Position numbers and translations under genes: made by a program
Assembly (NCBI GenBank): GCA_021299455.1
Contig: JAJTGQ010000012.1
Location: 1-62,324 of the forward strand
Direction: 5' to 3'
DNA: 62,324 nucleotides
From: Flammeovirgaceae bacterium
GTDB lineage: Bacteria; Bacteroidota; Bacteroidia; Cytophagales; Cyclobacteriaceae
Part shown: positions 1-62,324 of the stretch, in pieces
Layout: every line of letters begins with the position of its first letter
How positions within the stretch are numbered: the stretch's first letter is position 1
Notes under the pieces: generated by a model
What the model saw: only the letters and a program-made list of their open reading frames with translations
Databases searched by the model: none
Told to the model about the DNA's origin: nothing

Positions 1-36
1 AACTCCCTTACCCTTTTTGGTGCATCCATCTATCAA

Positions 37-948
37 GTGAAGATACTCCCTACTAACAGGTTACTAGCGGGCATACTGATAGCGCTTGTTGGAGCGGTTC
101 TCTTTTCTACCAAAGCCATTTTTGTGAAGCTTGCTTATCGCGACACAAACATTGACGCAGTTACTTTGCTAGCCTGGCGAATGATCTTTTCCGTTCCTTT
201 CTTTGTAGGCGCGGCCTTTGTTTCTTCTAGCCAAAGTAGCAACACAAAATTCACGTGGAAAGAACGGATATTAATAGCCATTATTGGATGCTTGGGTTAT
301 TACATCAGTAGCCTGCTTGACTTTCTGGGGCTTCAGTTTGTTTCCGCTAGCATTGAGAGACTCATCTTATTCATCTACCCTACCTTAGTCCTTATCATGT
401 CAGCCGCATTCTTCAAAGTGAAAATAAAGCCAATACAATGGTTAGCCGTAATGATTACCTATGCGGGGCTCGCTATTGCTTTTATGAGTGAGGTGACTGT
501 TCAAAGTGCTGAGAATGCTAACTTTTTTAAAGGCGCAGTCTACATCTTTATCTGCGCCTTCACCTACGCTGCTTACATTGTGGGAAGTGGAAGGATGATA
601 CCCAAAGTGGGAGCTAGCAAATTTAACAGCTATGCAATGAGCCTTGCTTCCATTGCTGTTTTGCTACATTTCTTTATCAGAAGCGAAGTGTCCTTGTGGC
701 ACTTGCCTGCTTTGGTTTATCTATATGGCTTTCTTATGGCTGTATTTTCTACCGTCCTTCCATCGTATCTGGTAGCTGCGGCTATTGCGAGAATCGGGTC
801 TGGAAATGTAGCCGTGGTAGGTAGCGTTGGGCCCGTCTCTACCATTATTCTGGCATCCATTTTCTTGGGCGAGGTGATTACGGTTTGGCAGATTGTGGGA
901 ACTATACTAATACTGATTGGAGTACTTGTTATAGGCAATCAAAAATGA
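37..948 (+). CDS. EamA/DMT-family permease
   Basis: This is an inner-membrane transporter of the drug/metabolite (EamA) superfamily, of unknown substrate. The 303 residues form about ten hydrophobic segments arranged as two EamA halves (roughly residues 10-150 and 160-300), which is the full family length. The codon at 37 is GTG. The frame is open upstream to the window edge with no stop, so the true start may lie outside the window and the protein may be a few residues longer. Its stop overlaps the next ATG in an ATGA arrangement, so the two genes are probably co-transcribed and translationally coupled. Family assignment is firm; the substrate cannot be inferred. Confidence 0.85.
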   Translation: MKILPTNRLLAGILIALVGAVLFSTKAIFVKLAYRDTNIDAVTLLAWRMIFSVPFFVGAAFVSSSQSSNTKFTWKERILIAIIGCLGYYISSLLDFLGLQFVSASIERLILFIYPTLVLIMSAAFFKVKIKPIQWLAVMITYAGLAIAFMSEVTVQSAENANFFKGAVYIFICAFTYAAYIVGSGRMIPKVGASKFNSYAMSLASIAVLLHFFIRSEVSLWHLPALVYLYGFLMAVFSTVLPSYLVAAAIARIGSGNVAVVGSVGPVSTIILASIFLGEVITVWQIVGTILILIGVLVIGNQK

Positions 949-1560
949 ATCAATATCTTATTTATGCCTTAGGTTTTTTTGCACAGGGTCTTTTTGGGGC
1001 GCGGTCAATTGTACAGTGGTATCTCTCTGAGCGCGAAGGAAGGGTAGTGTCACCCACTTTGTTCTGGATATTTAGCCTTTCTGGTTCTTCGCTGTTTCTG
1101 CTGTATGGCTTGATTCGGCAAGATGTGGTGATTGATAGGGCAATCGATATCGTTCTACATCTATGTGCGTAATCTTCAATTAAAAAGGGCTTGGTCTACA
1201 ATTCCTTTGTTCTTTCAGCTCCCATTATTGGCCATTCCTCCTTCTATTCTGATGTTTTGGTTTCAGCAAAAAAACGTTTCCGCTTTGGAAGTCGACACGG
1301 CTATCTCTTTAACGGTTGTTGGTATTGCTGGACAATTGCTATTGAACTGTCGCTACCTTTACCAATGGTATTCTTCTGAAAAGGCAAATGAATCTGTATT
1401 GCCGCTGGGGTTCTGGATAATTAGCCTCGCTGCTTCGATAATGGTGGTGGCATATTCCATAGCGCGACAAGAACCCGTTCTGTTGGTCGCGCAATCACTG
1501 GGCATCGTGGTTTATCTGCGCAATATCATTATCTACTCACGGAGTTTGCCTGGACGTTAA
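945..1560 (+). pseudogene. Double LAB_N-domain membrane protein, frameshifted
   Basis: The start ATG (945) overlaps the stop of the permease gene. The first 75 codons encode a LAB_N domain (lipid-A-disaccharide synthase N-terminal type, PF07578-like), with QWYLSE and a VVSPTLFW stretch, ending in LIRQDVV. The frame then runs into a stop at 1172. The missing continuation (IGQSISFYIYVRNLQL) is in the +1 frame from about 1132 and runs to 1560, where a second LAB_N-like repeat follows (QYQ/YQWYSSE, LPLGFWIISLAAS). The composite would be about 204 residues with two tandem repeats. The break lies near base 1131 and equals one extra base or two missing bases. It may be a true inactivating mutation or a sequencing error. 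Confidence 0.7.
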
Positions 1561-1641
1561 GATATGACATACTTTGTTGATCAATAATCTTGAATTTTGA
1601 CTTTTACCTTACTTGATGCTTGCCACCTTGGCAAGAAGGGC

Positions 1642-1649
1642 TAATTTTG
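1642..1649 (+). promoter_or_regulatory. Bacteroidota -7 promoter box for the GH3 gene
   Basis: TAATTTTG matches the Bacteroidota -7 consensus TAnnTTTG. A TTG lies 19 bases upstream (1620-1622) as a possible -33 element. The box ends 12 bases before ATG 1662, so transcription would begin only a few bases before that ATG. This argues that 1662, not the in-frame TTG at 1620, is the start. Confidence 0.5.
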
Positions 1650-1661
1650 TCCTTCGTACCT

Positions 1662-3185
1662 ATGCAAATCCTAAACTCGATCCTCGCTTGGGTCATGAAA
1701 AAACGCATCCACCAGATGGAGCTTTTCATGAAATACCCGCATGAAGTGCAGGACGAAGTGCTCAAAAAACTGATTGCGGCAGGCCGCTATACCCAATTTG
1801 GCCAGAAATACTCTTTTGAAGACTTGGTCAATTATGAGGATTTCAAAAAGCGCGTGCCTGTTCACACCTACGAACAACTCTATCCCTACATTGAGAGATT
1901 GCTACATGGCGAACAAAATATTTTGTGGCCTTCTGAGGTAAAGTGGTTTGCCAAGTCGAGCGGTACTACAAATGCCAGAAGCAAGTTCATCCCCGTTACT
2001 TCCGAAGCATTAGAAGATTGCCATTTCAAAGGGGGAAAAGATCTTTACTCTATTTTCATTAACAACTATCCAAATACAAAAATATTTTCAGGCAAGGGAT
2101 TGGCGATTGGTGGAAGCTGTCGGGTAAACGAATACGACCCTACTTCTACCTCTCGATATGGAGATGTCTCAGCGGTCATTATGCAAAATCTCCCCCCATG
2201 GGCAGAGTTTATTCGAACCCCAAGTTTAGAAGTGGCTCTAATGGACAACTGGGAGGAGAAAATTGAAAAGCTGGCTCGCGAAACGGCCCGAGTAGACGTA
2301 ACCCAAATTGCTGGGGTGCCTACGTGGACCGTCTTGTTGCTGCAATACATACTGGCGCTCGAAAAAAAGCAATCTATGCTAGAAGTCTGGCCAAACTTAG
2401 AAGTATTCTTTCATGGAGCTGTCGCTTTTGCACCTTACAAGAATTTATTCAAATCGCTTATTCCCGGTGAACAGATGAAGTACTGGGAAACCTACAATGC
2501 CAGCGAAGGTTTTTTTGGAATTCAAGACCAGAAAGATTCAGAAGATCTTTTGCTGATGCTTGACTACGGAGTGTTCTATGAGTTCATTCCTATGGAAGAA
2601 GTAGACAAGGAATTCCCGGACGCCATCGGTTTGCAAGATGTGGAAATCGGCAAAAACTATGCAATGGTTATTACCACGAATGCGGGTCTATGGAGATATA
2701 ACATAGGTGACACCATCAAATTCACCAGCACCTCTCCCTATCGCATCCGAATATCAGGGCGAACAAAACATTTCATCAATGCATTTGGAGAAGAGGTTAT
2801 TATCGAAAACGCAGAAACAGCAATTACACGAGCTTGTGAATTGACGGGCGCGGTGATTGACAACTTTACTGCCGCTCCCATCTATTTAGAAAAATCAAAA
2901 AGAGGTGGTCACGAGTGGATCATAGAGTTTAGAACGCAGCCCACAAGTTTGAATGAGTTTACCGCAGTGTTGGATAACACACTTCGAAAAGTCAATTCAG
3001 ACTACGATGCGAAACGTGCGCATGACATTGCATTGGTAGCCCCGAAAATTCACAGTGTTTCTGAAGGTACCTTTTATAATTGGATGAAAAAGCGAGGAAA
3101 ACTAGGGGGGCAAAACAAAGTGCCTAGGTTAAGTAATTCACGTGAATTTGTAGATGATATTTTGGCGATGGTGGCGGAAAAATAA
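1662..3185 (+). CDS. GH3 auxin-responsive-promoter family acyl-adenylating enzyme
   Basis: This is a bacterial member of the GH3 family, which in plants adenylates carboxylic acids (jasmonate, auxin) and joins them to amino acids as part of the ANL adenylating superfamily. The P-loop-like SSGTT is at about residues 99-103, and a later YNASEGFFG stretch corresponds to the adenine/acyl-binding motif. The length of 507 residues from ATG 1662 is normal for the family. An in-frame TTG at 1620 would add 14 residues, but a promoter box overlaps that segment. The gene ends two bases from a convergent lipoprotein gene. The substrate in Bacteroidota is unknown and nothing in the neighbourhood names one. 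Confidence 0.85.
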   Translation: MQILNSILAWVMKKRIHQMELFMKYPHEVQDEVLKKLIAAGRYTQFGQKYSFEDLVNYEDFKKRVPVHTYEQLYPYIERLLHGEQNILWPSEVKWFAKSSGTTNARSKFIPVTSEALEDCHFKGGKDLYSIFINNYPNTKIFSGKGLAIGGSCRVNEYDPTSTSRYGDVSAVIMQNLPPWAEFIRTPSLEVALMDNWEEKIEKLARETARVDVTQIAGVPTWTVLLLQYILALEKKQSMLEVWPNLEVFFHGAVAFAPYKNLFKSLIPGEQMKYWETYNASEGFFGIQDQKDSEDLLLMLDYGVFYEFIPMEEVDKEFPDAIGLQDVEIGKNYAMVITTNAGLWRYNIGDTIKFTSTSPYRIRISGRTKHFINAFGEEVIIENAETAITRACELTGAVIDNFTAAPIYLEKSKRGGHEWIIEFRTQPTSLNEFTAVLDNTLRKVNSDYDAKRAHDIALVAPKIHSVSEGTFYNWMKKRGKLGGQNKVPRLSNSREFVDDILAMVAEK

Positions 3186-3187
3186 CT

Positions 3188-3565
3188 TCAGTTTTCACTC
3201 GTTGGGCTAATCTCTTCAATGCAGGTAATTTTAACCACTGGCCCTACCATACAAACGCTGGCTGATTCTGTTAACTCGTATCCAATCTTTACTTTTTTAC
3301 CTGCTTCAAAAACAAAGTCGAGTAAGGGATCTTTGGTCAACTCTTTTGGAAATGGTGGTGTTCCACAATAAAATAGCCGAAGTGGTTCTAAGCGCGTTCC
3401 GTCTTCTAGTTCAAAAACAAAACCACAGCCATCTAAACCAGTAAGGTCTCGCACGGTGGCTTGTGTCGTACACCCAGTTTTTTGAATTCCCTCCTCTTTT
3501 TTGCAAGAAGAAAAAGTAAGAGTTAAGAGCAAAATCAATCCAAGCTTGTCCATCCTGTCCAGCAT
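3188..3565 (-). CDS. Small lipoprotein of unknown function
   Basis: This 125-residue protein begins with a lipoprotein signal (hydrophobic stretch, then LTFSSC with the lipidated Cys at about residue 21, followed by KKEEG). It is therefore predicted to be anchored at the outer or inner membrane facing the periplasm. An internal ATG at 3553 would give a shorter signal and is equally plausible. The mature part holds three more Cys residues, which could form a disulfide. I recognise no domain. It lies 50 bases downstream of the S41 protease gene on the same strand and may share its transcript. Confidence 0.7.
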   Translation of the reverse strand: MLDRMDKLGLILLLTLTFSSCKKEEGIQKTGCTTQATVRDLTGLDGCGFVFELEDGTRLEPLRLFYCGTPPFPKELTKDPLLDFVFEAGKKVKIGYELTESASVCMVGPVVKITCIEEISPTSEN

Positions 3566-3614
3566 TTTTTGATTTAGACATCTTCAAACCAAAAAAGGTT
3601 GGAATGAAAATCAA

Positions 3615-5021
3615 TTATTTCCAAAATGGCAATCGGTTGTTGCTAATGATTAAATCTGAATTTCGATTTTTGAAATCATACGAGTGACCAAGCGGCACCC
3701 CCATGTTTCTCTCATCAATAGCAATTCTACCGCTGCTACTGATGTGCTGGATGGCCAAGCTTAGCAATTTCTCATTTGAATCACCCAAAGGAAGCTGCGC
3801 TCCATTGTCGGCATCTACGATGTTAGGGGTAAATCCATTTCCATAGTCTGATTGATCAAGACTATTGAACGACTTAACAATAATGGGTTGCATTCCCCAT
3901 TTGTTCTTTGGATCATTCGCTTCATAAATTGTTGTAGACCCTACGTTTTTTCCCACTGTCTTTGCGCCAATCAAAAACACATCCATGAAGGGTTTCAACC
4001 CGTTTATCAGCAACTCACTTGCTGATGCACTTCGCGTTCCAGTCAAAACATACACGCGGTTGTTTCGTAGCATTGATCCCACATTCTGAGATTTGCTTTT
4101 GAACCTTGTCAATAAAAATTCTGAACCAAATTTAGGATCATTCAAAATTTGAGTGGTGAGTGTGCTATTGTATTGCCGTTTAGCAAAAACCTTTGAGGCG
4201 TCAACTCCCTTACCAACCAAACTCGCTAGGTTGACAGTAGCTGTTTCCGCTCCTCCGCTATTAAAACGCAAATCCAAAACAAGGTCTGTGATACCTGCTG
4301 TCTTGAACCGCGCGAAGACAGCATCCATTTCATCATTGTATTGGGTGTTGCTAGCTGTAGGCCCGGTCGAAAATAAATTGTAAACGTAGTAGCCAATTTT
4401 TCGGCTATTCACAGTAATTACCTTATCCAGAAAATTTGGATTCTCTGCATACTCAATGGTCGTTAATGATACTGTCTTTGGCGTGCCTACCGTATTCGTA
4501 GAGAAGTTGTAGGGTCGATAAGTAATCGAATGAGGCTCACCAATTGCTTGAAGCAATGTTTGATAATTATCAACTGTAATCTGTGTATTGTTTATTTGGT
4601 CTATCACATCCCCGCGATTCAATCCTGCAATTTCAGCTGGAGATCCTTTCTTGATGTATAGAATCTGCGCCAAAACATTGTTATTTGTCGAGTTGGCGCG
4701 ATAGAGAGCAAATTCATAACCTGCTTCTTTAGTGACTCCTTGCAAAGAATTAAGCAGCTCCTGATAGTTTTCCTGAATCCAGGAAAAACGATCATCTGGT
4801 TTCGTTAATAAAGACTCAAAAAAGAGGTCTGGGGATTGGGCCTTATTTGGCGAGGCTGGTATTCGATCTGTCCAGTAGTACGCTTCTTTCATATTACTCT
4901 GAATCCACGAGTTGACATAATCAAACTCGCCAAGCTTAACTTCTTCTTTGGTACATGAGGCCAGCAACCCTAGCGCAATAACCAGAGATGTACCGATGAA
5001 AAAAGGAAATATCTTTTTCAT
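3615..5021 (-). CDS. S41-family (C-terminal processing) peptidase lipoprotein
   Basis: This is a periplasm-facing serine protease of the S41/tail-specific protease family. It has a lipoprotein signal with Cys23 (LLASC), a PDZ domain at roughly residues 110-185, and the S41 catalytic domain at roughly 215-400. The TGTRSASASEL motif at residues 327-337 carries the probable nucleophile Ser333, and GAKTVGKNVG further on carries the general-base Lys region. The length of 468 residues is usual for Bacteroidota S41 lipoproteins. It starts one base after the stop of the TonB-plug-like gene, so the two form an operon. Substrates are unknown. Confidence 0.88.
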   Translation of the reverse strand: MKKIFPFFIGTSLVIALGLLASCTKEEVKLGEFDYVNSWIQSNMKEAYYWTDRIPASPNKAQSPDLFFESLLTKPDDRFSWIQENYQELLNSLQGVTKEAGYEFALYRANSTNNNVLAQILYIKKGSPAEIAGLNRGDVIDQINNTQITVDNYQTLLQAIGEPHSITYRPYNFSTNTVGTPKTVSLTTIEYAENPNFLDKVITVNSRKIGYYVYNLFSTGPTASNTQYNDEMDAVFARFKTAGITDLVLDLRFNSGGAETATVNLASLVGKGVDASKVFAKRQYNSTLTTQILNDPKFGSEFLLTRFKSKSQNVGSMLRNNRVYVLTGTRSASASELLINGLKPFMDVFLIGAKTVGKNVGSTTIYEANDPKNKWGMQPIIVKSFNSLDQSDYGNGFTPNIVDADNGAQLPLGDSNEKLLSLAIQHISSSGRIAIDERNMGVPLGHSYDFKNRNSDLIISNNRLPFWK

Positions 5022-5022
5022 A

Positions 5023-5526
5023 TCATTTTTTTCTTTTCCTAATTAGACTTACTGCGTTTTCAGTTTGTTGAACCCGAAGTGATACATCTTCATATCCCCT
5101 TTTTCGAATGACTAAAATGTCATAAAGTTTGAAGGCAGAAATAAAGAAAGTACCGCATTTCGTAGTTCTCGTTAATACTTTGCCGTCACTTGATATAACC
5201 TCTACGCCACTGATTTTGTTTCCCTTTGGGTTTGTAACGATGCCATATACAGGGATCTTTCCATCGCTGCTTACAAAATAGACGCCTCCTTTTCCTCTGG
5301 GGCCAACTAGTTCGATGGCTTGTCGACCTTTGATATAGTCTATTTTTTCAAATTCGGATAAGCGTAGTGTATCGCGAACAGGTTTGCCATTGATAAATAT
5401 CACAGCACGGTTCTTTAAACGCACAGAATCGGTTTCTGATTGTGAGAAGCCCGCCATACTAATTCCAAAGAGAAAACCAATTAAAAGTCCAATCCGAAGC
5501 ATCATGTTCATAACTCTAAAATTCAT
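5023..5526 (-). CDS. Exported mini-protein: TonB-plug-like hairpin plus carboxypeptidase-regulatory-like domain
   Basis: The protein has 167 residues. Residues 1-28 are a signal peptide ending in GFSQS. Residues about 40-85 (FINGKPV, then IDYIKGRQAIELVGPRGKGGVYFV) resemble the plug strand of TonB-dependent receptors, in which an Ile-Glu-Val-Lys-Gly element is followed by a Tyr-Gly-xx-Gly-xx-Gly-Val element. Residues about 90-155 resemble a CarboxypepD-reg/SusC N-terminal beta-sandwich (VYGIVTNPKGNKISGVEV). No barrel follows. It is upstream of and nearly abutting the S41 peptidase gene, so a shared envelope role is likely. The comparison with plugs is by eye. Confidence 0.7.
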   Translation of the reverse strand: MNFRVMNMMLRIGLLIGFLFGISMAGFSQSETDSVRLKNRAVIFINGKPVRDTLRLSEFEKIDYIKGRQAIELVGPRGKGGVYFVSSDGKIPVYGIVTNPKGNKISGVEVISSDGKVLTRTTKCGTFFISAFKLYDILVIRKRGYEDVSLRVQQTENAVSLIRKRKK

Positions 5527-5589
5527 AAATTATTTTTATACCTTCCGTTATTTATCAAAAATCCTTTCTAATTTTTTTGACGATCTACT

Positions 5590-6255
5590 GTGGGAAACAC
5601 TGACCTTGCTAATGATGAAATTAGAATTGCCTCTGCTCCCTGGAAACTAACAGGGAGTGGTTACATTCTTCTCTACCGATTTACAAAAGCCTTTGTTTCC
5701 GAACATGGTTTTCTGGCTGATTTTCAAAAAGAAAAACTCGTAAGTGGCTGGGGAGCAGTAATGCTCGTGGACTATCAAACTTCACCGGTTGGTCCCTATC
5801 AGGAATTGCTATTCATTCCAGGAATTTTCTCATTCAACAAGAAGAAAGTTTTTTCGATTTCGAAAATTTACGTCTCCACTCAAAATAGTGTAATCAATGG
5901 AATAGAAAACTGGGGCATTCCAAAAGAGTTAGCAGAATTTCAGTGGTCAAAAGAACGGACTAACGAACACATCGATATTAGGAAAAATGGTATCCCATTC
6001 TTCCAAGCGGATTTTATCAGAAAAAGCTTCTGCTTCCCTATTTCAACTGCTATACTTCCGCTCACGATCGTTCAGGCGAGCAACCGCGGTTTGTTGGAAA
6101 CGAAACCTACGAGCAGCGGAATCGCCTACTTGACAAGTCTTCGAAATGTAAAAGTCAAAAGTGAATTTTTTCCTGACTTGTCAAAAGTCAAGCCTTTGCT
6201 TGCTATCCGAGTAGAGAACTTTAAAATGGAGTTTCCTTTACCAACTTTGGTATAG
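5590..6255 (+). CDS. Acetoacetate-decarboxylase-like protein
   Basis: This 221-residue protein has the acetoacetate decarboxylase fold signature (PF06314-like). GIENWGIPKELAEF around residue 112 matches the family's Gly-x-Pro-Lys segment that contains the Schiff-base lysine. Members decarboxylate beta-keto acids, but many bacterial homologues with this short form have other or unknown activities. The start codon is GTG 5590, the first start after an in-frame stop at 5578; no ATG lies nearby in frame. The next gene (comF) starts 29 bases downstream on the same strand. I infer the fold with good confidence and the exact reaction with low confidence. Confidence 0.75.
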   Translation: MGNTDLANDEIRIASAPWKLTGSGYILLYRFTKAFVSEHGFLADFQKEKLVSGWGAVMLVDYQTSPVGPYQELLFIPGIFSFNKKKVFSISKIYVSTQNSVINGIENWGIPKELAEFQWSKERTNEHIDIRKNGIPFFQADFIRKSFCFPISTAILPLTIVQASNRGLLETKPTSSGIAYLTSLRNVKVKSEFFPDLSKVKPLLAIRVENFKMEFPLPTLV

Positions 6256-6284
6256 ATTCAAAAAATGAAAATCTAGCAGACACA

Positions 6285-6986
6285 ATGAATGGTGGACTCT
6301 TAGATATCGGCAAGGATTTTATAGGGCTTTTCTTCCCTAACTATTGTTTTGGTTGCAATCGATCGTTGGTAAAAGGAGAAGACACACTTTGTACGATCTG
6401 CCTGATTGATCTACCTAAAACGAATTACCACTTACTGATAGACAATCCAATAAAAGGTCGCCTAAATGGACGACTGCCAATTGACCATGCACTAGCCTAT
6501 TTGAAATTCAGAAAATCGGGCATCGTACAGCATTTGCTGCATCAACTAAAATATAACAATCACCCTGAGGTTGGAGTGAAGCTCGGATTGACCTATGGAA
6601 GGGAACTGGAGCAGGTAGGGTTTCAAAATGAATTTGATGTTATTATTCCCATCCCATTGCATCCAACTCGATTGCGAAAAAGAGGATACAACCAGAGTGC
6701 AAAATTTGCAGAAGGACTTAGTCATTCCCTGAGGATTCCTTGGGCAGAAAGCATTTCTATTCGAAAAACAACAACAAGCACACAAACCAAAAAATCAAAG
6801 CAAGAGCGCTGGGAAAATGTGGAGGGAGCTTTCGGAATCCAATCTGCTGAAAAGATCGTTGGTCAACGAATTCTATTAGTGGATGATGTTGTAACAACTG
6901 GCGCGACACTGGAAGCTTGTGGTCAACATCTGATTAAAAATCGTTGTGGCTCACTGAGTATCGCCTGTATAGCCGAAGCACAATAA
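6285..6986 (+). CDS. comF: ComF-family phosphoribosyltransferase-like protein
   Basis: This is a cytoplasmic ComF-type protein, associated in other bacteria with natural transformation and single-stranded DNA handling. The N-terminus has a four-Cys zinc-binding cluster (CFGC at about residues 22-25 and CTIC further on). The C-terminal half is a type I phosphoribosyltransferase domain with the PRPP-binding loop LLVDDVVTTGATL near residues 199-211. The length of 233 residues is typical. A GC-rich hairpin directly after the stop ends the transcript. No other competence gene is adjacent. Confidence 0.9.
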   Translation: MNGGLLDIGKDFIGLFFPNYCFGCNRSLVKGEDTLCTICLIDLPKTNYHLLIDNPIKGRLNGRLPIDHALAYLKFRKSGIVQHLLHQLKYNNHPEVGVKLGLTYGRELEQVGFQNEFDVIIPIPLHPTRLRKRGYNQSAKFAEGLSHSLRIPWAESISIRKTTTSTQTKKSKQERWENVEGAFGIQSAEKIVGQRILLVDDVVTTGATLEACGQHLIKNRCGSLSIACIAEAQ

Positions 6987-6990
6987 AAAA

Positions 6991-7006
6991 CCCTCCGAGG
7001 GGAGGG
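6991..7006. terminator. Bidirectional hairpin terminator between comF and gldJ
   Basis: CCCTCC-GAGG-GGAGGG is a perfect 6-bp GC stem lying between two convergent genes. On the minus strand it is followed by a run of six T (the A run at 6985-6990). On the plus strand it is followed by a weaker TCTAATTT. It probably stops transcription from both sides. Confidence 0.75.
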
Positions 7007-7035
7007 TCTAATTTATAATTTCAAACAAGTTTATT

Positions 7036-8367
7036 CTAGTAGTTTGAGCCGGCATTAATCATTGCACAGCGAAATCCGATAGTAGCGGTTGCCGAATCTT
7101 GATCCAAGAATCTTCGCGTTCCAGGAGACATCCAGTACGCAACGTCTTTCCACGAACCTCCTTTGTACACCCTAGCCTTATCACTAACAAGAGATACAAA
7201 AGAATTAAGAGGATGCTGTTTCTCGTAGTATGTATTTTTTCCTGTTGCTCCATTAGCGCCAGTGGCTACAGAATCTTTTCTTACGTATTGTGGTTTAGTG
7301 TCTTTAACGTCATCCAAAAAGTCGTCTCTTCTTATGGGGTTCAAATCGTCAAAATCCTGATGGGATAGCGGGCGATACACATCCATTACCCACTCACTAA
7401 CATTACCTGCCATATTGTATAATCCAAAATCATTTGGAACATAATCAAATACGTGGGATGTGATGAGAGCCCCATCATTTAACCTACCTGCTATACCAGC
7501 ATAATCTCCACGTCCCCTTTTAAAGTTGGCCAAAAAAGTACCCATTGCTTTTCCATAGGGATTTCGCACTGCATGACCATCCCAAGGATACACCCGTTGG
7601 TGAGTCTGCATTTCCTCTAGCCATTGGGTTCCAATCATTGCTTGTGCGGCATATTCCCACTCCGCTTCAGTCGGTAGTCTGAAAGCTGGAACAGCATATC
7701 CCGATTCAATCGGCACTCTTCCAAGTTTTGCACCAGGGGCTGTTGGAGTCTGTCCAGCTTCTTCAGCAAGCCTTGCATTTACCTTGTCCGTTCGCCAAAC
7801 TGCATAATTGTTTGCTTGGTTCCAATCCACCCCCACAACTGGGAAGAAACGGAAGCCAGGATACCTTAAATAATAATCAACGTAAGGATCATTGAAGGCA
7901 AGTTTCGACTTCCATACGTTTGTGTCAGGCAACGCTTCCCTATATGGTCGCCCAAAAGGCGCTTTTTGTGGATCCTTTTCTACTTCTCCTGAATCTAATT
8001 TCAAATAATACAAATACTCTAACCAGTGAATGTTGGCTACCTCCGTTATATCCATATAAAAAGAAGCCACCGACACTGTTCTTTCAACATTATCGCGTGT
8101 TGCCATTATATCTTCTTCAAAGGATCCCAAAACAGTTCGCCCCCCCTCAATAAAAACCATTTGTGGGCTTAAGTCTGGCTGGTTGTGATATGGCTCTGTT
8201 ACAAATAGATTACTACCGTCATCTTTCTCACGCGTATACTTCAGCCCTGTGGTAGTACTCACTGTACCGGGGTCTCTAGAAGTGGGCAACCCCCCTCTCT
8301 TAAAGAAGCAGGAAGTGAACAAAAAAGAAAGCGCAACTACGAATAAAAGAGACTTAGAATACTTCAT
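7036..8367 (-). CDS. gldJ: GldJ-like gliding motility / type IX secretion lipoprotein
   Basis: This is an outer-membrane lipoprotein with a formylglycine-generating-enzyme (SUMF1-like) domain, the family that includes GldJ and GldK. These proteins support gliding motility and the type IX secretion system. The signal peptide ends at Cys20 (LFTSC). The domain contains FYMDITEVANIHWLEYL, PVVGVDWNQANNYAVWR, RLPTEAEWEYAA, NMAGNVSEWVMD and a C-terminal GFRCAM. The IHWLEYL segment favours GldJ over GldK. The ATG at 8367 is chosen because the lipoprotein signal starts there; the open frame runs 39 codons further upstream with no signal. No other gld gene is nearby. Confidence 0.8.
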   Translation of the reverse strand: MKYSKSLLFVVALSFLFTSCFFKRGGLPTSRDPGTVSTTTGLKYTREKDDGSNLFVTEPYHNQPDLSPQMVFIEGGRTVLGSFEEDIMATRDNVERTVSVASFYMDITEVANIHWLEYLYYLKLDSGEVEKDPQKAPFGRPYREALPDTNVWKSKLAFNDPYVDYYLRYPGFRFFPVVGVDWNQANNYAVWRTDKVNARLAEEAGQTPTAPGAKLGRVPIESGYAVPAFRLPTEAEWEYAAQAMIGTQWLEEMQTHQRVYPWDGHAVRNPYGKAMGTFLANFKRGRGDYAGIAGRLNDGALITSHVFDYVPNDFGLYNMAGNVSEWVMDVYRPLSHQDFDDLNPIRRDDFLDDVKDTKPQYVRKDSVATGANGATGKNTYYEKQHPLNSFVSLVSDKARVYKGGSWKDVAYWMSPGTRRFLDQDSATATIGFRCAMINAGSNY

Positions 8368-8626
8368 TTGCTTTACGTTATAGATCAAAGGAACCGCTAA
8401 TATAAAGAGATAAACACATGTTTTCCAAAGCGTAGCATTTTTTTGATAAATCCTTAATAGAGGTGAATTTGTCCCCCGCTTCAACTAACGGGGACTCAAA
8501 CAAAATATTGCAGAGCCAATTTGGGACAAAAAAGTCCTTTTTTGACAGCAATTGCGGAAAAAAGGTCAAATGAGCATTAGAATTGGACTGGCATGATCTT
8601 TCCTGCCCATACTTCAAAAAAATGAT

Positions 8627-8878
8627 ATGAGAAGCATTGAGGATTTTAAAGTAGCATCTTTTGAAAAAAAGTGTGACTTGGTGATTGCGGATTCAAGCTA
8701 CATCATGTCCCGCAAACTAGCCGACACAAAGATCTATCTTTATCATACTGGAGAGTTCTTTATTGAAGTGTACTACTCTTCCAAGTATAAGAAAGTATTA
8801 ATGATCAATGCCTTTGATGATATGGCAGGAATGGAACCCTATGCCGACAACGTTTCTTTAGAAGAACTTGCATTGTGA
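8627..8878 (+). CDS. Small hypothetical protein, 83 residues
   Basis: This short, soluble-looking protein has alternating beta-strand and charged segments (KIYLYHTGEFFIEVYYSS, then VLMINAFDDMAGMEPYADNVSLEELAL). It has no signal peptide or membrane segment. The ATG at 8627 is preceded by an A-rich stretch, usual for this genome. Its last 40 bases overlap the 3' end of mfd on the opposite strand. The composition and ordered strand pattern look like a real gene, but I do not recognise a family. Confidence 0.6.
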   Translation: MRSIEDFKVASFEKKCDLVIADSSYIMSRKLADTKIYLYHTGEFFIEVYYSSKYKKVLMINAFDDMAGMEPYADNVSLEELAL

Positions 8879-11800
8879 CCTACTGTAATTGGCGACAATA
8901 TGTCAATCGCGGCCTCTACGTTTGTAATTCCTTCAACCGTTAAAATGGGCTTACCTCCTGTCTCCTTTACTCTACACTTCTTTGGATGAGTCTGTACGAA
9001 CGCCAAAATTCTTCCAAACACGTCTGATTTAAAATAATCGTCTTTGCCAGAAACGAAGTAGCCTCTGAGCTTATCATTCTTTAAACTAATTTTTTCGAAG
9101 CCCAACTCTTCGCCCATCCAACGTAAGCGAACAGTGTTTATCAATTGCTCCACCGCCATGGGTAGGGGGCCAAAACGATCGACCAAAGAACTAGAAAACT
9201 TCTTCAACTCTTCTTCATTCTTAATATTGTCCAACGATGAATAAAGTTGGAGACGCTCACTGGTATTGTTGATGTAGGTATCAGGGATAAGAATCTCTAA
9301 ATCGGTTTCAATAATACAATCTTGAACAACCAGCTTCGCTTTGGCAGTTAACTCCTCTGCAAACAAATCTTTAAAAACCGTTTCTTTCAGTTCTTGAATA
9401 GCATCATCCAAAATCTTATGATAGGTGTCGAAACCCAGGTCGGTAATAAATCCGCTTTGTTCGCCACCTAGTAGATTACCTGCCCCACGAATATCCAAGT
9501 CCCGCATGGCCACCTTAAATCCGTCACCCAATTCAGAAAATTCTTCGAGTGCGGCCAATCTTTTACGCGAATCTGAGGATAAAACAGATGTGGGGGGTGT
9601 AAGCAAATAACAAAATGCCTTTTTATTTGATCGCCCAACCCGACCTCTCATCTGATGTAGATCACTTAAGCCAAATAGGTTTGCATGGTTAATAATGATA
9701 GTGTTGGCGTTTGGTATATCCAATCCTGATTCAATAATATTTGTTGACACCAGTACGTCATACTCGCCTTCAATGAACTTGAGCATTACTTTCTCAAGTT
9801 TGTCGCCATCCATTTGTCCGTGGGCAATGCCTATTCGCGAATCGGGCACCAATTTGAAAATGACATTGGCCACCTGATCGATATCGCTGATTCTATTGTG
9901 CACAAAAAAAACTTGTCCTCCTCTTCGCAACTCATAACTAACCGCATCGCGAATAGTTTCTTCGTTGTAGGTATGAAGTTCTGTCGTAACGGGCTGGCGA
10001 TTGGGTGGCGCTGTGGCAATGATACTTAAGTCTCTTGCGCCCATCAATGAAAAATGCAATGTGCGAGGGATAGGTGTTGCCGTAAGCGTAAGTACATCAA
10101 CGTTAACTTTCAATTCCTTAAGTCGGTCTTTCACTTTTACGCCAAATTTCTGCTCCTCGTCTATCACCAACAATCCCAGCTCCTTAAACTCTACATCTTT
10201 GCTTACCACACGATGCGTTCCAATAATAATGTTAACCGTGCCTTCTTTGACCTGCTTAATAATTTCTTTGATTTCTTTTTCGGTCTTGAATCGCGAGACA
10301 TATTCGATCTTCACGGGGAAATTTGCCAGGCGTTCAGAAAAGGTCCGATAATGTTGCATGGCCAGAATAGTGGTGGGCACTAGCACCGCCACTTGTTTTC
10401 CCTCAGTCGCAGCTTTGAAAGCAGCCCGGATGGCCACTTCCGTTTTTCCGAAGCCAACATCACCACACACCAGGCGATCCATTGGGTGTGGTTGTTGCAT
10501 GTCATGCTTCACATCTTCGGTGGCTTTGGCCTGATCTGGCGTATCTTGATAAATAAAGGATGACTCTAGCTCGGCCTGCAAAAAGCCATCTTCAGCATAG
10601 GCAAAACCGGGCGCTTGCTTTCGCTTGGCATAAAGCTCAATCAGTTCCTTGGCGATGTCTTTTACTTTCTTCTTTGCTTTTGCCTTTTTTCCTTCCCATT
10701 CACCGCTACCCAACTTGCTGATAGAGGGAGCCGCTCCCTCTTTGCCAGAATAATTTGAAATTTTGTGCAACGAATGTATGCTCACATACATCATGTCATC
10801 ATCGCGAAACACCAGGCGTATCGCTTCCTGTTCTTTGCCGTTCACCTCCTTTTTTTCCAATCCGGCAAACTTGGCAATACCGTAATCAATATGAGTAACA
10901 AAGTCTCCGGGTTGTAGCGTCTGCAACTCGCGAAATGTAAGTGCCTTTGACTTTGAAAACTTTTCTTTGCTGCGGTAGCGATGGTAGCGTTCAAAAATTT
11001 GATGATCCGTATAGCAGACAATCTTTAAGGTTGGATCAACAAAGCCTTGCCGTAAGGAGAACTCCAGCGTTTGAAATCTCAACTCTGGGTGTATCTCTTC
11101 AAAAACTCCGTGCAAACGTTCTGCTTGCTTGGGTTGCTCAGCAGCAATAAAATTCACAAAGCTTTGCTGTTGATACTCCAATAAATTGGAAGCGAGAAGT
11201 TCAAAATTTTTGTTGAATGAGGGTTGGGCTGATGATTTTAACTCAAATGTCTTCTGTGGCTCAAAGAAATAACGAGAACCAAACTCAATCCTTCCAAACT
11301 TCTTGAACTGCTGCTGTAAACTTTCGTCTGTCTCAAACAACTGGCTTGGCTCCAGCACTACTTTTGTTTGGCCGCTTTCGCGCAGAATTTTATCAAAGTT
11401 TTGAGTGGCTTTTTCAAAACAGCGAGCGATAATGTCGGTGGTGAGCACCGCGTCTTTTATCCAGATTCGGGACGAGGATGAAATAAAGTCAAAAAAAGAT
11501 TGGCGCTCTTCCTGTATCAGCCGCGTCTGTACGTTAGGCATCAAGCTGATTTTTTCCTGCACATCAACGGACAATTGAGAACCTGGATCAAAGCTTCTGA
11601 TGCTATCCACCTCATTACCATATAACTCAATTCGGTAGGGGCGTTCGTTGGCAAACGAAAATACATCGATGATTCCCCCGCGCATAGCAAACTGACCCGC
11701 CTCGGCTACGAAATCTGTTTTCTCAAAGTCGTAGGTATGCAGGTACTCTTCCAAAAATTCGCGATCGAGCACCTCGCCTTTTTGAATCACAAATGTGTTA

Positions 11801-12222
11801 GACGCCAATGATTTTTTGTTGATCACTTTTTCAGATAGCGCCTCAGGATACGTAATGATAATGTTACCGTCCGGATGATTACTAAGCTGATTGAGTACTT
11901 CCGCACGCATTAACACGTTTGCATTCTCTACTTCATCATACTCGTAAGGACGTTTGTAGGACATCGGGAAGAGGAAAATCTCCTTTTCGCCAAGCAGGTT
12001 TTGAATATCATTCAAAAAAAAGGAAGCCTCTTCGCGGTCATGTAAAATCACAATGTGATTAGCTCTCACACTTTTGTGGACAGCTGCTACTAGAACAGCA
12101 TCTAAACTCCCTTGAAGGCCTTTAACCTGAATAACGTTTGAGGTTGACGCACGAATCCCTTCGGCCAGGGTTTGAATATAACCATCCGCGCGATAGAGAG
12201 AAAGAAAATCAGATGCCTTCAC
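8839..12222 (-). CDS. mfd: Transcription-repair coupling factor Mfd
   Basis: Mfd removes RNA polymerase stalled at DNA lesions and recruits UvrA. The 1127 residues hold the full architecture. There is a UvrB-like N-terminal part, the RNA-polymerase-interacting CarD-like domain (LQPGDFVTHIDYGIAKFAGLEK), and an SF2 translocase. The translocase has Walker A GDVGFGKTE, a DEEQ box (VIDEEQKFGV), TATPIPRTL, and the TRG/helicase C-terminal motif QMRGRVGRS. A TRCF C-terminal domain follows. The start is GTG 12222; a -7 box 12 bases upstream fixes it. The 3' end overlaps a small convergent gene. Confidence 0.97.
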   Translation of the reverse strand: MKASDFLSLYRADGYIQTLAEGIRASTSNVIQVKGLQGSLDAVLVAAVHKSVRANHIVILHDREEASFFLNDIQNLLGEKEIFLFPMSYKRPYEYDEVENANVLMRAEVLNQLSNHPDGNIIITYPEALSEKVINKKSLASNTFVIQKGEVLDREFLEEYLHTYDFEKTDFVAEAGQFAMRGGIIDVFSFANERPYRIELYGNEVDSIRSFDPGSQLSVDVQEKISLMPNVQTRLIQEERQSFFDFISSSSRIWIKDAVLTTDIIARCFEKATQNFDKILRESGQTKVVLEPSQLFETDESLQQQFKKFGRIEFGSRYFFEPQKTFELKSSAQPSFNKNFELLASNLLEYQQQSFVNFIAAEQPKQAERLHGVFEEIHPELRFQTLEFSLRQGFVDPTLKIVCYTDHQIFERYHRYRSKEKFSKSKALTFRELQTLQPGDFVTHIDYGIAKFAGLEKKEVNGKEQEAIRLVFRDDDMMYVSIHSLHKISNYSGKEGAAPSISKLGSGEWEGKKAKAKKKVKDIAKELIELYAKRKQAPGFAYAEDGFLQAELESSFIYQDTPDQAKATEDVKHDMQQPHPMDRLVCGDVGFGKTEVAIRAAFKAATEGKQVAVLVPTTILAMQHYRTFSERLANFPVKIEYVSRFKTEKEIKEIIKQVKEGTVNIIIGTHRVVSKDVEFKELGLLVIDEEQKFGVKVKDRLKELKVNVDVLTLTATPIPRTLHFSLMGARDLSIIATAPPNRQPVTTELHTYNEETIRDAVSYELRRGGQVFFVHNRISDIDQVANVIFKLVPDSRIGIAHGQMDGDKLEKVMLKFIEGEYDVLVSTNIIESGLDIPNANTIIINHANLFGLSDLHQMRGRVGRSNKKAFCYLLTPPTSVLSSDSRKRLAALEEFSELGDGFKVAMRDLDIRGAGNLLGGEQSGFITDLGFDTYHKILDDAIQELKETVFKDLFAEELTAKAKLVVQDCIIETDLEILIPDTYINNTSERLQLYSSLDNIKNEEELKKFSSSLVDRFGPLPMAVEQLINTVRLRWMGEELGFEKISLKNDKLRGYFVSGKDDYFKSDVFGRILAFVQTHPKKCRVKETGGKPILTVEGITNVEAAIDILSPITVGHNASSSKETLSA

Positions 12223-12233
12223 AAAAAGAGGCG

Positions 12234-12241
12234 CAAATATA
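12234..12241 (-). promoter_or_regulatory. -7 promoter box for mfd
   Basis: On the minus strand this reads TATATTTG, a perfect TAnnTTTG. It lies 11 bases upstream of the mfd GTG, implying a very short leader. I see no convincing -33 element at the usual distance. Confidence 0.5.
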
Positions 12242-12270
12242 GAGAAGTTTGGTAACGAAAGGTTTGTTGA

Positions 12271-12495
12271 ATGAGATTCAAACTGCTTTTGTTGCTATTT
12301 TTGGAAATGTTTTACATCAGAAACCTGCTACTGTTGTCCGCACTAAGTTGCTTTTTCGGCCTTATGGTCGGATTGATAAAACCGTGGATCATGCTTTGGT
12401 GGGAGGATACGCAAAATCGAAAAAAGGTAATTAAGCTGTATGGTACGTTGGGGCTACTCTTTTTGTTAGCATATTATCTGCTAGGGTTCATTTGA
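12271..12495 (+). CDS. Small two-helix membrane protein
   Basis: This 74-residue protein has two hydrophobic segments (about residues 17-38 and 55-73) joined by a polar loop containing KPWIMLWWEDTQNRKKVIKLYG. The Gly-Leu-Ile-Lys-Pro-Trp and Trp-Trp pattern recurs in small Bacteroidota inner-membrane proteins as I remember them, but the function is unknown. An internal ATG at 12307 is an alternative start. It is divergent from mfd, and its last 8 bases overlap the convergent methyltransferase gene. Confidence 0.65.
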   Translation: MRFKLLLLLFLEMFYIRNLLLLSALSCFFGLMVGLIKPWIMLWWEDTQNRKKVIKLYGTLGLLFLLAYYLLGFI

Positions 12496-13696
12496 TTCTT
12501 GTGGCAATCACAACAGATTTGCGTTTTTCTTCCGAAAATCCTATTACAAATTTTCCACCACCATCTTTCAGTTTCAATTTCTTTTTTAACTCTTGAGCGG
12601 ACAATGGATAGTTGCGGGTAGCCACGTTTGCTTTGCCTTCCGGCAATAGCTCCTTCACCATTTGTAAGGTGGGATTTAACGCTTCTATCTTAAAAACACG
12701 GCCGGGAAAATCGGTGAACAAGTTTGGCGAGGTGTAAAGGTGTGTATTGGCTTGCAGCTTGCGAAGACCAAATTTCGCTGCAACAAGTTTGAATGCGCCC
12801 GATTTCAAGATGGATGCGTTTGGTTCGTACAAATAATCTAGGGGTAATGAAAAAACCACGGTCGCAGCCCTTTCTTCTACGGCAGTAAACACAAATCTCT
12901 CAACTACGGATCCTTCGTTTAAGAGGTTAATTGTTTCAATGAACGGCTCGCCCACGAAACCAAGCTTCTGCAAAAGCAATAACTCTTTGCATTCATTCTC
13001 AACCGAAACCACGACTACCTTAGCGACATGTTTTAACTCGCGAAGTGCTTGTTGAATATCGAGCAGCGGAGATGCTTTGGTTAAGATAAAATTTGAAAAG
13101 GTGAACAATGCATCTTGCAGAGCGGCAATGTTAGGTTGGCAATCGGCCAACTTAAATACCTTTTTTGATTCGCTTCTGCGAGAGGGGTCGATAAAAAATA
13201 GGTCAGCTCGTTTTGTATTGGCCTTCAAATACTCTTCTGCTGTTTGTCGCACATGCAAAATGGAGGCTCCCAATAGTCGGTGATTGTGTGCCGCTATCGC
13301 TGAAAGAGTTTCGTTTGGCTCAATATGAATGGCTTCTGAAAACAACTTCCCCAGAAAAAAAGTGTCGACACCAAAGCCACCCGTAAGGTCAACCAATAAA
13401 TTAGAATGAACCAATTCAGATTGTATCAACTCTGCCTTAAACTTCGCAGTCGCCTCCGAAGAACTCTGTTCCAGATTGGCAGAAGGTGGGTATACTATAG
13501 ATGTTGTCAAGTACCAGGATGGAAATTTCAATTTTGCTTTCCGTCTGCCTATAATTTGTATGGCGAATTCAGAAGATGAGATGCCTAAAATTTCTTTTTT
13601 TGCGAGCAACAATTTCTTCTCATCAATGCTTTCGTTTGCGCTGAGGTATTCTTGTACCTCAGGAGTAGATATTAGAAGCAGTTCGCTTGATCGCAT
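12488..13696 (-). CDS. PG_1098-type class I SAM-dependent methyltransferase
   Basis: This 402-residue protein has a central Rossmann methyltransferase domain. Motif I is DLTGGFGVDTFFLG (about residues 103-116), followed by HIEPNETL and a motif IV-like FFIDPSRR. The arrangement matches the Bacteroidota family typified by PG_1098 of Porphyromonas gingivalis, with a ferredoxin-like middle segment and a THUMP-like C-terminal domain. This suggests an RNA substrate, but none has been named to my knowledge. The start is ATG 13696, divergent from the MFS gene 40 bases away. Confidence is high in the fold and low in the substrate. Confidence 0.8.
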   Translation of the reverse strand: MRSSELLLISTPEVQEYLSANESIDEKKLLLAKKEILGISSSEFAIQIIGRRKAKLKFPSWYLTTSIVYPPSANLEQSSSEATAKFKAELIQSELVHSNLLVDLTGGFGVDTFFLGKLFSEAIHIEPNETLSAIAAHNHRLLGASILHVRQTAEEYLKANTKRADLFFIDPSRRSESKKVFKLADCQPNIAALQDALFTFSNFILTKASPLLDIQQALRELKHVAKVVVVSVENECKELLLLQKLGFVGEPFIETINLLNEGSVVERFVFTAVEERAATVVFSLPLDYLYEPNASILKSGAFKLVAAKFGLRKLQANTHLYTSPNLFTDFPGRVFKIEALNPTLQMVKELLPEGKANVATRNYPLSAQELKKKLKLKDGGGKFVIGFSEEKRKSVVIATRIK

Positions 13697-13736
13697 GAAA
13701 GCAAAGTTGCAAATTCGCGCGCGTTTAATTTAGAAA

Positions 13737-14927
13737 ATGAAGAAATCTCCTCTCTTTGTTCTTTTCGTCACCATTTTTATTGACATGCTCGGATTCGGGA
13801 TTATCATCCCTATCCTACCCATCTTCACAAAAGAATTAGGCGCACAAGACTATCAGGTTGGGCTGATCGCTATGATATTCCCCATCATGAATTTTCTGTT
13901 TGCTCCGTTTTGGGGAACGCTCAGTGACCGACACGGAAGACGACCCATCATGTTACTCAGCATTTTCATTACTGGCATAGCCTATTTTGTCTTTGCCCAG
14001 GCCAATGTTCTACTCATTTTGTTTTTGTCGCGCATGCTTTCTGGTATTGGGTCGGCTAACATCTCGGTTGCACAAGCCTACATTACAGATGTTACGTCAC
14101 CGGAAGAGAGAACAAAGTCACTAGGCTTTCTGGGGGCTGCTTTTGGTATCGGCTTTATCATTGGCCCATCACTAGGTGGATTTCTGAAAAGCGTCTCCTC
14201 GCCAGGTACCGTGGATTGGGTAGGTTATGTAGCTTCTGCTATGTGCTTTGTTAATTTGATAATGGCTTACTTCCTGCTTCCGGAATCACTTAATGAAAAA
14301 AAGAAAAATTTACCATTCAACTTTAAAGTAGTAACAGGCATAATCACTGAATTAAAAAAACCGCTGGTCAGTCATTTACTTTGGATCAACTTTATTTTTA
14401 TCACAGCGTTTATGCTGATGCAAATTGCCAGCTCGCTGATGTGGAAAGAAGTAAACGGGCTAAATGAAAAAGAAATTGGCTACGTGTTTGGCTTTGTTGG
14501 AGTGGCCACTGCTGTTGTGCAGGGACTATTGGTAGGCAGGATGGTTAAATGGTTTGGTGAAGCAAAACTGATCTACTACGGAATTTTTTTTATGGCAATT
14601 GGGCTGGTCATACTGCCCATTACAGGCAATCAATTCTTTATGCCTTTTGAATTTGTGGGGCTTGCCTTGATTGCCCTTGCTAATGGATGTCTTACTCCTG
14701 GCATTACCTCCTTGCTATCAAAATTTGCAAACCCGAAAGAAGTAGGTCAAGTGCTTGGTGTAAATCAGTCTTTTGGTTCTGTCGCACGGGCAGCGGGAAT
14801 GGGACTAAGCGGCTTTCTGTACAGCTTCAACTTCCATATACCTTTTTTAGTAGGTGCCCTGATGATGCTGACTTCATTGTTCTTCATTACCACTTTCGAG
14901 CGAAAAAATTCATCATCGCAAGGTTAA
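13737..14927 (+). CDS. MFS transporter, TetA-like exporter
   Basis: This 396-residue inner-membrane protein has about 12 hydrophobic segments. The first carries MLGFGIIIPILPIF, and the loop 2-3 motif GTLSDRHGRRPIMLLSI is the MFS motif A. The order of motifs resembles the TetA/DHA1 drug:proton antiporter subfamily. The substrate cannot be inferred. It is transcribed divergently from the methyltransferase gene and ends two bases from radA on the other strand. Confidence 0.88.
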   Translation: MKKSPLFVLFVTIFIDMLGFGIIIPILPIFTKELGAQDYQVGLIAMIFPIMNFLFAPFWGTLSDRHGRRPIMLLSIFITGIAYFVFAQANVLLILFLSRMLSGIGSANISVAQAYITDVTSPEERTKSLGFLGAAFGIGFIIGPSLGGFLKSVSSPGTVDWVGYVASAMCFVNLIMAYFLLPESLNEKKKNLPFNFKVVTGIITELKKPLVSHLLWINFIFITAFMLMQIASSLMWKEVNGLNEKEIGYVFGFVGVATAVVQGLLVGRMVKWFGEAKLIYYGIFFMAIGLVILPITGNQFFMPFEFVGLALIALANGCLTPGITSLLSKFANPKEVGQVLGVNQSFGSVARAAGMGLSGFLYSFNFHIPFLVGALMMLTSLFFITTFERKNSSSQG

Positions 14928-14929
14928 GA

Positions 14930-16321
14930 TCACTGCTTTCCGAAAAGTTCTTTAAAGACCTCCGTCAGCTTGCCGAAAGATTTCACTTCAATTTTCGATT
15001 TTTTCGTGTCAATGGATTTTTGACTGTATTTTGAAATATAGATTTGTTCGAAACCCAACTTCTCAGCTTCAGAAATTCGCTGGTCTATTCTATTAACAGC
15101 TCTTAGTTCTCCACCCAACCCAATCTCCGCAGCAAAACAGATTTTGTCTGACACGGGAATCTCTTCCATCGATGAAATAACTGAAATACAAATGGCTAAG
15201 TCAATGGCCGGATCTTCCACGCTAATTCCACCTGCCATATTTAAGAATACGTCTTGAGTGCCAAGGCGAAAGCCACATCGCTTTTCCAAAACGGCCAATA
15301 GCATATTCAATCTCTTCTGATCAAAGCCTGTGGGCGTACGTTGTGGCGTTCCATACGATGCCGGACTGACGAGCGATTGTATTTCAATCAACAACGGTCT
15401 GTTGCCCTCGATCGTTGCGCCAATTGTAGCCCCCGTCAGATTACCATCTTTCTGTGAGATCAATATCTCCGAAGGATTGGAAACTTCGCGCAAGCCATTG
15501 CCCAACATTTCATAAATGCCAATTTCAGAGGTCGAGCCGAATCGGTTTTTAGTTGTTCTCAAAATCCGGTAGGCCAAATGCCGATCGCCCTCAAACTGCA
15601 AAACGGTGTCAACCATATGCTCTAACACTTTTGGTCCGGCCAACATTCCGTCTTTGGTAATATGTCCGACTAAAAAAACGGGTGTGTTGGTTTCCTTTGC
15701 AAACTTCATCAGCTCGGCAGTACACTGTCGAACTTGTCCCACGCTTCCCGCTACTGAATCCAACTGATGCGAATGCAACGTTTGAATAGAGTCGATGATT
15801 AATAACTGGGGCTGAATGGTTTCAATTGCTTGAAAAATGTTCCGTGTATTTGTTTCGGTTAGAACAAAGAAATTTTCATTCACGGTTTTCGTCAGATCAC
15901 TCAATCGCTCAGCTCTCATCTTTATTTGCTGATCACTTTCCTCCCCCGATACATAAAGAACACGGAGCTTTTTTAGCGCTAGTCCAACTTGCAGCATCAA
16001 TGTTGATTTTCCAATACCCGGTTCACCTCCAATTAAAACCAGGGAACCATATACGATGCCTCCACCCAATACCCGATTTAGCTCGAGGTCAGATGAGCTA
16101 ATTCGAATCTCTTTGGTGGATTCTATCTCACTTAGTGTTTTTGGCTTTTCTTGCCTTGTCTTTCCTGGCTCAGGCCGCCATTCATTTTTTGTGAGTTCTT
16201 CTTTATTGACAATCTCTTCTACAAAAGAATTCCAGGAATTGCATGAGGGGCACTTACCCAACCACTTGGCAGATTCATAACCACAGCTTTGACAGAAGAA
16301 AGATGTTTTGGATTTGGCCAA
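14930..16321 (-). CDS. radA: DNA repair protein RadA
   Basis: RadA is a RecA-like ATPase that promotes branch migration in recombinational repair. The N-terminal C4 zinc finger uses Cys10, Cys13, Cys24 and Cys27. Walker A is GGEPGIGKST (residues 98-107). The RadA-specific KNRFGS motif is present in TTKNRFGSTSEIG, and a Lon-protease-like C-terminal domain follows (GTPQRTPTGFDQKRLNMLLAVLEK onward). The length of 463 residues is usual. The start codon is TTG at 16321, chosen because the zinc finger begins directly after it. It lies four bases after the stop of the upstream DUF3857 gene, so the two are probably co-transcribed. Confidence 0.96.
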   Translation of the reverse strand: MAKSKTSFFCQSCGYESAKWLGKCPSCNSWNSFVEEIVNKEELTKNEWRPEPGKTRQEKPKTLSEIESTKEIRISSSDLELNRVLGGGIVYGSLVLIGGEPGIGKSTLMLQVGLALKKLRVLYVSGEESDQQIKMRAERLSDLTKTVNENFFVLTETNTRNIFQAIETIQPQLLIIDSIQTLHSHQLDSVAGSVGQVRQCTAELMKFAKETNTPVFLVGHITKDGMLAGPKVLEHMVDTVLQFEGDRHLAYRILRTTKNRFGSTSEIGIYEMLGNGLREVSNPSEILISQKDGNLTGATIGATIEGNRPLLIEIQSLVSPASYGTPQRTPTGFDQKRLNMLLAVLEKRCGFRLGTQDVFLNMAGGISVEDPAIDLAICISVISSMEEIPVSDKICFAAEIGLGGELRAVNRIDQRISEAEKLGFEQIYISKYSQKSIDTKKSKIEVKSFGKLTEVFKELFGKQ

Positions 16322-16325
16322 TGAA

Positions 16326-18293
16326 TTATTTTTTAATGAGAACTAAATCTGTTTGTCTTATCTGAACTATCCGAGCAAAGAGCTCCTTTAAATACGGGTA
16401 TTCTTGGGCCTCATAAATTGCTTTTGATAAGCTCAACGTATAAGTAATATTCAACTTGTTGCCAATATTACCACAACTAAATGTAAAACGGCCTCCTTTG
16501 TTTGGCAAAGCCATCGCAACATCTTTTGGCATTTCGTCCAACGTAAAACCGGGCGGGTATTCGACAACAACCAAAACGGTCTCTTCTTGTGGCGTACCAA
16601 AGTCAACGGGAAAATTTCGTTCCTTTAATTTGAAAGGATTGGTCGTCCATCGACCAACAACAAATGGATTGAAATAGACTCGATTGACATTGGCGAGATC
16701 ATCTCTGTTAAATTCTATCTCCATCGTTTCGGTCAGTGGCTTTTCATGTTCGCCAAGATACTCTATACTCATATTTCGTACAGTCTGTAAAGACCACTCT
16801 CTTTCCAACGAAGCAGAATAATTTTCTACTTTACCAAATGATTGAATTTGCCTCCTTTTTTCAAGTGCCTTGTAATCATAAGAAATAACGCGCATTGTTC
16901 CGGCCAATGTCCCATCTTCTCTTAGGCTAATGTTGAGCGAAGTGACACTTTTCTCCTTCGCCTTAGATATTAATTGTACTTCTCTCGAATCCTTCTTTGC
17001 CAACAATCTACCGGTACCATTGAGACATCGCTCAGGCAACAGCCCAAATCCTGCAAGAGGTTCTGTGGCATCGAGTAGGTAGACTTGCTCACCTATCTGA
17101 AGTTGAACAATGACATAATTGAATTCGCTTAAAACGGGGTAAAGTGAATTGGGAAGCCCATTGGAACGCGTAGAAAGTATTACCGGATTCGCATCCAATT
17201 TGGCAAGTTGGAGCGCTCCCAACAGGGAAAGGTTGATGTCGCCAACATTGCCCTTGCTGTTTTCGAGGGCGAATTTCACACCCTTATCAGCATATTTCCC
17301 GTCATATTCATTCCATGTATAATGTCTCTTCACCCAATTGAAAATTAGTTTTGCTTTTTGCAATGGATCATCCGTGCCATTTGTTATTTCCTTGACCTTA
17401 TCGTCTAAAATGTTTCTCGCTTTCTTGATTTGGTTTCCAAAGTCCTGATGTTCAAACAGCTCTTGCTCAACATCTTTCCATTCTTTAGTAACCTTGTCAT
17501 GGCGACCGTCAAAATACCTGATTTCTGAAAGCTCAAAATTTATCTGCGAAAGAAAGTTGCTTTTGGCGGTCATAAACTCTTCTTCGCGAAAGGCGGGAAT
17601 ATCCTTCATCTCAAAACGCAAAAGGCTACAGTCGGCTTTAGCTCCTCCTATTGAGAAGCAGTCTCTGATCACTTTTGTTTCGTTAGTACTTAGTTTTAGA
17701 TAACCCCTCAATGAGGCGTTGTAGACATAGTTCGCAGGTATCAACGCCCGAAATTCAGACCTGAGCTTCGGAGTGTCCGCTTGAAACTCCCAAGGATATA
17801 GAACCAAAATAAAGGGGCTGCTGAAGATATACTTTACTTCTACAATAGCTCCGACTGTTACATTGGGGAGGGTAAAGCTAACTTTCGTATAATTTCGATT
17901 CTCCTCGCGGAAAACGCTTTTTTTGTCAAGGTCGAATCTCTTTATTGTGCCCGATGACAAGACGTGAGTTGCCCCCTCAACAGCTATTAATTTTTCAAAA
18001 TCATTTTCATTTTTTCTCAGCGTAAACGTAAAGTTGCCGTATCGAACACCGTCTAATTTCAGAATCTTTATCTTCTGATGAAATTCGACTATCATATTCC
18101 CTGTACTCTCATTAAAATAAACTTCGCCAAACTCGTCCAGAACGAGTGCTGTTGCCAATGAATCACCTGCATAATTGGTCATTGCCAATTCCTTGCTAGA
18201 AACTGCTCCAAAAGGGAATCCATTCCCCTGAGCAAAACAAGAATAGATGGTTAGTTGTAAAAGTGCGAGTAAGAGGAGAAACCTAATATTCAT
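16326..18293 (-). CDS. Exported DUF3857 protein with degenerate transglutaminase-like domain
   Basis: The 655-residue protein starts at ATG 18293, where the signal peptide (ending CFAQG) begins; the open frame upstream adds 15 codons with no signal. Residues about 50-210 match DUF3857, and about 285-410 have the transglutaminase-like fold. The catalytic triad positions read KGNVGDIN (Cys lost), EFNYVI (His replaced by Tyr) and LLDATE (Asp kept), so it should not be a cysteine enzyme. The last third is beta-rich. It is divergent from a close paralogue at 18451 and precedes radA. The role is probably periplasmic or surface binding. Confidence 0.8.
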   Translation of the reverse strand: MNIRFLLLLALLQLTIYSCFAQGNGFPFGAVSSKELAMTNYAGDSLATALVLDEFGEVYFNESTGNMIVEFHQKIKILKLDGVRYGNFTFTLRKNENDFEKLIAVEGATHVLSSGTIKRFDLDKKSVFREENRNYTKVSFTLPNVTVGAIVEVKYIFSSPFILVLYPWEFQADTPKLRSEFRALIPANYVYNASLRGYLKLSTNETKVIRDCFSIGGAKADCSLLRFEMKDIPAFREEEFMTAKSNFLSQINFELSEIRYFDGRHDKVTKEWKDVEQELFEHQDFGNQIKKARNILDDKVKEITNGTDDPLQKAKLIFNWVKRHYTWNEYDGKYADKGVKFALENSKGNVGDINLSLLGALQLAKLDANPVILSTRSNGLPNSLYPVLSEFNYVIVQLQIGEQVYLLDATEPLAGFGLLPERCLNGTGRLLAKKDSREVQLISKAKEKSVTSLNISLREDGTLAGTMRVISYDYKALEKRRQIQSFGKVENYSASLEREWSLQTVRNMSIEYLGEHEKPLTETMEIEFNRDDLANVNRVYFNPFVVGRWTTNPFKLKERNFPVDFGTPQEETVLVVVEYPPGFTLDEMPKDVAMALPNKGGRFTFSCGNIGNKLNITYTLSLSKAIYEAQEYPYLKELFARIVQIRQTDLVLIKK

Positions 18294-18450
18294 TTTTAGC
18301 CGTGGGCGATTTTCGGTATTGACATTCAGACACCTCAATTAGAAAACCTTCTCGTCAAAAATAATTACATTATTTAGAAAAATACGGGGAAAACCACGTT
18401 GCTTTTAGAAATAATTTGTTAGACTTTTGGCCAAACCTATTTCTATCAAC

Positions 18451-20454
18451 ATGAGATTAATTACTCTCTTCCTTTTATTGTCCTCATTTGTGTGCTTTGG
18501 ACAAAAGCCACCCATTAAGTTTGGTAACATACCCATGGAAGATATGAAGATGACGGTCTATGACAAAGATTCTTCGGCTTCAGCGGTGGTCTTGGCAGAT
18601 TATGGAGAATCTACGATTTCATACAATCAAACGGAAGGATTTCAACTCTTCTTTGAACGCATCAGGCGAATCAAGATTTTAACAAAGGATGGTTTAAAGT
18701 GGGCCGACTTTAGCATTCCGCTGTACCACGATGGAACAGCTGATGAAAAAGTTACTTCATTAAAAGCCGTAACCTACAATTTAGAAAATGGAAAAATAGT
18801 GGAGAGCAAAGCAAAGGGCGAAGCTATCATCAAAGAAAAATATGACGACAACCTTAACTTTACAAAAATAAGTCTGCCCAATGTAAAGGTGGGTTCAGTA
18901 ATTGAAATCTCATATAAGGTTACTTCCGATTTCCTTTTCAACTTTCAGGATTGGGAGTTTCAAGATGAAATACCAACACTATGGAGTGAGTACCGGGTAC
19001 ATATTCCCGAATACTACAATTATCAAAAGTATATGCAGGGCTACATAGCCATTGCGATAAACGAATCGGAAACAAATCCAAAGGCCATTTTGATTAACAG
19101 TAAGGAAAGATCTGATGGCCCAACAGGAGGAACAAAATTTGACCAAGATAAAATTGATTACACGGAAAACAGCAACCGATGGGTTGCCCAAAACGTGCCT
19201 GCGTTTAAAGAAGAACCTCACATGACTTCAAAAACTGATTTCATTTCAAAAATCAATTTCGAGCTTTCATCCACACGATCCCCAAATGGAAGTTTTAAAA
19301 ACTACATGGGTAGTTGGGAAGATATTAATATTTCTTATTGGAAGCGGTACGAACCGGAAATCACGGGAAACAATTTTCTAAAAAAACAGGTAGAGGAAAT
19401 TACAGCCGGCAAGATTACCTCTGAAGAAAAGGCCGCGGCAATATTTCAATTTGTTCGTCAAAATTTTGTGTGGGACGGTTATAAAAGGCGCTATTTATCA
19501 AGCGATCTAAAAGCTGTATTTGAAAAGAAGAAAGGGAATTCGGCAGACATCAATTTGCTACTTGCCTCGATGTTGGAAAAAGCTGAGGTGCCGGTATCTC
19601 CTGTCCTAGTTAGCACACGAGATCACGGATTTATTCGTGAAAGCATACCTGTTTCCAGTCAATTTAATTACCTTATCTGCTCTGTGAAAATCGGTGAGAA
19701 AACTATCTTGTTAGACGCTACGGAAAAACTACTACCAGTCGGTATGCTACCCGAGAGATGTTTGAACGACAGGGGGCTTGTTGTCTCTGGCGAATCGCCT
19801 CAATGGGTTAACTTACAATCACAGACTAAATCACGCATGGTAATAAGCGCAGATCTGAAGTTAACAGATGCTGCAAATTTGGATGGTAATCTTAATGTGG
19901 AATCAACCGGCTATTTCTCGTCAGCCGCACGCAAATCGTTTCTGGCAAAAGGTGAAGCTGAATACATTAAAGAATTTGTAGGAACAAAAAGCTGGCAATT
20001 GGCTAAGAGCAATTTCGAAAATGCAAAAGAAATTCAGCTTCCCTTCAAAGAAAAACATGGTCTTACAATTAGTGAGCACATCACTACGGCCGGTAATACG
20101 TTTTACTTTAGCCCTTTTGTCATAGAGCGCGAATTGGAGAATCCGTTTAAAGTTGAGAAGAGAGAATACCCAGTGGATTTTGGTTCTCCCTTCGATAAAT
20201 TATACATGGTGAAAATCACTGTGCCTGCCGATTATCAGGTTGACGAACTTCCAAAAAACAAAATCCTAGCGCTTCCAGGCAATAGTTGCAAATATCTTTT
20301 CAATGCTACTCAGGTTGGAAATATGATTAGCATCACCAGTAGCTTAAGCTTTAATAAATCGATTTTCAACCAGGAAGAATATCCCGCTCTTCGAGATTTT
20401 TACGGACAGGTGGTAGCCAAACAAGTGGAGCAAATTGTTTTGAAGAAAAAATAA
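18451..20454 (+). CDS. Exported DUF3857 protein with degenerate transglutaminase-like domain (paralogue)
   Basis: The 667-residue protein starts at ATG 18451, directly before a signal peptide ending VCFGQK; a TTG at 18427 is less likely. It shares with the divergent neighbour the same order of DUF3857 (about residues 45-215) and transglutaminase-like domain (about 300-430). It carries the same inactivating changes: KGNSADIN in place of the Cys motif, QFNYLI in place of the His motif, and LLDATEK keeping Asp. The C-terminal segment (EKREYPVDFGSP) is also shared. It is followed after four bases by a third, different family member. Confidence 0.8.
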   Translation: MRLITLFLLLSSFVCFGQKPPIKFGNIPMEDMKMTVYDKDSSASAVVLADYGESTISYNQTEGFQLFFERIRRIKILTKDGLKWADFSIPLYHDGTADEKVTSLKAVTYNLENGKIVESKAKGEAIIKEKYDDNLNFTKISLPNVKVGSVIEISYKVTSDFLFNFQDWEFQDEIPTLWSEYRVHIPEYYNYQKYMQGYIAIAINESETNPKAILINSKERSDGPTGGTKFDQDKIDYTENSNRWVAQNVPAFKEEPHMTSKTDFISKINFELSSTRSPNGSFKNYMGSWEDINISYWKRYEPEITGNNFLKKQVEEITAGKITSEEKAAAIFQFVRQNFVWDGYKRRYLSSDLKAVFEKKKGNSADINLLLASMLEKAEVPVSPVLVSTRDHGFIRESIPVSSQFNYLICSVKIGEKTILLDATEKLLPVGMLPERCLNDRGLVVSGESPQWVNLQSQTKSRMVISADLKLTDAANLDGNLNVESTGYFSSAARKSFLAKGEAEYIKEFVGTKSWQLAKSNFENAKEIQLPFKEKHGLTISEHITTAGNTFYFSPFVIERELENPFKVEKREYPVDFGSPFDKLYMVKITVPADYQVDELPKNKILALPGNSCKYLFNATQVGNMISITSSLSFNKSIFNQEEYPALRDFYGQVVAKQVEQIVLKKK

Positions 20455-20458
20455 TAGT

Positions 20459-22360
20459 ATGAAAGCTGTTTTTCTTGTTGCCTTGTCGCTGACAAGCATT
20501 TTCGTTATCGGAAAGGATGAAAAGTATCCCGTTAAAGACATCCCATTGGAGCTAATGGAAAATGTGAATGTGGTGCTTCGTGAAGATCACATGAGGTACA
20601 CTATTTTGGCAAAGGACAAAGGCGTGTTTTATGCACATCTTGTAGTTACCATTTTAAACGAGAAGGGAAATAGTTATGCATCACAAGATCTGGGTTACGA
20701 CAAATTGACAAAGATTCTTCAATTCGAGGGGCATGTGTATGACGCCACTGGAAAGCAGATCAAACGACTAAAAAATTCGGAGATTAATGACCGCGCGGCT
20801 TTTGATGGGTTCAGCCTATTCAGCGATGATCGGATCAAGGAGGCAGATTTAACTCAAACCTCTTATCCCTATACGGTAGAGTTTGAATATGAAATTGAAT
20901 ATCGTTTTCTTTATTTCATTCCAGGCAGTGTATTTGGTGGGCAAAAAAGATCTACACAAAACGCATCCTACCAACTCGTCTTTCCGCCTGCATTAGCACC
21001 ACATTACAAGTCAATCAATCTTGATGTGCTTCCAAAAAAAGAAATCTTACCTACGGGTCTTCATTCAATAACTTGGCATTTGAATAACCTAAAACCCACT
21101 ATTGCTGAGGCATACCGGGGTGAAAGCGATCTCCCTCGGATCATGGCAGCTCCTACAGCGTTTGAGTATGATGGTTATGCTGGCGAGATGAACTCTTGGG
21201 AGAATTATGGTAAATGGAATTTGCTTTTAAATAAGGACAGAGGATCATTACCCGAAGCCACCAAACAAAAGATCAAAAACTTAACCAGTAGTGCAAAAAC
21301 CCTGGAGGACAAAACGAAATTAGTTTATGAATATGTTCAAAACAAAACCCGTTATGTAAGTATTCAATTGGGTATTGGGGGTCTGCAACCTTTTGCCGCT
21401 ACAACGGTTGACGAAGTTGGATATGGCGACTGCAAGGCCCTATCTAACTATACTGTTGCTTTATTGAAAGAAATTGGCGTTAAGTCATACTATACGATTA
21501 TCAATGCTGGTTCGGATGCTGCAGAGGTAAAAAAGGACTTCCCTAGTCACCAGTTCAACCACGTAATCGTTTCCGTGCCAAATGGAAAAGATACCTTGTG
21601 GCTGGAATGTACCAGTCAGACAAATCCATTTGGGTATCAGGGTAAGTTCACGAGCGATCGCTGGGCGTTGCTCATCACCGAGGAGGGAGGTAAATTAGTA
21701 CGTACCCCTAAGTTAAAAACCGAACAGAATACACAAACACAGAAAGCAGAAGTGACTATTGACAAAACCGGAAATGCCAAGGCAAACGTAACAACTGCTT
21801 ACTCCGGTCTACAGTATGAAAATGGCAGCCTCCACTTTTGGATCGCGGGCCAAGCTGATGAACAGCGCAAGTGGCTTGAAGAAAATATTGATATTCCGAA
21901 TTTTGAATTAGGTGCTTTTTCGTTTAAAAATGTTAAAGATAAAATCCCCACGGCTATTGTAAACGTTGAACTCACATTGAATCGACTTGCTTCCGTCAGT
22001 GGGAAAAGAATCTTTATTACTCCTAATTTAATGAATCGTTCCACCGGTCTACCGCCTAAAAATGAGAACAGAAAAAATCCAATCGTTTTAAAAAGCTCAT
22101 ATGTAGATGTGGATAGCATAACGTATTTTGTCCCGGAAGAAATCTATCCGGAGTTTGTTCCCCCTGCCGTGAAAATAGATAGTCGGTTTGGTGAGTACGA
22201 ATCTTCGACTACTTTTAGCCAGGGTAAGTTGTTGTACGTGCGGAGGTTGAAAGTCAAACCGGGTGAGTTCCCAGCGTCTTCGTATGGTGAGTTTGTTGAC
22301 TTCTACAAAAATTTAAACAAAGCTGACAACGCTAAGCTGGTTTTCCTCAGCAAAACCTAA
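20459..22360 (+). CDS. Exported DUF3857 protein with intact transglutaminase-like Cys-His
   Basis: The 633-residue protein has a short signal peptide, a DUF3857 domain (about residues 40-210) and a transglutaminase-like core (about 265-400). Unlike the two genes before it, it keeps the catalytic Cys in VGYGDCKALSNY and the His in HQFNHVIV. The third position is Glu in LWLECTSQ rather than the usual Asp. It starts four bases after the previous stop, so it is in the same operon. A protease or peptide-modifying role in the envelope is possible; no substrate is known. Confidence 0.8.
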   Translation: MKAVFLVALSLTSIFVIGKDEKYPVKDIPLELMENVNVVLREDHMRYTILAKDKGVFYAHLVVTILNEKGNSYASQDLGYDKLTKILQFEGHVYDATGKQIKRLKNSEINDRAAFDGFSLFSDDRIKEADLTQTSYPYTVEFEYEIEYRFLYFIPGSVFGGQKRSTQNASYQLVFPPALAPHYKSINLDVLPKKEILPTGLHSITWHLNNLKPTIAEAYRGESDLPRIMAAPTAFEYDGYAGEMNSWENYGKWNLLLNKDRGSLPEATKQKIKNLTSSAKTLEDKTKLVYEYVQNKTRYVSIQLGIGGLQPFAATTVDEVGYGDCKALSNYTVALLKEIGVKSYYTIINAGSDAAEVKKDFPSHQFNHVIVSVPNGKDTLWLECTSQTNPFGYQGKFTSDRWALLITEEGGKLVRTPKLKTEQNTQTQKAEVTIDKTGNAKANVTTAYSGLQYENGSLHFWIAGQADEQRKWLEENIDIPNFELGAFSFKNVKDKIPTAIVNVELTLNRLASVSGKRIFITPNLMNRSTGLPPKNENRKNPIVLKSSYVDVDSITYFVPEEIYPEFVPPAVKIDSRFGEYESSTTFSQGKLLYVRRLKVKPGEFPASSYGEFVDFYKNLNKADNAKLVFLSKT

Positions 22361-22362
22361 TG

Positions 22363-23169
22363 TCACTTAAAAGGCGAATCCGGTTCTTTCGCCATGGTTT
22401 TGTAAACAATTTTGTCCATAAAGCCGGGGGCAAATTTATTTAGGAATACAGTTAGCTTTCCCTGATTCGTCAAAATGAGAATTTTTTGACGCCTAACGGT
22501 TGCTTTGTAAATTCGTTCGGCACATTCTTCCGCACTCATCATATCACTTTCATCTCTGGGCGATTCACCTTGTTCTTTACCCGAGCTATTTAAGGCACGC
22601 TTACGTGTGTTAGATGCTGTGAAACCTGGACATGCTGTCAATACGTGAACTCCTTGATATAACAATTCTGTGCGAAGCGTTTCTAAAAAACCAATTAGCG
22701 CAAACTTCGATGCAGAATATCCGCTTCGACCCGGCAAGCCGCGGTACCCGGCAATGGAAGAAATGCCTATGATTGATCCTTTATTTTTCAATATCTCGGG
22801 CAAGCAAGCTTGTGTAGCATATAGCACCCCGAAAAAATTAATTCCCATTACCGTCTTTATGACATTCAAATCCATATCCTGAAAAAGTGCCCGCATCGTG
22901 ATGCCTGCGTTGTTAATCAAAATATCTATGCGCCCAAATACTCTCAACGCCTCTTCTGCCATTTTTTTGTTGTCACTTTCTACACTGACATCCGCTTGCA
23001 ACCCCTGCACTTGAATGCCTTGCTGCTGCAGTACTGAAACTGTATTCTGTAATTCCGTGTTGTTCCTTCCGGTGATTAAAATTCGTGATCCGCTTCTGCC
23101 AAAAACTTCTGCCAATGCCTTGCCTATGCCCGAAGACCCACCTGTGATCACGACAACCTTATCCTTCAT
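22363..23169 (-). CDS. SDR-family oxidoreductase
   Basis: This is a classical short-chain dehydrogenase/reductase of 268 residues. It has the cofactor motif TGGSSGIGK near the N-terminus, NNAG (LINNAGITM), a catalytic Ser in GISSIAGYRG, and YSASKFAL with Tyr and Lys. A C-terminal hydrophobic tail suggests membrane association, as in DHRS7-like or sterol/ketone reductases. The start is ATG 23169, supported by a -7 box ending 19 bases upstream; seven more codons are open upstream. The substrate is unknown. Confidence 0.88.
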   Translation of the reverse strand: MKDKVVVITGGSSGIGKALAEVFGRSGSRILITGRNNTELQNTVSVLQQQGIQVQGLQADVSVESDNKKMAEEALRVFGRIDILINNAGITMRALFQDMDLNVIKTVMGINFFGVLYATQACLPEILKNKGSIIGISSIAGYRGLPGRSGYSASKFALIGFLETLRTELLYQGVHVLTACPGFTASNTRKRALNSSGKEQGESPRDESDMMSAEECAERIYKATVRRQKILILTNQGKLTVFLNKFAPGFMDKIVYKTMAKEPDSPFK

Positions 23170-23187
23170 ATTTCGTTTTTTCCAGAG

Positions 23188-23195
23188 CAAAAGTA
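23188..23195 (-). promoter_or_regulatory. -7 promoter box for the SDR gene
   Basis: The minus strand reads TACTTTTG, a perfect TAnnTTTG. It lies 18 bases before ATG 23169 and overlaps the codons that would extend the gene upstream, supporting 23169 as the start. Confidence 0.45.
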
Positions 23196-23220
23196 ACTAA
23201 ACATACACTAATCTTAAGCC

Positions 23221-24081
23221 ATGTTATTGCTTCGGGTGTTAGCGAAACTTCCCTTCTCAGTTCTCTATCTGCTTTCTGATTTTCTTTTCTTTGTCGGCTT
23301 TCGTATCATCAAATATCGCAGGGCTATAGTCTGGGATAATCTCAAAAATTCCTTTCCCAGCAAAGACCACGAAGAGTTGCGAGTCATTGAAAAGAACTTC
23401 TATGCAAACCTCTGCGACTATGCGGTTGAAACACTGAAACTATTATCTATTTCCAAGCACGAGTTATCGAGAAGAATGCCCTTTACCAACCCCGAAATCC
23501 TAAAGCCTTATGTCGATCGAAATCAATCAGTAATTTTGATGGCCTCCCATCAATTCAACTGGGAATGGCTAATGGTTTCTGGAAGCATCAACCTGCCCGT
23601 AAAACTGGATTTTATCTATCAAAGATTGAGTAGTTCTAACTTTGATCACTTAATGCTGATGTGCCGCAAACGCTTTGGCGCCTACCCCATCGAACGAAAA
23701 CAAACAGCACGCGAGGCAATCAAAAGAAAAAACATCAGGCGAGGCATCGCCATAATAGCTGACCAATTTCCTAACCACGAGAAAAAACATTGGGTTCCTT
23801 TTTTGAATCAGGAGACTGCGTTCTTCCTCGGACTCGGCCAACTAACGGTGCTTACACAATGTCCTGCTTTTTTCGTTCGATCGAAAAAAATCAAGAGGGG
23901 CTACTATGAAGCAGAAATCATTCCTTTGTCCGTTCCACCATATGAAAAAGGTAGCCAAATGGTAGTTGATAAATATGCGGCCGTAACAGAGTCTTTTATC
24001 AAAGAACAACCCGACAATTGGCTATGGTCACACGCCCGTTGGAAACACAAACGCGAGGCTGATCAGCCGATAAGCACCTGA
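23221..24081 (+). CDS. LpxL/HtrB-type lipid A acyltransferase-like protein
   Basis: This is a membrane-associated acyltransferase of 286 residues in the lipid A late acyltransferase family, which transfers a secondary acyl chain to lipid A. The HX4D/E-type catalytic motif reads ASHQFNWEW (near residue 107). Further conserved stretches are RRGIAIIADQFPN and the C-terminal WSHARWKHK. A hydrophobic N-terminal helix anchors it. Its 3' end overlaps the convergent aminotransferase gene by 19 bases. Confidence 0.88.
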   Translation: MLLLRVLAKLPFSVLYLLSDFLFFVGFRIIKYRRAIVWDNLKNSFPSKDHEELRVIEKNFYANLCDYAVETLKLLSISKHELSRRMPFTNPEILKPYVDRNQSVILMASHQFNWEWLMVSGSINLPVKLDFIYQRLSSSNFDHLMLMCRKRFGAYPIERKQTAREAIKRKNIRRGIAIIADQFPNHEKKHWVPFLNQETAFFLGLGQLTVLTQCPAFFVRSKKIKRGYYEAEIIPLSVPPYEKGSQMVVDKYAAVTESFIKEQPDNWLWSHARWKHKREADQPIST

Positions 24082-25211
24082 GCAAGTTTTCTCATTTCGC
24101 TTTCACTATTGTACACGTTTGGAGAAACACGGATGGCATCGCCCCGAAAAGAAACGGAGATGTTATTCTTTTGTAATCTGATTTTCAGTCTTTCTCGATC
24201 AATCGCCTCTGGCAGCCGAACTCCAAACAGATGATTCGCTCGATTTTTTTCTTCCTCAATCCAAAAGCCATTTTCTCGAAGTTCTGCAATGGCACCGCTG
24301 GCTATTTTGGAACAGTACTGCTGAATATTTTTGGGTTTCCACGCGTTGATTTGCTTCAATGCTGCCAGTAGCATAGGTACTAAAATGAAGTTGCTATGTT
24401 CACCCACTTCATAACGAAGTGCCCCTGGCTGATACTCATTTTGATAATTTACTAAAGCAGCAAAATTTTCACTGTGTAGGCGGTTGATCCAGTTTTCTTC
24501 GATTGGTTTACCTCCATCAAAATAAGGACCGTAATAGGCCAACCCCAGTGAATATGGCCCCATCAACCATTTGTATCCTCCACAAATGAGAGCATCGGGT
24601 TGAATTTGTTCAACATCAAAGGGAAGAGCACCTACCGATTGAGTGCCGTCAATAACCAATAAAGAGCCCACTTCTCTTGTTCTTTTTCTAATCTCCGCGA
24701 GCTGAAAGAGCGTGCCGTCCGCCCAGTGCACATGGCCTAGTGCGACCAGCTTTGTTTTGTTGTTAATCGACTGAAGAATACGTTCGTTCCAAATCTTCCC
24801 CCTACCGGCAAGATCTGATGGTGGAGAAATCACTTTTAGTACAGCCTTTTTTTCGGATGCTAATTTTTGCCAGGGATAATAGTTGCTCGGAAATTGTTCG
24901 GCCGCAACAATCATATTCTCGCCTTTGCCAATGATGAGGTTGGCTACCACATTGGCCATGCCGTATGAGACAGACGGGATAATTACGATTTGCTTTTTGT
25001 CAGGCGCATGGATCAGTTTCGCAAATTCAGCCCGCACTTTTTCGGTATCGCCAAAAAAATCGCTGGTTGAAATTGAAAATGGATTTCTTTTTCGCTTGAT
25101 GCCTTCTATACCTGCCTTTTCCACACTCTTCAAAAGCGGACTCATGTAGGCGCAATTCAGATAGATGCTATTGGCAGGTAGTGAAAACTTTGAACGTTGG
25201 TTGGAAAGCAT
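24063..25211 (-). CDS. Class V aminotransferase (cysteine-desulfurase fold)
   Basis: This is a PLP enzyme of fold type I, class V, with 382 residues. The PLP-binding lysine is in CGGYKWLMGPYSLG, and the preceding ALGHVHWADGTLF and VIDGTQSVGALPFD carry the cofactor-contacting His/Asp elements. It lacks the conserved cysteine loop expected of an NifS/SufS desulfurase, so it could be an aminotransferase or lyase such as the isopenicillin-N-epimerase-like group. ATG 25211 is chosen because it lies just after the stop of the upstream gene (25213), with which it forms an operon; the open frame extends 18 codons further. Confidence 0.85.
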   Translation of the reverse strand: MLSNQRSKFSLPANSIYLNCAYMSPLLKSVEKAGIEGIKRKRNPFSISTSDFFGDTEKVRAEFAKLIHAPDKKQIVIIPSVSYGMANVVANLIIGKGENMIVAAEQFPSNYYPWQKLASEKKAVLKVISPPSDLAGRGKIWNERILQSINNKTKLVALGHVHWADGTLFQLAEIRKRTREVGSLLVIDGTQSVGALPFDVEQIQPDALICGGYKWLMGPYSLGLAYYGPYFDGGKPIEENWINRLHSENFAALVNYQNEYQPGALRYEVGEHSNFILVPMLLAALKQINAWKPKNIQQYCSKIASGAIAELRENGFWIEEEKNRANHLFGVRLPEAIDRERLKIRLQKNNISVSFRGDAIRVSPNVYNSESEMRKLAQVLIG

Positions 25212-25212
25212 G

Positions 25213-26124
25213 TTAGTAGTTTTTGCGTGACAGACCCAGTGAATCACGTAAGCCAATAAACTCATTTTTATTCTTACTCCAATAATCTAACCTGATACTT
25301 TTTTCCAAAGCCGCTTTTGTGGTCACCTGCTTTCCGCGTTCAACAAAGTGTTCTTCCCAACCCATTATCGTATGGGGAAATTTTTCCAGATAGGTTATAA
25401 CCAACGTCCGGTTGAGTAGTGGCATTTGAATCGAATACGAAACTTGATCATTTCTTTTCTCCGAGTTAATCATTGCTTTTTGTTCTTTCATAGGAGTATG
25501 CAGCAGGCGAGTGAAGAAAAATCCGGGAATAATAGTTACTTCTCCAAGTGGCAATCGCTCCGGATCGAGTCGGATCAGATTCCACAGTTCGTCTTCCAAC
25601 CAAGTAGCTTTGAGGATTTCCGATTGGTCGCCCTCACTTTCAAAATAGGAATTGGACTGAATCTGATATTTCTTGTTTTTCAAATTCAACTGACCAAAAA
25701 CCTGCCCACACCACTCCTGCGAACTAAATGTGGCCTTTAGCGTATGGGGAGAAACCTGCCGCTGGATGGGTGTAAACACCGATAACATCGTGGAATAGGG
25801 GTAAACGCCAGTTACAAAATTCTTTGTGAAGTTCATTTTCAAAACAGAAACCTTATCGCTTCCGGCACCTGACGGATCATCTAGTTTCACTTGTCTTTTT
25901 TGAGAAAAGTCTTCACTGACAAAAATAAGAACAGCACTTCCATCGCGATCCTCGCCATATCTCGACTGAGATAACCTATACGTATTTATTTCTGCCTGCC
26001 CATTGTACCAATACTTCTTGAACTCTTCCTTTTGGTAAGGGCGAGCGCTGGTATCCTGCACAGCGATTGGCTTTGTGCATGAAAAAGCAATGATGCAAAA
26101 CAGAGGTAGTGGTAATCTTAACAT
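25213..26124 (-). CDS. Conserved Bacteroidota lipoprotein
   Basis: This 303-residue protein has a lipoprotein signal (LFCIIAFSC, Cys about residue 16). The mature part contains WYNGQAEINTYRLSQSRYGEDRDGSAVLIFVSEDF, a pattern I know from Bacteroidota lipoproteins often mislabelled as septum-formation inhibitor Maf. No Maf nucleotide-pyrophosphatase motif is present. It is rich in beta strands and probably faces the periplasm. The downstream aminotransferase starts one base after its stop. Function unknown. Confidence 0.75.
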   Translation of the reverse strand: MLRLPLPLFCIIAFSCTKPIAVQDTSARPYQKEEFKKYWYNGQAEINTYRLSQSRYGEDRDGSAVLIFVSEDFSQKRQVKLDDPSGAGSDKVSVLKMNFTKNFVTGVYPYSTMLSVFTPIQRQVSPHTLKATFSSQEWCGQVFGQLNLKNKKYQIQSNSYFESEGDQSEILKATWLEDELWNLIRLDPERLPLGEVTIIPGFFFTRLLHTPMKEQKAMINSEKRNDQVSYSIQMPLLNRTLVITYLEKFPHTIMGWEEHFVERGKQVTTKAALEKSIRLDYWSKNKNEFIGLRDSLGLSRKNY

Positions 26125-26259
26125 AATAGTTGTGTTGCAAGTCCCATCGGAAACAATAGTCTTAAAAAGAAATCAAAAAAAATCTCACTCAATTGATCAT
26201 CTGAATTTTATTGGGTTACCATCTTTGCCATCGGCCGATCAAACCAAAAGCATTTTTCT

Positions 26260-26508
26260 ATGAAGGTGGCCTGCGAGCAGTACAAAGGAATCACATATAT
26301 TCGAATTGCGGCATTACCCAAAAAACAAAAACAACAGTTTTGGGTTTCTTTCGACCAAGAAAAAATCATCAAGATTCTAAAAGGCGATACGTTGCTGAAC
26401 GATTGCGTCTTGTACAACGACTATTCGGAATGGCTGAAGTCTGTTCTCAAAGAAGAGGTGAGCATGCCGTTGACGGAGTCGATAAATGTCGTTCGTCAGG
26501 TTGCTTAA
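26260..26508 (+). CDS. Small hypothetical protein, 82 residues
   Basis: This is a short soluble protein with basic N-terminal strands (ITYIRIAALPKKQKQQFWVSF) and an amphipathic C-terminal half. It has no signal, membrane helix or recognised motif. It sits alone between a divergent lipoprotein gene and the solute-binding protein. Two other frames are also open here, so the call rests on the plausible protein character and the ATG start. Confidence 0.5.
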   Translation: MKVACEQYKGITYIRIAALPKKQKQQFWVSFDQEKIIKILKGDTLLNDCVLYNDYSEWLKSVLKEEVSMPLTESINVVRQVA

Positions 26509-26666
26509 TGTTCGAAGGCTTGACGACACATTATCTAGCAAAAACGTGCCAATGATACAGCTCAGACGTAAAGTCGCATGCGGCTGACAGCCGAGTCGAA
26601 GAAGTAGTTGATTTCTATTTCTGTCCTGAATAAATTTTCAACTAATTTCGAAAAAAATGTAAAAAA

Positions 26667-27512
26667 ATGAAGCCTTTTTTATTTCTTGTAGTTCTCGCGA
26701 CCTATTTTATTGTTGATGCACAACCTATTAAAGGAGAGGCCTGGGTTGATGTGAAGAAAAAAGGAGCTGGCACACTTCAAGTTTTTTATAGTGATGATCC
26801 ACTGATTAACGAAAAGGCAAAGGGGCAGCCAGAAGGATTGACGTTAGACGTATTATCGGACTTTGTAGAATATGTGAAAGTTAATCACAAGGTTGATCTC
26901 TCGCTCAAATTGGTTTATGTAAATGATATGAAGTCTATCTGGGAGCGAATGAAAATCTCAAGCGGAGGTGTGACCTGCGCAAATTTTGTGTTAATGACAA
27001 AAGAAAGAGCGAAATCATTTCAGTTTAGCCCTCCCCTCGGTTTTGTTTATGACGTATTAATAACGAACAGCGCCAAACAAGTTATTAAGGATGTAGACGA
27101 TCTGAAGAAGACATTGAGTGACGCTCATGGCTATGGCGTAAGTGGTTCAGTGCAGTTAGAAAGGCTTCAAGAATTGAAAAAGAACCATTTACCGAACTTA
27201 CAGATTGACATAGGCCCGAGCCATCCATATGATATTGAAAACATCGCCAAGGATCCCAAAGGAGTAGGTTTTACCAGCATCATTTTCTACCTTGAATTCG
27301 TGCGAAAAAAATTGCCCATCATTCACCACCCCTTATTAGAAGGCAAACCACAAGCCACCTATTTTGTTTTTCCTTTACAAAGCGAATGGAATAATGTTTT
27401 TACCGAATTTATCGAAGCCAATGGTGGTTATAATAAAAGCAAGAGATATTCAGATCTGCTTATAAAGTACGTTGGACCCGCTGGTCGCCAGCTCTTTAGA
27501 AAAGAACAGTAG
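26667..27512 (+). CDS. Exported solute-binding-protein-like protein (family 3 type)
   Basis: This 281-residue protein has a signal peptide ending VDAQ and a body resembling bacterial extracellular solute-binding proteins of family 3. It has a two-lobe pattern with PEGLTLDVLSDFVEYV early and TKERAKSFQFSPPLGFVYDVLITN in the middle. Amino-acid binding is typical of the family. No ABC permease or ATPase gene is adjacent, so it may be a stand-alone sensor or binding protein. A CGGCT-GAC-AGCCG hairpin lies upstream near 26580 with no T tract. Confidence 0.65.
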   Translation: MKPFLFLVVLATYFIVDAQPIKGEAWVDVKKKGAGTLQVFYSDDPLINEKAKGQPEGLTLDVLSDFVEYVKVNHKVDLSLKLVYVNDMKSIWERMKISSGGVTCANFVLMTKERAKSFQFSPPLGFVYDVLITNSAKQVIKDVDDLKKTLSDAHGYGVSGSVQLERLQELKKNHLPNLQIDIGPSHPYDIENIAKDPKGVGFTSIIFYLEFVRKKLPIIHHPLLEGKPQATYFVFPLQSEWNNVFTEFIEANGGYNKSKRYSDLLIKYVGPAGRQLFRKEQ

Positions 27513-28015
27513 TTTTTCTACGTTTAGCTTTCTTTCTTGTGAAATCAAGATTTTTTGTGGTTTTCTTGTATGCTTTTTTAAAAAAACTCAGGTAACCCCA
27601 ATTTCTCAGGGAAGAAATGATGGGTTGTTTCCAAATCTTCAGAGTAAAATCAGGTTTCCTTTACCTGTGTAAATCGAGTTGTCAACATGGCGAAAATGAC
27701 GTTTGTTAAAGTTACATGAAAGTGTTTAGCTATTCATTTCTATTCTACTGAAAACTAGGTTGTTAGCGTGAGGCAACTTAAAGCATCCTACTTAGTTGTC
27801 CACAAAGAAGTGATTAACCAATATGTATTTAATTATTTGATAATCAATGTATTATACGTTAACATGCCTGTAATGTGGATAGAACATCGATTTTGTGGAA
27901 TTCTTTTTTGATTGAATTTCTTGTATTTAACCAACTATTTGTAATAAACCGATTATGTTGAAAAATTAGACAAAACTTACATGCTAAAAGAACGTACTAA
28001 ACAGCTATTGTGCTT
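27513..28015. other. 503-bp gene-free, AT-rich stretch
   Basis: I find no convincing coding frame, tRNA or insertion sequence here. The stretch is strongly AT-rich, especially 27810-27980. It holds DnaA-box-like 9-mers, each one mismatch from TTWTNCACA: TGTGTAAAT (27666-27674), TTGTCCACA (27796-27804) and TGTGGATAG (27874-27882). Part of it should be the leader and promoter region of the thioredoxin operon. Confidence 0.5.
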
Positions 28016-28023
28016 TAAATTTG
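28016..28023 (+). promoter_or_regulatory. -7 promoter box for the thioredoxin operon
   Basis: TAAATTTG is a perfect TAnnTTTG. It ends 21 bases before ATG 28045 and overlaps the in-frame TTG at 28021, which therefore cannot be the translation start if this box is used. Confidence 0.5.
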
Positions 28024-28044
28024 CTGCGCCAGTCCACCACTTTC

Positions 28045-28521
28045 ATGAGACCATTGATCTTCTTTTTCCTGCTTTGTTCAAGCTCCGTTTTTAGCCAGTC
28101 GGTTGAGTCGGTGAAATTGGTCGATCTGCAAAAAATTATTCATGGTGCTGGCGATCGTGTTCTGGTGATCAACTTTTGGGCTACGTGGTGTGCGCCTTGT
28201 ATCAAAGAGATTCCCTATTTTGAAAAGCTCAATACTGACGACAAAAATGCAGAGGTGATTTTAGTGAGCATGGATCACGACCTGGATCCGAATACTGACA
28301 AAGTCAATAGATTTGTAACCCGAAAGAAAATAAAATCGCGAGTTTTAGTGTTAACTGAGAGTGATCCCAATTCGTGGATTGATAAGATTGACAAACGCTG
28401 GTCGGGCGCCTTGCCGGCAACACTTGTTGTAAATAGTAAAACAGGCAAACGAGAATTTATTCAGGGCGAACTAGGAGAAGGCGAATTGGAAAAATTAATT
28501 GCTAAAGTGAAAAACCAATAA
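28045..28521 (+). CDS. TlpA-type exported thioredoxin
   Basis: This 158-residue thioredoxin-fold protein has a signal peptide (MRPLIFFFLLCSSSVFS) and the redox motif WCAPC with Cys49 and Cys52. It resembles TlpA/ResA-type periplasmic disulfide reductases used in cytochrome maturation or oxidative-stress defence. ATG 28045 is preferred over TTG 28021 because the signal starts there and the promoter overlaps the TTG. A second thioredoxin-fold gene follows 18 bases downstream. Confidence 0.88.
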   Translation: MRPLIFFFLLCSSSVFSQSVESVKLVDLQKIIHGAGDRVLVINFWATWCAPCIKEIPYFEKLNTDDKNAEVILVSMDHDLDPNTDKVNRFVTRKKIKSRVLVLTESDPNSWIDKIDKRWSGALPATLVVNSKTGKREFIQGELGEGELEKLIAKVKNQ

Positions 28522-28539
28522 TTAAACAATAGACAGATT

Positions 28540-29136
28540 ATGAAAACAACTTTTTTAATAATGCTCTTTGCGCTGCTTTGGGCAGGCTCACCTGCGAAGG
28601 AAGGTTATGAAATCGGTGACACCGCTGCTGATTTTAAGCTTAAAAACGTAGATGGTAAAATGGTTTCGCTGGCGGATTTTAAAGATGCGAAAGGATTTAT
28701 TGTTGTGTTTGACTGCAACACGTGCCCTTACTCAAAAGCATATAACGAACGAATCATTGCTTTAAATAAGAAATACGCTTCTCTTGGCTTCCCGGTTATC
28801 GCCATCAATCCAAATGATCCGGCTCAATCGAGAGGTGACTCGTTTGATGAAATGGTAAAAGTGGCAAAAAAGAAAGGTTATGACTTTCCTTACCTGGTGG
28901 ACGAATCTCAATCTGTTGCAAAATCATTTGGAGCAACCAATACTCCGCATGCTTTTGTGCTTACAAAAGAATTGAAGGTAGCCTACATTGGTGCCATTGA
29001 CGACAACGCGCGTAAACCACAGGAAGCAACTAAACATTATGTTGAAGATGCAGTAAATGCGCTGTTGGCTGGAAAACCTGTTACTACAACAAAAGTAAAA
29101 GCGATTGGCTGCGGGATTAAATGGAAGAACGCTTAA
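28540..29136 (+). CDS. Exported redoxin / AhpC-TSA-like protein
   Basis: This 198-residue protein has a signal peptide and a thioredoxin/AhpC-TSA fold (GDTAADFKLKNVDGKMVSLADF). The redox motif is CNTCPYS with Cys59 and Cys62, and the cis-Pro loop is NTPHAFVL. A third Cys lies at the C-terminus (AIGCGIKW). It resembles the thiol-disulfide oxidoreductase group of single-domain peroxiredoxin-like proteins. It forms a two-gene operon with the TlpA-type gene, closed by a strong hairpin terminator. Confidence 0.85.
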   Translation: MKTTFLIMLFALLWAGSPAKEGYEIGDTAADFKLKNVDGKMVSLADFKDAKGFIVVFDCNTCPYSKAYNERIIALNKKYASLGFPVIAINPNDPAQSRGDSFDEMVKVAKKKGYDFPYLVDESQSVAKSFGATNTPHAFVLTKELKVAYIGAIDDNARKPQEATKHYVEDAVNALLAGKPVTTTKVKAIGCGIKWKNA

Positions 29137-29160
29137 AAAAATAAACATTCGAAAAAAGAA

Positions 29161-29189
29161 GAGCCTGCAAAAATACAGGCTCCTTTTTT
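29161..29189. terminator. Rho-independent terminator after the thioredoxin operon
   Basis: GAGCCTG (29161-29167) pairs perfectly with CAGGCTC (29176-29182) across an 8-base loop and is followed by C and six T. On the minus strand an A/G-rich stretch before the stem offers a weaker T tract for the convergent cupin operon. Confidence 0.85.
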
Positions 29190-29202
29190 GTTAGATAAGC
29201 AG

Positions 29203-29565
29203 TTATAGCCAATCCAATTGAGTTACTGTCTTCTCCATTACTAGTTCGCCTGTGTGTTTTGTCTGCTTTGGTTCAACCAGCATAATATGAACATCCTCCC
29301 CATTTGTCCGCGGTCGATGCTCCACACCTTTGGGTACCAATAGAATTTCTGCCGTTTTTACTTCCACTGTTTTATCACGAAAGTCCATGATGAGAGTACC
29401 CTTGTAAATGATAAACAGCTCATCCTCGTGGTCATGCTTATGCCATACAAATTCATCTTTTACCTTGGCAAGCTTCAAGTAGTTCTCGTTCAGCTCTCCA
29501 ATAAGATACGGATGCCAGTATTCCTTGATTGCTGCGAACTTTTCTTCAATATTAATGGGGCTCAT
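29203..29565 (-). CDS. Cupin-domain protein
   Basis: This small cytoplasmic beta-barrel has 120 residues. The cupin motif FVWHKHDHEDELFIIYKG (about residues 39-56) supplies the His/Glu metal ligands, and EHRPRTNGEDVHIMLVEP gives the second motif. It follows the glycogen phosphorylase gene after eight bases on the same strand and probably shares its transcript. The ligand is unknown. Confidence 0.85.
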   Translation of the reverse strand: MSPINIEEKFAAIKEYWHPYLIGELNENYLKLAKVKDEFVWHKHDHEDELFIIYKGTLIMDFRDKTVEVKTAEILLVPKGVEHRPRTNGEDVHIMLVEPKQTKHTGELVMEKTVTQLDWL

Positions 29566-29573
29566 CTTTCAGA

Positions 29574-31199
29574 CTACTTGCTGATGTAAAGTTTTTCGTA
29601 GTACTCCTCGAGCATACGCTTAACTGCAAATTGTTCTTTTGTGCTAAGTATGCTCTGCTTCATCATTTCTACCCATTTCTTCTGATTCGTATAGTAACAC
29701 GGAACAACTTCCTGTAGCAAGACTTTGTAAAAAGCTTTTTGGTCGTGGGCGTCTAATTTTTCTTCTTTCTTGTTTTCGTAACCATCACCAATTTGCCAGC
29801 CGTTGACTCCATGCTGGCAAGCTTCCGGCCACCACCCGTCCAAAATGCTTAGGTTAAGCACTCCATTCATGGCGGCTTTCATGCCTGATGTGCCACTGGC
29901 TTCCTGTGGTCTTCGAGGATTATTGAGCCATACATCACTGCCACGCACTAGCATCGAACCGATCGTCATGTCGTAGTTCTCCAAGAATACCACAGAGTTG
30001 GGGTACTCTTTCGTAAGTGCAACAATATTTTCTACAATTTCCTTCCCACGGTCGTCCTGCGGATGAGCTTTTCCCGAAAATATAATCTGGAGTTTTCCAC
30101 TGCGAAACAATCCATCAATCTTAGGACGATCCGTAAAAATAAAATCACTGCGTTTATAAGGCACGGCTCGTCTAGAGAATCCTATGAGCAGTGAGTCTTC
30201 CTTTAATTGAACGCCTGTGCGCTCCTTAACAAAGTCAAGAAGCTTTTTCTTATTTGCCGAGTGAGCTGTCCTCAAATCGCCTCCTCTCTCCGCGGTTTCG
30301 ATCATTCTGGAGTCAACCCATGTGGGTAGATGTATGGCGTTGGTGATTCCAACAATCTCCGAACGATCCTTTACTTTGCTCCACATCTTGTTGGCAGTAA
30401 CGGCATGCAATTGAGCAACGGCATTTGCTTTTCTCGAAAGCCGCAAAGCGCCTACCGTCATATTAAATGGCGAGCCTCCGAGTTGTTTCAATTGCTTTTT
30501 GGAAAAGCTTGCGTTATCCGCGCCCATGTACAAAAGCCGATCTATATAGTGAGATTCGTTTCCTTGTACTACTGGGGTGTGTGTCGTAAAAACGATTTCG
30601 TTTCGCGTTTTTTCAAACGCTTCGTCAAAAGTCTTACCATCTTCCAATTTCTCACGCATCAATTCAAATCCTGCAAAAAGCGCATGGCCCTCATTAAAAT
30701 GGTACACATCCGTCTTAATGCCCAATGCCCTCAATGCTTTCACTCCACCGATGCCTAAAACCATTTCCTGTGCTATCCGCTCCTCGCCAAACCACCCATA
30801 GAGTTGTCCGGTTATCCAGGCATCTTCATTGCCGGGTACATCCGTATCCAACAAGTACAAAGGAACATTACCATGCGTGTCGTCTAGCCAAATCTTGCAC
30901 TTTACTTCGCGCTTGCGGATAGTTACGGTAACCGTCACACCCGTGTCTTTCAGAAAATCATATTTATAAATGGGATATGTGTCTAGTACCCTTCCGTCCT
31001 TTGTGATTCGCTGATCGGTGTACCCTTGCTTCCACTTAATGCCAAGTCCAACCATAGGATATCCGTGATCTTTCGCCCCCTTCAGATAATCACCAGCCAG
31101 AATGCCCAAGCCGCCAGCATAAATTTTGAAGTCGCTGTGCATAGCATACTCCATACAGAAGTAAGCAACGCGGGGCAATTTTGATTTCTCGAGTGCCAT
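29574..31199 (-). CDS. glgP: Alpha-glucan phosphorylase (short GlgP type)
   Basis: This enzyme releases glucose-1-phosphate from glycogen or maltodextrin using PLP. The 541-residue length fits the short alpha-glucan phosphorylase family rather than the 800-residue form. The N-terminus carries CMEYAMHSDFKIYAGGLGILAGDYLK, which aligns with starch/phosphorylase-like proteins. The PLP lysine is in RPQEASGTSGMKAAMNG near the C-terminus. ATG 31199 is preferred to TTG 31208. A -7 box lies about 75 bases upstream. Confidence 0.92.
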   Translation of the reverse strand: MALEKSKLPRVAYFCMEYAMHSDFKIYAGGLGILAGDYLKGAKDHGYPMVGLGIKWKQGYTDQRITKDGRVLDTYPIYKYDFLKDTGVTVTVTIRKREVKCKIWLDDTHGNVPLYLLDTDVPGNEDAWITGQLYGWFGEERIAQEMVLGIGGVKALRALGIKTDVYHFNEGHALFAGFELMREKLEDGKTFDEAFEKTRNEIVFTTHTPVVQGNESHYIDRLLYMGADNASFSKKQLKQLGGSPFNMTVGALRLSRKANAVAQLHAVTANKMWSKVKDRSEIVGITNAIHLPTWVDSRMIETAERGGDLRTAHSANKKKLLDFVKERTGVQLKEDSLLIGFSRRAVPYKRSDFIFTDRPKIDGLFRSGKLQIIFSGKAHPQDDRGKEIVENIVALTKEYPNSVVFLENYDMTIGSMLVRGSDVWLNNPRRPQEASGTSGMKAAMNGVLNLSILDGWWPEACQHGVNGWQIGDGYENKKEEKLDAHDQKAFYKVLLQEVVPCYYTNQKKWVEMMKQSILSTKEQFAVKRMLEEYYEKLYISK

Positions 31200-31273
31200 A
31201 GTTTTCAACGTTTAATAAAAAATAGAATGCCGGTATAATCGTTACGGGTCGCGGTTAGTCCGCTGACGCCTAA

Positions 31274-31281
31274 CAAATGTA
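31274..31281 (-). promoter_or_regulatory. Possible -7 promoter box for the phosphorylase-cupin operon
   Basis: The minus strand reads TACATTTG, a perfect TAnnTTTG, within the 143-bp gap upstream of ATG 31199. A CAAA (TTTG on the minus strand) lies 16 bases further up, shorter than the usual -33 spacing. Confidence 0.4.
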
Positions 31282-31342
31282 GCTATTTAAAGAATCGCAA
31301 AAGATCTGTATTTGAAGTTGATCCGGAAAAAAATAGACAAGG

Positions 31343-32518
31343 TTATTCCACGTAAAGCACAAGTCCTTTGAGGTACTCGCCTTCCCGATGAAAGATAGAA
31401 ACAGGATGGTCGGCCGGTTGCGACAGATGATGCAGAACCTTGATTTGTCGACCAGCTTGTATGGCCGCTGAGACAACGGTATCGTAAAACAATTGCCTAT
31501 CCACTACCTGCGAGCAGGAAAAGGTGAACAATATTCCTCCCGATTTGATGATCCTCATCGCCTCTGCATTTAAGCGTTGGTAGCCTTTCATTGCCTGATG
31601 TTTGGCTTCTTTGTGTTTGGCAAAGGCGGGGGGATCTAAAATAATTAAATCGTAAAAATCCTTCTTGTCTTTAATAAATGTAAATGTGTCGGAGGAAACG
31701 CACTCGTTTTCTGTCGAGTCGAAACCATTCAGCTGTAGGTTCTTCCTGGTCATTTCCACAGCCTTCTCCGATGAATCTACCGAGTGAACCAAGGCAGCCA
31801 GGTTCTGTAAAGCATACACTGAAAAACCACCGGTATAACAAAACGTATTAAGCACCGTTTTTCCAACCGACATTTCTCCGAGGAGTTTTCTGTTCTCTCT
31901 TTGGTCTAGAAAAAAGCCCGTCTTCTGCCCCTCCTCCCAATCCACAAAAAATTTATTTCCGTGCTCTAGGATGGTATGTGGCAATGCAGCCATTCCATAG
32001 AGATACTCGTTCTCGGTTGTTGGCTTAAGAGTATTCTGACTTTTGTAATAAACAGCCGATAGCTGATCTTTTAGAACTTCTTGAAGTGCCACGCTGATGA
32101 GGTGTCTGTCGTTGTGCATCCCGGTAGAATGGGCTTGCATGACCGCTACTCCTTGATAAATATCTACGATGAGCCCTGACAGGCCATCCCCTTCACCATG
32201 CACCAGCCTATAAGCGTTGGTATTTTCATTTAGAACGCTTGTTCCAATTCGTTGTTGAAATGCAGCGGCTATTTTTGAACTATATAAATCAGTGCCGGGT
32301 GGTGTTTCTGAGAAAGAAAGCACCCGAACAGTGATCGTCCCTGTTTGGTAGTGTCCGAACCCAACTGTTTTCTTCGAAACATCTTTTACCTCAACCCAAT
32401 CTCCTTCATTGGGCGTGCCTTCAACTGATTGAATGGCACCCGAAAAGATCCACGGATGAAATCTCTTCACAGAATGATCTCGTCCCTGCTTTAACCCCAC
32501 TACTCCTTTAATTCTCAT
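31343..32518 (-). CDS. rlmI: RlmI-like 23S rRNA cytosine methyltransferase
   Basis: This 391-residue class I methyltransferase has an N-terminal PUA-like domain (RFHPWIFSGAIQSVEG). The catalytic domain has motif I VLNTFCYTGGFSVYAL, motif IV LIILDPPAF and a later CSQVV. This order matches RlmI, which makes m5C1962 in 23S rRNA; related RlmK-type enzymes cannot be excluded. The length is normal. The ATG at 32518 is divergent from the MORN lipoprotein gene. Confidence 0.85.
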   Translation of the reverse strand: MRIKGVVGLKQGRDHSVKRFHPWIFSGAIQSVEGTPNEGDWVEVKDVSKKTVGFGHYQTGTITVRVLSFSETPPGTDLYSSKIAAAFQQRIGTSVLNENTNAYRLVHGEGDGLSGLIVDIYQGVAVMQAHSTGMHNDRHLISVALQEVLKDQLSAVYYKSQNTLKPTTENEYLYGMAALPHTILEHGNKFFVDWEEGQKTGFFLDQRENRKLLGEMSVGKTVLNTFCYTGGFSVYALQNLAALVHSVDSSEKAVEMTRKNLQLNGFDSTENECVSSDTFTFIKDKKDFYDLIILDPPAFAKHKEAKHQAMKGYQRLNAEAMRIIKSGGILFTFSCSQVVDRQLFYDTVVSAAIQAGRQIKVLHHLSQPADHPVSIFHREGEYLKGLVLYVE

Positions 32519-32542
32519 TCTATATTTTCAACAATTGCAGAC

Positions 32543-32574
32543 TTGACAAAAAGTAAAGTTACTTAATATATTTG
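32543..32574 (+). promoter_or_regulatory. Promoter of the MORN lipoprotein gene
   Basis: TTG (32543-32545) and TATATTTG (32567-32574) are separated by 21 bases, the spacing expected for a Bacteroidota -33/-7 promoter. The -7 box ends 24 bases before ATG 32599 and overlaps the in-frame TTG 32572, so the true start is the later ATG. Confidence 0.6.
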
Positions 32575-32598
32575 GGCGTGAATCAAAATTATAGCGAC

Positions 32599-33189
32599 AT
32601 GAGAATTCTATTGATGGCCGTATTGATAACGTTGGTCAGCTGTTCCAAGCAGCCTCCTCCAGCTGATACAACCATACAAGACAATCCCTCCAAAGAAGGG
32701 GTTATTCCTCCTGGCGGTGCTAGGGAAGAGTTTACCGATACGCCCGGATTGGTGAGAGTAACTTTTACTGATAATGGAGTGACCAAAACAGCAGATGGTA
32801 CGTACTTGAATGGAAAAAAGCAAGGCACTTGGTCAGAGTATCATCCGAATGGCCTGCTAAAGAATTTAACCACCTACATAAACGGAGAAAAGGAGGGAAT
32901 CTCCGTAGAGTTGAATAACAATGGCCAATTGACAAAACGTTGCTACTACCACAAGGGAGTTCGACATGGAGAGTATAAAGAATTTAACTACGCAAACTTG
33001 AAAGAAGAGCGGGTATATAGTTATGGAAAAATCGAAGGACAAGTAAAAATCTACTACGACAACACCAAACTGATGGAAGAAAGCCTTTACAAAAATGGCG
33101 TTCGTGATGGCGTGTCAAAGTGGTTTGACCAAGAAGGAAACCTAACCATCGAGTACGAGTACAAAAATGGTGAGCTGATAAAAAAATAG
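32599..33189 (+). CDS. MORN-repeat (YwqK-like) lipoprotein
   Basis: This 196-residue lipoprotein has a signal (MRILLMAVLITLVSC) and Cys15. The mature part has five or six copies of a beta-hairpin repeat typical of MORN/YwqK-antitoxin-type proteins (GTYLNGKKQGTWSEYHPNG, then YINGEKEG, YHKGVRHGEY, YKNGVRDGVSKW). It probably sits on the periplasmic face of a membrane. Such genes are often labelled as YwqK antitoxins, but no toxin is adjacent, so a structural or binding role is as likely. Confidence 0.85.
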   Translation: MRILLMAVLITLVSCSKQPPPADTTIQDNPSKEGVIPPGGAREEFTDTPGLVRVTFTDNGVTKTADGTYLNGKKQGTWSEYHPNGLLKNLTTYINGEKEGISVELNNNGQLTKRCYYHKGVRHGEYKEFNYANLKEERVYSYGKIEGQVKIYYDNTKLMEESLYKNGVRDGVSKWFDQEGNLTIEYEYKNGELIKK

Positions 33190-33356
33190 GACCGGTGACA
33201 ACAATCTGAACTTTTTAATCCGGTTTTCGTTTTTAATATCACTGAACTGAAGCGGTTGATCTTGTGTTAGAAAATTGTTTAATTCTATCAAACTATTTTA
33301 TCGGAGCGTTCGTCTTAACCACGCTCTTTTTGTAAACTATAAAAATTTATCTTTTT

Positions 33357-34874
33357 ATGAAGCAATTTGCATCTCTGTTGGCAGCGGCTCTTCTAGGAAG
33401 TGTTGTTACCTTAAGTGCTTACCAGTGGTTCAATAAGAACCAACAACAACAAAACGTGAAAATTGAACATGTCAGTGGCGTACCTTCCGCACAGGTAGCC
33501 TATCGCATCAATGAAAAAGGCGAAGCGGTCGCTTTGGATTTTACCGGTACAGCTGAAAAGGTAACCAAGGCGGTTGTTCACATTCGATCCTCTCAAAACA
33601 GCAATTCGATCGCTCGCGAGCGCGATGCCAATGACCCTTTTCAATTCTTCTTCGGCCCAAACGGACCGATGGAAAGAGGCCCCAGTCAAAGTTCTGGATC
33701 AGGGGTTATCATTAACGCGGATGGATACATTGTGACGAATAACCATGTGGTAAAAGACGCAGACATTTTGGAGGTGACGTTCAATGACAATAAAACCTTA
33801 AAGGCTGAAGTTATTGGCACCGACCCTGACACAGACTTGGCGGTGATCAAAGTAAATCAGAAAGATCTGCCCTTTCTGTCTTTTGTGGACTCCGATAAAT
33901 CAAGAGTGGGCGAGTGGGTACTTGCAGTCGGAAATCCGTTTAATTTGAATTCTACAGTAACTGCCGGAATCATAAGTGCCAAAGGAAGAAATATCAATAT
34001 CATCAACTCAAACAATCCCGCAACGCGGAATGGCCAGCAACCCAATAGCGCCATTGAGTCTTTTATTCAGACAGATGCCGCCATTAACCCCGGTAACAGC
34101 GGTGGTGCACTTGTTAATTTGGATGGTGGATTACTTGGTATCAACACAGCCATTGCCAGCCCGACTGGGTCTTACTCAGGTTACGGCTTTGCAGTCCCGT
34201 CAAATATTGTAAGTAAAATTGTAGAGGACCTACTTGCTTTTGGAACGGTGCAGCGTGGATGGTTAGGTGTTGAAGTCAGAAGCATCGACAGTGACTTGGC
34301 AAAAGAAGAAAATCTTTCGTTGAACGAAGGTGCCTACATAAATGGCTTTGGCGATGCCGAAGACAGAAGTGCCGCAAAGGATGCAGGTATCAAGCCGGGA
34401 GATGTGATTGTAAAAATTGACGAAGCCCCCATTAAATCAAGCACTGCATTGATCGAATACATTGGAAGAAAACGACCAGGCGATAAAATTACCATGACGA
34501 TTGATCGCAAAGGAAAAACCCTGGTGCTTCCGGTGACTTTGAAAAACAGAAAGGGAAATGTTGAAACGATTAAGCGTGAGACAAAAGATGCTATATCCTC
34601 ACTGGGGGTTGATTTGGAAGATGTTGATTCGAAAGTATTGAGAAAACTTGATCTGGAGAATGGTGTACAGGTAAAATCATTGGAAAGAGGTAAGATTGAA
34701 AAGTATACTGACATGAGGGCAGGTTTTATTATTACACGTATTGATAACATTACCGTAAAGTCTGCCAAGGAAGCAATCAATATCTTGTCCAAGAAAAAAG
34801 TGGGAGATTTGATTACCTTCGAGGGTGTCTACCCGGATTACCCTCGTGAGTATATATATGCGTTAAGAATGTAA
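33357..34874 (+). CDS. degQ: HtrA/DegP-family periplasmic serine protease
   Basis: This is a periplasmic quality-control protease of 505 residues. The N-terminal hydrophobic segment (residues 3-22) is a signal or anchor. The chymotrypsin-like domain has catalytic His130 (VTNNHVV), Asp160 (PDTDLAV) and Ser248 (NPGNSGGAL). Two PDZ domains follow (about residues 290-390 and 415-500). All catalytic residues are present. A 167-base gap upstream has no exact TAnnTTTG box. A 57-residue gene follows 18 bases downstream, before a strong terminator. Confidence 0.95.
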   Translation: MKQFASLLAAALLGSVVTLSAYQWFNKNQQQQNVKIEHVSGVPSAQVAYRINEKGEAVALDFTGTAEKVTKAVVHIRSSQNSNSIARERDANDPFQFFFGPNGPMERGPSQSSGSGVIINADGYIVTNNHVVKDADILEVTFNDNKTLKAEVIGTDPDTDLAVIKVNQKDLPFLSFVDSDKSRVGEWVLAVGNPFNLNSTVTAGIISAKGRNINIINSNNPATRNGQQPNSAIESFIQTDAAINPGNSGGALVNLDGGLLGINTAIASPTGSYSGYGFAVPSNIVSKIVEDLLAFGTVQRGWLGVEVRSIDSDLAKEENLSLNEGAYINGFGDAEDRSAAKDAGIKPGDVIVKIDEAPIKSSTALIEYIGRKRPGDKITMTIDRKGKTLVLPVTLKNRKGNVETIKRETKDAISSLGVDLEDVDSKVLRKLDLENGVQVKSLERGKIEKYTDMRAGFIITRIDNITVKSAKEAINILSKKKVGDLITFEGVYPDYPREYIYALRM

Positions 34875-34892
34875 AACTAAACCCCTTATTGG

Positions 34893-35066
34893 ATGAGAAG
34901 ATTGTTTAAAAAAGGTGAGCGTGTTCGCAGCAAAATGGACGGTAAAGTGATGGAAGTTTTAAAGTACATCAAGTCAAATTGGATTCAAGTAAAATCCTTC
35001 GACCTCGAATCAAAAGAGGTACGAACGAAGAAAATAAAAGAAGACCAGCTGAGTAAAGCAGCCTAA
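34893..35066 (+). CDS. 57-residue DUF2158/KOW-like protein
   Basis: This is a short gene too small for usual length filters. ATG 34893 opens 57 codons ending TAA at 35064-35066. The protein begins MRRLFKKGERVRSKMDGK, followed by VMEVLKYIKSNWIQVKSF, a pattern like DUF2158/YodC and other small SH3/KOW barrels (Lys-Gly-x-x-Val-Arg-Ser-Lys, Gly-x-Val-Met-x-Val, Trp). It is very basic, with about 18 Lys/Arg, so nucleic-acid binding is possible. It lies 18 bases after degQ and directly before a terminator, suggesting a shared transcript. Confidence 0.75.
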   Translation: MRRLFKKGERVRSKMDGKVMEVLKYIKSNWIQVKSFDLESKEVRTKKIKEDQLSKAA

Positions 35067-35072
35067 GAAAAG

Positions 35073-35099
35073 CCCCACTTTTACGTGGGGTTTTTTTTT
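35073..35099 (+). terminator. Strong rho-independent terminator
   Basis: CCCCAC (35073-35078) pairs with GTGGGG (35085-35090) around a six-base loop and is followed by nine T (35091-35099). It closes the degQ plus small-gene transcript. Confidence 0.93.
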
Positions 35100-35136
35100 A
35101 GATGAAAATGGATGGGTTGATCTGTAACAATTCCAT

Positions 35137-35144
35137 TACTTTTG
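35137..35144 (+). promoter_or_regulatory. -7 promoter box for ispH
   Basis: TACTTTTG is a perfect TAnnTTTG. A TTG lies 17 bases upstream (35117-35119). The box ends 21 bases before codon ATC 35166, the same distance seen for other genes in this window, which favours an ispH start near 35166 rather than GTG 35292. Confidence 0.5.
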
Positions 35145-35165
35145 AGTTCCTAAAAAAAAGAGATT

Positions 35166-36383
35166 ATCAAAAAGTTTGAAATTCCAGCCTACTACCGGTC
35201 TTCCATCACAGGTCGAATAAAAGAGTTTCGTAGAGTAAAAGATCTACGCAAACAAGATTTTGAGCCTGCGGTTGTAGACTTCGGACCTATTGTGTTTTTA
35301 ATACCTCGCCATTTTGGATTCTGCTATGGTGTAGAAAACGCAATTGAAATTAGCTATCGGGCACTCGAGGAAAACCACGGAAAAAACGTCTATCTTCTGA
35401 GCCAGATGATCCATAACCAAGAAGTAAACTCTGATCTGGAGAGTCGAGGAATCAAGTTCATTATGGATACGGATGGCACGCATTTCGTCCCCTGGGATAG
35501 CATTGGCAAAGACGATGTGGTGATTATTCCTGCATTCGGCACAACGCTTGAAATCGAAAAGTTGCTTCTGGACAAAGGAGTAGACGTTCAAAAGTACAAT
35601 ACCACTTGCCCATTTGTTGAAAAAGTTTGGAATAGGGCTGAGAAATTAGGCAGGGATCATTTTACTGTAATCATTCACGGAAAACCAAAACACGAAGAGA
35701 CAAGAGCCACATTTTCGCATAGCGCGGGTAGGGGCCATTCTATCATCGTTCGTGACATGGACGATGCCATCGAACTAAGCAATTACCTGCTGGGAAGTAA
35801 AACATCCGCTGAATTTTATGAAACGTTTGCCGGAAAACACTCGGATGGTTTTTCTCCCGAGTTGCACTTGCAACGTGTGGGTGTGGTAAATCAAACCACG
35901 ATGTTGGCCACTGAAACGCAGGGAATTGCTGACTTCTTTAAGCAGGTGATGATTAAAAAATATGGTGAAGCCGAAATCAAAAATCACTTTGCCGACACGC
36001 GGGATACACTTTGTTATGCCACCAACGATAACCAAGACTCAACTTATGAATTACTAAAGCAAGAGGCAGATTTCGCCATTGTTGTGGGTGGCTACAATAG
36101 TTCAAATACGTCCCATATCGTGGAGCTTTGCGAGCGAAATTTTCCCACTTTTTTTATCAATTCCGATAGAGAAATTAAATCAAAAGAGGAGATACAACAT
36201 TTCAATTACCACCGAAAAGAACTGCTGACTACCTTTTCTTTCATACCCGAAAAACGTTCCCTCAAGGTAGTTCTTACAAGTGGCGCCTCTTGCCCTGATA
36301 CAGTGGTGGACAAGGTGATGTTAAAACTAGTTAGCTATTTCAACGGTTCAAAAAGTGTAGAGGAAGTGCTCGCTTCGTTTTAG
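35166..36383 (+). CDS. ispH: IspH, HMBPP reductase, with non-canonical start
   Basis: IspH is the [4Fe-4S] enzyme that makes isopentenyl and dimethylallyl diphosphate in the last step of the MEP pathway. The three iron-sulfur Cys are in FGFCYG, NTTCPFV and SGASCPD, and the active-site Glu region reads VNQTTMLATET. The first normal start codon is GTG 35292, only a few codons before HFGFCYG. The frame is open upstream to a stop at 35151 and encodes a sequence (KKFEIPAYYRSSI, then RRVKDLRKQDFEPAVVDFG) that matches the extended N-terminus I know from Cytophagales IspH. The start is therefore placed at ATC 35166, or ATT 35163; a sequencing error or mutated ATG is possible. Confidence 0.85.
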   Translation: MKKFEIPAYYRSSITGRIKEFRRVKDLRKQDFEPAVVDFGPIVFLIPRHFGFCYGVENAIEISYRALEENHGKNVYLLSQMIHNQEVNSDLESRGIKFIMDTDGTHFVPWDSIGKDDVVIIPAFGTTLEIEKLLLDKGVDVQKYNTTCPFVEKVWNRAEKLGRDHFTVIIHGKPKHEETRATFSHSAGRGHSIIVRDMDDAIELSNYLLGSKTSAEFYETFAGKHSDGFSPELHLQRVGVVNQTTMLATETQGIADFFKQVMIKKYGEAEIKNHFADTRDTLCYATNDNQDSTYELLKQEADFAIVVGGYNSSNTSHIVELCERNFPTFFINSDREIKSKEEIQHFNYHRKELLTTFSFIPEKRSLKVVLTSGASCPDTVVDKVMLKLVSYFNGSKSVEEVLASF

Positions 36384-36384
36384 A

Positions 36385-38424
36385 ATGCGAGTTTTTATTT
36401 TCGGTGTTTTCTTTCTCGCCTCATTATTGGCTCGTGCTCAACGCGGAGACACAATACGAAACTTACAGGAGGTAATTGTTCAGGCGTTCGCTTCTGAAAA
36501 GCCTTTGGAGCAAGTAGCTGCTTCGGTTGCTATCGTTAATGCAAAAGAGCTAAATCGTTTCAACAACACTTCGCTTCTGCCTGCGCTCAATGCCATCGCA
36601 GGTGTGCGCATGGAAGAACGCTCGCCTGGCAGTTTTCGGTTGGCCATTCGCGGGAGTTCGCTGCGTTCGCCATTTGGGGTGCGCAACGTTAAGTTTTATT
36701 GGAATGGATTGCCCCTGACAGATGGAGGTGGCAACACCTATTTGAATTTACTTGATTTCAATTCCGTCAGTCAAATCGAAGTCATTAAGGGGCCGAGCGG
36801 AAGTTTGTATGGTGCCGGCATGGGCGGTGTACTGTTGCTAAATTCTTCTGTGCCAACTAAGAACGAAATTCAACTTTCAGCAGTCGTTGGCAGCTATGGT
36901 TTGCAACGCTATCAGCTTCGAGCGACTGCGGCAGAAAGAAAAGTAAAAGCAACGATTCAATATGCCCATCAACAAGCAGATGGCTACCGCCAGCAAACGG
37001 CCATGAGGCGCGATGCATTGAATTTAGAATTACAAGTTCAGTTGGCCAGCAAAACGATTTTGCGATCGACTTCTTTCTACACCGACTTGTTTTACCAGAC
37101 CCCGGGGGCATTGACAAAAGCCCAATACGACCAAGACCCGCGTCAAGCGCGATTGGCTACCGCTACGCTGCTGAGTGCCATTGACCAACAAGCTGCCATT
37201 TACAATCAGACTTTCTACTCGGGGGCTATGCTCGACCATCAGTGGAATAACAACTGGTCGACTACCGTTGGTTTTTTCGGGTCAGTCACTGATTTCAAAA
37301 ATCCGGCCATAACCAATTACGAAAAGCGCAGGGAAAACAATTGGGGTGGAAGAATGGAAAATCAATTGTCGTTTAAATTGTCATCGGCAAAAGGCAAGTT
37401 AACGTTTGGTGGTGAGTTGCAGTTTTTCAATTCGCCCATCACGAACTACGATAACCTGCAGGGTGTAACGGGGAATCTTCAATTTAGCGATGAATTGAAA
37501 TCTTCGCTGGCAACTGTATTCGCGCAAAGCGAATTTGACTTGCCTAATAATTTATATCTGACCGTTGGTGCTAGTGGCAATTTTATTTCCTATCAATTCA
37601 ATCGCACCTCCACTATTCCGGCCATTCAACAAATCAGAAGTTTTGAACCTGTGTTGATTCCGCGAGTAGCCTTGCTGAAAAAATGGAGCGAGCGTCTTTT
37701 TACTTACGGAAGCATCAGCAAAGGTTTCTCTCCTCCTACATTGGCTGAAGTGCGGCCGTCCACCAATACCTACAACGATAGTTTGCGTGCCGAAACGGGC
37801 ATCAATTACGAGCTCGGTGCACGCGGAACGTTAGTTAAAAATTTCTCTTTTGATGTTGTGCTCTTCTCACTACAACAAAACGAAACGATTGTGGTACAGC
37901 GCCAAATCAATGGATCAGATTTTTTTGTGAATGCCGGAGGTACATCGCAGTTGGGTGCCGAGGTGATGGTGAGCTATCTCAAAGAATTGAAAGGTTCTCC
38001 GCTTTCTTCTATAAAAATCTGGACGAGCTACACGCGAAATAATTTTCAATTCAATACCTATGTTAAAAATCAGCAAAACTACTCGCACAGAAATTTAACG
38101 GGTACCGCACCTGTAGTTTTGGTTTCTGGATTCGATTTAAAATCGAAAGTAGGTTTCTATCTCAACTCAACTTTTAATTATGTTGATACTATTCCGCTCA
38201 ATGATGCCAACACTGATTTTGCGGCTTCCTATTATCTAATCGGAAGTCGATTGGGGTGGGCATCGACCGTTAAAAAAATGCCAATTGATATTTGGTTAGG
38301 TATCGATAATGCAACCGACCAAACCTATAGCTTGGGAAATGATTTGAATGCAACGGGTGGACGATACTACAATGCAGCTGCTAGAAGAAATTGGTATGTG
38401 GGATTTACATTTCGATTTCTTTGA
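36385..38424 (+). CDS. TonB-dependent outer-membrane receptor
   Basis: This is an energised uptake barrel of 679 residues. It has a signal peptide (ending LARAQ), a plug domain (about residues 28-150) with LQEVIVQAF, RGSS and IEVIKGPSGSLYGAGMGGVLLL, and a 22-strand-type barrel ending in the aromatic C-terminus GFTFRFL. It lacks the N-terminal SusC-like carboxypeptidase domain, so it resembles iron-siderophore or vitamin receptors. It starts one base after the ispH stop. An inverted-repeat hairpin lies after the stop. The ligand is unknown. Confidence 0.9.
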   Translation: MRVFIFGVFFLASLLARAQRGDTIRNLQEVIVQAFASEKPLEQVAASVAIVNAKELNRFNNTSLLPALNAIAGVRMEERSPGSFRLAIRGSSLRSPFGVRNVKFYWNGLPLTDGGGNTYLNLLDFNSVSQIEVIKGPSGSLYGAGMGGVLLLNSSVPTKNEIQLSAVVGSYGLQRYQLRATAAERKVKATIQYAHQQADGYRQQTAMRRDALNLELQVQLASKTILRSTSFYTDLFYQTPGALTKAQYDQDPRQARLATATLLSAIDQQAAIYNQTFYSGAMLDHQWNNNWSTTVGFFGSVTDFKNPAITNYEKRRENNWGGRMENQLSFKLSSAKGKLTFGGELQFFNSPITNYDNLQGVTGNLQFSDELKSSLATVFAQSEFDLPNNLYLTVGASGNFISYQFNRTSTIPAIQQIRSFEPVLIPRVALLKKWSERLFTYGSISKGFSPPTLAEVRPSTNTYNDSLRAETGINYELGARGTLVKNFSFDVVLFSLQQNETIVVQRQINGSDFFVNAGGTSQLGAEVMVSYLKELKGSPLSSIKIWTSYTRNNFQFNTYVKNQQNYSHRNLTGTAPVVLVSGFDLKSKVGFYLNSTFNYVDTIPLNDANTDFAASYYLIGSRLGWASTVKKMPIDIWLGIDNATDQTYSLGNDLNATGGRYYNAAARRNWYVGFTFRFL

Positions 38425-38436
38425 ACCTTAGTTACT

Positions 38437-38499
38437 GGCTGCATGCTTCAGGCCGCACGCTCCAAGCTTATTGTGGCTTGCAGCATGAAGCATGTAGCC
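38437..38499. repeat. Long inverted repeat between convergent genes
   Basis: The 14-bp arms 38437-38450 (GGCTGCATGCTTCA) and 38486-38499 (TGAAGCATGTAGCC) are complementary except for one G-T pair. A smaller inner stem (CCAAGC with GCTTG) is also present. It sits between the convergent TonB receptor and ypdA genes and could end both transcripts, though no T tract follows. It may also be a dispersed intergenic repeat. Confidence 0.65.
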
Positions 38500-38513
38500 C
38501 CAACTAAAGCCAA

Positions 38514-39479
38514 TCATCGCCCACGAAGTATTTTGCTTCCAATCATCTCTGCATGCACTCGTGAGTTTTCAATAAACCATTTGTTCGTTTTTAAGCCTCC
38601 GCATACTACACCTGCGAGGTAAAGATTCGGTACGTTGCTTTCCATGGTTTCGGGGTTGTAAACAGGCGTATGAAATTCATCGTTTTTAAATTCGATACCT
38701 ATCGACTTCATAAAATCAAAGGGTGGCTGGTAGCCCGTCATGGCCAATACAAAGTCATTCTCTAAAATTCTATTCCCGTCTGGCGTTTTGATTTCTACAG
38801 TAGTTGGTGTTATGGCCGTGATCTCGGAATTAAAAAATGCGTGTATTGAATTTTCCTTAATTCGATTTTCAATGTCGGGCTTGGCCCAATATTTTACATT
38901 TTCTCCGATGCTTGATTCGCGCACAACCATGGTTACTTCGGCACCTTTGCGCCACGTTTCTAGCGCGACATCAACAGCAGAATTTGCAGACCCAACCACC
39001 GCGATCTTCTGTCCAAAATAAGGATGCGGTTCGTCATAGTAATGTTTTACCTTCGGCAACTCTTCACCCGGCACGTTTAACAAAAAGGGAAGGTCATAGA
39101 AACCGAGAGCCAATACAATTGCCTTGGCTGAGTAGGAAGCTTTCGTTGTTTTGACTTGAAATAGTTCTGCTTCTTTCTGAACACTCTCTACTTTTTCATA
39201 AAGTCTTACATTCAGCTTCCAACTGGAACAAACCCTTCGATAGTATTCAAGTGCCTCGGGGCGGGTTGGCTTTGCGTTGTTGGAAATAAATGGAACACCC
39301 CCAATCTCTAGTTTTTCTGATGTTGAAAAAAAAGTCATGTTGCTGGGGTAATTATAAAGAGAGTTGACCAGACAACCCTTCTCAATAATTTGATAAGTGA
39401 GTCCTGCTTTTTTCGCCTCGATCCCACAAGCCAAGCCGATTGGGCCGGCACCGATAATTATCAAATCGTTTGATTCCAT
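38514..39479 (-). CDS. ypdA: YpdA-type bacillithiol disulfide reductase
   Basis: This is an FAD/NAD(P)H-dependent oxidoreductase of 321 residues. The FAD motif is IIGAGPIGLACG at the N-terminus, and the NADPH motif is VVGSANSAVDVAL near residue 165. The YNYPSNMTFFST stretch and the absence of the thioredoxin-reductase CxxC are characteristic of YpdA, which reduces oxidised bacillithiol. It is the last of four minus-strand genes (mqo, DUF952, VOC, ypdA) with short gaps. Confidence 0.88.
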   Translation of the reverse strand: MESNDLIIIGAGPIGLACGIEAKKAGLTYQIIEKGCLVNSLYNYPSNMTFFSTSEKLEIGGVPFISNNAKPTRPEALEYYRRVCSSWKLNVRLYEKVESVQKEAELFQVKTTKASYSAKAIVLALGFYDLPFLLNVPGEELPKVKHYYDEPHPYFGQKIAVVGSANSAVDVALETWRKGAEVTMVVRESSIGENVKYWAKPDIENRIKENSIHAFFNSEITAITPTTVEIKTPDGNRILENDFVLAMTGYQPPFDFMKSIGIEFKNDEFHTPVYNPETMESNVPNLYLAGVVCGGLKTNKWFIENSRVHAEMIGSKILRGR

Positions 39480-39504
39480 TCTGGGAAGTTTTTGAACAAG
39501 GTAC

Positions 39505-39927
39505 TCAGTTAACAGTGTTTTGTTTTATCCCTCTTAGTTGGGATGGCTCTATCAAATCCCACAAGTTGCCATACAAATCAGCAAAGACCGCTACCCTGCC
39601 ATAACTTTCCTGTGTTGGCTCACGAATAATTTTGATTTTTTGATCGATTAGATTCTGATAATCTCTATCGAAATGGTCAGTGTATAGAAAGAGAAAAACG
39701 CGTCTGCCTGTTTGGTTGCCAATATGTGCGCGCTGTTCATTCGTTGATGCTTTGGCCAGTAGCAACGCACATTCGGTTGATCCTTTTGGTGCCACGACAA
39801 CCCATCTTTTTGTTTCACTCAGAATCGTATCCTCCAATAATAAAAAACCCAATTTCTTCGTGTAAAATTCGATCGCCTCATCATAGTCATCTACCACTAA
39901 AGCTATTCGAGCGATGTGCTGGCTCAT
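39505..39927 (-). CDS. VOC-superfamily (glyoxalase-like) protein
   Basis: This 140-residue protein has the paired beta-alpha-beta modules of the vicinal-oxygen-chelate fold. The first module reads IARIALVVDDYDEAIEFYTKKLGF; the second ends VAVFADLYGNLWDLIEP, with the C-terminal Glu of the metal site. It is typical of glyoxalase-like or resistance proteins of unknown substrate. Its ATG overlaps the stop of the DUF952 gene (ATGA). Confidence 0.85.
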   Translation of the reverse strand: MSQHIARIALVVDDYDEAIEFYTKKLGFLLLEDTILSETKRWVVVAPKGSTECALLLAKASTNEQRAHIGNQTGRRVFLFLYTDHFDRDYQNLIDQKIKIIREPTQESYGRVAVFADLYGNLWDLIEPSQLRGIKQNTVN

Positions 39928-40235
39928 ATTAATTTTTCTATTTCGACAATGGCACTTTTATTCAGTTTTCCAAATACATGTGGAAACAATTCACCATTCG
40001 TTGCCAGTTCAAATTTCAAATCGGCCAGCAGGCCCGATGAATTGATATGTAACAGAAGTAAGTCCTTTTCATTGCTGTAGTATCGTTCCAACGTAGCTTT
40101 CACTTGTTCTTTGGTGGAACAATGAATAAATCCCTCTTCCTTCAAAGACTCTGTTGTGTAGTGGTCACTCGCTAACTGCGCCTTCCATGCGGCTAACGTT
40201 GTGATATGATATATCGTGTTGGGTTTTAAGTTCAT
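39924..40235 (-). CDS. DUF952-family protein
   Basis: This 103-residue protein is recognised as DUF952 by IYHITTLAAWKAQLASDHYTTESLKEEGFIHCST and the central LLLLHINSSGLLADLKFEL. The family is related to ADP-ribosyl-fold proteins and has no confirmed function. It is translationally coupled to the VOC gene and lies eight bases after mqo. Confidence 0.85.
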   Translation of the reverse strand: MNLKPNTIYHITTLAAWKAQLASDHYTTESLKEEGFIHCSTKEQVKATLERYYSNEKDLLLLHINSSGLLADLKFELATNGELFPHVFGKLNKSAIVEIEKLI

Positions 40236-40243
40236 TGCTTTTG

Positions 40244-41746
40244 TTACTTACCAAGACCCAAAATGGCACTCGTTCGTTGGCGAGTTTCTGTCAACAACTT
40301 TTCGTCTTTAGAGATGGCGAGCCCGAAAGACGGTACCATCTGTTTCAACTTCTTTCGCCATTGGTCGGAATGGCTTCTTTTTTTAAAACACCGCGACACG
40401 ATGTCTAACATAACAGAGGCCGCAGTAGAAGCACCAGGCGATGCACCTAAGAGTGCCGCCACCGTTCCATCTGCAGAAACCACTAGTTCTGTACCAAACT
40501 CTAACACTCCACCTTTCTCTTTATCTTTCTTTATGACCTGAACGCGTTGTCCTGCCTCCAACAATTCCCAATCTTCCAGTTTGGTAAAAGGCACGTATTC
40601 ACGCAAGGCTTGCAATCTCTGTTCTGGCGTCTGGCGCACTTGTTCGATAAGATATTTGGTCAATGGCATATTCTTCATACCCGCAAACATCATGGGAATA
40701 GCATTATCGAGACCGATAGATTTCGGTAGATCAAGCAATGATCCATTCTTCAAAAACTTAGTAGAAAATCCAGCAAATGGACCAAACAATAATTCCTTTT
40801 TTCCATTGATGATTCGCGTGTCAATATGTGGCACCGACATGGGTGGTGAACCAACGGTTGCTTTGCCATACACCTTTGCGTGATGCTTTTGTATTAATTC
40901 TTCATTGAGGCACTTCAACCACAATCCACCGACCGGGAATCCGCCATATCCATTTCGCTCTTCAATCTCCGCTCTTTTTAATAAATGAAGGGTGGCGCCA
41001 CCTGCCCCGATAAAAACAAAATTGGTGTTAACCTTATTCTTCTTGCCGGAGCTAAGATCTTTTAGAAAAACATCCCAACCTCCCTTGCCATCCGGATCGA
41101 GATCAAGCGCCTCTACATTGTAATGGATGGTGACCCCAGGCATTGTACTTAGCTGATGAATAATTCCTCTGGTGAGCGATCCAAAATCTACATCCGTACC
41201 GATCTCCATCCGAGTAGCCGCCACGGGTTGCTTGGTGCTTCGACCACGCATTACCAGTGGTGCCCATTCCGACATCAGTTCGCGATCGTCAGTATAAATC
41301 ATTTCCTTAAAAAGAGGATTGCCTTGTAGCAATTCGTACCTCTTTCTTAAGAAATCCACATTTGCTTGACCCCAAACAAGGCTCATGTGGGGCATGGGCG
41401 AAATAAATTCTTCGGGGCTAGGCAAATACTTTTTTTCTACCAGGTACGACCAGAATTCTTTCGATACTTCAAATGACTCAGATATTTTAACTGCCTTCGA
41501 AATGTCTATCGAACCATCCACTTTTTGTGGCGTGTAATTCAGCTCGCAATAGGCGGCATGGCCAGTACCGGCATTGTGCCATGCATCAGAACTTTCTAAC
41601 CCTGCCTGATCGAGGCGTTCAAAAATCTGGATCGTAATAGACGGATCTAATTCCTTTAAGATCATTCCCAACGTTGCGCTCATAATCCCTGCCCCCATCA
41701 ACACGACATCGGTTTGCTGCACGAGAAGCCTCACTTGTTTTGCCAT
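40244..41746 (-). CDS. mqo: Malate:quinone oxidoreductase
   Basis: Mqo is a membrane-associated FAD enzyme that oxidises malate to oxaloacetate and passes electrons to quinones, feeding the respiratory chain. The FAD motif is VLMGAGIMSATLG near residue 16. The family motifs SSDAWHNAGTGHAAYCELNYTP and GASPGASTAASVMLDI are both present. The length of about 500 residues is normal. ATG 41746 is chosen over the preceding in-frame TTG 41749. It heads a four-gene run ending with ypdA and is divergent from the NDH-2 gene. Confidence 0.95.
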   Translation of the reverse strand: MAKQVRLLVQQTDVVLMGAGIMSATLGMILKELDPSITIQIFERLDQAGLESSDAWHNAGTGHAAYCELNYTPQKVDGSIDISKAVKISESFEVSKEFWSYLVEKKYLPSPEEFISPMPHMSLVWGQANVDFLRKRYELLQGNPLFKEMIYTDDRELMSEWAPLVMRGRSTKQPVAATRMEIGTDVDFGSLTRGIIHQLSTMPGVTIHYNVEALDLDPDGKGGWDVFLKDLSSGKKNKVNTNFVFIGAGGATLHLLKRAEIEERNGYGGFPVGGLWLKCLNEELIQKHHAKVYGKATVGSPPMSVPHIDTRIINGKKELLFGPFAGFSTKFLKNGSLLDLPKSIGLDNAIPMMFAGMKNMPLTKYLIEQVRQTPEQRLQALREYVPFTKLEDWELLEAGQRVQVIKKDKEKGGVLEFGTELVVSADGTVAALLGASPGASTAASVMLDIVSRCFKKRSHSDQWRKKLKQMVPSFGLAISKDEKLLTETRQRTSAILGLGK

Positions 41747-41871
41747 CAAATTCTATTCCTTTAAAACACCCAAGTTATGTTATCGAGCAACTGCTTCCAA
41801 AACAAAAAAACAAAAAAGAAATAGTGAAGACCTCACCGAATTATGTATGTTAGCATTCAAAGTAAATCCCT

Positions 41872-43152
41872 ATGCAAATTCGAGTTCCTAAAGTAAATCT
41901 TCCAAGGGTAGTGATTGTAGGTGGTGGCTTCGGAGGGATTGAATTGGCCAAACGTTTAAAGAACAAACCCTTTCAGGTCGTTTTGCTAGACAAAAATAAT
42001 TACCATGCGTTTCCGCCCCTTCTCTATCAAATCGCCACTGCTGGTTTGGAAAGTGCTTCGATTGCAACTCCTTTCAGAAAAATTTTTGAGGGCTATTCCA
42101 ATCTTATCTTTCGGCTAGCGGAGGTTAAAGAGATTGTTGCCGAAGAGAACCGAGTCGTTACCGATATCGGTGACATCACCTATAACTATTTAGTGATAGC
42201 TACTGGCTCCACCACCAACTTCTTTGGGATGAAAGATGTGGAGCAACATGCCATGCCCATGAAGTCTATTCCCGAGGCATTGGATATTCGAAGCATGCTG
42301 CTTCAAAATTTTGAGACGGCTGTTAATCTAGAAGCCAAAAGCGAAGAACAAGAGAGCCTCATCGATATTGTGGTAATTGGCGGTGGACCTACCGGAGTAG
42401 AGTTGGCAGGAGCGCTGGCAGAGCTGCGTAACCACGTGTTGCCTGAAGATTACTCAGAACTCGACTTTGGCCAAATGGATATTTACTTAGTAGAGATGGG
42501 GCCGAGACTTTTACCTCCTATGTCGGAGATCGCTTCCGCAAAAACAAAAGAGTTTTTGGAAAAGTTGGGTGTTCAGGTCTGGCTGAACACAGCTTTGGTC
42601 TCTTTTGATGGCTATAAAGCTGTTTTCAATAACGGTAAAACAATACCTACAACTCACTTGATCTACGCTGCTGGTGTGGCGGGCTGTGTGCCAAACGGGT
42701 TTACCTCCGAAGCTGTAGCGCGTGGGCGCAGGTTGTCGGTAGACCATCAACTTCGGGTGAAAGGACTTCATAATGTTTTTGCCATTGGCGATGTAGCCGC
42801 ATTTATTCCGGAAGGCAAACAAGTTCCATTGCCAATGGTCGCACCAGTATCTATCCAGATGGCGACACATCTATCCAATTATTTTAAAGCTGGCCTGCCC
42901 GAAAATTTTGCTGGCTTCCGCTATGTAGATAAAGGCAGCATGGCTACTGTTGGAAAAAACAAGGCTGTCGTTGATTTAAAGTTTTGGAAAACACAAGGCA
43001 CACTGGCGTGGCTGATCTGGATGTTTGTTCACCTGATGTCGATCGTGGGCTTCGGCAGTAAAATTGGTGTGTTGCTCAATTGGACGCAAAGCTATTTTAG
43101 TTCGGATAAGCGTTTTCGGTTAATCATCAATCGATACGTTAAGAAGAATTAG
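41872..43152 (+). CDS. ndh: Type II NADH:quinone oxidoreductase
   Basis: NDH-2 oxidises NADH with a quinone without pumping protons. The 426 residues hold two dinucleotide folds: FAD at VVIVGGGFGGIELAKRL and NADH at VVIGGGPTGVELAGALAEL. The FAIGDVAAF motif near residue 307 binds FAD. A C-terminal amphipathic membrane-binding helix (TLAWLIWMFVHLMSIVG) is present. It is divergent from mqo, so two quinone-reducing dehydrogenases share this 122-bp region. Confidence 0.92.
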   Translation: MQIRVPKVNLPRVVIVGGGFGGIELAKRLKNKPFQVVLLDKNNYHAFPPLLYQIATAGLESASIATPFRKIFEGYSNLIFRLAEVKEIVAEENRVVTDIGDITYNYLVIATGSTTNFFGMKDVEQHAMPMKSIPEALDIRSMLLQNFETAVNLEAKSEEQESLIDIVVIGGGPTGVELAGALAELRNHVLPEDYSELDFGQMDIYLVEMGPRLLPPMSEIASAKTKEFLEKLGVQVWLNTALVSFDGYKAVFNNGKTIPTTHLIYAAGVAGCVPNGFTSEAVARGRRLSVDHQLRVKGLHNVFAIGDVAAFIPEGKQVPLPMVAPVSIQMATHLSNYFKAGLPENFAGFRYVDKGSMATVGKNKAVVDLKFWKTQGTLAWLIWMFVHLMSIVGFGSKIGVLLNWTQSYFSSDKRFRLIINRYVKKN

Positions 43153-43177
43153 TTGGCGGCTCATTGCCAAGTCGATT

Positions 43178-43837
43178 TTATCGCCTCCACCAATCATCTT
43201 GTTCCTCGTCATCATCTTCACCAAAACCATAATCGTATGGCTTACCGTTCTCATCATCATAGTTTGGGTCGAGGTGGTAGGGATAGTATTTCATCCAATC
43301 GTCTTCGTACTTTCGTTTAATGTGTTGTATTTCGATTTGCAATGCACGAGCGCGTTCTTCTTCGGGAGATAGGTCTTCGTCTATCATGCCCTTGCACAAC
43401 TCGGCAAAGAAAGCACATTGGCAATGCTCACCCAGTGTGCAGGTTTTATGTGGTGTATTGGGTTTGCAAAATTCAAAGAAGCCCATGTGCCATTGCCGCA
43501 CTTTTACATCTTGATTAAAATTTTGGCGGATGGTTTCGTATTGAATGCGCTCGGGCACACTGGTCTGCAAAACAAATTCGCAGTTGCAAGCACTGAGCAA
43601 TTTATTGAGAGCTCCCAGCAATAGATGCACTTGTTCATCTTTGAGCTTTTCATTGGGCGGTAGCATCTCCGATGTGATGCCCGTCCATGTTTCTAAATTG
43701 CGAACGGGAGCGGTAGCATCTTCTTCCTCGGCACTTATCCAATCCCAAAGGTCAAGTTCTTGGCCATCTCTTGGAGGAGAAATGTTGGCGGCAGCGGATT
43801 CGAGGTCGGTTAGGAGCTGTTGGATGTAGAGGTTCAT
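43178..43837 (-). CDS. Cys-rich hypothetical protein with acidic tail
   Basis: This is a soluble 219-residue protein of unknown function. A Cys/His-rich block near residues 123-147 (CKPNTPHKTC, GEHCQC, ELC) could bind zinc or an iron-sulfur cluster. The C-terminus is very acidic and tyrosine-rich (PNYDDENGKPYDYGFGEDDDEEQDDWW). No signal or membrane helix is seen. It sits convergent to ndh. I recognise no family. Confidence 0.7.
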   Translation of the reverse strand: MNLYIQQLLTDLESAAANISPPRDGQELDLWDWISAEEEDATAPVRNLETWTGITSEMLPPNEKLKDEQVHLLLGALNKLLSACNCEFVLQTSVPERIQYETIRQNFNQDVKVRQWHMGFFEFCKPNTPHKTCTLGEHCQCAFFAELCKGMIDEDLSPEEERARALQIEIQHIKRKYEDDWMKYYPYHLDPNYDDENGKPYDYGFGEDDDEEQDDWWRR

Positions 43838-43933
43838 ATGGCCACTCTATTTTATATTTGAATATTTACCGCAAAAGGCGCAAAGGTGCGCTGAGATTAC
43901 AGAAGAAAGTCTTGTCGATTGCAACCTTCTTGA

Positions 43934-45256
43934 TTACTTATACCTCTTCCCTTTCTTCACCACCATCTTCACATCTTGAAGCAAATCAATATGTCGAAGT
44001 ACATCGCCTTTCACAGCTATGATGTCGGCATATTTGCCTTCGCTTACGGTGCCAAAATCTTTGTCAACGCCCATTGCTACCGATGGCCAATAAGTAGCAG
44101 CGCGAATGGTATACATCGGATCAAAACCAAACTTGTTCACCCAAACATCCAATTCGTTCCACGTGCTCTGACTATGAAACTTCATGGGGATGCCACTATC
44201 GGTTCCTATTAGCAAAACCACCCCCGCTTCTTTCAGTTGCTTCACTTTGCGTTCCAGGGTTGGCTTGCGAATGGGGTTCAGTTGAAAGTAACTTAACTGT
44301 CCGGGTTTGGCGATGGATTGTTTGATGTCTTTGATAATCGAGTCGGGCAAGTCCAGGTGCCAAGTCGTATTGTCGAGGTGTTCGGGGTTGTCGCGTACAT
44401 TTTCAAAGTTGTAGAGCCCCTCTACGGTGGGCGTCCAAAAAAGTGGACCTAGACTCATTTTTGCTGTGCGCTCTTTAATCATCGCCATAATGTCTTCTGG
44501 ATATTCTGGTGCTGCTGCCAAACCGGTGTGTTCAAAACAATCTACCCCTGCCTTCATCCCCCTGCGGATTTCTTCGGGACGATGCGAGTGGCCTACCACC
44601 TTCAGTTTATTCTTGTGTGCTTCGTCTACCACAGCCATCACCTCGTCCATAGTCATGTCGTCTTGATCGATGAGTTTGATACAATTCACTCCCGCTTTCG
44701 CCAGTTGCTGCACTTTGGCTCGGGCATCGGCTACGCCATTCACACCCCAGCGAAAGGATTCAGTGCCTGGGTAAGGAGCATGTTGTATAAATGGGCCGCT
44801 CATATACATCGTGGGGTCTGGTAGTTCTCCTTTGTTAATACGATCTCGCACCGACAAACTAGCCTCCAATGGGCCACCTAAATCTCTCGCGCTTGTCACT
44901 CCCCCCATTAGTAATTGATGGGCAGATGCGGGCATGATAATATCTTTTGCTGACTTCAAATATTTTTTATCCCAGTGGGTGTAGTTGCTATGTCCATTGA
45001 TGTAAAGGTGCACGTGCATGTCCCACAGGCCGGGCATCACGCTCATGCCTTCGGTGGAGATGACCTCGGTATTTTTCGGAATTTCGATGTTGCCCACCGT
45101 GCCAATGGCTTTGATGCGCTCGCCTTCAATGATGATGACGGAGTTTTGCAGCGGTTTGCCTCCATAACCATCGATGAGCGTGCCACCCACAAGGGCTTTG
45201 GTTTGAGCGTGTGAAAAAAACGGCAGCGCGAGCAAGAGGAGGAACAACTTTCTCAT
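43934..45256 (-). CDS. Exported amidohydrolase-family protein
   Basis: This 440-residue protein has a signal peptide (MRKLFLLLLALPFFSHAQ) and a metal-dependent amidohydrolase TIM barrel. The metal ligands are MPGLWDMHVHLYI (HxH), the His in VVGHSHRPEE, a later FEHTGLA, and GTDSGIP near the C-terminus with the catalytic Asp. It resembles imidazolonepropionase/prolidase-like exported amidohydrolases. ATG 45256 is chosen because the signal begins there; the frame upstream (to 45313) lacks one. The substrate is unknown. Confidence 0.88.
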   Translation of the reverse strand: MRKLFLLLLALPFFSHAQTKALVGGTLIDGYGGKPLQNSVIIIEGERIKAIGTVGNIEIPKNTEVISTEGMSVMPGLWDMHVHLYINGHSNYTHWDKKYLKSAKDIIMPASAHQLLMGGVTSARDLGGPLEASLSVRDRINKGELPDPTMYMSGPFIQHAPYPGTESFRWGVNGVADARAKVQQLAKAGVNCIKLIDQDDMTMDEVMAVVDEAHKNKLKVVGHSHRPEEIRRGMKAGVDCFEHTGLAAAPEYPEDIMAMIKERTAKMSLGPLFWTPTVEGLYNFENVRDNPEHLDNTTWHLDLPDSIIKDIKQSIAKPGQLSYFQLNPIRKPTLERKVKQLKEAGVVLLIGTDSGIPMKFHSQSTWNELDVWVNKFGFDPMYTIRAATYWPSVAMGVDKDFGTVSEGKYADIIAVKGDVLRHIDLLQDVKMVVKKGKRYK

Positions 45257-45355
45257 GACAGTAGGTGAGTTTAGGAGGAAAGAAAGGTAGCGAAAAAAGT
45301 TTGCGAACACCACAACTAAGAAAAGCTTTTGACAAGTGCCTGCGCACGAGAGCTC

Positions 45356-46369
45356 CTACATTAGTACCGAGCGAAAATGATCGGGTTTTTTTAGGATTTG
45401 TGCTATTCCATTGCTCACTGAAAGTAGCGGCTGCTGATCAATATGGACAGGCAATTGAAAGGTTTTATGCAGGCGCTCAGCAAGACCTTTGAGTTTTGCG
45501 TGGCCACCCGTTATGAACAACCCATTTTTATAAATATCCCCCGCCAACTCAGGTGGGCAGATTTCTAGTGTTTGCTGAATGCAGTTTAGAATCAACCCAA
45601 AGGGTCGCTCAAGCACACGGCACAAATCAACCTCGTTGATCCAACGTGTGGTAGGAATTCCTTCTCGCAAGTCTTTCCCTTTCACGTGAAGGCCTTGTTT
45701 GGCGGAAGCCAGAGGCTGAAAAAAGCATCCGAGTTGTCTCTTCACAAACTCGGCTGTTTTCAGTCCGATAGCAAGATGGTGTTCACGTCTGAAGTAGTGC
45801 TGAATTTCTTCGTCAAGGACATCGCCTGCGGTGCGCACTGACGTAGATACAGCTACACCTGAAAGAGATATCACTACAATTTCCGTAATACCTCCACCGA
45901 TGTCAACAATTAGCTTCCCTTCTGGTTCTTGTATGTTCAGTCCCATTCCTATTGCTGCTGCGATGGGTTCATAAACAAGATGTGTCTGCCGTGCCGAGAA
46001 TTGGTCGAGCGTATCTCGCAAGGCACGTTGCTCTACGGCCGTTGTGTCTAAGGGAACTCCCGAGACTAAATAATTAAAGCGCCTTAGCATTGAGGGGCGG
46101 CTTATCTTCGCCACCATCTCCCACACCATCTTTTTTGCCGAAGCGCCATCGGAGATCACCCCGCCATGCAGGGGGCGAATAGAATGTAGATACGAATGGG
46201 TTTTCTCTAACATTTGATAAGCCTGTTCGCCCACGGCTTCCACCTTTTGAGTATTGCTATCCACTACAATAACAGATGGCTCACTCAACAACAAATGCGT
46301 CTGATCGCGCAGGAGAGTGTTCGTGTTACCGAGATCTATCGCCAGATCTTGTGTTTTTGAAAATAACAT
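45356..46369 (-). CDS. Isolated MreB-family actin-like protein
   Basis: This 337-residue protein has the actin/MreB fold. Phosphate-1 is DLGNTNTLL (residues 12-20), phosphate-2 is VDIGGGITEIVVIS, and the adenosine loop is LFITGGHAKLKGLAERL. LVYEPIAAAIGMGL is the MreB-specific connecting segment. It is shorter and more divergent than typical cell-shape MreB, and mreC, mreD, mrdA and rodA are not adjacent. It is probably a paralogue of the main mreB. Confidence 0.85.
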   Translation of the reverse strand: MLFSKTQDLAIDLGNTNTLLRDQTHLLLSEPSVIVVDSNTQKVEAVGEQAYQMLEKTHSYLHSIRPLHGGVISDGASAKKMVWEMVAKISRPSMLRRFNYLVSGVPLDTTAVEQRALRDTLDQFSARQTHLVYEPIAAAIGMGLNIQEPEGKLIVDIGGGITEIVVISLSGVAVSTSVRTAGDVLDEEIQHYFRREHHLAIGLKTAEFVKRQLGCFFQPLASAKQGLHVKGKDLREGIPTTRWINEVDLCRVLERPFGLILNCIQQTLEICPPELAGDIYKNGLFITGGHAKLKGLAERLHKTFQLPVHIDQQPLLSVSNGIAQILKKPDHFRSVLM

Positions 46370-46515
46370 TGTGAGGTAAAGCTAGCTAAATCAGTATACC
46401 ACTAAGACAAAAATTGTAAATTTTATGAATTATTCCCATGCGATCAGATCTGCCAAAGGCAAGATCGCCTTCATTCAAGCAGCTTGAAATAATGTGCTAG
46501 TTTGTTTGCATCATT

Positions 46516-46596
46516 TTATTGCCTTCCCACCGGACTCTCATATCCTGTCATCTCCCAATTGCCGAGCGAAGTAGGGATGCAACCAACGGCATCGAC
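46516..46596 (-). pseudogene. Fragment of a second DUF885 gene (3' end only)
   Basis: On the minus strand these bases encode [26 protein letters not shown]-stop-like sequence. This matches the C-terminus of the intact DUF885 gene at 49644-51293 ([24 protein letters not shown]), with about four of five bases identical by eye. No upstream coding part remains. It is the relic of a paralogous gene or a partial duplication. Confidence 0.75.
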
Positions 46597-46616
46597 TTTC
46601 AGTTAATCCATAAACC

Positions 46617-46766
46617 ATGAATCCCACCAACCCTAAAGTCGATTGGTTTTTTAAAAAGGCTATGCCCCGGCAAGAGGAATACAAAGTACTGCACACGCTC
46701 GTACTCAATTGCGGGCTGGTGGAAGAATTGAAATAGGGCTGCCCGCGACTTCTTCAAATCTTCTAG
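46617..46766 (+). pseudogene. Fragment of a YdeI/DUF1801-family gene with a nonsense mutation
   Basis: ATG 46617 opens 39 codons (MNPTNPKVDWFFKKAMPRQ, then EEYKVLHTLVLNCGLVEELK) and ends in TAG 46734-46736. This matches the N-terminus of YdeI/DUF1801-type proteins, whose sequence continues Glu-Leu-Lys-Trp-Gly-x-Pro. Here the Trp codon position is TAG, followed by GCPR and a second stop at 46764. The rest of the gene (about 150 residues) is missing. The Crp/Fnr gene begins 16 bases later. Confidence 0.7.
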
Positions 46767-46781
46767 TCGTATATTCGCTTA

Positions 46782-47381
46782 ATGAATGCAAACTCCATCA
46801 TACAAGCCTCCATTGATTTTGTTGATTCTAAACTGTCGGCTTTGTCAGATGATTGTAAAAAGGACTTTGCAAAGAGGCTTCGGCTCGAGTCGCAACCGGG
46901 AAATACCACATTAGTGAAAGAAGGCGAATTTTCTGACAAGCTATTTTTCATCTATGCGGGCAGTGTACGCGCCTACTATGTAAAGGACGCCAAAAACATA
47001 ACTGATTGGTTTGGATTCGAAAATGATTTTATCTGTGCCATCAACAGTTACTTTCTGAATATTCCCAGTCCACATTATATTGAAACCATAGAACCGGCCA
47101 CACTACTAATTATCAATCGCCAAGACGTAAACTATTTGTGCGATACCTATCACGATTTCGACCGGTTCGGCCGGCTGGCCGTTACTCAAACCATGTTGCA
47201 ATTGCAACAACGCGTTGTCTCACTCCAATTTGAATCCGCTCAACAGAGATATGAAACGTTAACAAAATTGCGGCCTGATATCACGCAACGCGTTCCTCTC
47301 GGCCACATCGCTTCGTACTTGGGTATGACATTAGAAACGCTTAGCCGTGCTCGGCAACCCAGAAAATCGAATTTGATTTAA
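46782..47381 (+). CDS. Crp/Fnr-family transcription regulator
   Basis: This 199-residue protein has a cyclic-nucleotide-binding-type beta-barrel (about residues 25-125), a long dimer helix, and a C-terminal winged helix. The recognition helix reads LGMTLETLSRAR; Glu-x-x-Ser-Arg is the pattern by which FNR reads TTGAT half-sites. The few Cys are not spaced like the FNR iron-sulfur ligands, so the signal it senses is unknown. A TATATTCG (one mismatch from TAnnTTTG) lies at 46770-46777. A perfect FNR-type palindrome overlaps its stop codon. Confidence 0.88.
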   Translation: MNANSIIQASIDFVDSKLSALSDDCKKDFAKRLRLESQPGNTTLVKEGEFSDKLFFIYAGSVRAYYVKDAKNITDWFGFENDFICAINSYFLNIPSPHYIETIEPATLLIINRQDVNYLCDTYHDFDRFGRLAVTQTMLQLQQRVVSLQFESAQQRYETLTKLRPDITQRVPLGHIASYLGMTLETLSRARQPRKSNLI

Positions 47382-47388
47382 ATCAAAT
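47371..47388. promoter_or_regulatory. Perfect FNR-type operator
   Basis: ATTTGATTTAAATCAAAT is an 18-bp perfect palindrome containing TTGAT-N4-ATCAA, the FNR consensus. It overlaps the stop codon of the Crp/Fnr gene and precedes the membrane-protein operon. If it activates from about -41, transcription would start near 47421, just before ATG 47432. Confidence 0.7.
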
Positions 47389-47431
47389 GGCATTGCCGGA
47401 TTTTGCCTCATCTTTCGAAAAAAAACAACTT

Positions 47432-47821
47432 ATGAATGTGGCTTTACTTGTAGCAAACGCGTTGGTGCTACTTACGTTTATCGCGCACACTTTTTGGGGC
47501 GACAAAGAATACAAAATACTTGAGCCCGTAGATGGAAGCACTGACCATCGGGAAAAATGGACTATGGGGCGAGGTGCTTTTCATATCGTATCCGCGGATT
47601 TTTTATTGGCTTTTATCGGGCTAACGCTCATCAACTTTACAGAATACGTAAAAGAGAAATCGCTTCTCCTGACTTTGCTGGCACTTTACTTTTTTGCCTA
47701 CGGATTGGCGTTCTTATTAACGCTTATCATCTCTAAAAAATTTAAAAATAGCTTTTTTAGGCTCGGACAATGGTTGCTTCTGTTTACCATTGCAGGATTA
47801 ATCTATTGGGGAATTGAATGA
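47432..47821 (+). CDS. Four-helix membrane protein of unknown function
   Basis: The protein has about 129 residues from ATG 47432, with four hydrophobic segments. The first begins immediately (MNVALLVANALVLLTFIAHTFWG), followed by a polar stretch with GDKEYKILEP. An in-frame ATG at 47387 would add 15 residues, but it lies inside the FNR-type operator, so 47432 is preferred. The stop overlaps the next ATG (ATGA). It belongs to an uncharacterised small inner-membrane family. Confidence 0.7.
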   Translation: MNVALLVANALVLLTFIAHTFWGDKEYKILEPVDGSTDHREKWTMGRGAFHIVSADFLLAFIGLTLINFTEYVKEKSLLLTLLALYFFAYGLAFLLTLIISKKFKNSFFRLGQWLLLFTIAGLIYWGIE

Positions 47822-48435
47822 GGCACATAACGATTCGTAAAATTCATTTTGTCAGTGGCATAACGCTTACCATTTTCATTGGCCTTCATTTGGCTAATCA
47901 TTTAGCGAGTATAGCCGGTGTGGATAGGCATATTGAATGGATGAGTGCGTTACGTCACTTCTATCGCGCACCCATCATTGAATTTTTACTTTTAGCGGCT
48001 GTGCTGATGCAGATGTATTCCGGCATACGGCTCTTTTTAACGAAAAGAAAAACCACAAAAATTGGATTTGAAAAGCTACACGTCTTCTCTGGTTTGTATC
48101 TGGCTGTGTTTTTAGTCATTCATGTAAGCGCGGTTCTTGCTGGAAGGTTTATCCTTCACCTTGATACAAATTTTTACTTTGGTGCTGCGGGTCTAAATTC
48201 CTTTCCTGTCAACTTGTTTTTTATTCCTTACTATAGTCTTGCTATTCTCTCCTTTTTCGGTCATATCGCAGCTATCCATCATTGTAAAATGAAAAACACT
48301 ATATGGGGAGTATCGGTGCATGTGCAATCCAAAGCTATTTTAATTTTGGGGGCATTGGTTATGTTACTCATTCTTTATGGAATGACTAATGAATTTATGG
48401 GAGCCACAATACCTGAAGAATACAGACTTTATTGA
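47818..48435 (+). CDS. His-rich membrane protein, cytochrome-b-like
   Basis: This 205-residue protein has five hydrophobic segments and several His residues inside or at their edges: GLHLANHLAS in the first helix, EKLHVFSG and LVIHVSAV in the middle, and FFGHIAAIHH near the C-terminus. This pattern resembles the di-heme membrane anchors of succinate dehydrogenase or b-type cytochromes, so heme binding is plausible but unproven. It is translationally coupled to the upstream membrane gene and follows an FNR-type operator. Confidence 0.7.
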   Translation: MRHITIRKIHFVSGITLTIFIGLHLANHLASIAGVDRHIEWMSALRHFYRAPIIEFLLLAAVLMQMYSGIRLFLTKRKTTKIGFEKLHVFSGLYLAVFLVIHVSAVLAGRFILHLDTNFYFGAAGLNSFPVNLFFIPYYSLAILSFFGHIAAIHHCKMKNTIWGVSVHVQSKAILILGALVMLLILYGMTNEFMGATIPEEYRLY

Positions 48436-48445
48436 AGTTCCACAT

Positions 48446-48949
48446 ATGAAAGTTATCAATGTCCACCAGCGAATCATTCATCAACCCAAATCGGCTGTGG
48501 TGGAATTATTCAATACGTTGGCCTCTAAAAATGATTTGATGTTAGCCACCCACAAATGGCCAGCTATGAAGTTAGATAATGGGCTAACAGTGGGCTCCAA
48601 AGGAGGACACGGGCCGATTCGCTATACGGTAGAAGCGTACTCATCTGGAGAGTTGATTCAATTTCGATTTTCAAAGCCTCGTGGCTTTCATGGTTTTCAT
48701 CGTTTTGACATTGTTGCATTGGGTAATCACACAACTGAAATCAGACACATCATTGACATGCATACTTCGGGGTTCGCTTTGCTAACCTGGCCGTTGGCAA
48801 TCAGGTGGCTACATGATGCGCTGATCGAAGATGCCTTTGACAAAACGGAAAATCATTTCCTATCTCAAAAGAAAACCACACGTTGGAGTGCTTGGGTAAA
48901 ATTTCTTCGATGGTTGAGTTTACGTTTCTCCAACCATTATGTTTGGTGA
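48446..48949 (+). CDS. SRPBCC-family (START-like) protein
   Basis: This 167-residue protein has the SRPBCC helix-grip fold pattern. An N-terminal strand and helix (VHQRIIHQPKSAVVELFNTLASKND) are followed by TRYTVE-like strands (IRYTVEAYSSGELIQFRF) and a C-terminal helix. Such proteins bind hydrophobic ligands in a central pocket. ATG 48446 is preferred over a longer frame that would overlap the upstream gene. It lies ten bases after that gene's stop. Confidence 0.75.
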   Translation: MKVINVHQRIIHQPKSAVVELFNTLASKNDLMLATHKWPAMKLDNGLTVGSKGGHGPIRYTVEAYSSGELIQFRFSKPRGFHGFHRFDIVALGNHTTEIRHIIDMHTSGFALLTWPLAIRWLHDALIEDAFDKTENHFLSQKKTTRWSAWVKFLRWLSLRFSNHYVW

Positions 48950-49053
48950 GAAGTTCTTAGCTATCGGCAGAATCAAAATTTAGTCATTGGTTGAGCAATC
49001 GTTCGAGGCTATTACCTAGTTTTACTTTTAGATCAAACAATGATTGGATTAAC

Positions 49054-49593
49054 ATGGAAAACATGAAAGAAGCTCAGGCCGATATGCGTATTGGCTATAT
49101 GAATGGTTCCATCGGAATAGTTGTGTCGGGCACGATGTGGCTCACCTCCGGATTGGTCGCTTTGGTTGACACCTCCGCTCATGCCATCTGGGCATTATTG
49201 ATTGGTGGCGTTTTTATCTTCCCCGTTAGCAGTGTAATTGAAAAAATAATCGGGCAACGTGGAGCACATTCAAAAGGAAACCCGCTGGGTGCGCTCGCCA
49301 TGGAAGGTACCATTTGGATGATCATGTGCCTGCCTTTGGCTTACGGCTTATCCCTTCTTCATCATGAGTGGTTCTTTCAGGGAATGCTGATAATTATTGG
49401 CGGTCGTTATCTGACATTTGCCACTATTTATGGTCTGCGGTTGTATTGGATATTGGGTGCGTTACTGGGCGGGGCGGGTTACGTGTTGTTTAGTTTTCAA
49501 CAGGCGAGTTATGTTTCAGCATTAACGGGTGGAACAATTGAAATTATGTTTGGAATCTTTATGTTGATAAGGCTGAAAAAGATTCGAAAATAA
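49054..49593 (+). CDS. DUF7010-like membrane protein
   Basis: This 179-residue protein has six hydrophobic segments after a short N-terminal acidic stretch (MENMKEAQADMRIGYMNG). The spacing resembles small integral membrane proteins of the DUF7010 type. ATG 49054 is preferred to TTG 48991. Function unknown. It ends 50 bases before the convergent DUF885 gene. Confidence 0.7.
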   Translation: MENMKEAQADMRIGYMNGSIGIVVSGTMWLTSGLVALVDTSAHAIWALLIGGVFIFPVSSVIEKIIGQRGAHSKGNPLGALAMEGTIWMIMCLPLAYGLSLLHHEWFFQGMLIIIGGRYLTFATIYGLRLYWILGALLGGAGYVLFSFQQASYVSALTGGTIEIMFGIFMLIRLKKIRK

Positions 49594-49643
49594 AATTTTG
49601 AGACTTTCAATTGGTGTTCATTCTATTGAACAAAAATCTGAAA

Positions 49644-51293
49644 TCACTTCATCGCCTTCACCAATGGGCTCTTGTCACCCGTCATCTCCCAATGGCCGAG
49701 CGAGGTAGGGATGCATCCAATTGCATTGAGTTGATCGAAAAAGTCTTTCACGTGGAATGGCTGCTGCTTCGATTCTTTCTGTCTTGCAAATTCTGCCAAA
49801 GCACCTTCGAGCAAGTACTTGCCAGTGATATAGCTTGAACCGTAGCCTGGCTGGCGCATGTAGAGGTGTTGTTCAAAAATCAACAAGTCTTTTTCGGTTT
49901 TCATCCAACCGCGAGGTGTGTAGTCGGCATGAATTTTTCCTGCCTCTTCCATCGTCAATTCGTTAGCGTGAGCATACAATGAACCAAGGCCGCGCGCGGC
50001 ACGCTGGGCAATCATGATGTATACAATTTCTTTCACGCGCGGATCATCGTTGTACAAGCCCGCTTGCATAAACATTTCTTCCACGGCCGTGGCGGTACCC
50101 TCATTGCGCGAGTCAAAAATATTGTACAGCAAGGGCTCCCTGCGGATGTTGCTGGAGTGCGGCTCGTTATCCATCCGAGCCAATTCAAACCAATGGTAGA
50201 AATGTGAATAGAGCGGACGCGGATCGTGATGAAGGCCGATGATAAAAAAGTTACGCTTCTCAGCGGGCACAAATTTGCCAAGATGGGCACGCAAAGCCGG
50301 CTCGAAATAATTTTTCACTGTCACAATCGAGTCCTTATCCAGAAAACTCAACAGGCTCTTGGCTGCGCGTTCGGTTAGTGCCGCAAAGGCTTCCGGAGTA
50401 TCCGCTGGTTTTAGTTCGGGTAACTTTCGGTTGCGATGTTCTTCTAATTTCAAACCAGTCCAAGCGCGGGCAAGTTCGCGTTTCAGCAGCAGCACTTCGT
50501 CTTCCCACGTGAGTGGAACTAAATGTACATTTTGCTGATACCACGTGTAGTTTTCTTTTCCAATACCAGAAGGGCCCGTTTTGGAGACCGATTGATTTTC
50601 GAGCCAAGTTGCCAAGTCGTTCGTAGAGGCAATCGCTTCTTTCACCACGGTTATTACATCAGATTGCTCGCTCACACCAGGCATTGAAAGAATGCTTTCC
50701 AAATCTTTGCTTTGCGTTTTGATATCGCGAATGCCAGCAATCCACAAATCTTTGGCATTGCCTGTAAGGTTTACTTTTGCTTGTTCATTCAAAGGCACTA
50801 TCACACGAAGTTGATTTACCAGTTTGTCTTTGCTTTCGCTTGTGAGCGGAAAGGCATACTTCCACACATCGACAATGGCCGCGTGAGTAGGGCCTTCGTG
50901 GGCGGGCACATCACTACGCTCCATGTACAATGTCTTGTAAAAAGCCGGGTCACGCTCCCACGGGCGCATCACGCGATGATCGAAATCCAAACCATTCATC
51001 TCGGCCTTCACGATGTACCAATCTACCTGTTGATTGACCGCCCAGCCGCTAGTGTCAAAATTAGTTAAGCGCTGTTGCCACTTACCCAGTTCCTCTTGCT
51101 GCTTTTTCATGGAAGCCACAGAATAGTCTGGTGTGGCGTCTTTTAGTGGAGGGCGCTGAAATTCTCGCCATTCTTTGAACAACGTTTCCAATTCAGCATA
51201 GGTCTTAGCTTTCGGAGCATTACTGGTTTCAACTGGTGTTGAGCAACTGATGACAATAAGTATCAGCAAAAGAGCGAGAGCAGATTGTTTCAT
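49644..51293 (-). CDS. DUF885-family lipoprotein
   Basis: This is an exported protein of 549 residues with a lipoprotein signal ([10 protein letters not shown], Cys about residue 17) and a DUF885 domain. DUF885 is a metallopeptidase-like helical domain with conserved His and Glu residues. [47 protein letters not shown] carries the Glu and Arg near the active site, and the C-terminus is [15 protein letters not shown] 51293 is chosen because the signal begins there. A 3'-end fragment of a paralogue lies at 46516-46596. Confidence 0.85.
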
Positions 51294-51366
51294 AGTGACG
51301 TTAATTGGTACTTTCGTGGTTCGTGACAAATTTAAGCGAATAATTGACAGTCAAAACGCGTTCTTA

Positions 51367-51380
51367 TATAACCGGTTATA
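51367..51380. promoter_or_regulatory. Perfect 14-bp palindrome upstream of the MOSC gene
   Basis: TATAACCGGTTATA is a perfect palindrome ending six bases before ATG 51387, in the 93-bp gap divergent from the DUF885 gene. Its position suits a repressor site or a small hairpin over the start of the MOSC gene. I do not recognise the regulator. Confidence 0.4.
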
Positions 51381-51386
51381 GCGAGA

Positions 51387-51857
51387 ATGGAAATCAAAGA
51401 ATTGATGAACCTATTTGCACAACCCGGAAGGGTAGCGTCTATTTCTATCCGACCCAAGCGGATGGGTCCTGTGAAAATGGTGGATGCTGTGTTGGCCATT
51501 CAAAACAAAGGCCTGGAAGGCGATCGAAGCAAAGGTGGCAACCGACAAGTGACATTCATTCAAAAAGAACACATCATTACTGTGGCTTCGTTTCTGGGAA
51601 AGACCGATTTAGACTATACGCTTACTCGAAGAAACGTATTGGTAGAGGGTATCAATCTGCTTTCGCTGAAAGGCAAACGATTCCAAATTGGTGAAGCTGT
51701 ATTTGAATATTCCGGTGAATGTCATCCTTGCTCGCGCATGGAAGAAGCATTGGGTGCGGGCGGATACAATGCCATGCGTGGACATGGCGGAATTACAGCA
51801 AAAATAGTTTTAAGTGGATTGATAAAAATCAATGATCGCCTTGTTGCCAAGATCTAA
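51387..51857 (+). CDS. MOSC-domain protein
   Basis: This 156-residue stand-alone MOSC domain is related to the C-terminal domain of molybdenum-cofactor sulfurase. The conserved Cys is in YSGECHPCSRM (about residue 112), and ARRN-like TRRNVLVEGINL and GHGGI are the other family marks. It may handle sulfur or reduced-molybdenum compounds. Its last four bases overlap the 3' end of the convergent TPR gene. Confidence 0.88.
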   Translation: MEIKELMNLFAQPGRVASISIRPKRMGPVKMVDAVLAIQNKGLEGDRSKGGNRQVTFIQKEHIITVASFLGKTDLDYTLTRRNVLVEGINLLSLKGKRFQIGEAVFEYSGECHPCSRMEEALGAGGYNAMRGHGGITAKIVLSGLIKINDRLVAKI

Positions 51858-53809
51858 TTCACAATCGGCTTCTCCTCCGCAAAATCTCCCCTCAAATTTC
51901 TAAAGCGCTTTCGGGCTTCGGCAGCATAAACACTACCGGGATATTTGTTTAAGAAATCGCGGTAGATCTCCATTGCCTTGTCTTTGTTTTTAAGGTGTCG
52001 CTCGTAAATATCCGCTTGCAAAAATACCGCATCATCTGTCAAAATTTCTTCCGGATACTCTTTGGCGATTTTTTCCAAAAGTGCAATCGCCTGATCAAAT
52101 TGTCCTTGTTTCATTCGAATGTTCGCTTCGAGCCAATAGACGTCATCTTGGATAGTACTTGCCAGTTTGGTGTCAACTATTTCTACCAGTGAAAGCCCAT
52201 CTTTCGTCTGTAGAATCTTTCCTTTGAAATTTAATTCCGATAGTTCTGTCGTTGTGAGCCAAGCGTTTTTCTTTGGCTGAAATTTTTCCAGTCGCATAAG
52301 CGCTTCTGTCATTTTGTTTTGGGCTAACAGCAATTCGATGGCTGCAAATTCTCTCAACCCTGCTCCTGTAGAATCAAACGCTGTATTTTCCTTTATCCGC
52401 ATGCTTAACTCGAGCGCGTCATTGGCGATTTCGCGCGTGGTGGCTTGTTTTAAAATATCTAAGTGTTCTTGCGCCAATTTGAAATCGCCTTTGTAGTAAG
52501 ATAACTTTGCGTTGCGCAATTTCGCCTCGTAGCCGAGTGGCGTTTCGCGCTGCGACTTTTCTACTTGAGAATAAAGGAGCGTGGCTTCCCAAGGTTCTTC
52601 TTTCAACAAATAAATATCTCCCAGTTCAACTTTTGACTGATTGCGAAGTTGTCCAGATGCTTTTTGATCTGCGATCAATCGGTTAAGTACTACGACCGAA
52701 GAGTCCAACTCGTTGAGGTAGTAGGCGTGTAAAAGCGCTTCACTCAAACGGGCATCAAAGGAACTTGGGTGATCTGGATATCGGGAACGAAACTGCGCGA
52801 ATTCTTTGATCAGGTATCGAACAGAATCTTTGTTAACGGGGAAGCTGTTTTTTACCTGCGCCTCTCGTGTCTTGATCAGGCCTAGTTGAGCGGGTAAAAA
52901 GTTAGGCGTATTTATAAATTCTTTGATGACATATAGAAACGCTCTGTCTGCGTTTTTGTAATCTTTGTTGTTCAAAGCAATTTGGGCTATCTCTAGTGTT
53001 TTAGATTGTTCTTTCCGAAATCTTTTGTCGTAAGCCCGAGCCTGAATAAATGCACCGTAGAAATTTTTAGACTGCAGATTCGTCCAAATCAGCAAATCAC
53101 TGTATACTTCTGAGTCTTGATTTTTTTGAACTCTGTCTGTCAACAAGTTTTCTAGGCTCTCCAACTCTTCCGGCTTTGTTAACAAAAGTTGCATCAAATT
53201 TTTTATATAGCCAGAGTTGGTGGGTGTTTGGGTGACATAGTCCAGGTATTCACCCACCATTTCATCCCTTTTCCCCTGAATCCGATAGAGATTAGCAAGT
53301 TCAAGTGCAAACGCGTGAGGGTTGTTGGCCGCAACACGGCTTTGCTTTAATGCAAAGATGCTGTAGTCAACCAAATTTCTCGAGGCTAAGTAATCGGAGA
53401 TTGTTTTGGCTTTATAGGCGTCATCAGCGTTTGTTTTAATAAGTGCTTTTAAATATTTGTCTGCCTTCGTTACATCACCAGATCTCAAGTAGAGTATTCC
53501 TAAGTCCAGTCGATAGTTTAATCGATCCTCTCGTCTGATCAATTTTTCGATGTAATCTTCAGCTTGTTTAAAGTTCCCCAACTCAATCATTAGGTTGAAG
53601 TAGCTAGTGTGGATAGATGAAGCGTTTTGGGGATTTTTAGAAAGTTGTTGAAAAGCCGCCAGTGCTTTATTTTTTTCACCCCGCAATAGATACTCATTCG
53701 CAATCTGAATTTCTTGAGTTTCTTGTGCAGTTGCTAGTTGTGCACAAAGGAGCGCTAGTATTGTATTAAATATTAAATTTTTAAATTTTTTGTATTTGTA
53801 GTTATCCAT
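51854..53809 (-). CDS. Exported TPR-repeat protein
   Basis: This 651-residue protein has a signal peptide (NTILALLCAQLATAQ) and more than a dozen tetratricopeptide-like helical hairpins across the mature chain (ANEYLLRGEKNKALAAFQQL, VELGDIYLLKEEPWEATLLY, DDAVFLQADIYERHLKNKDKAMEIYRDFL). The last repeat ends PGSVYAAEARKRFRNLRG, as in YbgF/BamD-type repeats. It is probably a periplasmic scaffold. The 258-bp gene-free stretch upstream of its ATG holds the candidate origin. Confidence 0.88.
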   Translation of the reverse strand: MDNYKYKKFKNLIFNTILALLCAQLATAQETQEIQIANEYLLRGEKNKALAAFQQLSKNPQNASSIHTSYFNLMIELGNFKQAEDYIEKLIRREDRLNYRLDLGILYLRSGDVTKADKYLKALIKTNADDAYKAKTISDYLASRNLVDYSIFALKQSRVAANNPHAFALELANLYRIQGKRDEMVGEYLDYVTQTPTNSGYIKNLMQLLLTKPEELESLENLLTDRVQKNQDSEVYSDLLIWTNLQSKNFYGAFIQARAYDKRFRKEQSKTLEIAQIALNNKDYKNADRAFLYVIKEFINTPNFLPAQLGLIKTREAQVKNSFPVNKDSVRYLIKEFAQFRSRYPDHPSSFDARLSEALLHAYYLNELDSSVVVLNRLIADQKASGQLRNQSKVELGDIYLLKEEPWEATLLYSQVEKSQRETPLGYEAKLRNAKLSYYKGDFKLAQEHLDILKQATTREIANDALELSMRIKENTAFDSTGAGLREFAAIELLLAQNKMTEALMRLEKFQPKKNAWLTTTELSELNFKGKILQTKDGLSLVEIVDTKLASTIQDDVYWLEANIRMKQGQFDQAIALLEKIAKEYPEEILTDDAVFLQADIYERHLKNKDKAMEIYRDFLNKYPGSVYAAEARKRFRNLRGDFAEEKPIVN

Positions 53810-54084
53810 GTGGATATGTTGAAAACTTCAGCTGGTTTATAGCTTGGTTGATTAAATATGGACTAGTATTCGTGTTTAGGTTTGTTTGGCGGCTAGTGTG
53901 GCTAAATTAACATTTTGTTGTGGAATGTGAATAACTTCTAGACGCTTTGTTTATAGTTGGTAGATTGTGTTAGACCTAGTAGTTGTCAACGTATGACTAG
54001 AGTGTTTGTTTTATTTTTAGGACATGTGACTAGGTTTGAAGTAATCCACACGTTGTAGCTTGGTTATTCAGAACTTTATCAACA
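53763..54084. other. Candidate replication origin (DnaA-box cluster with AT-rich run)
   Basis: 53763-53800 is almost pure A/T. Four DnaA-box-like 9-mers follow: TGTGGATAT (53809-53817, minus-strand ATATCCACA), TGTGAATAA (53926-53934, minus-strand TTATTCACA, an exact TTWTNCACA), TAATCCACA (54042-54050) and TTATCAACA (54076-54084). Three GACTAG repeats (53861, 53995, 54028) and a TAGCTTGGTT direct repeat (53840 and 54056) add structure. The gene-free part is 53810-54067. Inference from motif density only. Confidence 0.35.
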
Positions 54085-55699
54085 ACGGTCCGACTTCCCA
54101 GTTGGCTCTTACGGGGACAGAGGTTTTACCATCAAATGTTTTGTAAAGGATAACAGATTCTGGCTCTACACTCTTTTCGAAGTTTCCCGGGTCCCATTTT
54201 TTATTGCCGTTACGGTCGATAATAATTCGTAGTTTGTATTCCTGAGCGTTAAGAAATGAAAACGAGTGTTTTTTTACATTTGGTTTAGTTTCTAACACTT
54301 CGCCCTTCCCGTTTAGTAACTGGAGAATATAATTTTGCTCTTTGGTGGATATTTCAACAGACAGAGAGCCGAGTGCATCCTCTTTTTCGATTCTGATTAC
54401 TTCATTTCTTGCTTTGGATGAATCTTGTTCAATTGAAACGAAAGCTCCCTTACCGAATATCAGGATCGGGTTTGAGGTAGGGCTGTCTTTTTCTGTTTTG
54501 GGCAATTTTAAATCTACAGAGAGTTTAACACGGTGGTGGAGCGTATCGATAGAAATGTTTTTCTTTTCAACCGCTTTAAAATGAGTCGAGTCTATCTGGA
54601 TGTAGATGCTGTCTGTATTGATACTGCTTATCAGTTTGTTAAAATTTCCGGTGGTTGTGATCGTGCCGGCTTGATAGTCATACTGAGTCGGAGTAAAATT
54701 GATCGCAAATTTTTCTTTGATCGTTTTAACTTTCACCGACTTTACATAAGCAATCGTGTCAAGTTTGTTACCTGTGCTGTCTTGCAGGTGGAGATTTATT
54801 TTCAGGGAATCTTCGAGAGGTTGCTCTTCTAGAATACCGTAGAAAACGATTTCGTTTTGTTGATCTCCAAAGTATTTGATAAAGTAGTTTTGGTACTCGC
54901 TTTCTACACGAATGCTATCGATCGCTTTGTTAAGTCTAACGCTTGAAGTGCGCGTGGTGTTTCTGATGCTAGTAATTTTAATGGGTCTTGCATCTACTTG
55001 CATCAGGGGAATTTTAAGAGTATCAACTTTGTCAGCAGGGTTGAACTGCTTCGTAAGGAAGCCGAATCGTTCAGATTTGCTTTCAACTTTGAGGTTTTTG
55101 CTCTTGTCGTCAAAAGCGTAAATCCTGTAGAGACCGGCTTTGAGATTTGTGATCGTAAAATTCCCTTTCTTATCCGTTCGCGTAAAGTAAGTGGGTTGAT
55201 GGTTGAAGATGTTGAAAGTATCTGCCTGGTAGAGTGCAACAGTTATTTTTTCAGGGGGCTCTTCTTTAAATAGTTGGTAGACATTTCCTGAGACACTAAG
55301 GGAGTCAATCTCGTCTCCGGTGCTAAATGCTAGGCGTAGATTAAAGACAGGATTGCCCTCATTGATATCTTGAACGGCATCTCTAAAAGAAATATTGTAA
55401 GTCGTGTTTTCGGCTAGCTTCAGCTTAGGAACGATCACCAATTTATTTTTCTTGACTTGAAATTTTGTTTCCTTGCCAACCGTGGGGCTGATCATTATTT
55501 CTTCAGAGGGATCTTTCAGCTTGATATATTCGTCAAAAGTCAATTCAATTTTTTCTCCGGTAAAGTTGCGCTGGTTGCTTTTTGGGTTTGAGGATATGAG
55601 CGCAGGTGGCTTCTTGTCTTGGGGGCCTCCGTTGGGCGATGTTTGGTTTGCGCATCGGGCGAATACTATTAAAACAAAAAGGGCGGCAAAAAGTCTCAT
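54068..55699 (-). CDS. Ig-like-domain lipoprotein
   Basis: This 543-residue lipoprotein has a signal (VLIVFARC, Cys about residue 16). The N-terminal half matches Big_5-type Ig-like domains (PPALISSNPKSNQRNFTGEKIELTFDEYIKL). Several more beta-sandwich stretches follow, and a C-terminal segment with DRNGNKKWDPGNF resembles a calcium-binding turn. It is probably surface or periplasm facing. Its ATG lies within four bases of the stop of the methyltransferase gene, so the two are coupled. Confidence 0.85.
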   Translation of the reverse strand: MRLFAALFVLIVFARCANQTSPNGGPQDKKPPALISSNPKSNQRNFTGEKIELTFDEYIKLKDPSEEIMISPTVGKETKFQVKKNKLVIVPKLKLAENTTYNISFRDAVQDINEGNPVFNLRLAFSTGDEIDSLSVSGNVYQLFKEEPPEKITVALYQADTFNIFNHQPTYFTRTDKKGNFTITNLKAGLYRIYAFDDKSKNLKVESKSERFGFLTKQFNPADKVDTLKIPLMQVDARPIKITSIRNTTRTSSVRLNKAIDSIRVESEYQNYFIKYFGDQQNEIVFYGILEEQPLEDSLKINLHLQDSTGNKLDTIAYVKSVKVKTIKEKFAINFTPTQYDYQAGTITTTGNFNKLISSINTDSIYIQIDSTHFKAVEKKNISIDTLHHRVKLSVDLKLPKTEKDSPTSNPILIFGKGAFVSIEQDSSKARNEVIRIEKEDALGSLSVEISTKEQNYILQLLNGKGEVLETKPNVKKHSFSFLNAQEYKLRIIIDRNGNKKWDPGNFEKSVEPESVILYKTFDGKTSVPVRANWEVGPLLIKF

Positions 55700-56586
55700 T
55701 TTTTTACAATGTAAATAAGACTAGAGTGATTTGTTTTTCTTGCCCCCGCAAAGTTGGAGGTGACACCAGACACAATCGCTTTTAATAGCCCAAGTAGTTT
55801 TGGTTGACCCGGATTTTTGTAACCTTCGCTAAGCATCGAAACATAGAAAGCATCGAGTCGCATCGGTTCGATTTTTCTAACATGTAAGCCATTTCGGAGG
55901 AGGAGTTGAGTCATTGTATCCTTCGAAAAATGCCAAAGATGCCTGGGAACATCATAGGCAGCCCAGTGTTTTTTATAACGCTTCGCATCAGCCGATTCAT
56001 AATTGGGAACAGCAATAAAAATTGTGCCGTCTTTATGCAATAGCTTTTTCAATGTTTGAATTGTTTCGTTGAGTTCGTGGATATGCTCAAGAACATGCCA
56101 CAGTGTAATTACCTGAAATTCCTGAGTTGGAATATCGGCCAGAGACTCAGCGACTTTTTGATCGAGCAATACGATTGCTTTTTGCCTGCCTGTATCTGAG
56201 GGTTCGACACCCTGTACAGTCCAATTTTTCTGTTTCAGGTAGTGAAGAAATTCTCCCGTGCCACAGCCATAGTCAAGTACCGAACCTTCTTGGTGATAGT
56301 TAGAAAGTAATTGGTATTTCCAGTTCAAAGTGAGTCGCCTGGCTACGAGGTAGATTCTGTCAATCAGAGTACGCCCACCCCCGGTATGAGATATATATTT
56401 TTCGGATAGATAGTACCGCGATATCGTTTCGCTGGTGGGTCGTGGGCTGGTAATCAAAAACTGACAACCTGAGCATCTGACAATTTTAAAAGATTCAGCG
56501 GTGGTAGTAAAATCACTCGTTTCGATGTAGTCGTCAAAAACGGTGCTTGAGCAAATAGGGCAAACGGTTACACTTTCTAAACCCAT
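55696..56586 (-). CDS. Zinc-ribbon class I SAM-dependent methyltransferase
   Basis: This 296-residue protein has an N-terminal four-Cys zinc ribbon (CPICSS and CSGC). A methyltransferase domain follows with motif I VLDYGCGTGEFLHYL and a motif IV region LWHVLEHIHE. This arrangement is typical of UbiG-like or polysaccharide-linked methyltransferases. It lies one base upstream-adjacent to mnmG on the same strand. Confidence 0.85.
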   Translation of the reverse strand: MGLESVTVCPICSSTVFDDYIETSDFTTTAESFKIVRCSGCQFLITSPRPTSETISRYYLSEKYISHTGGGRTLIDRIYLVARRLTLNWKYQLLSNYHQEGSVLDYGCGTGEFLHYLKQKNWTVQGVEPSDTGRQKAIVLLDQKVAESLADIPTQEFQVITLWHVLEHIHELNETIQTLKKLLHKDGTIFIAVPNYESADAKRYKKHWAAYDVPRHLWHFSKDTMTQLLLRNGLHVRKIEPMRLDAFYVSMLSEGYKNPGQPKLLGLLKAIVSGVTSNFAGARKTNHSSLIYIVKK

Positions 56587-56587
56587 T

Positions 56588-58450
56588 TCACTTGCCCATG
56601 TAAATAGTTAGGATTGACACGTCAGCGGGTGAAACCCCACTGATGCGGGATAGCTGGCCGATGGTTTCCGGTCTGACTTTTTTTAATTTTTCCCGTGCCT
56701 CAGAAGAGAGTGCCTTTACCCGATCATAGTCAAAGTCTGACTTGATAATATAGTCTTCTAAGCTCTCAATCTTGTCAGCCATTTTTTGCTCGCGTTCAAT
56801 GTAGCTCTCGTACTTCGTGAGGATTTCTACTTGCTGCAAAACATCTTCGCTGTATTTACTCAGCGTTCTATTCACTTCAACATCAATTCTCTTCAGATCT
56901 GCCATTCCGATGTGGGGACGCTTTAGCAGATTTTCAACCGGTACCTTTTCAGTGATTGTTGCGGTGTTCAATTCGGTGAGTTCGTCATTCACCACGCTTG
57001 GCTCAACACGGAGTAACTTTAGTTCTTTGGTCAGGCTTGCCATTTCGTTTTTCTTGTCGAGTAGTTTTTCTAACCGTTCGTCTGTAGCCAGACCAAGTTG
57101 GTGACCCATCTCGGTTAACCGCAAGTCAGCATTGTCTTGGCGCAATAGAATTCTGTATTCGGCTCGCGAGGTGAACATGCGATAAGGTTCTTGGGTGCCT
57201 TTGTTTACCAGGTCGTCTATTAAAACGCCAATATATGCTTCTGATCTTTTCAGTATGAAGGGTTCTTTTTCATGAACCTTGTTGCGGGCGTTTATGCCGG
57301 CCATTAGTCCTTGGCAAGCGGCTTCTTCATATCCGGTTGTCCCATTGATTTGACCAGCAAAATACAGATTATCAATTAGTTGAGTCTCCAAACTCATTCT
57401 TAATTGAGTAGGCGGGAAGTAGTCGTATTCAATGGCGTATCCGGGTCGGAACATTTTCGCATTCTCGAATCCAGGTATTTTTGTAATGGCTGCATACTGA
57501 ATATCCTCTGGCAGTGAGGTCGAGAAGCCATTGACGTAGATCTCTACCGTTTTCCATCCTTCTGGCTCTACGAATATTTGATGGCGATCTCTCTCAGCAA
57601 AGCGATTGATCTTATCTTCTATGGAAGGGCAATACCTTGGGCCGAGACCTTTGATCCTTCCTTGGAACATGGGCGACCGATCAAATCCCTTTTCTAGTTC
57701 TTTGTGTACCGCTTCATTTGTATAGGTGATCCAGCAGCTCAGTTGATTTTCGAGAGGCTTTGTATCCGAGTAGGAGAACTTACTGGGATTCTCGTCCCCT
57801 TTCTGCTCTTCCATCAGAGAATAGTTCAGTGAACGGCCATCGATACGAGGTGGTGTTCCTGTCTTCATTCTCCCCGATTCAAAACCTAACTCAATCAGTT
57901 GCTCGGTGATTCCCGTTGCGGCTTTCTCAGCCGTGCGGCCTCCCCCAAAGTTCTTTTCTCCTATGTGAATTTTTCCGTTTAGAAATGTGCCATTGGTTAG
58001 CACCACGGCTTTTCCCTTAACTTCTATGCCAAGCGCGGTTCTCACTCCAACTACTCTCTTGTCTTTAACCAGTAAGCCAGAGACCATCTCTTGCCAGAAA
58101 TCTACGTTTGGCATTGATTCGAGGGCAAGTCTCCATTCTTCTGCAAAACGCATTCTGTCGTTTTGAGATCTTGGGCTCCACATGGCTGGCCCCTTAGAAA
58201 GGTTTAGCATCCGAAATTGTAGCATGGATTTGTCTGAGACAATTCCAGAGTATCCACCTAGCGCATCTATCTCTCTAACAATTTGTCCCTTGGCAACACC
58301 ACCCATGGCCGGGTTGCAAGACATCTGAGCAATAGTGTTCATATTCATGGTAATCAAAAGCACTTTTGATCCCATGTTTGCAGCAGCCGCTGCGGCTTCA
58401 CAGCCTGCGTGCCCCGCCCCCACCACTATTACATCGTATTCTTGAAACAT
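56588..58450 (-). CDS. mnmG: tRNA uridine-5-carboxymethylaminomethyl modification enzyme MnmG (GidA)
   Basis: With MnmE this FAD enzyme makes the cmnm5U34 modification of tRNAs. The FAD motif is VVVGAGHAGCEAA at residues 9-21. The folate/FAD loop KGPAMWSPRSQNDR, MKTGTPPRIDGRS, GYEEAACQGLMAGINA and the C-terminal helical domain are all present. At 620 residues it is full length. In many bacteria gidA lies beside the replication origin, and two parS-like sites lie just upstream here. Confidence 0.97.
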   Translation of the reverse strand: MFQEYDVIVVGAGHAGCEAAAAAANMGSKVLLITMNMNTIAQMSCNPAMGGVAKGQIVREIDALGGYSGIVSDKSMLQFRMLNLSKGPAMWSPRSQNDRMRFAEEWRLALESMPNVDFWQEMVSGLLVKDKRVVGVRTALGIEVKGKAVVLTNGTFLNGKIHIGEKNFGGGRTAEKAATGITEQLIELGFESGRMKTGTPPRIDGRSLNYSLMEEQKGDENPSKFSYSDTKPLENQLSCWITYTNEAVHKELEKGFDRSPMFQGRIKGLGPRYCPSIEDKINRFAERDRHQIFVEPEGWKTVEIYVNGFSTSLPEDIQYAAITKIPGFENAKMFRPGYAIEYDYFPPTQLRMSLETQLIDNLYFAGQINGTTGYEEAACQGLMAGINARNKVHEKEPFILKRSEAYIGVLIDDLVNKGTQEPYRMFTSRAEYRILLRQDNADLRLTEMGHQLGLATDERLEKLLDKKNEMASLTKELKLLRVEPSVVNDELTELNTATITEKVPVENLLKRPHIGMADLKRIDVEVNRTLSKYSEDVLQQVEILTKYESYIEREQKMADKIESLEDYIIKSDFDYDRVKALSSEAREKLKKVRPETIGQLSRISGVSPADVSILTIYMGK

Positions 58451-58509
58451 CTCTTAATCAAACTTTATAAAACAATAAATCACAAAGACACTAAGATTTT
58501 GAAACGGAT

Positions 58510-58525
58510 AGTTTCACGTGGAACA
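58510..58525 (-). other. parS-like ParB site (left)
   Basis: On the minus strand this reads TGTTCCACGTGAAACT, matching the Bacillus parS consensus TGTTCCACGTGAAACA at 15 of 16 bases. It is one arm of a perfect 20-bp inverted repeat (58507-58526 with 58565-58584). Confidence 0.7.
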
Positions 58526-58565
58526 TCCGTCTAAGCCCCAACAACTGGCTCATAAGGGCTAAACA

Positions 58566-58581
58566 TGTTCCACGTGAAACT
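58566..58581 (+). other. parS-like ParB site (right)
   Basis: TGTTCCACGTGAAACT, 15 of 16 bases of parS, is the mirror arm of the left site with 40 bases between the cores. It overlaps the last codons and TAG of ybeY. As RNA the two arms could form a 20-bp stem, so a terminator role cannot be excluded. Confidence 0.7.
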
Positions 58582-59002
58582 ATCTACGCAAAGATAGGCA
58601 AGCTTCTTCTTTTTTGCGCATCAGGGCTTTTTCGGAAGGTTTTTTGTCTTTGTAGCCGATAAGGTGGAGGACTCCATGGATCATTACCCTGTGAAGCTCA
58701 TCTTCAAATTCGGTATTGAACCTTATGGCATTCTCTTGAACCCTTTCAATGCTAATGTAGATTTCGCCTTCTAAACCGTTTTTGCCTTCAGAGTTATCGA
58801 AGGTGATGATGTCGGTGAGGGTTTTGTGGTTGAGAAAGCCTTGGTTGAGTTGGAGGAGGTATTTGTCGGAGCAGAATATGTAGTTGATTTCTTTAATGGT
58901 TTTCTTTTCCCTTCTGGCAACTTCCTTAATCCACAGAGTCTTCTTCCGTGGCAAGTCTATCTTAAACGAAATATCCTCTGAGAAAAAGCGAATGGTAGCC
59001 AC
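58580..59002 (-). CDS. ybeY: Endoribonuclease YbeY
   Basis: YbeY is a zinc-dependent RNase for 16S rRNA maturation and ribosome quality control. The metal motif is MIHGVLHLIGYKDKKPSE (around residues 108-125), with two His kept. Lys-Asp-Lys replaces the usual third His position, as I recall for Bacteroidota homologues. The start is GTG 59002. The length of 140 residues is normal. Its stop codon lies inside the right parS-like arm. Confidence 0.92.
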   Translation of the reverse strand: MATIRFFSEDISFKIDLPRKKTLWIKEVARREKKTIKEINYIFCSDKYLLQLNQGFLNHKTLTDIITFDNSEGKNGLEGEIYISIERVQENAIRFNTEFEDELHRVMIHGVLHLIGYKDKKPSEKALMRKKEEACLSLRR

Positions 59003-59003
59003 C

Positions 59004-59405
59004 CTAATTCATATAGAAACTCAACTCAACTACCTTGCCTTTCTCGCCAAAAGCAACTTCGTCAGCAAGGTGTTTCATCAGAAAGATGCCGCGCCCACCG
59101 GGTTTCTCTAAGTTTTCTGGTGAGGTTGGATCTGGCAGGTGCTCGTAATCGAATCCATTGCCTTCGTCTTCGACCCTAAATTTTATTACGCCTTCTTCCA
59201 ATGCGAGGGCGAGCGAAACATTTTTGCCCGAGTTATTTTGGTTGCCGTGCTTGATGGCGTTGTTGACGGCTTCGGTAACGGCAATCATTATGTTGCCATA
59301 GATATCATCATTCAAATGGTATTTCTCCTTTGCATTATCAATGAAGCTTTCAATCATCCGAATGTTTTCGGACAACGAGGGAATTTCGATTCGGATCTTC
59401 TTCAT
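59004..59405 (-). CDS. Anti-sigma-factor-type ATP-binding protein (RsbW/SpoIIAB-like)
   Basis: This 133-residue stand-alone GHKL ATPase domain has the N box AVTEAVNNAIKHGNQN, G1 VEDEGNGFDY and G2 GGRGIFLMKHLAD. Proteins of this kind are anti-sigma serine kinases that work with STAS-domain antagonists. It is one base upstream of ybeY and 17 bases downstream of the DUF4175 gene, so all three are probably co-transcribed. No partner gene is visible in the window. Confidence 0.88.
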   Translation of the reverse strand: MKKIRIEIPSLSENIRMIESFIDNAKEKYHLNDDIYGNIMIAVTEAVNNAIKHGNQNNSGKNVSLALALEEGVIKFRVEDEGNGFDYEHLPDPTSPENLEKPGGRGIFLMKHLADEVAFGEKGKVVELSFYMN

Positions 59406-59422
59406 GCTTAGTGCTCGTGAGT

Positions 59423-62324
59423 TTATTCTTTCGTACCCATTCTTTTAAAATACTCATTTACCTCCTTCTTATAATAGGGAAACAACTTAGGAGGCACTGT
59501 TTTCAACAATTCTAGTTCTTTTTCTTTTAATCTTAAATATTCCTCGAAAGCCCGTGGCATTTCCTGGCTATAATCTTTGGCTGTTTCCCCTTTACGTTCT
59601 TCTTCTTGATTTTGTTCACGCATTGATTTCTCGGCTTCCAGTAAGCGGGTGATGATTTCGTTTTGCCTTCTTATCGTTTGCTCCGTAATCTGCTTGTTAA
59701 CCAAATCCATTTCCGTTTGTTCCATTTTGCCGGGAATATCGCCACCCGGTATTTTACCACCCTCCTTCTTCATCTTCTCTTGCATTTCTTGCAACGCTCT
59801 TCTGATGCGTTCTTGCTCTGCGGCCATCCTTGCAAACTCCTCAGAAAGTTGCCGTCCTGATTTTCCGCCATTCTTGATTTCCTGCATTTGTTGGTTCAGC
59901 TGTTGTTGCAGTTTTCCTAGATTCGGCTGACCTCCTTTTTTCTTTCCTTTTCCCTTGCCAGATCCGGGCTTGGCGTTGGCCATCATGTCCATCATCATAT
60001 CAAAGTGATCGTTCAACATCAACGCTAAATTGTTGATGCTTGTCATTGAGAATTGCATCTCTGAGCTTGCGTTAGGCTTTCTCCTTTCTTTTACATTCAC
60101 AGACGCCTTGTCCAAATGATCATTTAGTTCGCCCACCTCCTTAGTGACAACAGAACCCATAAAAGGGTCCTTCTTAGATAGTGCTAACAAGCTGTCTTCC
60201 AACACTTTAGCGTCATCCTTGATCTTTAATTGGTTCTGCGAAAGTTGAATATACTTGGGATCAGTCTGCTGTACTTGGTTAAAATCCTTCATCACAGACT
60301 CCTGATCAAACGACAGTTTTATCAGCCCATGCAAGATTTGGCGAAGACTTTCAAGATTAGCCATATCCATTTCCATCTCCATCGAGCTCTGCATCCCCTC
60401 AAGCTTTTGCTGCATTTGCTTCATCTTGTTGATTGATTTCTTTTGTTGCTCAGCAGATTTTTTGGCCTTGTTTTGTTCCAATGATTCTTTACTTTCTTCC
60501 TGCGACTTCTTTAACTCCTCTGTATCCTGGTCGCTGGGCGTGTCTTGAGATTCTTCTAACTCCTCGCCCATTTTTTCAAGCTCGTCAATTGTTTTTTCAA
60601 ACTTCTCTGTTTCCTTTTTTAACTCTTCTTGCTCTTGAGCTAACTCTTGCGCATCAGGTTTTTTATTCTCAGATCCCTCGTTTACCTTTTCGTTTTGAAT
60701 GCTTTTTTCTTCTCCCGACTTGTCGTCTTTTCCAGAGTTATTTTTTTCCGATTCCTTCTTTTCTCCACCTAACTCCTGTGTTTTTTCAAGTAGCTGCTCT
60801 TGCTTTTCCTTCTGTTCTTTCAGATCGTCAATAGCTTGCTCTAGTTTGTAGTCGTATTGGAGCTGCTTAAAAAGCTCTAATGTTCGTTCTAACTCTTTTT
60901 CCATGTTGATTTCCTTCCGATCCATCTTGTCGAGGAGCTTTTGCATTTGCGATGGATCCGCATTTTGCTTTAGCAGTTTTTCCAATTCTTCAAAAAGTTT
61001 TTTGGTTTCGTCATCGAGCAACTCATTCATGAGTTTCTGAATTTGTTCAGACTTTTCTTTTATCCGTTCGCTCTCCTCTGAAAATGACTCTTTTTTCTGT
61101 TCCAACAAACTGTTTTCCTTTTGTAAATCTTTGATGGCCTGATCCAGTTTCTGTTTTTGTTCTACCAAATCCTCTAGCATCTTTTTGTCTTGCCAGTCGA
61201 GTGCTTGTTTTCCCTTTAGCTTCTCTTGCGCTTCGTCTATGGACCGCTTTAGATCTTTTGCTTTTTGAAGGCTTTGATCAATTTTATTTTGTGCGGCCTG
61301 CTGAGACTTTGAAACTTCCGCTTTTAATTCTTCCTCGCCCGGCAGAGAAAAGATATAGTCAGATGATCGGGTAGACTTTCTTCCATTGACGCCATCATTG
61401 TCCCACACCTGTAGATGGTAAGTAAGTTTGTCACCGGGCTGAAGCTGCAGCGAATCGACTGGCCATCGATAGAAGAAGTTTTGCTGATTCTTTGTGGACA
61501 CCAAAGGGATCAGAATCGTTTTAGGCGTTTGTGATCTGGAACCCTTGACTACTTGATAGTTTAGCCGAAGCTCTGTTATCCCATAATCATCGCTCAGGGA
61601 TCCGCCCAGCAGAATGCTCTTGAATAAAATGGAATCGCGTAGATTGTCCACGATAATTTGTGGCGGCTGATCTTTGATAGTGGCGATGGAGTAGGAGATT
61701 TGATCTTTGTTTTTGCTTTTTTCGTTTTCCAAAACAATCGAGTATTGATCAGGATCTTTCATGTTCTTACTGAACTGAAAAGACTGATTATCTACCAAAC
61801 GCATGTCATTCTCAATGCCGGAAGACGCAAAGGCCAGAGTTGCTTTTGAAGTACTCGATGTCCCTACCAGCCAACTCACTTTTGTTCCCTCCGGGATTTC
61901 TAAATTTCCAACATTTGTCAGGCGCTCAGGTTTTTTACCTAAGTAGCGAGGGAAGAGCAGCTCAACATTGATCTTGATCAGTTCAGGCCGATTGATCAAC
62001 TGTATTTTATAGGTGGAAGAATAGAAGCCCGAAGCTTCAAATTGCAGATCGACTTCGCTCTGCATTTTTTCAAACAGATAAGAAAACTTTCCACTTCCTA
62101 AAGATTCCATTCTCCATCGTTGAGTGCTGGAGACAATGTAGACGGTTTCGGGCACAGCATTTCCCTCAATCGATAATCGGAGCGTAAAGTCTTCATTGAA
62201 AAAAGCAGAAAGAGATTCTTTGTCAACAGAGAACGAAAAGGGCGCTTGGGGCGAAAACTCTTGATTGAATTGTACGATCCGTTGAGTGCTTTGGGTGAAA
62301 ATACCGCGGTCAATAAAAAGAAGC
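59423..62324 (-). CDS. DUF4175-family coiled-coil protein (5' end outside window)
   Basis: The C-terminal about 967 residues of a very large protein are visible. The frame is open to the right window edge (the GTG at 62155 is an internal codon), so the start lies outside. The left-hand (N-terminal) part has beta-sandwich segments (ELRLNYQVVKGSRS, then DKLTYHLQVWDNDGVNG). The middle and end are long charged coiled coils rich in Glu, Lys and Gln, with a GKGKGKKKGG spacer near the end. It is typical of DUF4175 proteins of Bacteroidota, which are membrane-anchored and of unknown function. Confidence 0.85.
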   Translation of the reverse strand, partial: LLFIDRGIFTQSTQRIVQFNQEFSPQAPFSFSVDKESLSAFFNEDFTLRLSIEGNAVPETVYIVSSTQRWRMESLGSGKFSYLFEKMQSEVDLQFEASGFYSSTYKIQLINRPELIKINVELLFPRYLGKKPERLTNVGNLEIPEGTKVSWLVGTSSTSKATLAFASSGIENDMRLVDNQSFQFSKNMKDPDQYSIVLENEKSKNKDQISYSIATIKDQPPQIIVDNLRDSILFKSILLGGSLSDDYGITELRLNYQVVKGSRSQTPKTILIPLVSTKNQQNFFYRWPVDSLQLQPGDKLTYHLQVWDNDGVNGRKSTRSSDYIFSLPGEEELKAEVSKSQQAAQNKIDQSLQKAKDLKRSIDEAQEKLKGKQALDWQDKKMLEDLVEQKQKLDQAIKDLQKENSLLEQKKESFSEESERIKEKSEQIQKLMNELLDDETKKLFEELEKLLKQNADPSQMQKLLDKMDRKEINMEKELERTLELFKQLQYDYKLEQAIDDLKEQKEKQEQLLEKTQELGGEKKESEKNNSGKDDKSGEEKSIQNEKVNEGSENKKPDAQELAQEQEELKKETEKFEKTIDELEKMGEELEESQDTPSDQDTEELKKSQEESKESLEQNKAKKSAEQQKKSINKMKQMQQKLEGMQSSMEMEMDMANLESLRQILHGLIKLSFDQESVMKDFNQVQQTDPKYIQLSQNQLKIKDDAKVLEDSLLALSKKDPFMGSVVTKEVGELNDHLDKASVNVKERRKPNASSEMQFSMTSINNLALMLNDHFDMMMDMMANAKPGSGKGKGKKKGGQPNLGKLQQQLNQQMQEIKNGGKSGRQLSEEFARMAAEQERIRRALQEMQEKMKKEGGKIPGGDIPGKMEQTEMDLVNKQITEQTIRRQNEIITRLLEAEKSMREQNQEEERKGETAKDYSQEMPRAFEEYLRLKEKELELLKTVPPKLFPYYKKEVNEYFKRMGTKE

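Follow-up and report, generated by a model that had tools for sequence, protein, structure and literature searches.

The closest described counterparts of the locus reported here are the origin-proximal parS clusters of Bacillus, Caulobacter and Pseudomonas, which are like it in the 16-bp site, the ParB family, the proximity to the origin and the clustering of sites. They differ from it in two respects: here parA–parB are not beside mnmG and lie on another contig, and here the sites are most often two, about 35–60 bp apart. Within the same phylum, clustered parS sites have already been used together with GC skew to locate the origins of gut bacteria, including the two Bacteroidetes B. caecimuris and M. 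intestinale, and the passages at hand from that report also state that origin and dnaA do not have to be at the same place (PMC10197239). The sites there rest on a consensus with two mismatches allowed and on Hi-C maps at 5 kb, and the same passages give neither gene context nor spacing. In its accessible part, PMC8653839 concerns second chromosomes, and nothing on parS spacing was found in the accessible parts of PMC7022226 and PMC5815017. Among the literature titles listed, none was on parS together with mnmG, on parS sites in Bacteroidota, or on the spacing or phasing of parS; such sites next to mnmG in Bacteroidetes may nevertheless have been reported before. Livny and co-workers are said to have surveyed parS sites in bacteria in 2007.

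The putative parS pair between mnmG and ybeY

The window, by which we mean the whole stretch of 62,324 nt that was analysed, contains the following features around the sites.

56588–58450, minus strand: mnmG (gidA), TIGR00136, 844 bits
58507–58584, no strand: perfect 20-bp inverted repeat enclosing both putative parS sites, with arms 58507–58526 and 58565–58584
58510–58525, minus strand: putative parS site 1, mnmG-proximal, TGTTCCACGTGAAACT read on the minus strand
58566–58581, plus strand: putative parS site 2, ybeY-proximal, TGTTCCACGTGAAACT
58580–59002, minus strand: ybeY, PF02130 and TIGR00043

The initial annotation had described a parS-like 20-bp inverted repeat between mnmG and ybeY, and this was borne out. 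The arms are perfect, and each of the two 16-mers fits TGTTCCACGTGAAACW at all 16 positions and has a single mismatch to TGTTCCACGTGAAACA (15 of 16). Both carry an exact 14-bp core of the parS near-palindrome TGTTYCACGTGRAACA, with the parS centre CACGTG. The gap between the 16-mers is 40 bp and their start-to-start distance 56 bp. Between site 1 and the mnmG start codon there are 59 bp, which puts the start of the core 74 bp ahead of the codon. On the other side, site 2 overlaps the ybeY stop codon, as had been claimed, and has two bases in common with its TAG.

By a first-order Markov model, about 0.0004 exact occurrences of TGTTYCACGTGRAACW were expected in 62 kb, and no core GTTYCACGTGRAAC with up to one mismatch was found in the window besides the two sites. 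The draft genome of the organism (3.9 Mb in 176 contigs) was scanned with two mismatches allowed, as the initial annotation had proposed. Five places were found, and only the two sites of the window were within one mismatch; the other three are at chance level, a reversed control pattern having given four. The window contained no Rfam match and no tRNA.

Partner proteins and the probable origin

A genome devoid of ParB would have spoken against the sites, but a ParB was identified in the draft with 185 bits, above the curated family cut-off, on a contig other than the window's. Its best matches among solved structures were Spo0J and then ParB chains. The ORF adjoining parB reads as ParA by its KGGVGKTT motif, which is a motif reading and not a family scan. 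In the ParB stretch GKNR...N...SMGHAR, R and G align, by our own count, with Caulobacter R173 and G201; in the passages available from PMC7383237 these two residues are absolutely conserved among ParB orthologs and changed in Noc. Judged from this alignment, the R and G would mark the ParB of the organism as having parS-type and not Noc-type specificity. The Noc-binding sites (NBS) are thus akin to the present ones in protein family and palindrome, whereas the ParB here has the parS-type R and G and the sites have the CACGTG centre. By the same count, the ParB (L006, 1228–2130, minus strand) has N in place of Caulobacter S172, a parS-contacting residue that those passages describe as conserved in both ParB and Noc (PMC7383237).

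No SMC above the cut-off was found in the draft of the window's organism. In the set of relatives, an SMC match at E 1e-30 or better was present in 48 of 58 genomes and in every other member of the window's genus that is at least 90% complete, and the absence is therefore probably a gap in the assembly. The parB gene is far from parS in three genomes: the two are 1.2–1.7 Mb apart in G031, in G044 and in G024 (taken as circular), where ParB is at 31 kb.

On the mnmG side of the sites, about 4.4 kb away, the window has a cluster of candidate initiator boxes.

53809–54084, no strand: five DnaA-box-like 9-mers with at most one mismatch to TTATCCACA, which we take to be the DnaA-box consensus; probable oriC

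The cluster is mostly intergenic, with a TPR-repeat gene on one side and a Big_5-domain gene on the other, and touches the ends of both. In Markov simulations of the window, four or more boxes within 280 bp were seen in none of 200 runs. Among the relatives described below, the densest cluster of at least three boxes started 4.2–5.2 kb from the mnmG start, on the downstream side, in 67 of 80 loci. In L043, which agrees with G024 in site position, no three DnaA boxes were found within 200 bp. The GC skew was followed in G024, a congeneric genome in one contig of 4.26 Mb, using 40 sampled stretches; the stretches at 2.449 and 2.556 Mb bracket the cumulative minimum, and the position of parS is 2.570 Mb. 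In G044, also one contig, the skew over 20 sampled stretches was too irregular to place the origin, and in the fragmented genome of the window's organism it was computed for the window only, where it was uninformative. The cluster at 53809–54084 is the probable oriC, and with parS of G024 at the skew minimum the earlier proposal of an origin-near position beside gidA stood up.

Exact sites, the presence of ParA and ParB in the genome, conservation beside mnmG and proximity to the probable origin together give good support to the proposed parS identity. On the basis of these analyses, the two sites almost certainly represent the chromosomal centromere parS of a ParABS system near the probable oriC. 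As in known ParABS systems, dimers of ParB, encoded with ParA elsewhere in the genome, would bind each 16-bp site; once loaded there as CTP clamps, they would spread into the neighbouring DNA in both directions. The zone of spreading would mark the region about 4.4 kb from the probable oriC, and ParA would move the sister origins apart. The sites would show where a fragmented Cytophagales-type genome has its centromere and, probably, its origin. As a centromere it is well defined but ordinary, and it is the spacing of the sites, not their inversion, that is worth following.

Sites beside mnmG in relatives and their spacing

As relatives we took the best 80 of 583 mnmG matches, mostly from Cytophagales-type organisms, which together with the window make 81 loci. 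In 67 of them, the 1.5 kb upstream of mnmG contained exact 14-bp cores, and 62 of the 81 had between two and five cores, so that a close pair is the rule among relatives. Two cores were found in 53 loci, three in 5, four in 2, five in 2, one in 5 and none in 14. Among these last 14, L041 is cut inside mnmG, six loci (L101, L109–L113) have a site with one mismatch, and in seven (L068, L096, L099, L104, L105, L114, L115) no site with up to one mismatch was found upstream of mnmG; L104, L105, L114 and L115 are Hymenobacter loci. Outside the zone upstream of mnmG, the same loci contained a single exact core in a total of approximately 714 kb. Pairs whose cores are separated by 8–38 bp occurred in 87 of 128 genomes of the family, 32 of 148 of the order and 55 of 395 of the class; the window's own pair is wider and falls outside these counts. 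In other orders, 15 loci from 14 genomes were parsed (L164–L172, L190–L195). All 15 contained mnmG; 11 have the sites upstream of the gene, and the other 4 (L164, L165, L166 and L193, with L166 and L193 from one genome) have them downstream. It follows that, for the order and for part of Bacteroidia, parS beside mnmG can be used to mark the origin, also when parAB is distant.

The position of the sites is less stable than the gene beside them. In the top-matching record, L037, whose MnmG is 99% identical, two sites are 149 bp apart and placed differently from those of the window, and therefore parS sites turn over fast. We also noticed a second parS group in G229 (L186, 2988–3060; contig C1, about 34.8 kb), which is approximately 30 kb from the mnmG pair and is adjoined by none of the window's neighbour genes.

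A clean co-occurrence of the sites with ParB was not found among the drafts. Sites but no ParB match were seen in G006, G012, G018 and G023, two of which are 97% complete; G030 has only the last 20 residues of ParB, at a contig edge, and G045 and G052 have ParB and only one-mismatch sites beside mnmG. Eight genomes appeared siteless in a first scan. One of them, G011, has two exact cores 120 bp apart with different outer bases, and G003, G004 and G013, which gave no mnmG match, count neither way. G036 and G049 had no site beside mnmG, and the remaining two of the eight are G045 and G052 with their one-mismatch sites. In family f2 of the same order, parS was missing beside mnmG in all four genomes examined (G036, G055, G072 and G128; L261–L264), and ParB was undetected in both of those tested (G036 and G055), in which SMC is present. 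This joint absence is in favour of the parS reading, and the ParABS system may possibly have been lost in this family.

The 81 loci yielded 77 start-to-start distances between neighbouring sites, which clustered at 36–39, 43–48 and 55–58 bp. Further pairs were collected from the family (at least 75, among the pairs listed), from other orders (58) and from other families of the order (28); rows belonging to the window's family had been removed from the last two sets, 5 and 7, respectively. When pairs among those listed were reduced so that a genus contributed each spacing only once (n=135, 22–52 bp), 8 values were at 24–27 bp, 4 at 28–33, 51 at 35–39, 9 at 40–42 and 53 at 43–48. The best period was 10.25 bp (R 0.359); compared with smoothed resamples, in which any period from 8 to 14 bp was allowed, p was ≤0.0005. 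Spacings across Bacteroidia are thus near 24–27, 35–39 and 43–48 bp, a periodicity of roughly 10 bp for which there is moderate evidence. It suggests that neighbouring ParB dimers would be on one face of the helix, and with moderate evidence and ancestry partly controlled, the spacing is probably under selection for helical phase.

It is conceivable, and only a little on the doubtful side, that this periodicity is a sampling effect, due to shared ancestry and to the range allowed by the search pattern and not to helical phasing. Such an effect would fit the behaviour of the smaller sets. The window's genus alone had no significant phasing (22 pairs, 5 of them at 40–42 bp; at 10.5 bp, p 0.29). 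When each spacing was counted once per genus, the other families of the order alone reached p 0.08 for a 10.5-bp period, their best period being 7.25 bp, and the other orders alone gave p 0.05 at 10.5 bp. For all pairs from outside the family, with each spacing kept once per family (n=65), p was 0.01 at 10.5 bp and 0.035–0.045 when the period was free. On the other hand, apart from the p value of the collapsed set itself, the signal was retained when the window's genus was added (n=145, p 0.0002) and when a single spacing was drawn once for each of 95 genera (p 0.0005). Period and phase fitted on the family (9.70 bp) predicted the pairs from other families and orders (V 0.247, p 0.0013, n=68), whereas no periodicity was seen in the control, the interval separating the mnmG start codon from its proximal site (n=63, p 0.68–0.76).

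Pairs with wider gaps were also considered (at least 65 among the pairs listed, after ten pairs spanning a third site were dropped). The prediction set beforehand was of peaks at 56–58, 66–69 and 77–79 bp and troughs at 51–53, 61–63 and 72–74 bp; it was not blind, because 14 of the first 77 distances were already at 55–71 bp. Among the pairs listed there were 47 genus-level values. As many as 31 were at 53–60 bp, with 21 at 54–56 and only 11 at 56–58; of the rest, 1 was at 61–63, 6 at 66–69, 2 at 72–74 and 2 at 77–79. The fit to the family phase had p 0.05 and to the set's own phase p 0.03 at 10.5 bp, and the best period was 12.75 bp, which again speaks for a sampling effect.

Coming back to helical phasing, we give an even chance to the following picture. 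The Bacteroidia centromere would be a short array, usually of two parS sites, whose spacing is selected per helical turn (approximately 26, 37, 46, 56 and 67 bp); the phase-selected spacing would put neighbouring ParB dimers on the same face of the DNA, where they could act together, for instance when clamps close or in bridging. Sequence, orientation and place of the sites would change rapidly, with the phase staying the same. If this is true, the layout of the centromere is tied to the loading of neighbouring ParB clamps, and assays with single sites are blind to it. The periodicity of the spacing may be the one point here that is new.

Neighbouring genes, orientation of the pair and spacers

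The sites could also serve mainly as ParB-dependent regulators of mnmG, with segregation proceeding through other sites, which we consider improbable. In the 67 loci with a core, the proximal core starts at a median of 31 bp ahead of the mnmG start codon, and ParB bound there could affect transcription or translation. In the window, however, the core is 74 bp ahead of the codon, and in 4 of the 15 loci from other orders the sites are downstream of mnmG altogether. No alternative centromere is visible either, because the draft has no other site with up to one mismatch, and proximity to the origin is what a centromere predicts.

The initial annotation had considered the orientation of the two sites unusual and meaningful. 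This claim was not upheld. Close pairs are normal in relatives, and among the 77 neighbouring pairs the relative orientation was readable in 19, of which 8 were inverted and 11 direct. Outer flanks were complementary at 2.62 of 6 positions, compared with 2.50 for shuffled partners (p 0.12), and inner flanks did not differ from shuffled partners either (p 0.37). The perfect inverted repeat of the window was missing from the four relatives aligned with it. Nor is the overlap with the ybeY stop codon special, since in the 64 loci where it was measurable the distal core overlapped the stop in 10 and was 1–30 nt away in 47.

That the repeat acts as RNA, in the form of a hairpin that ends ybeY transcription or shapes the mnmG leader, is highly improbable: the hairpin of the minus-strand transcript is predicted to be very stable (−56.9 kcal/mol, z −8.7, for 140 nt; −46.8, z −8.3, for 96 nt), but some hairpin is automatic because two near-palindromic sites pair with each other, weaker ones occur in L038, L040 and L043, and the direct as well as inverted pairs of relatives, with flanks no more complementary than shuffled ones, do not fit such a role. 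The strong stem has no U-tract, and a terminator scan scored none at the repeat, so an intrinsic terminator or RNA hairpin was rejected. Given the split of 8 and 11 in orientation, the lack of covariation in the flanks and the lack of a U-tract or terminator, the perfect inverted repeat is most plausibly a peculiarity of the window's genome. The mirror-image orientation is incidental and without a role of its own; as each site is nearly palindromic, a directional effect of orientation would not be expected.

Another observation was made in the spacers between two mnmG-side parS sites. In genera g94, g111, g150 and g158, the spacer includes a DnaA-box-like motif, or two of them, each within one mismatch (L178, 2972–3026; L179, 3032–3088; L180, 2960–3014; L181, 2931–3012; L182, 3035–3101), as if the sites for the initiator and for ParB were interleaved.
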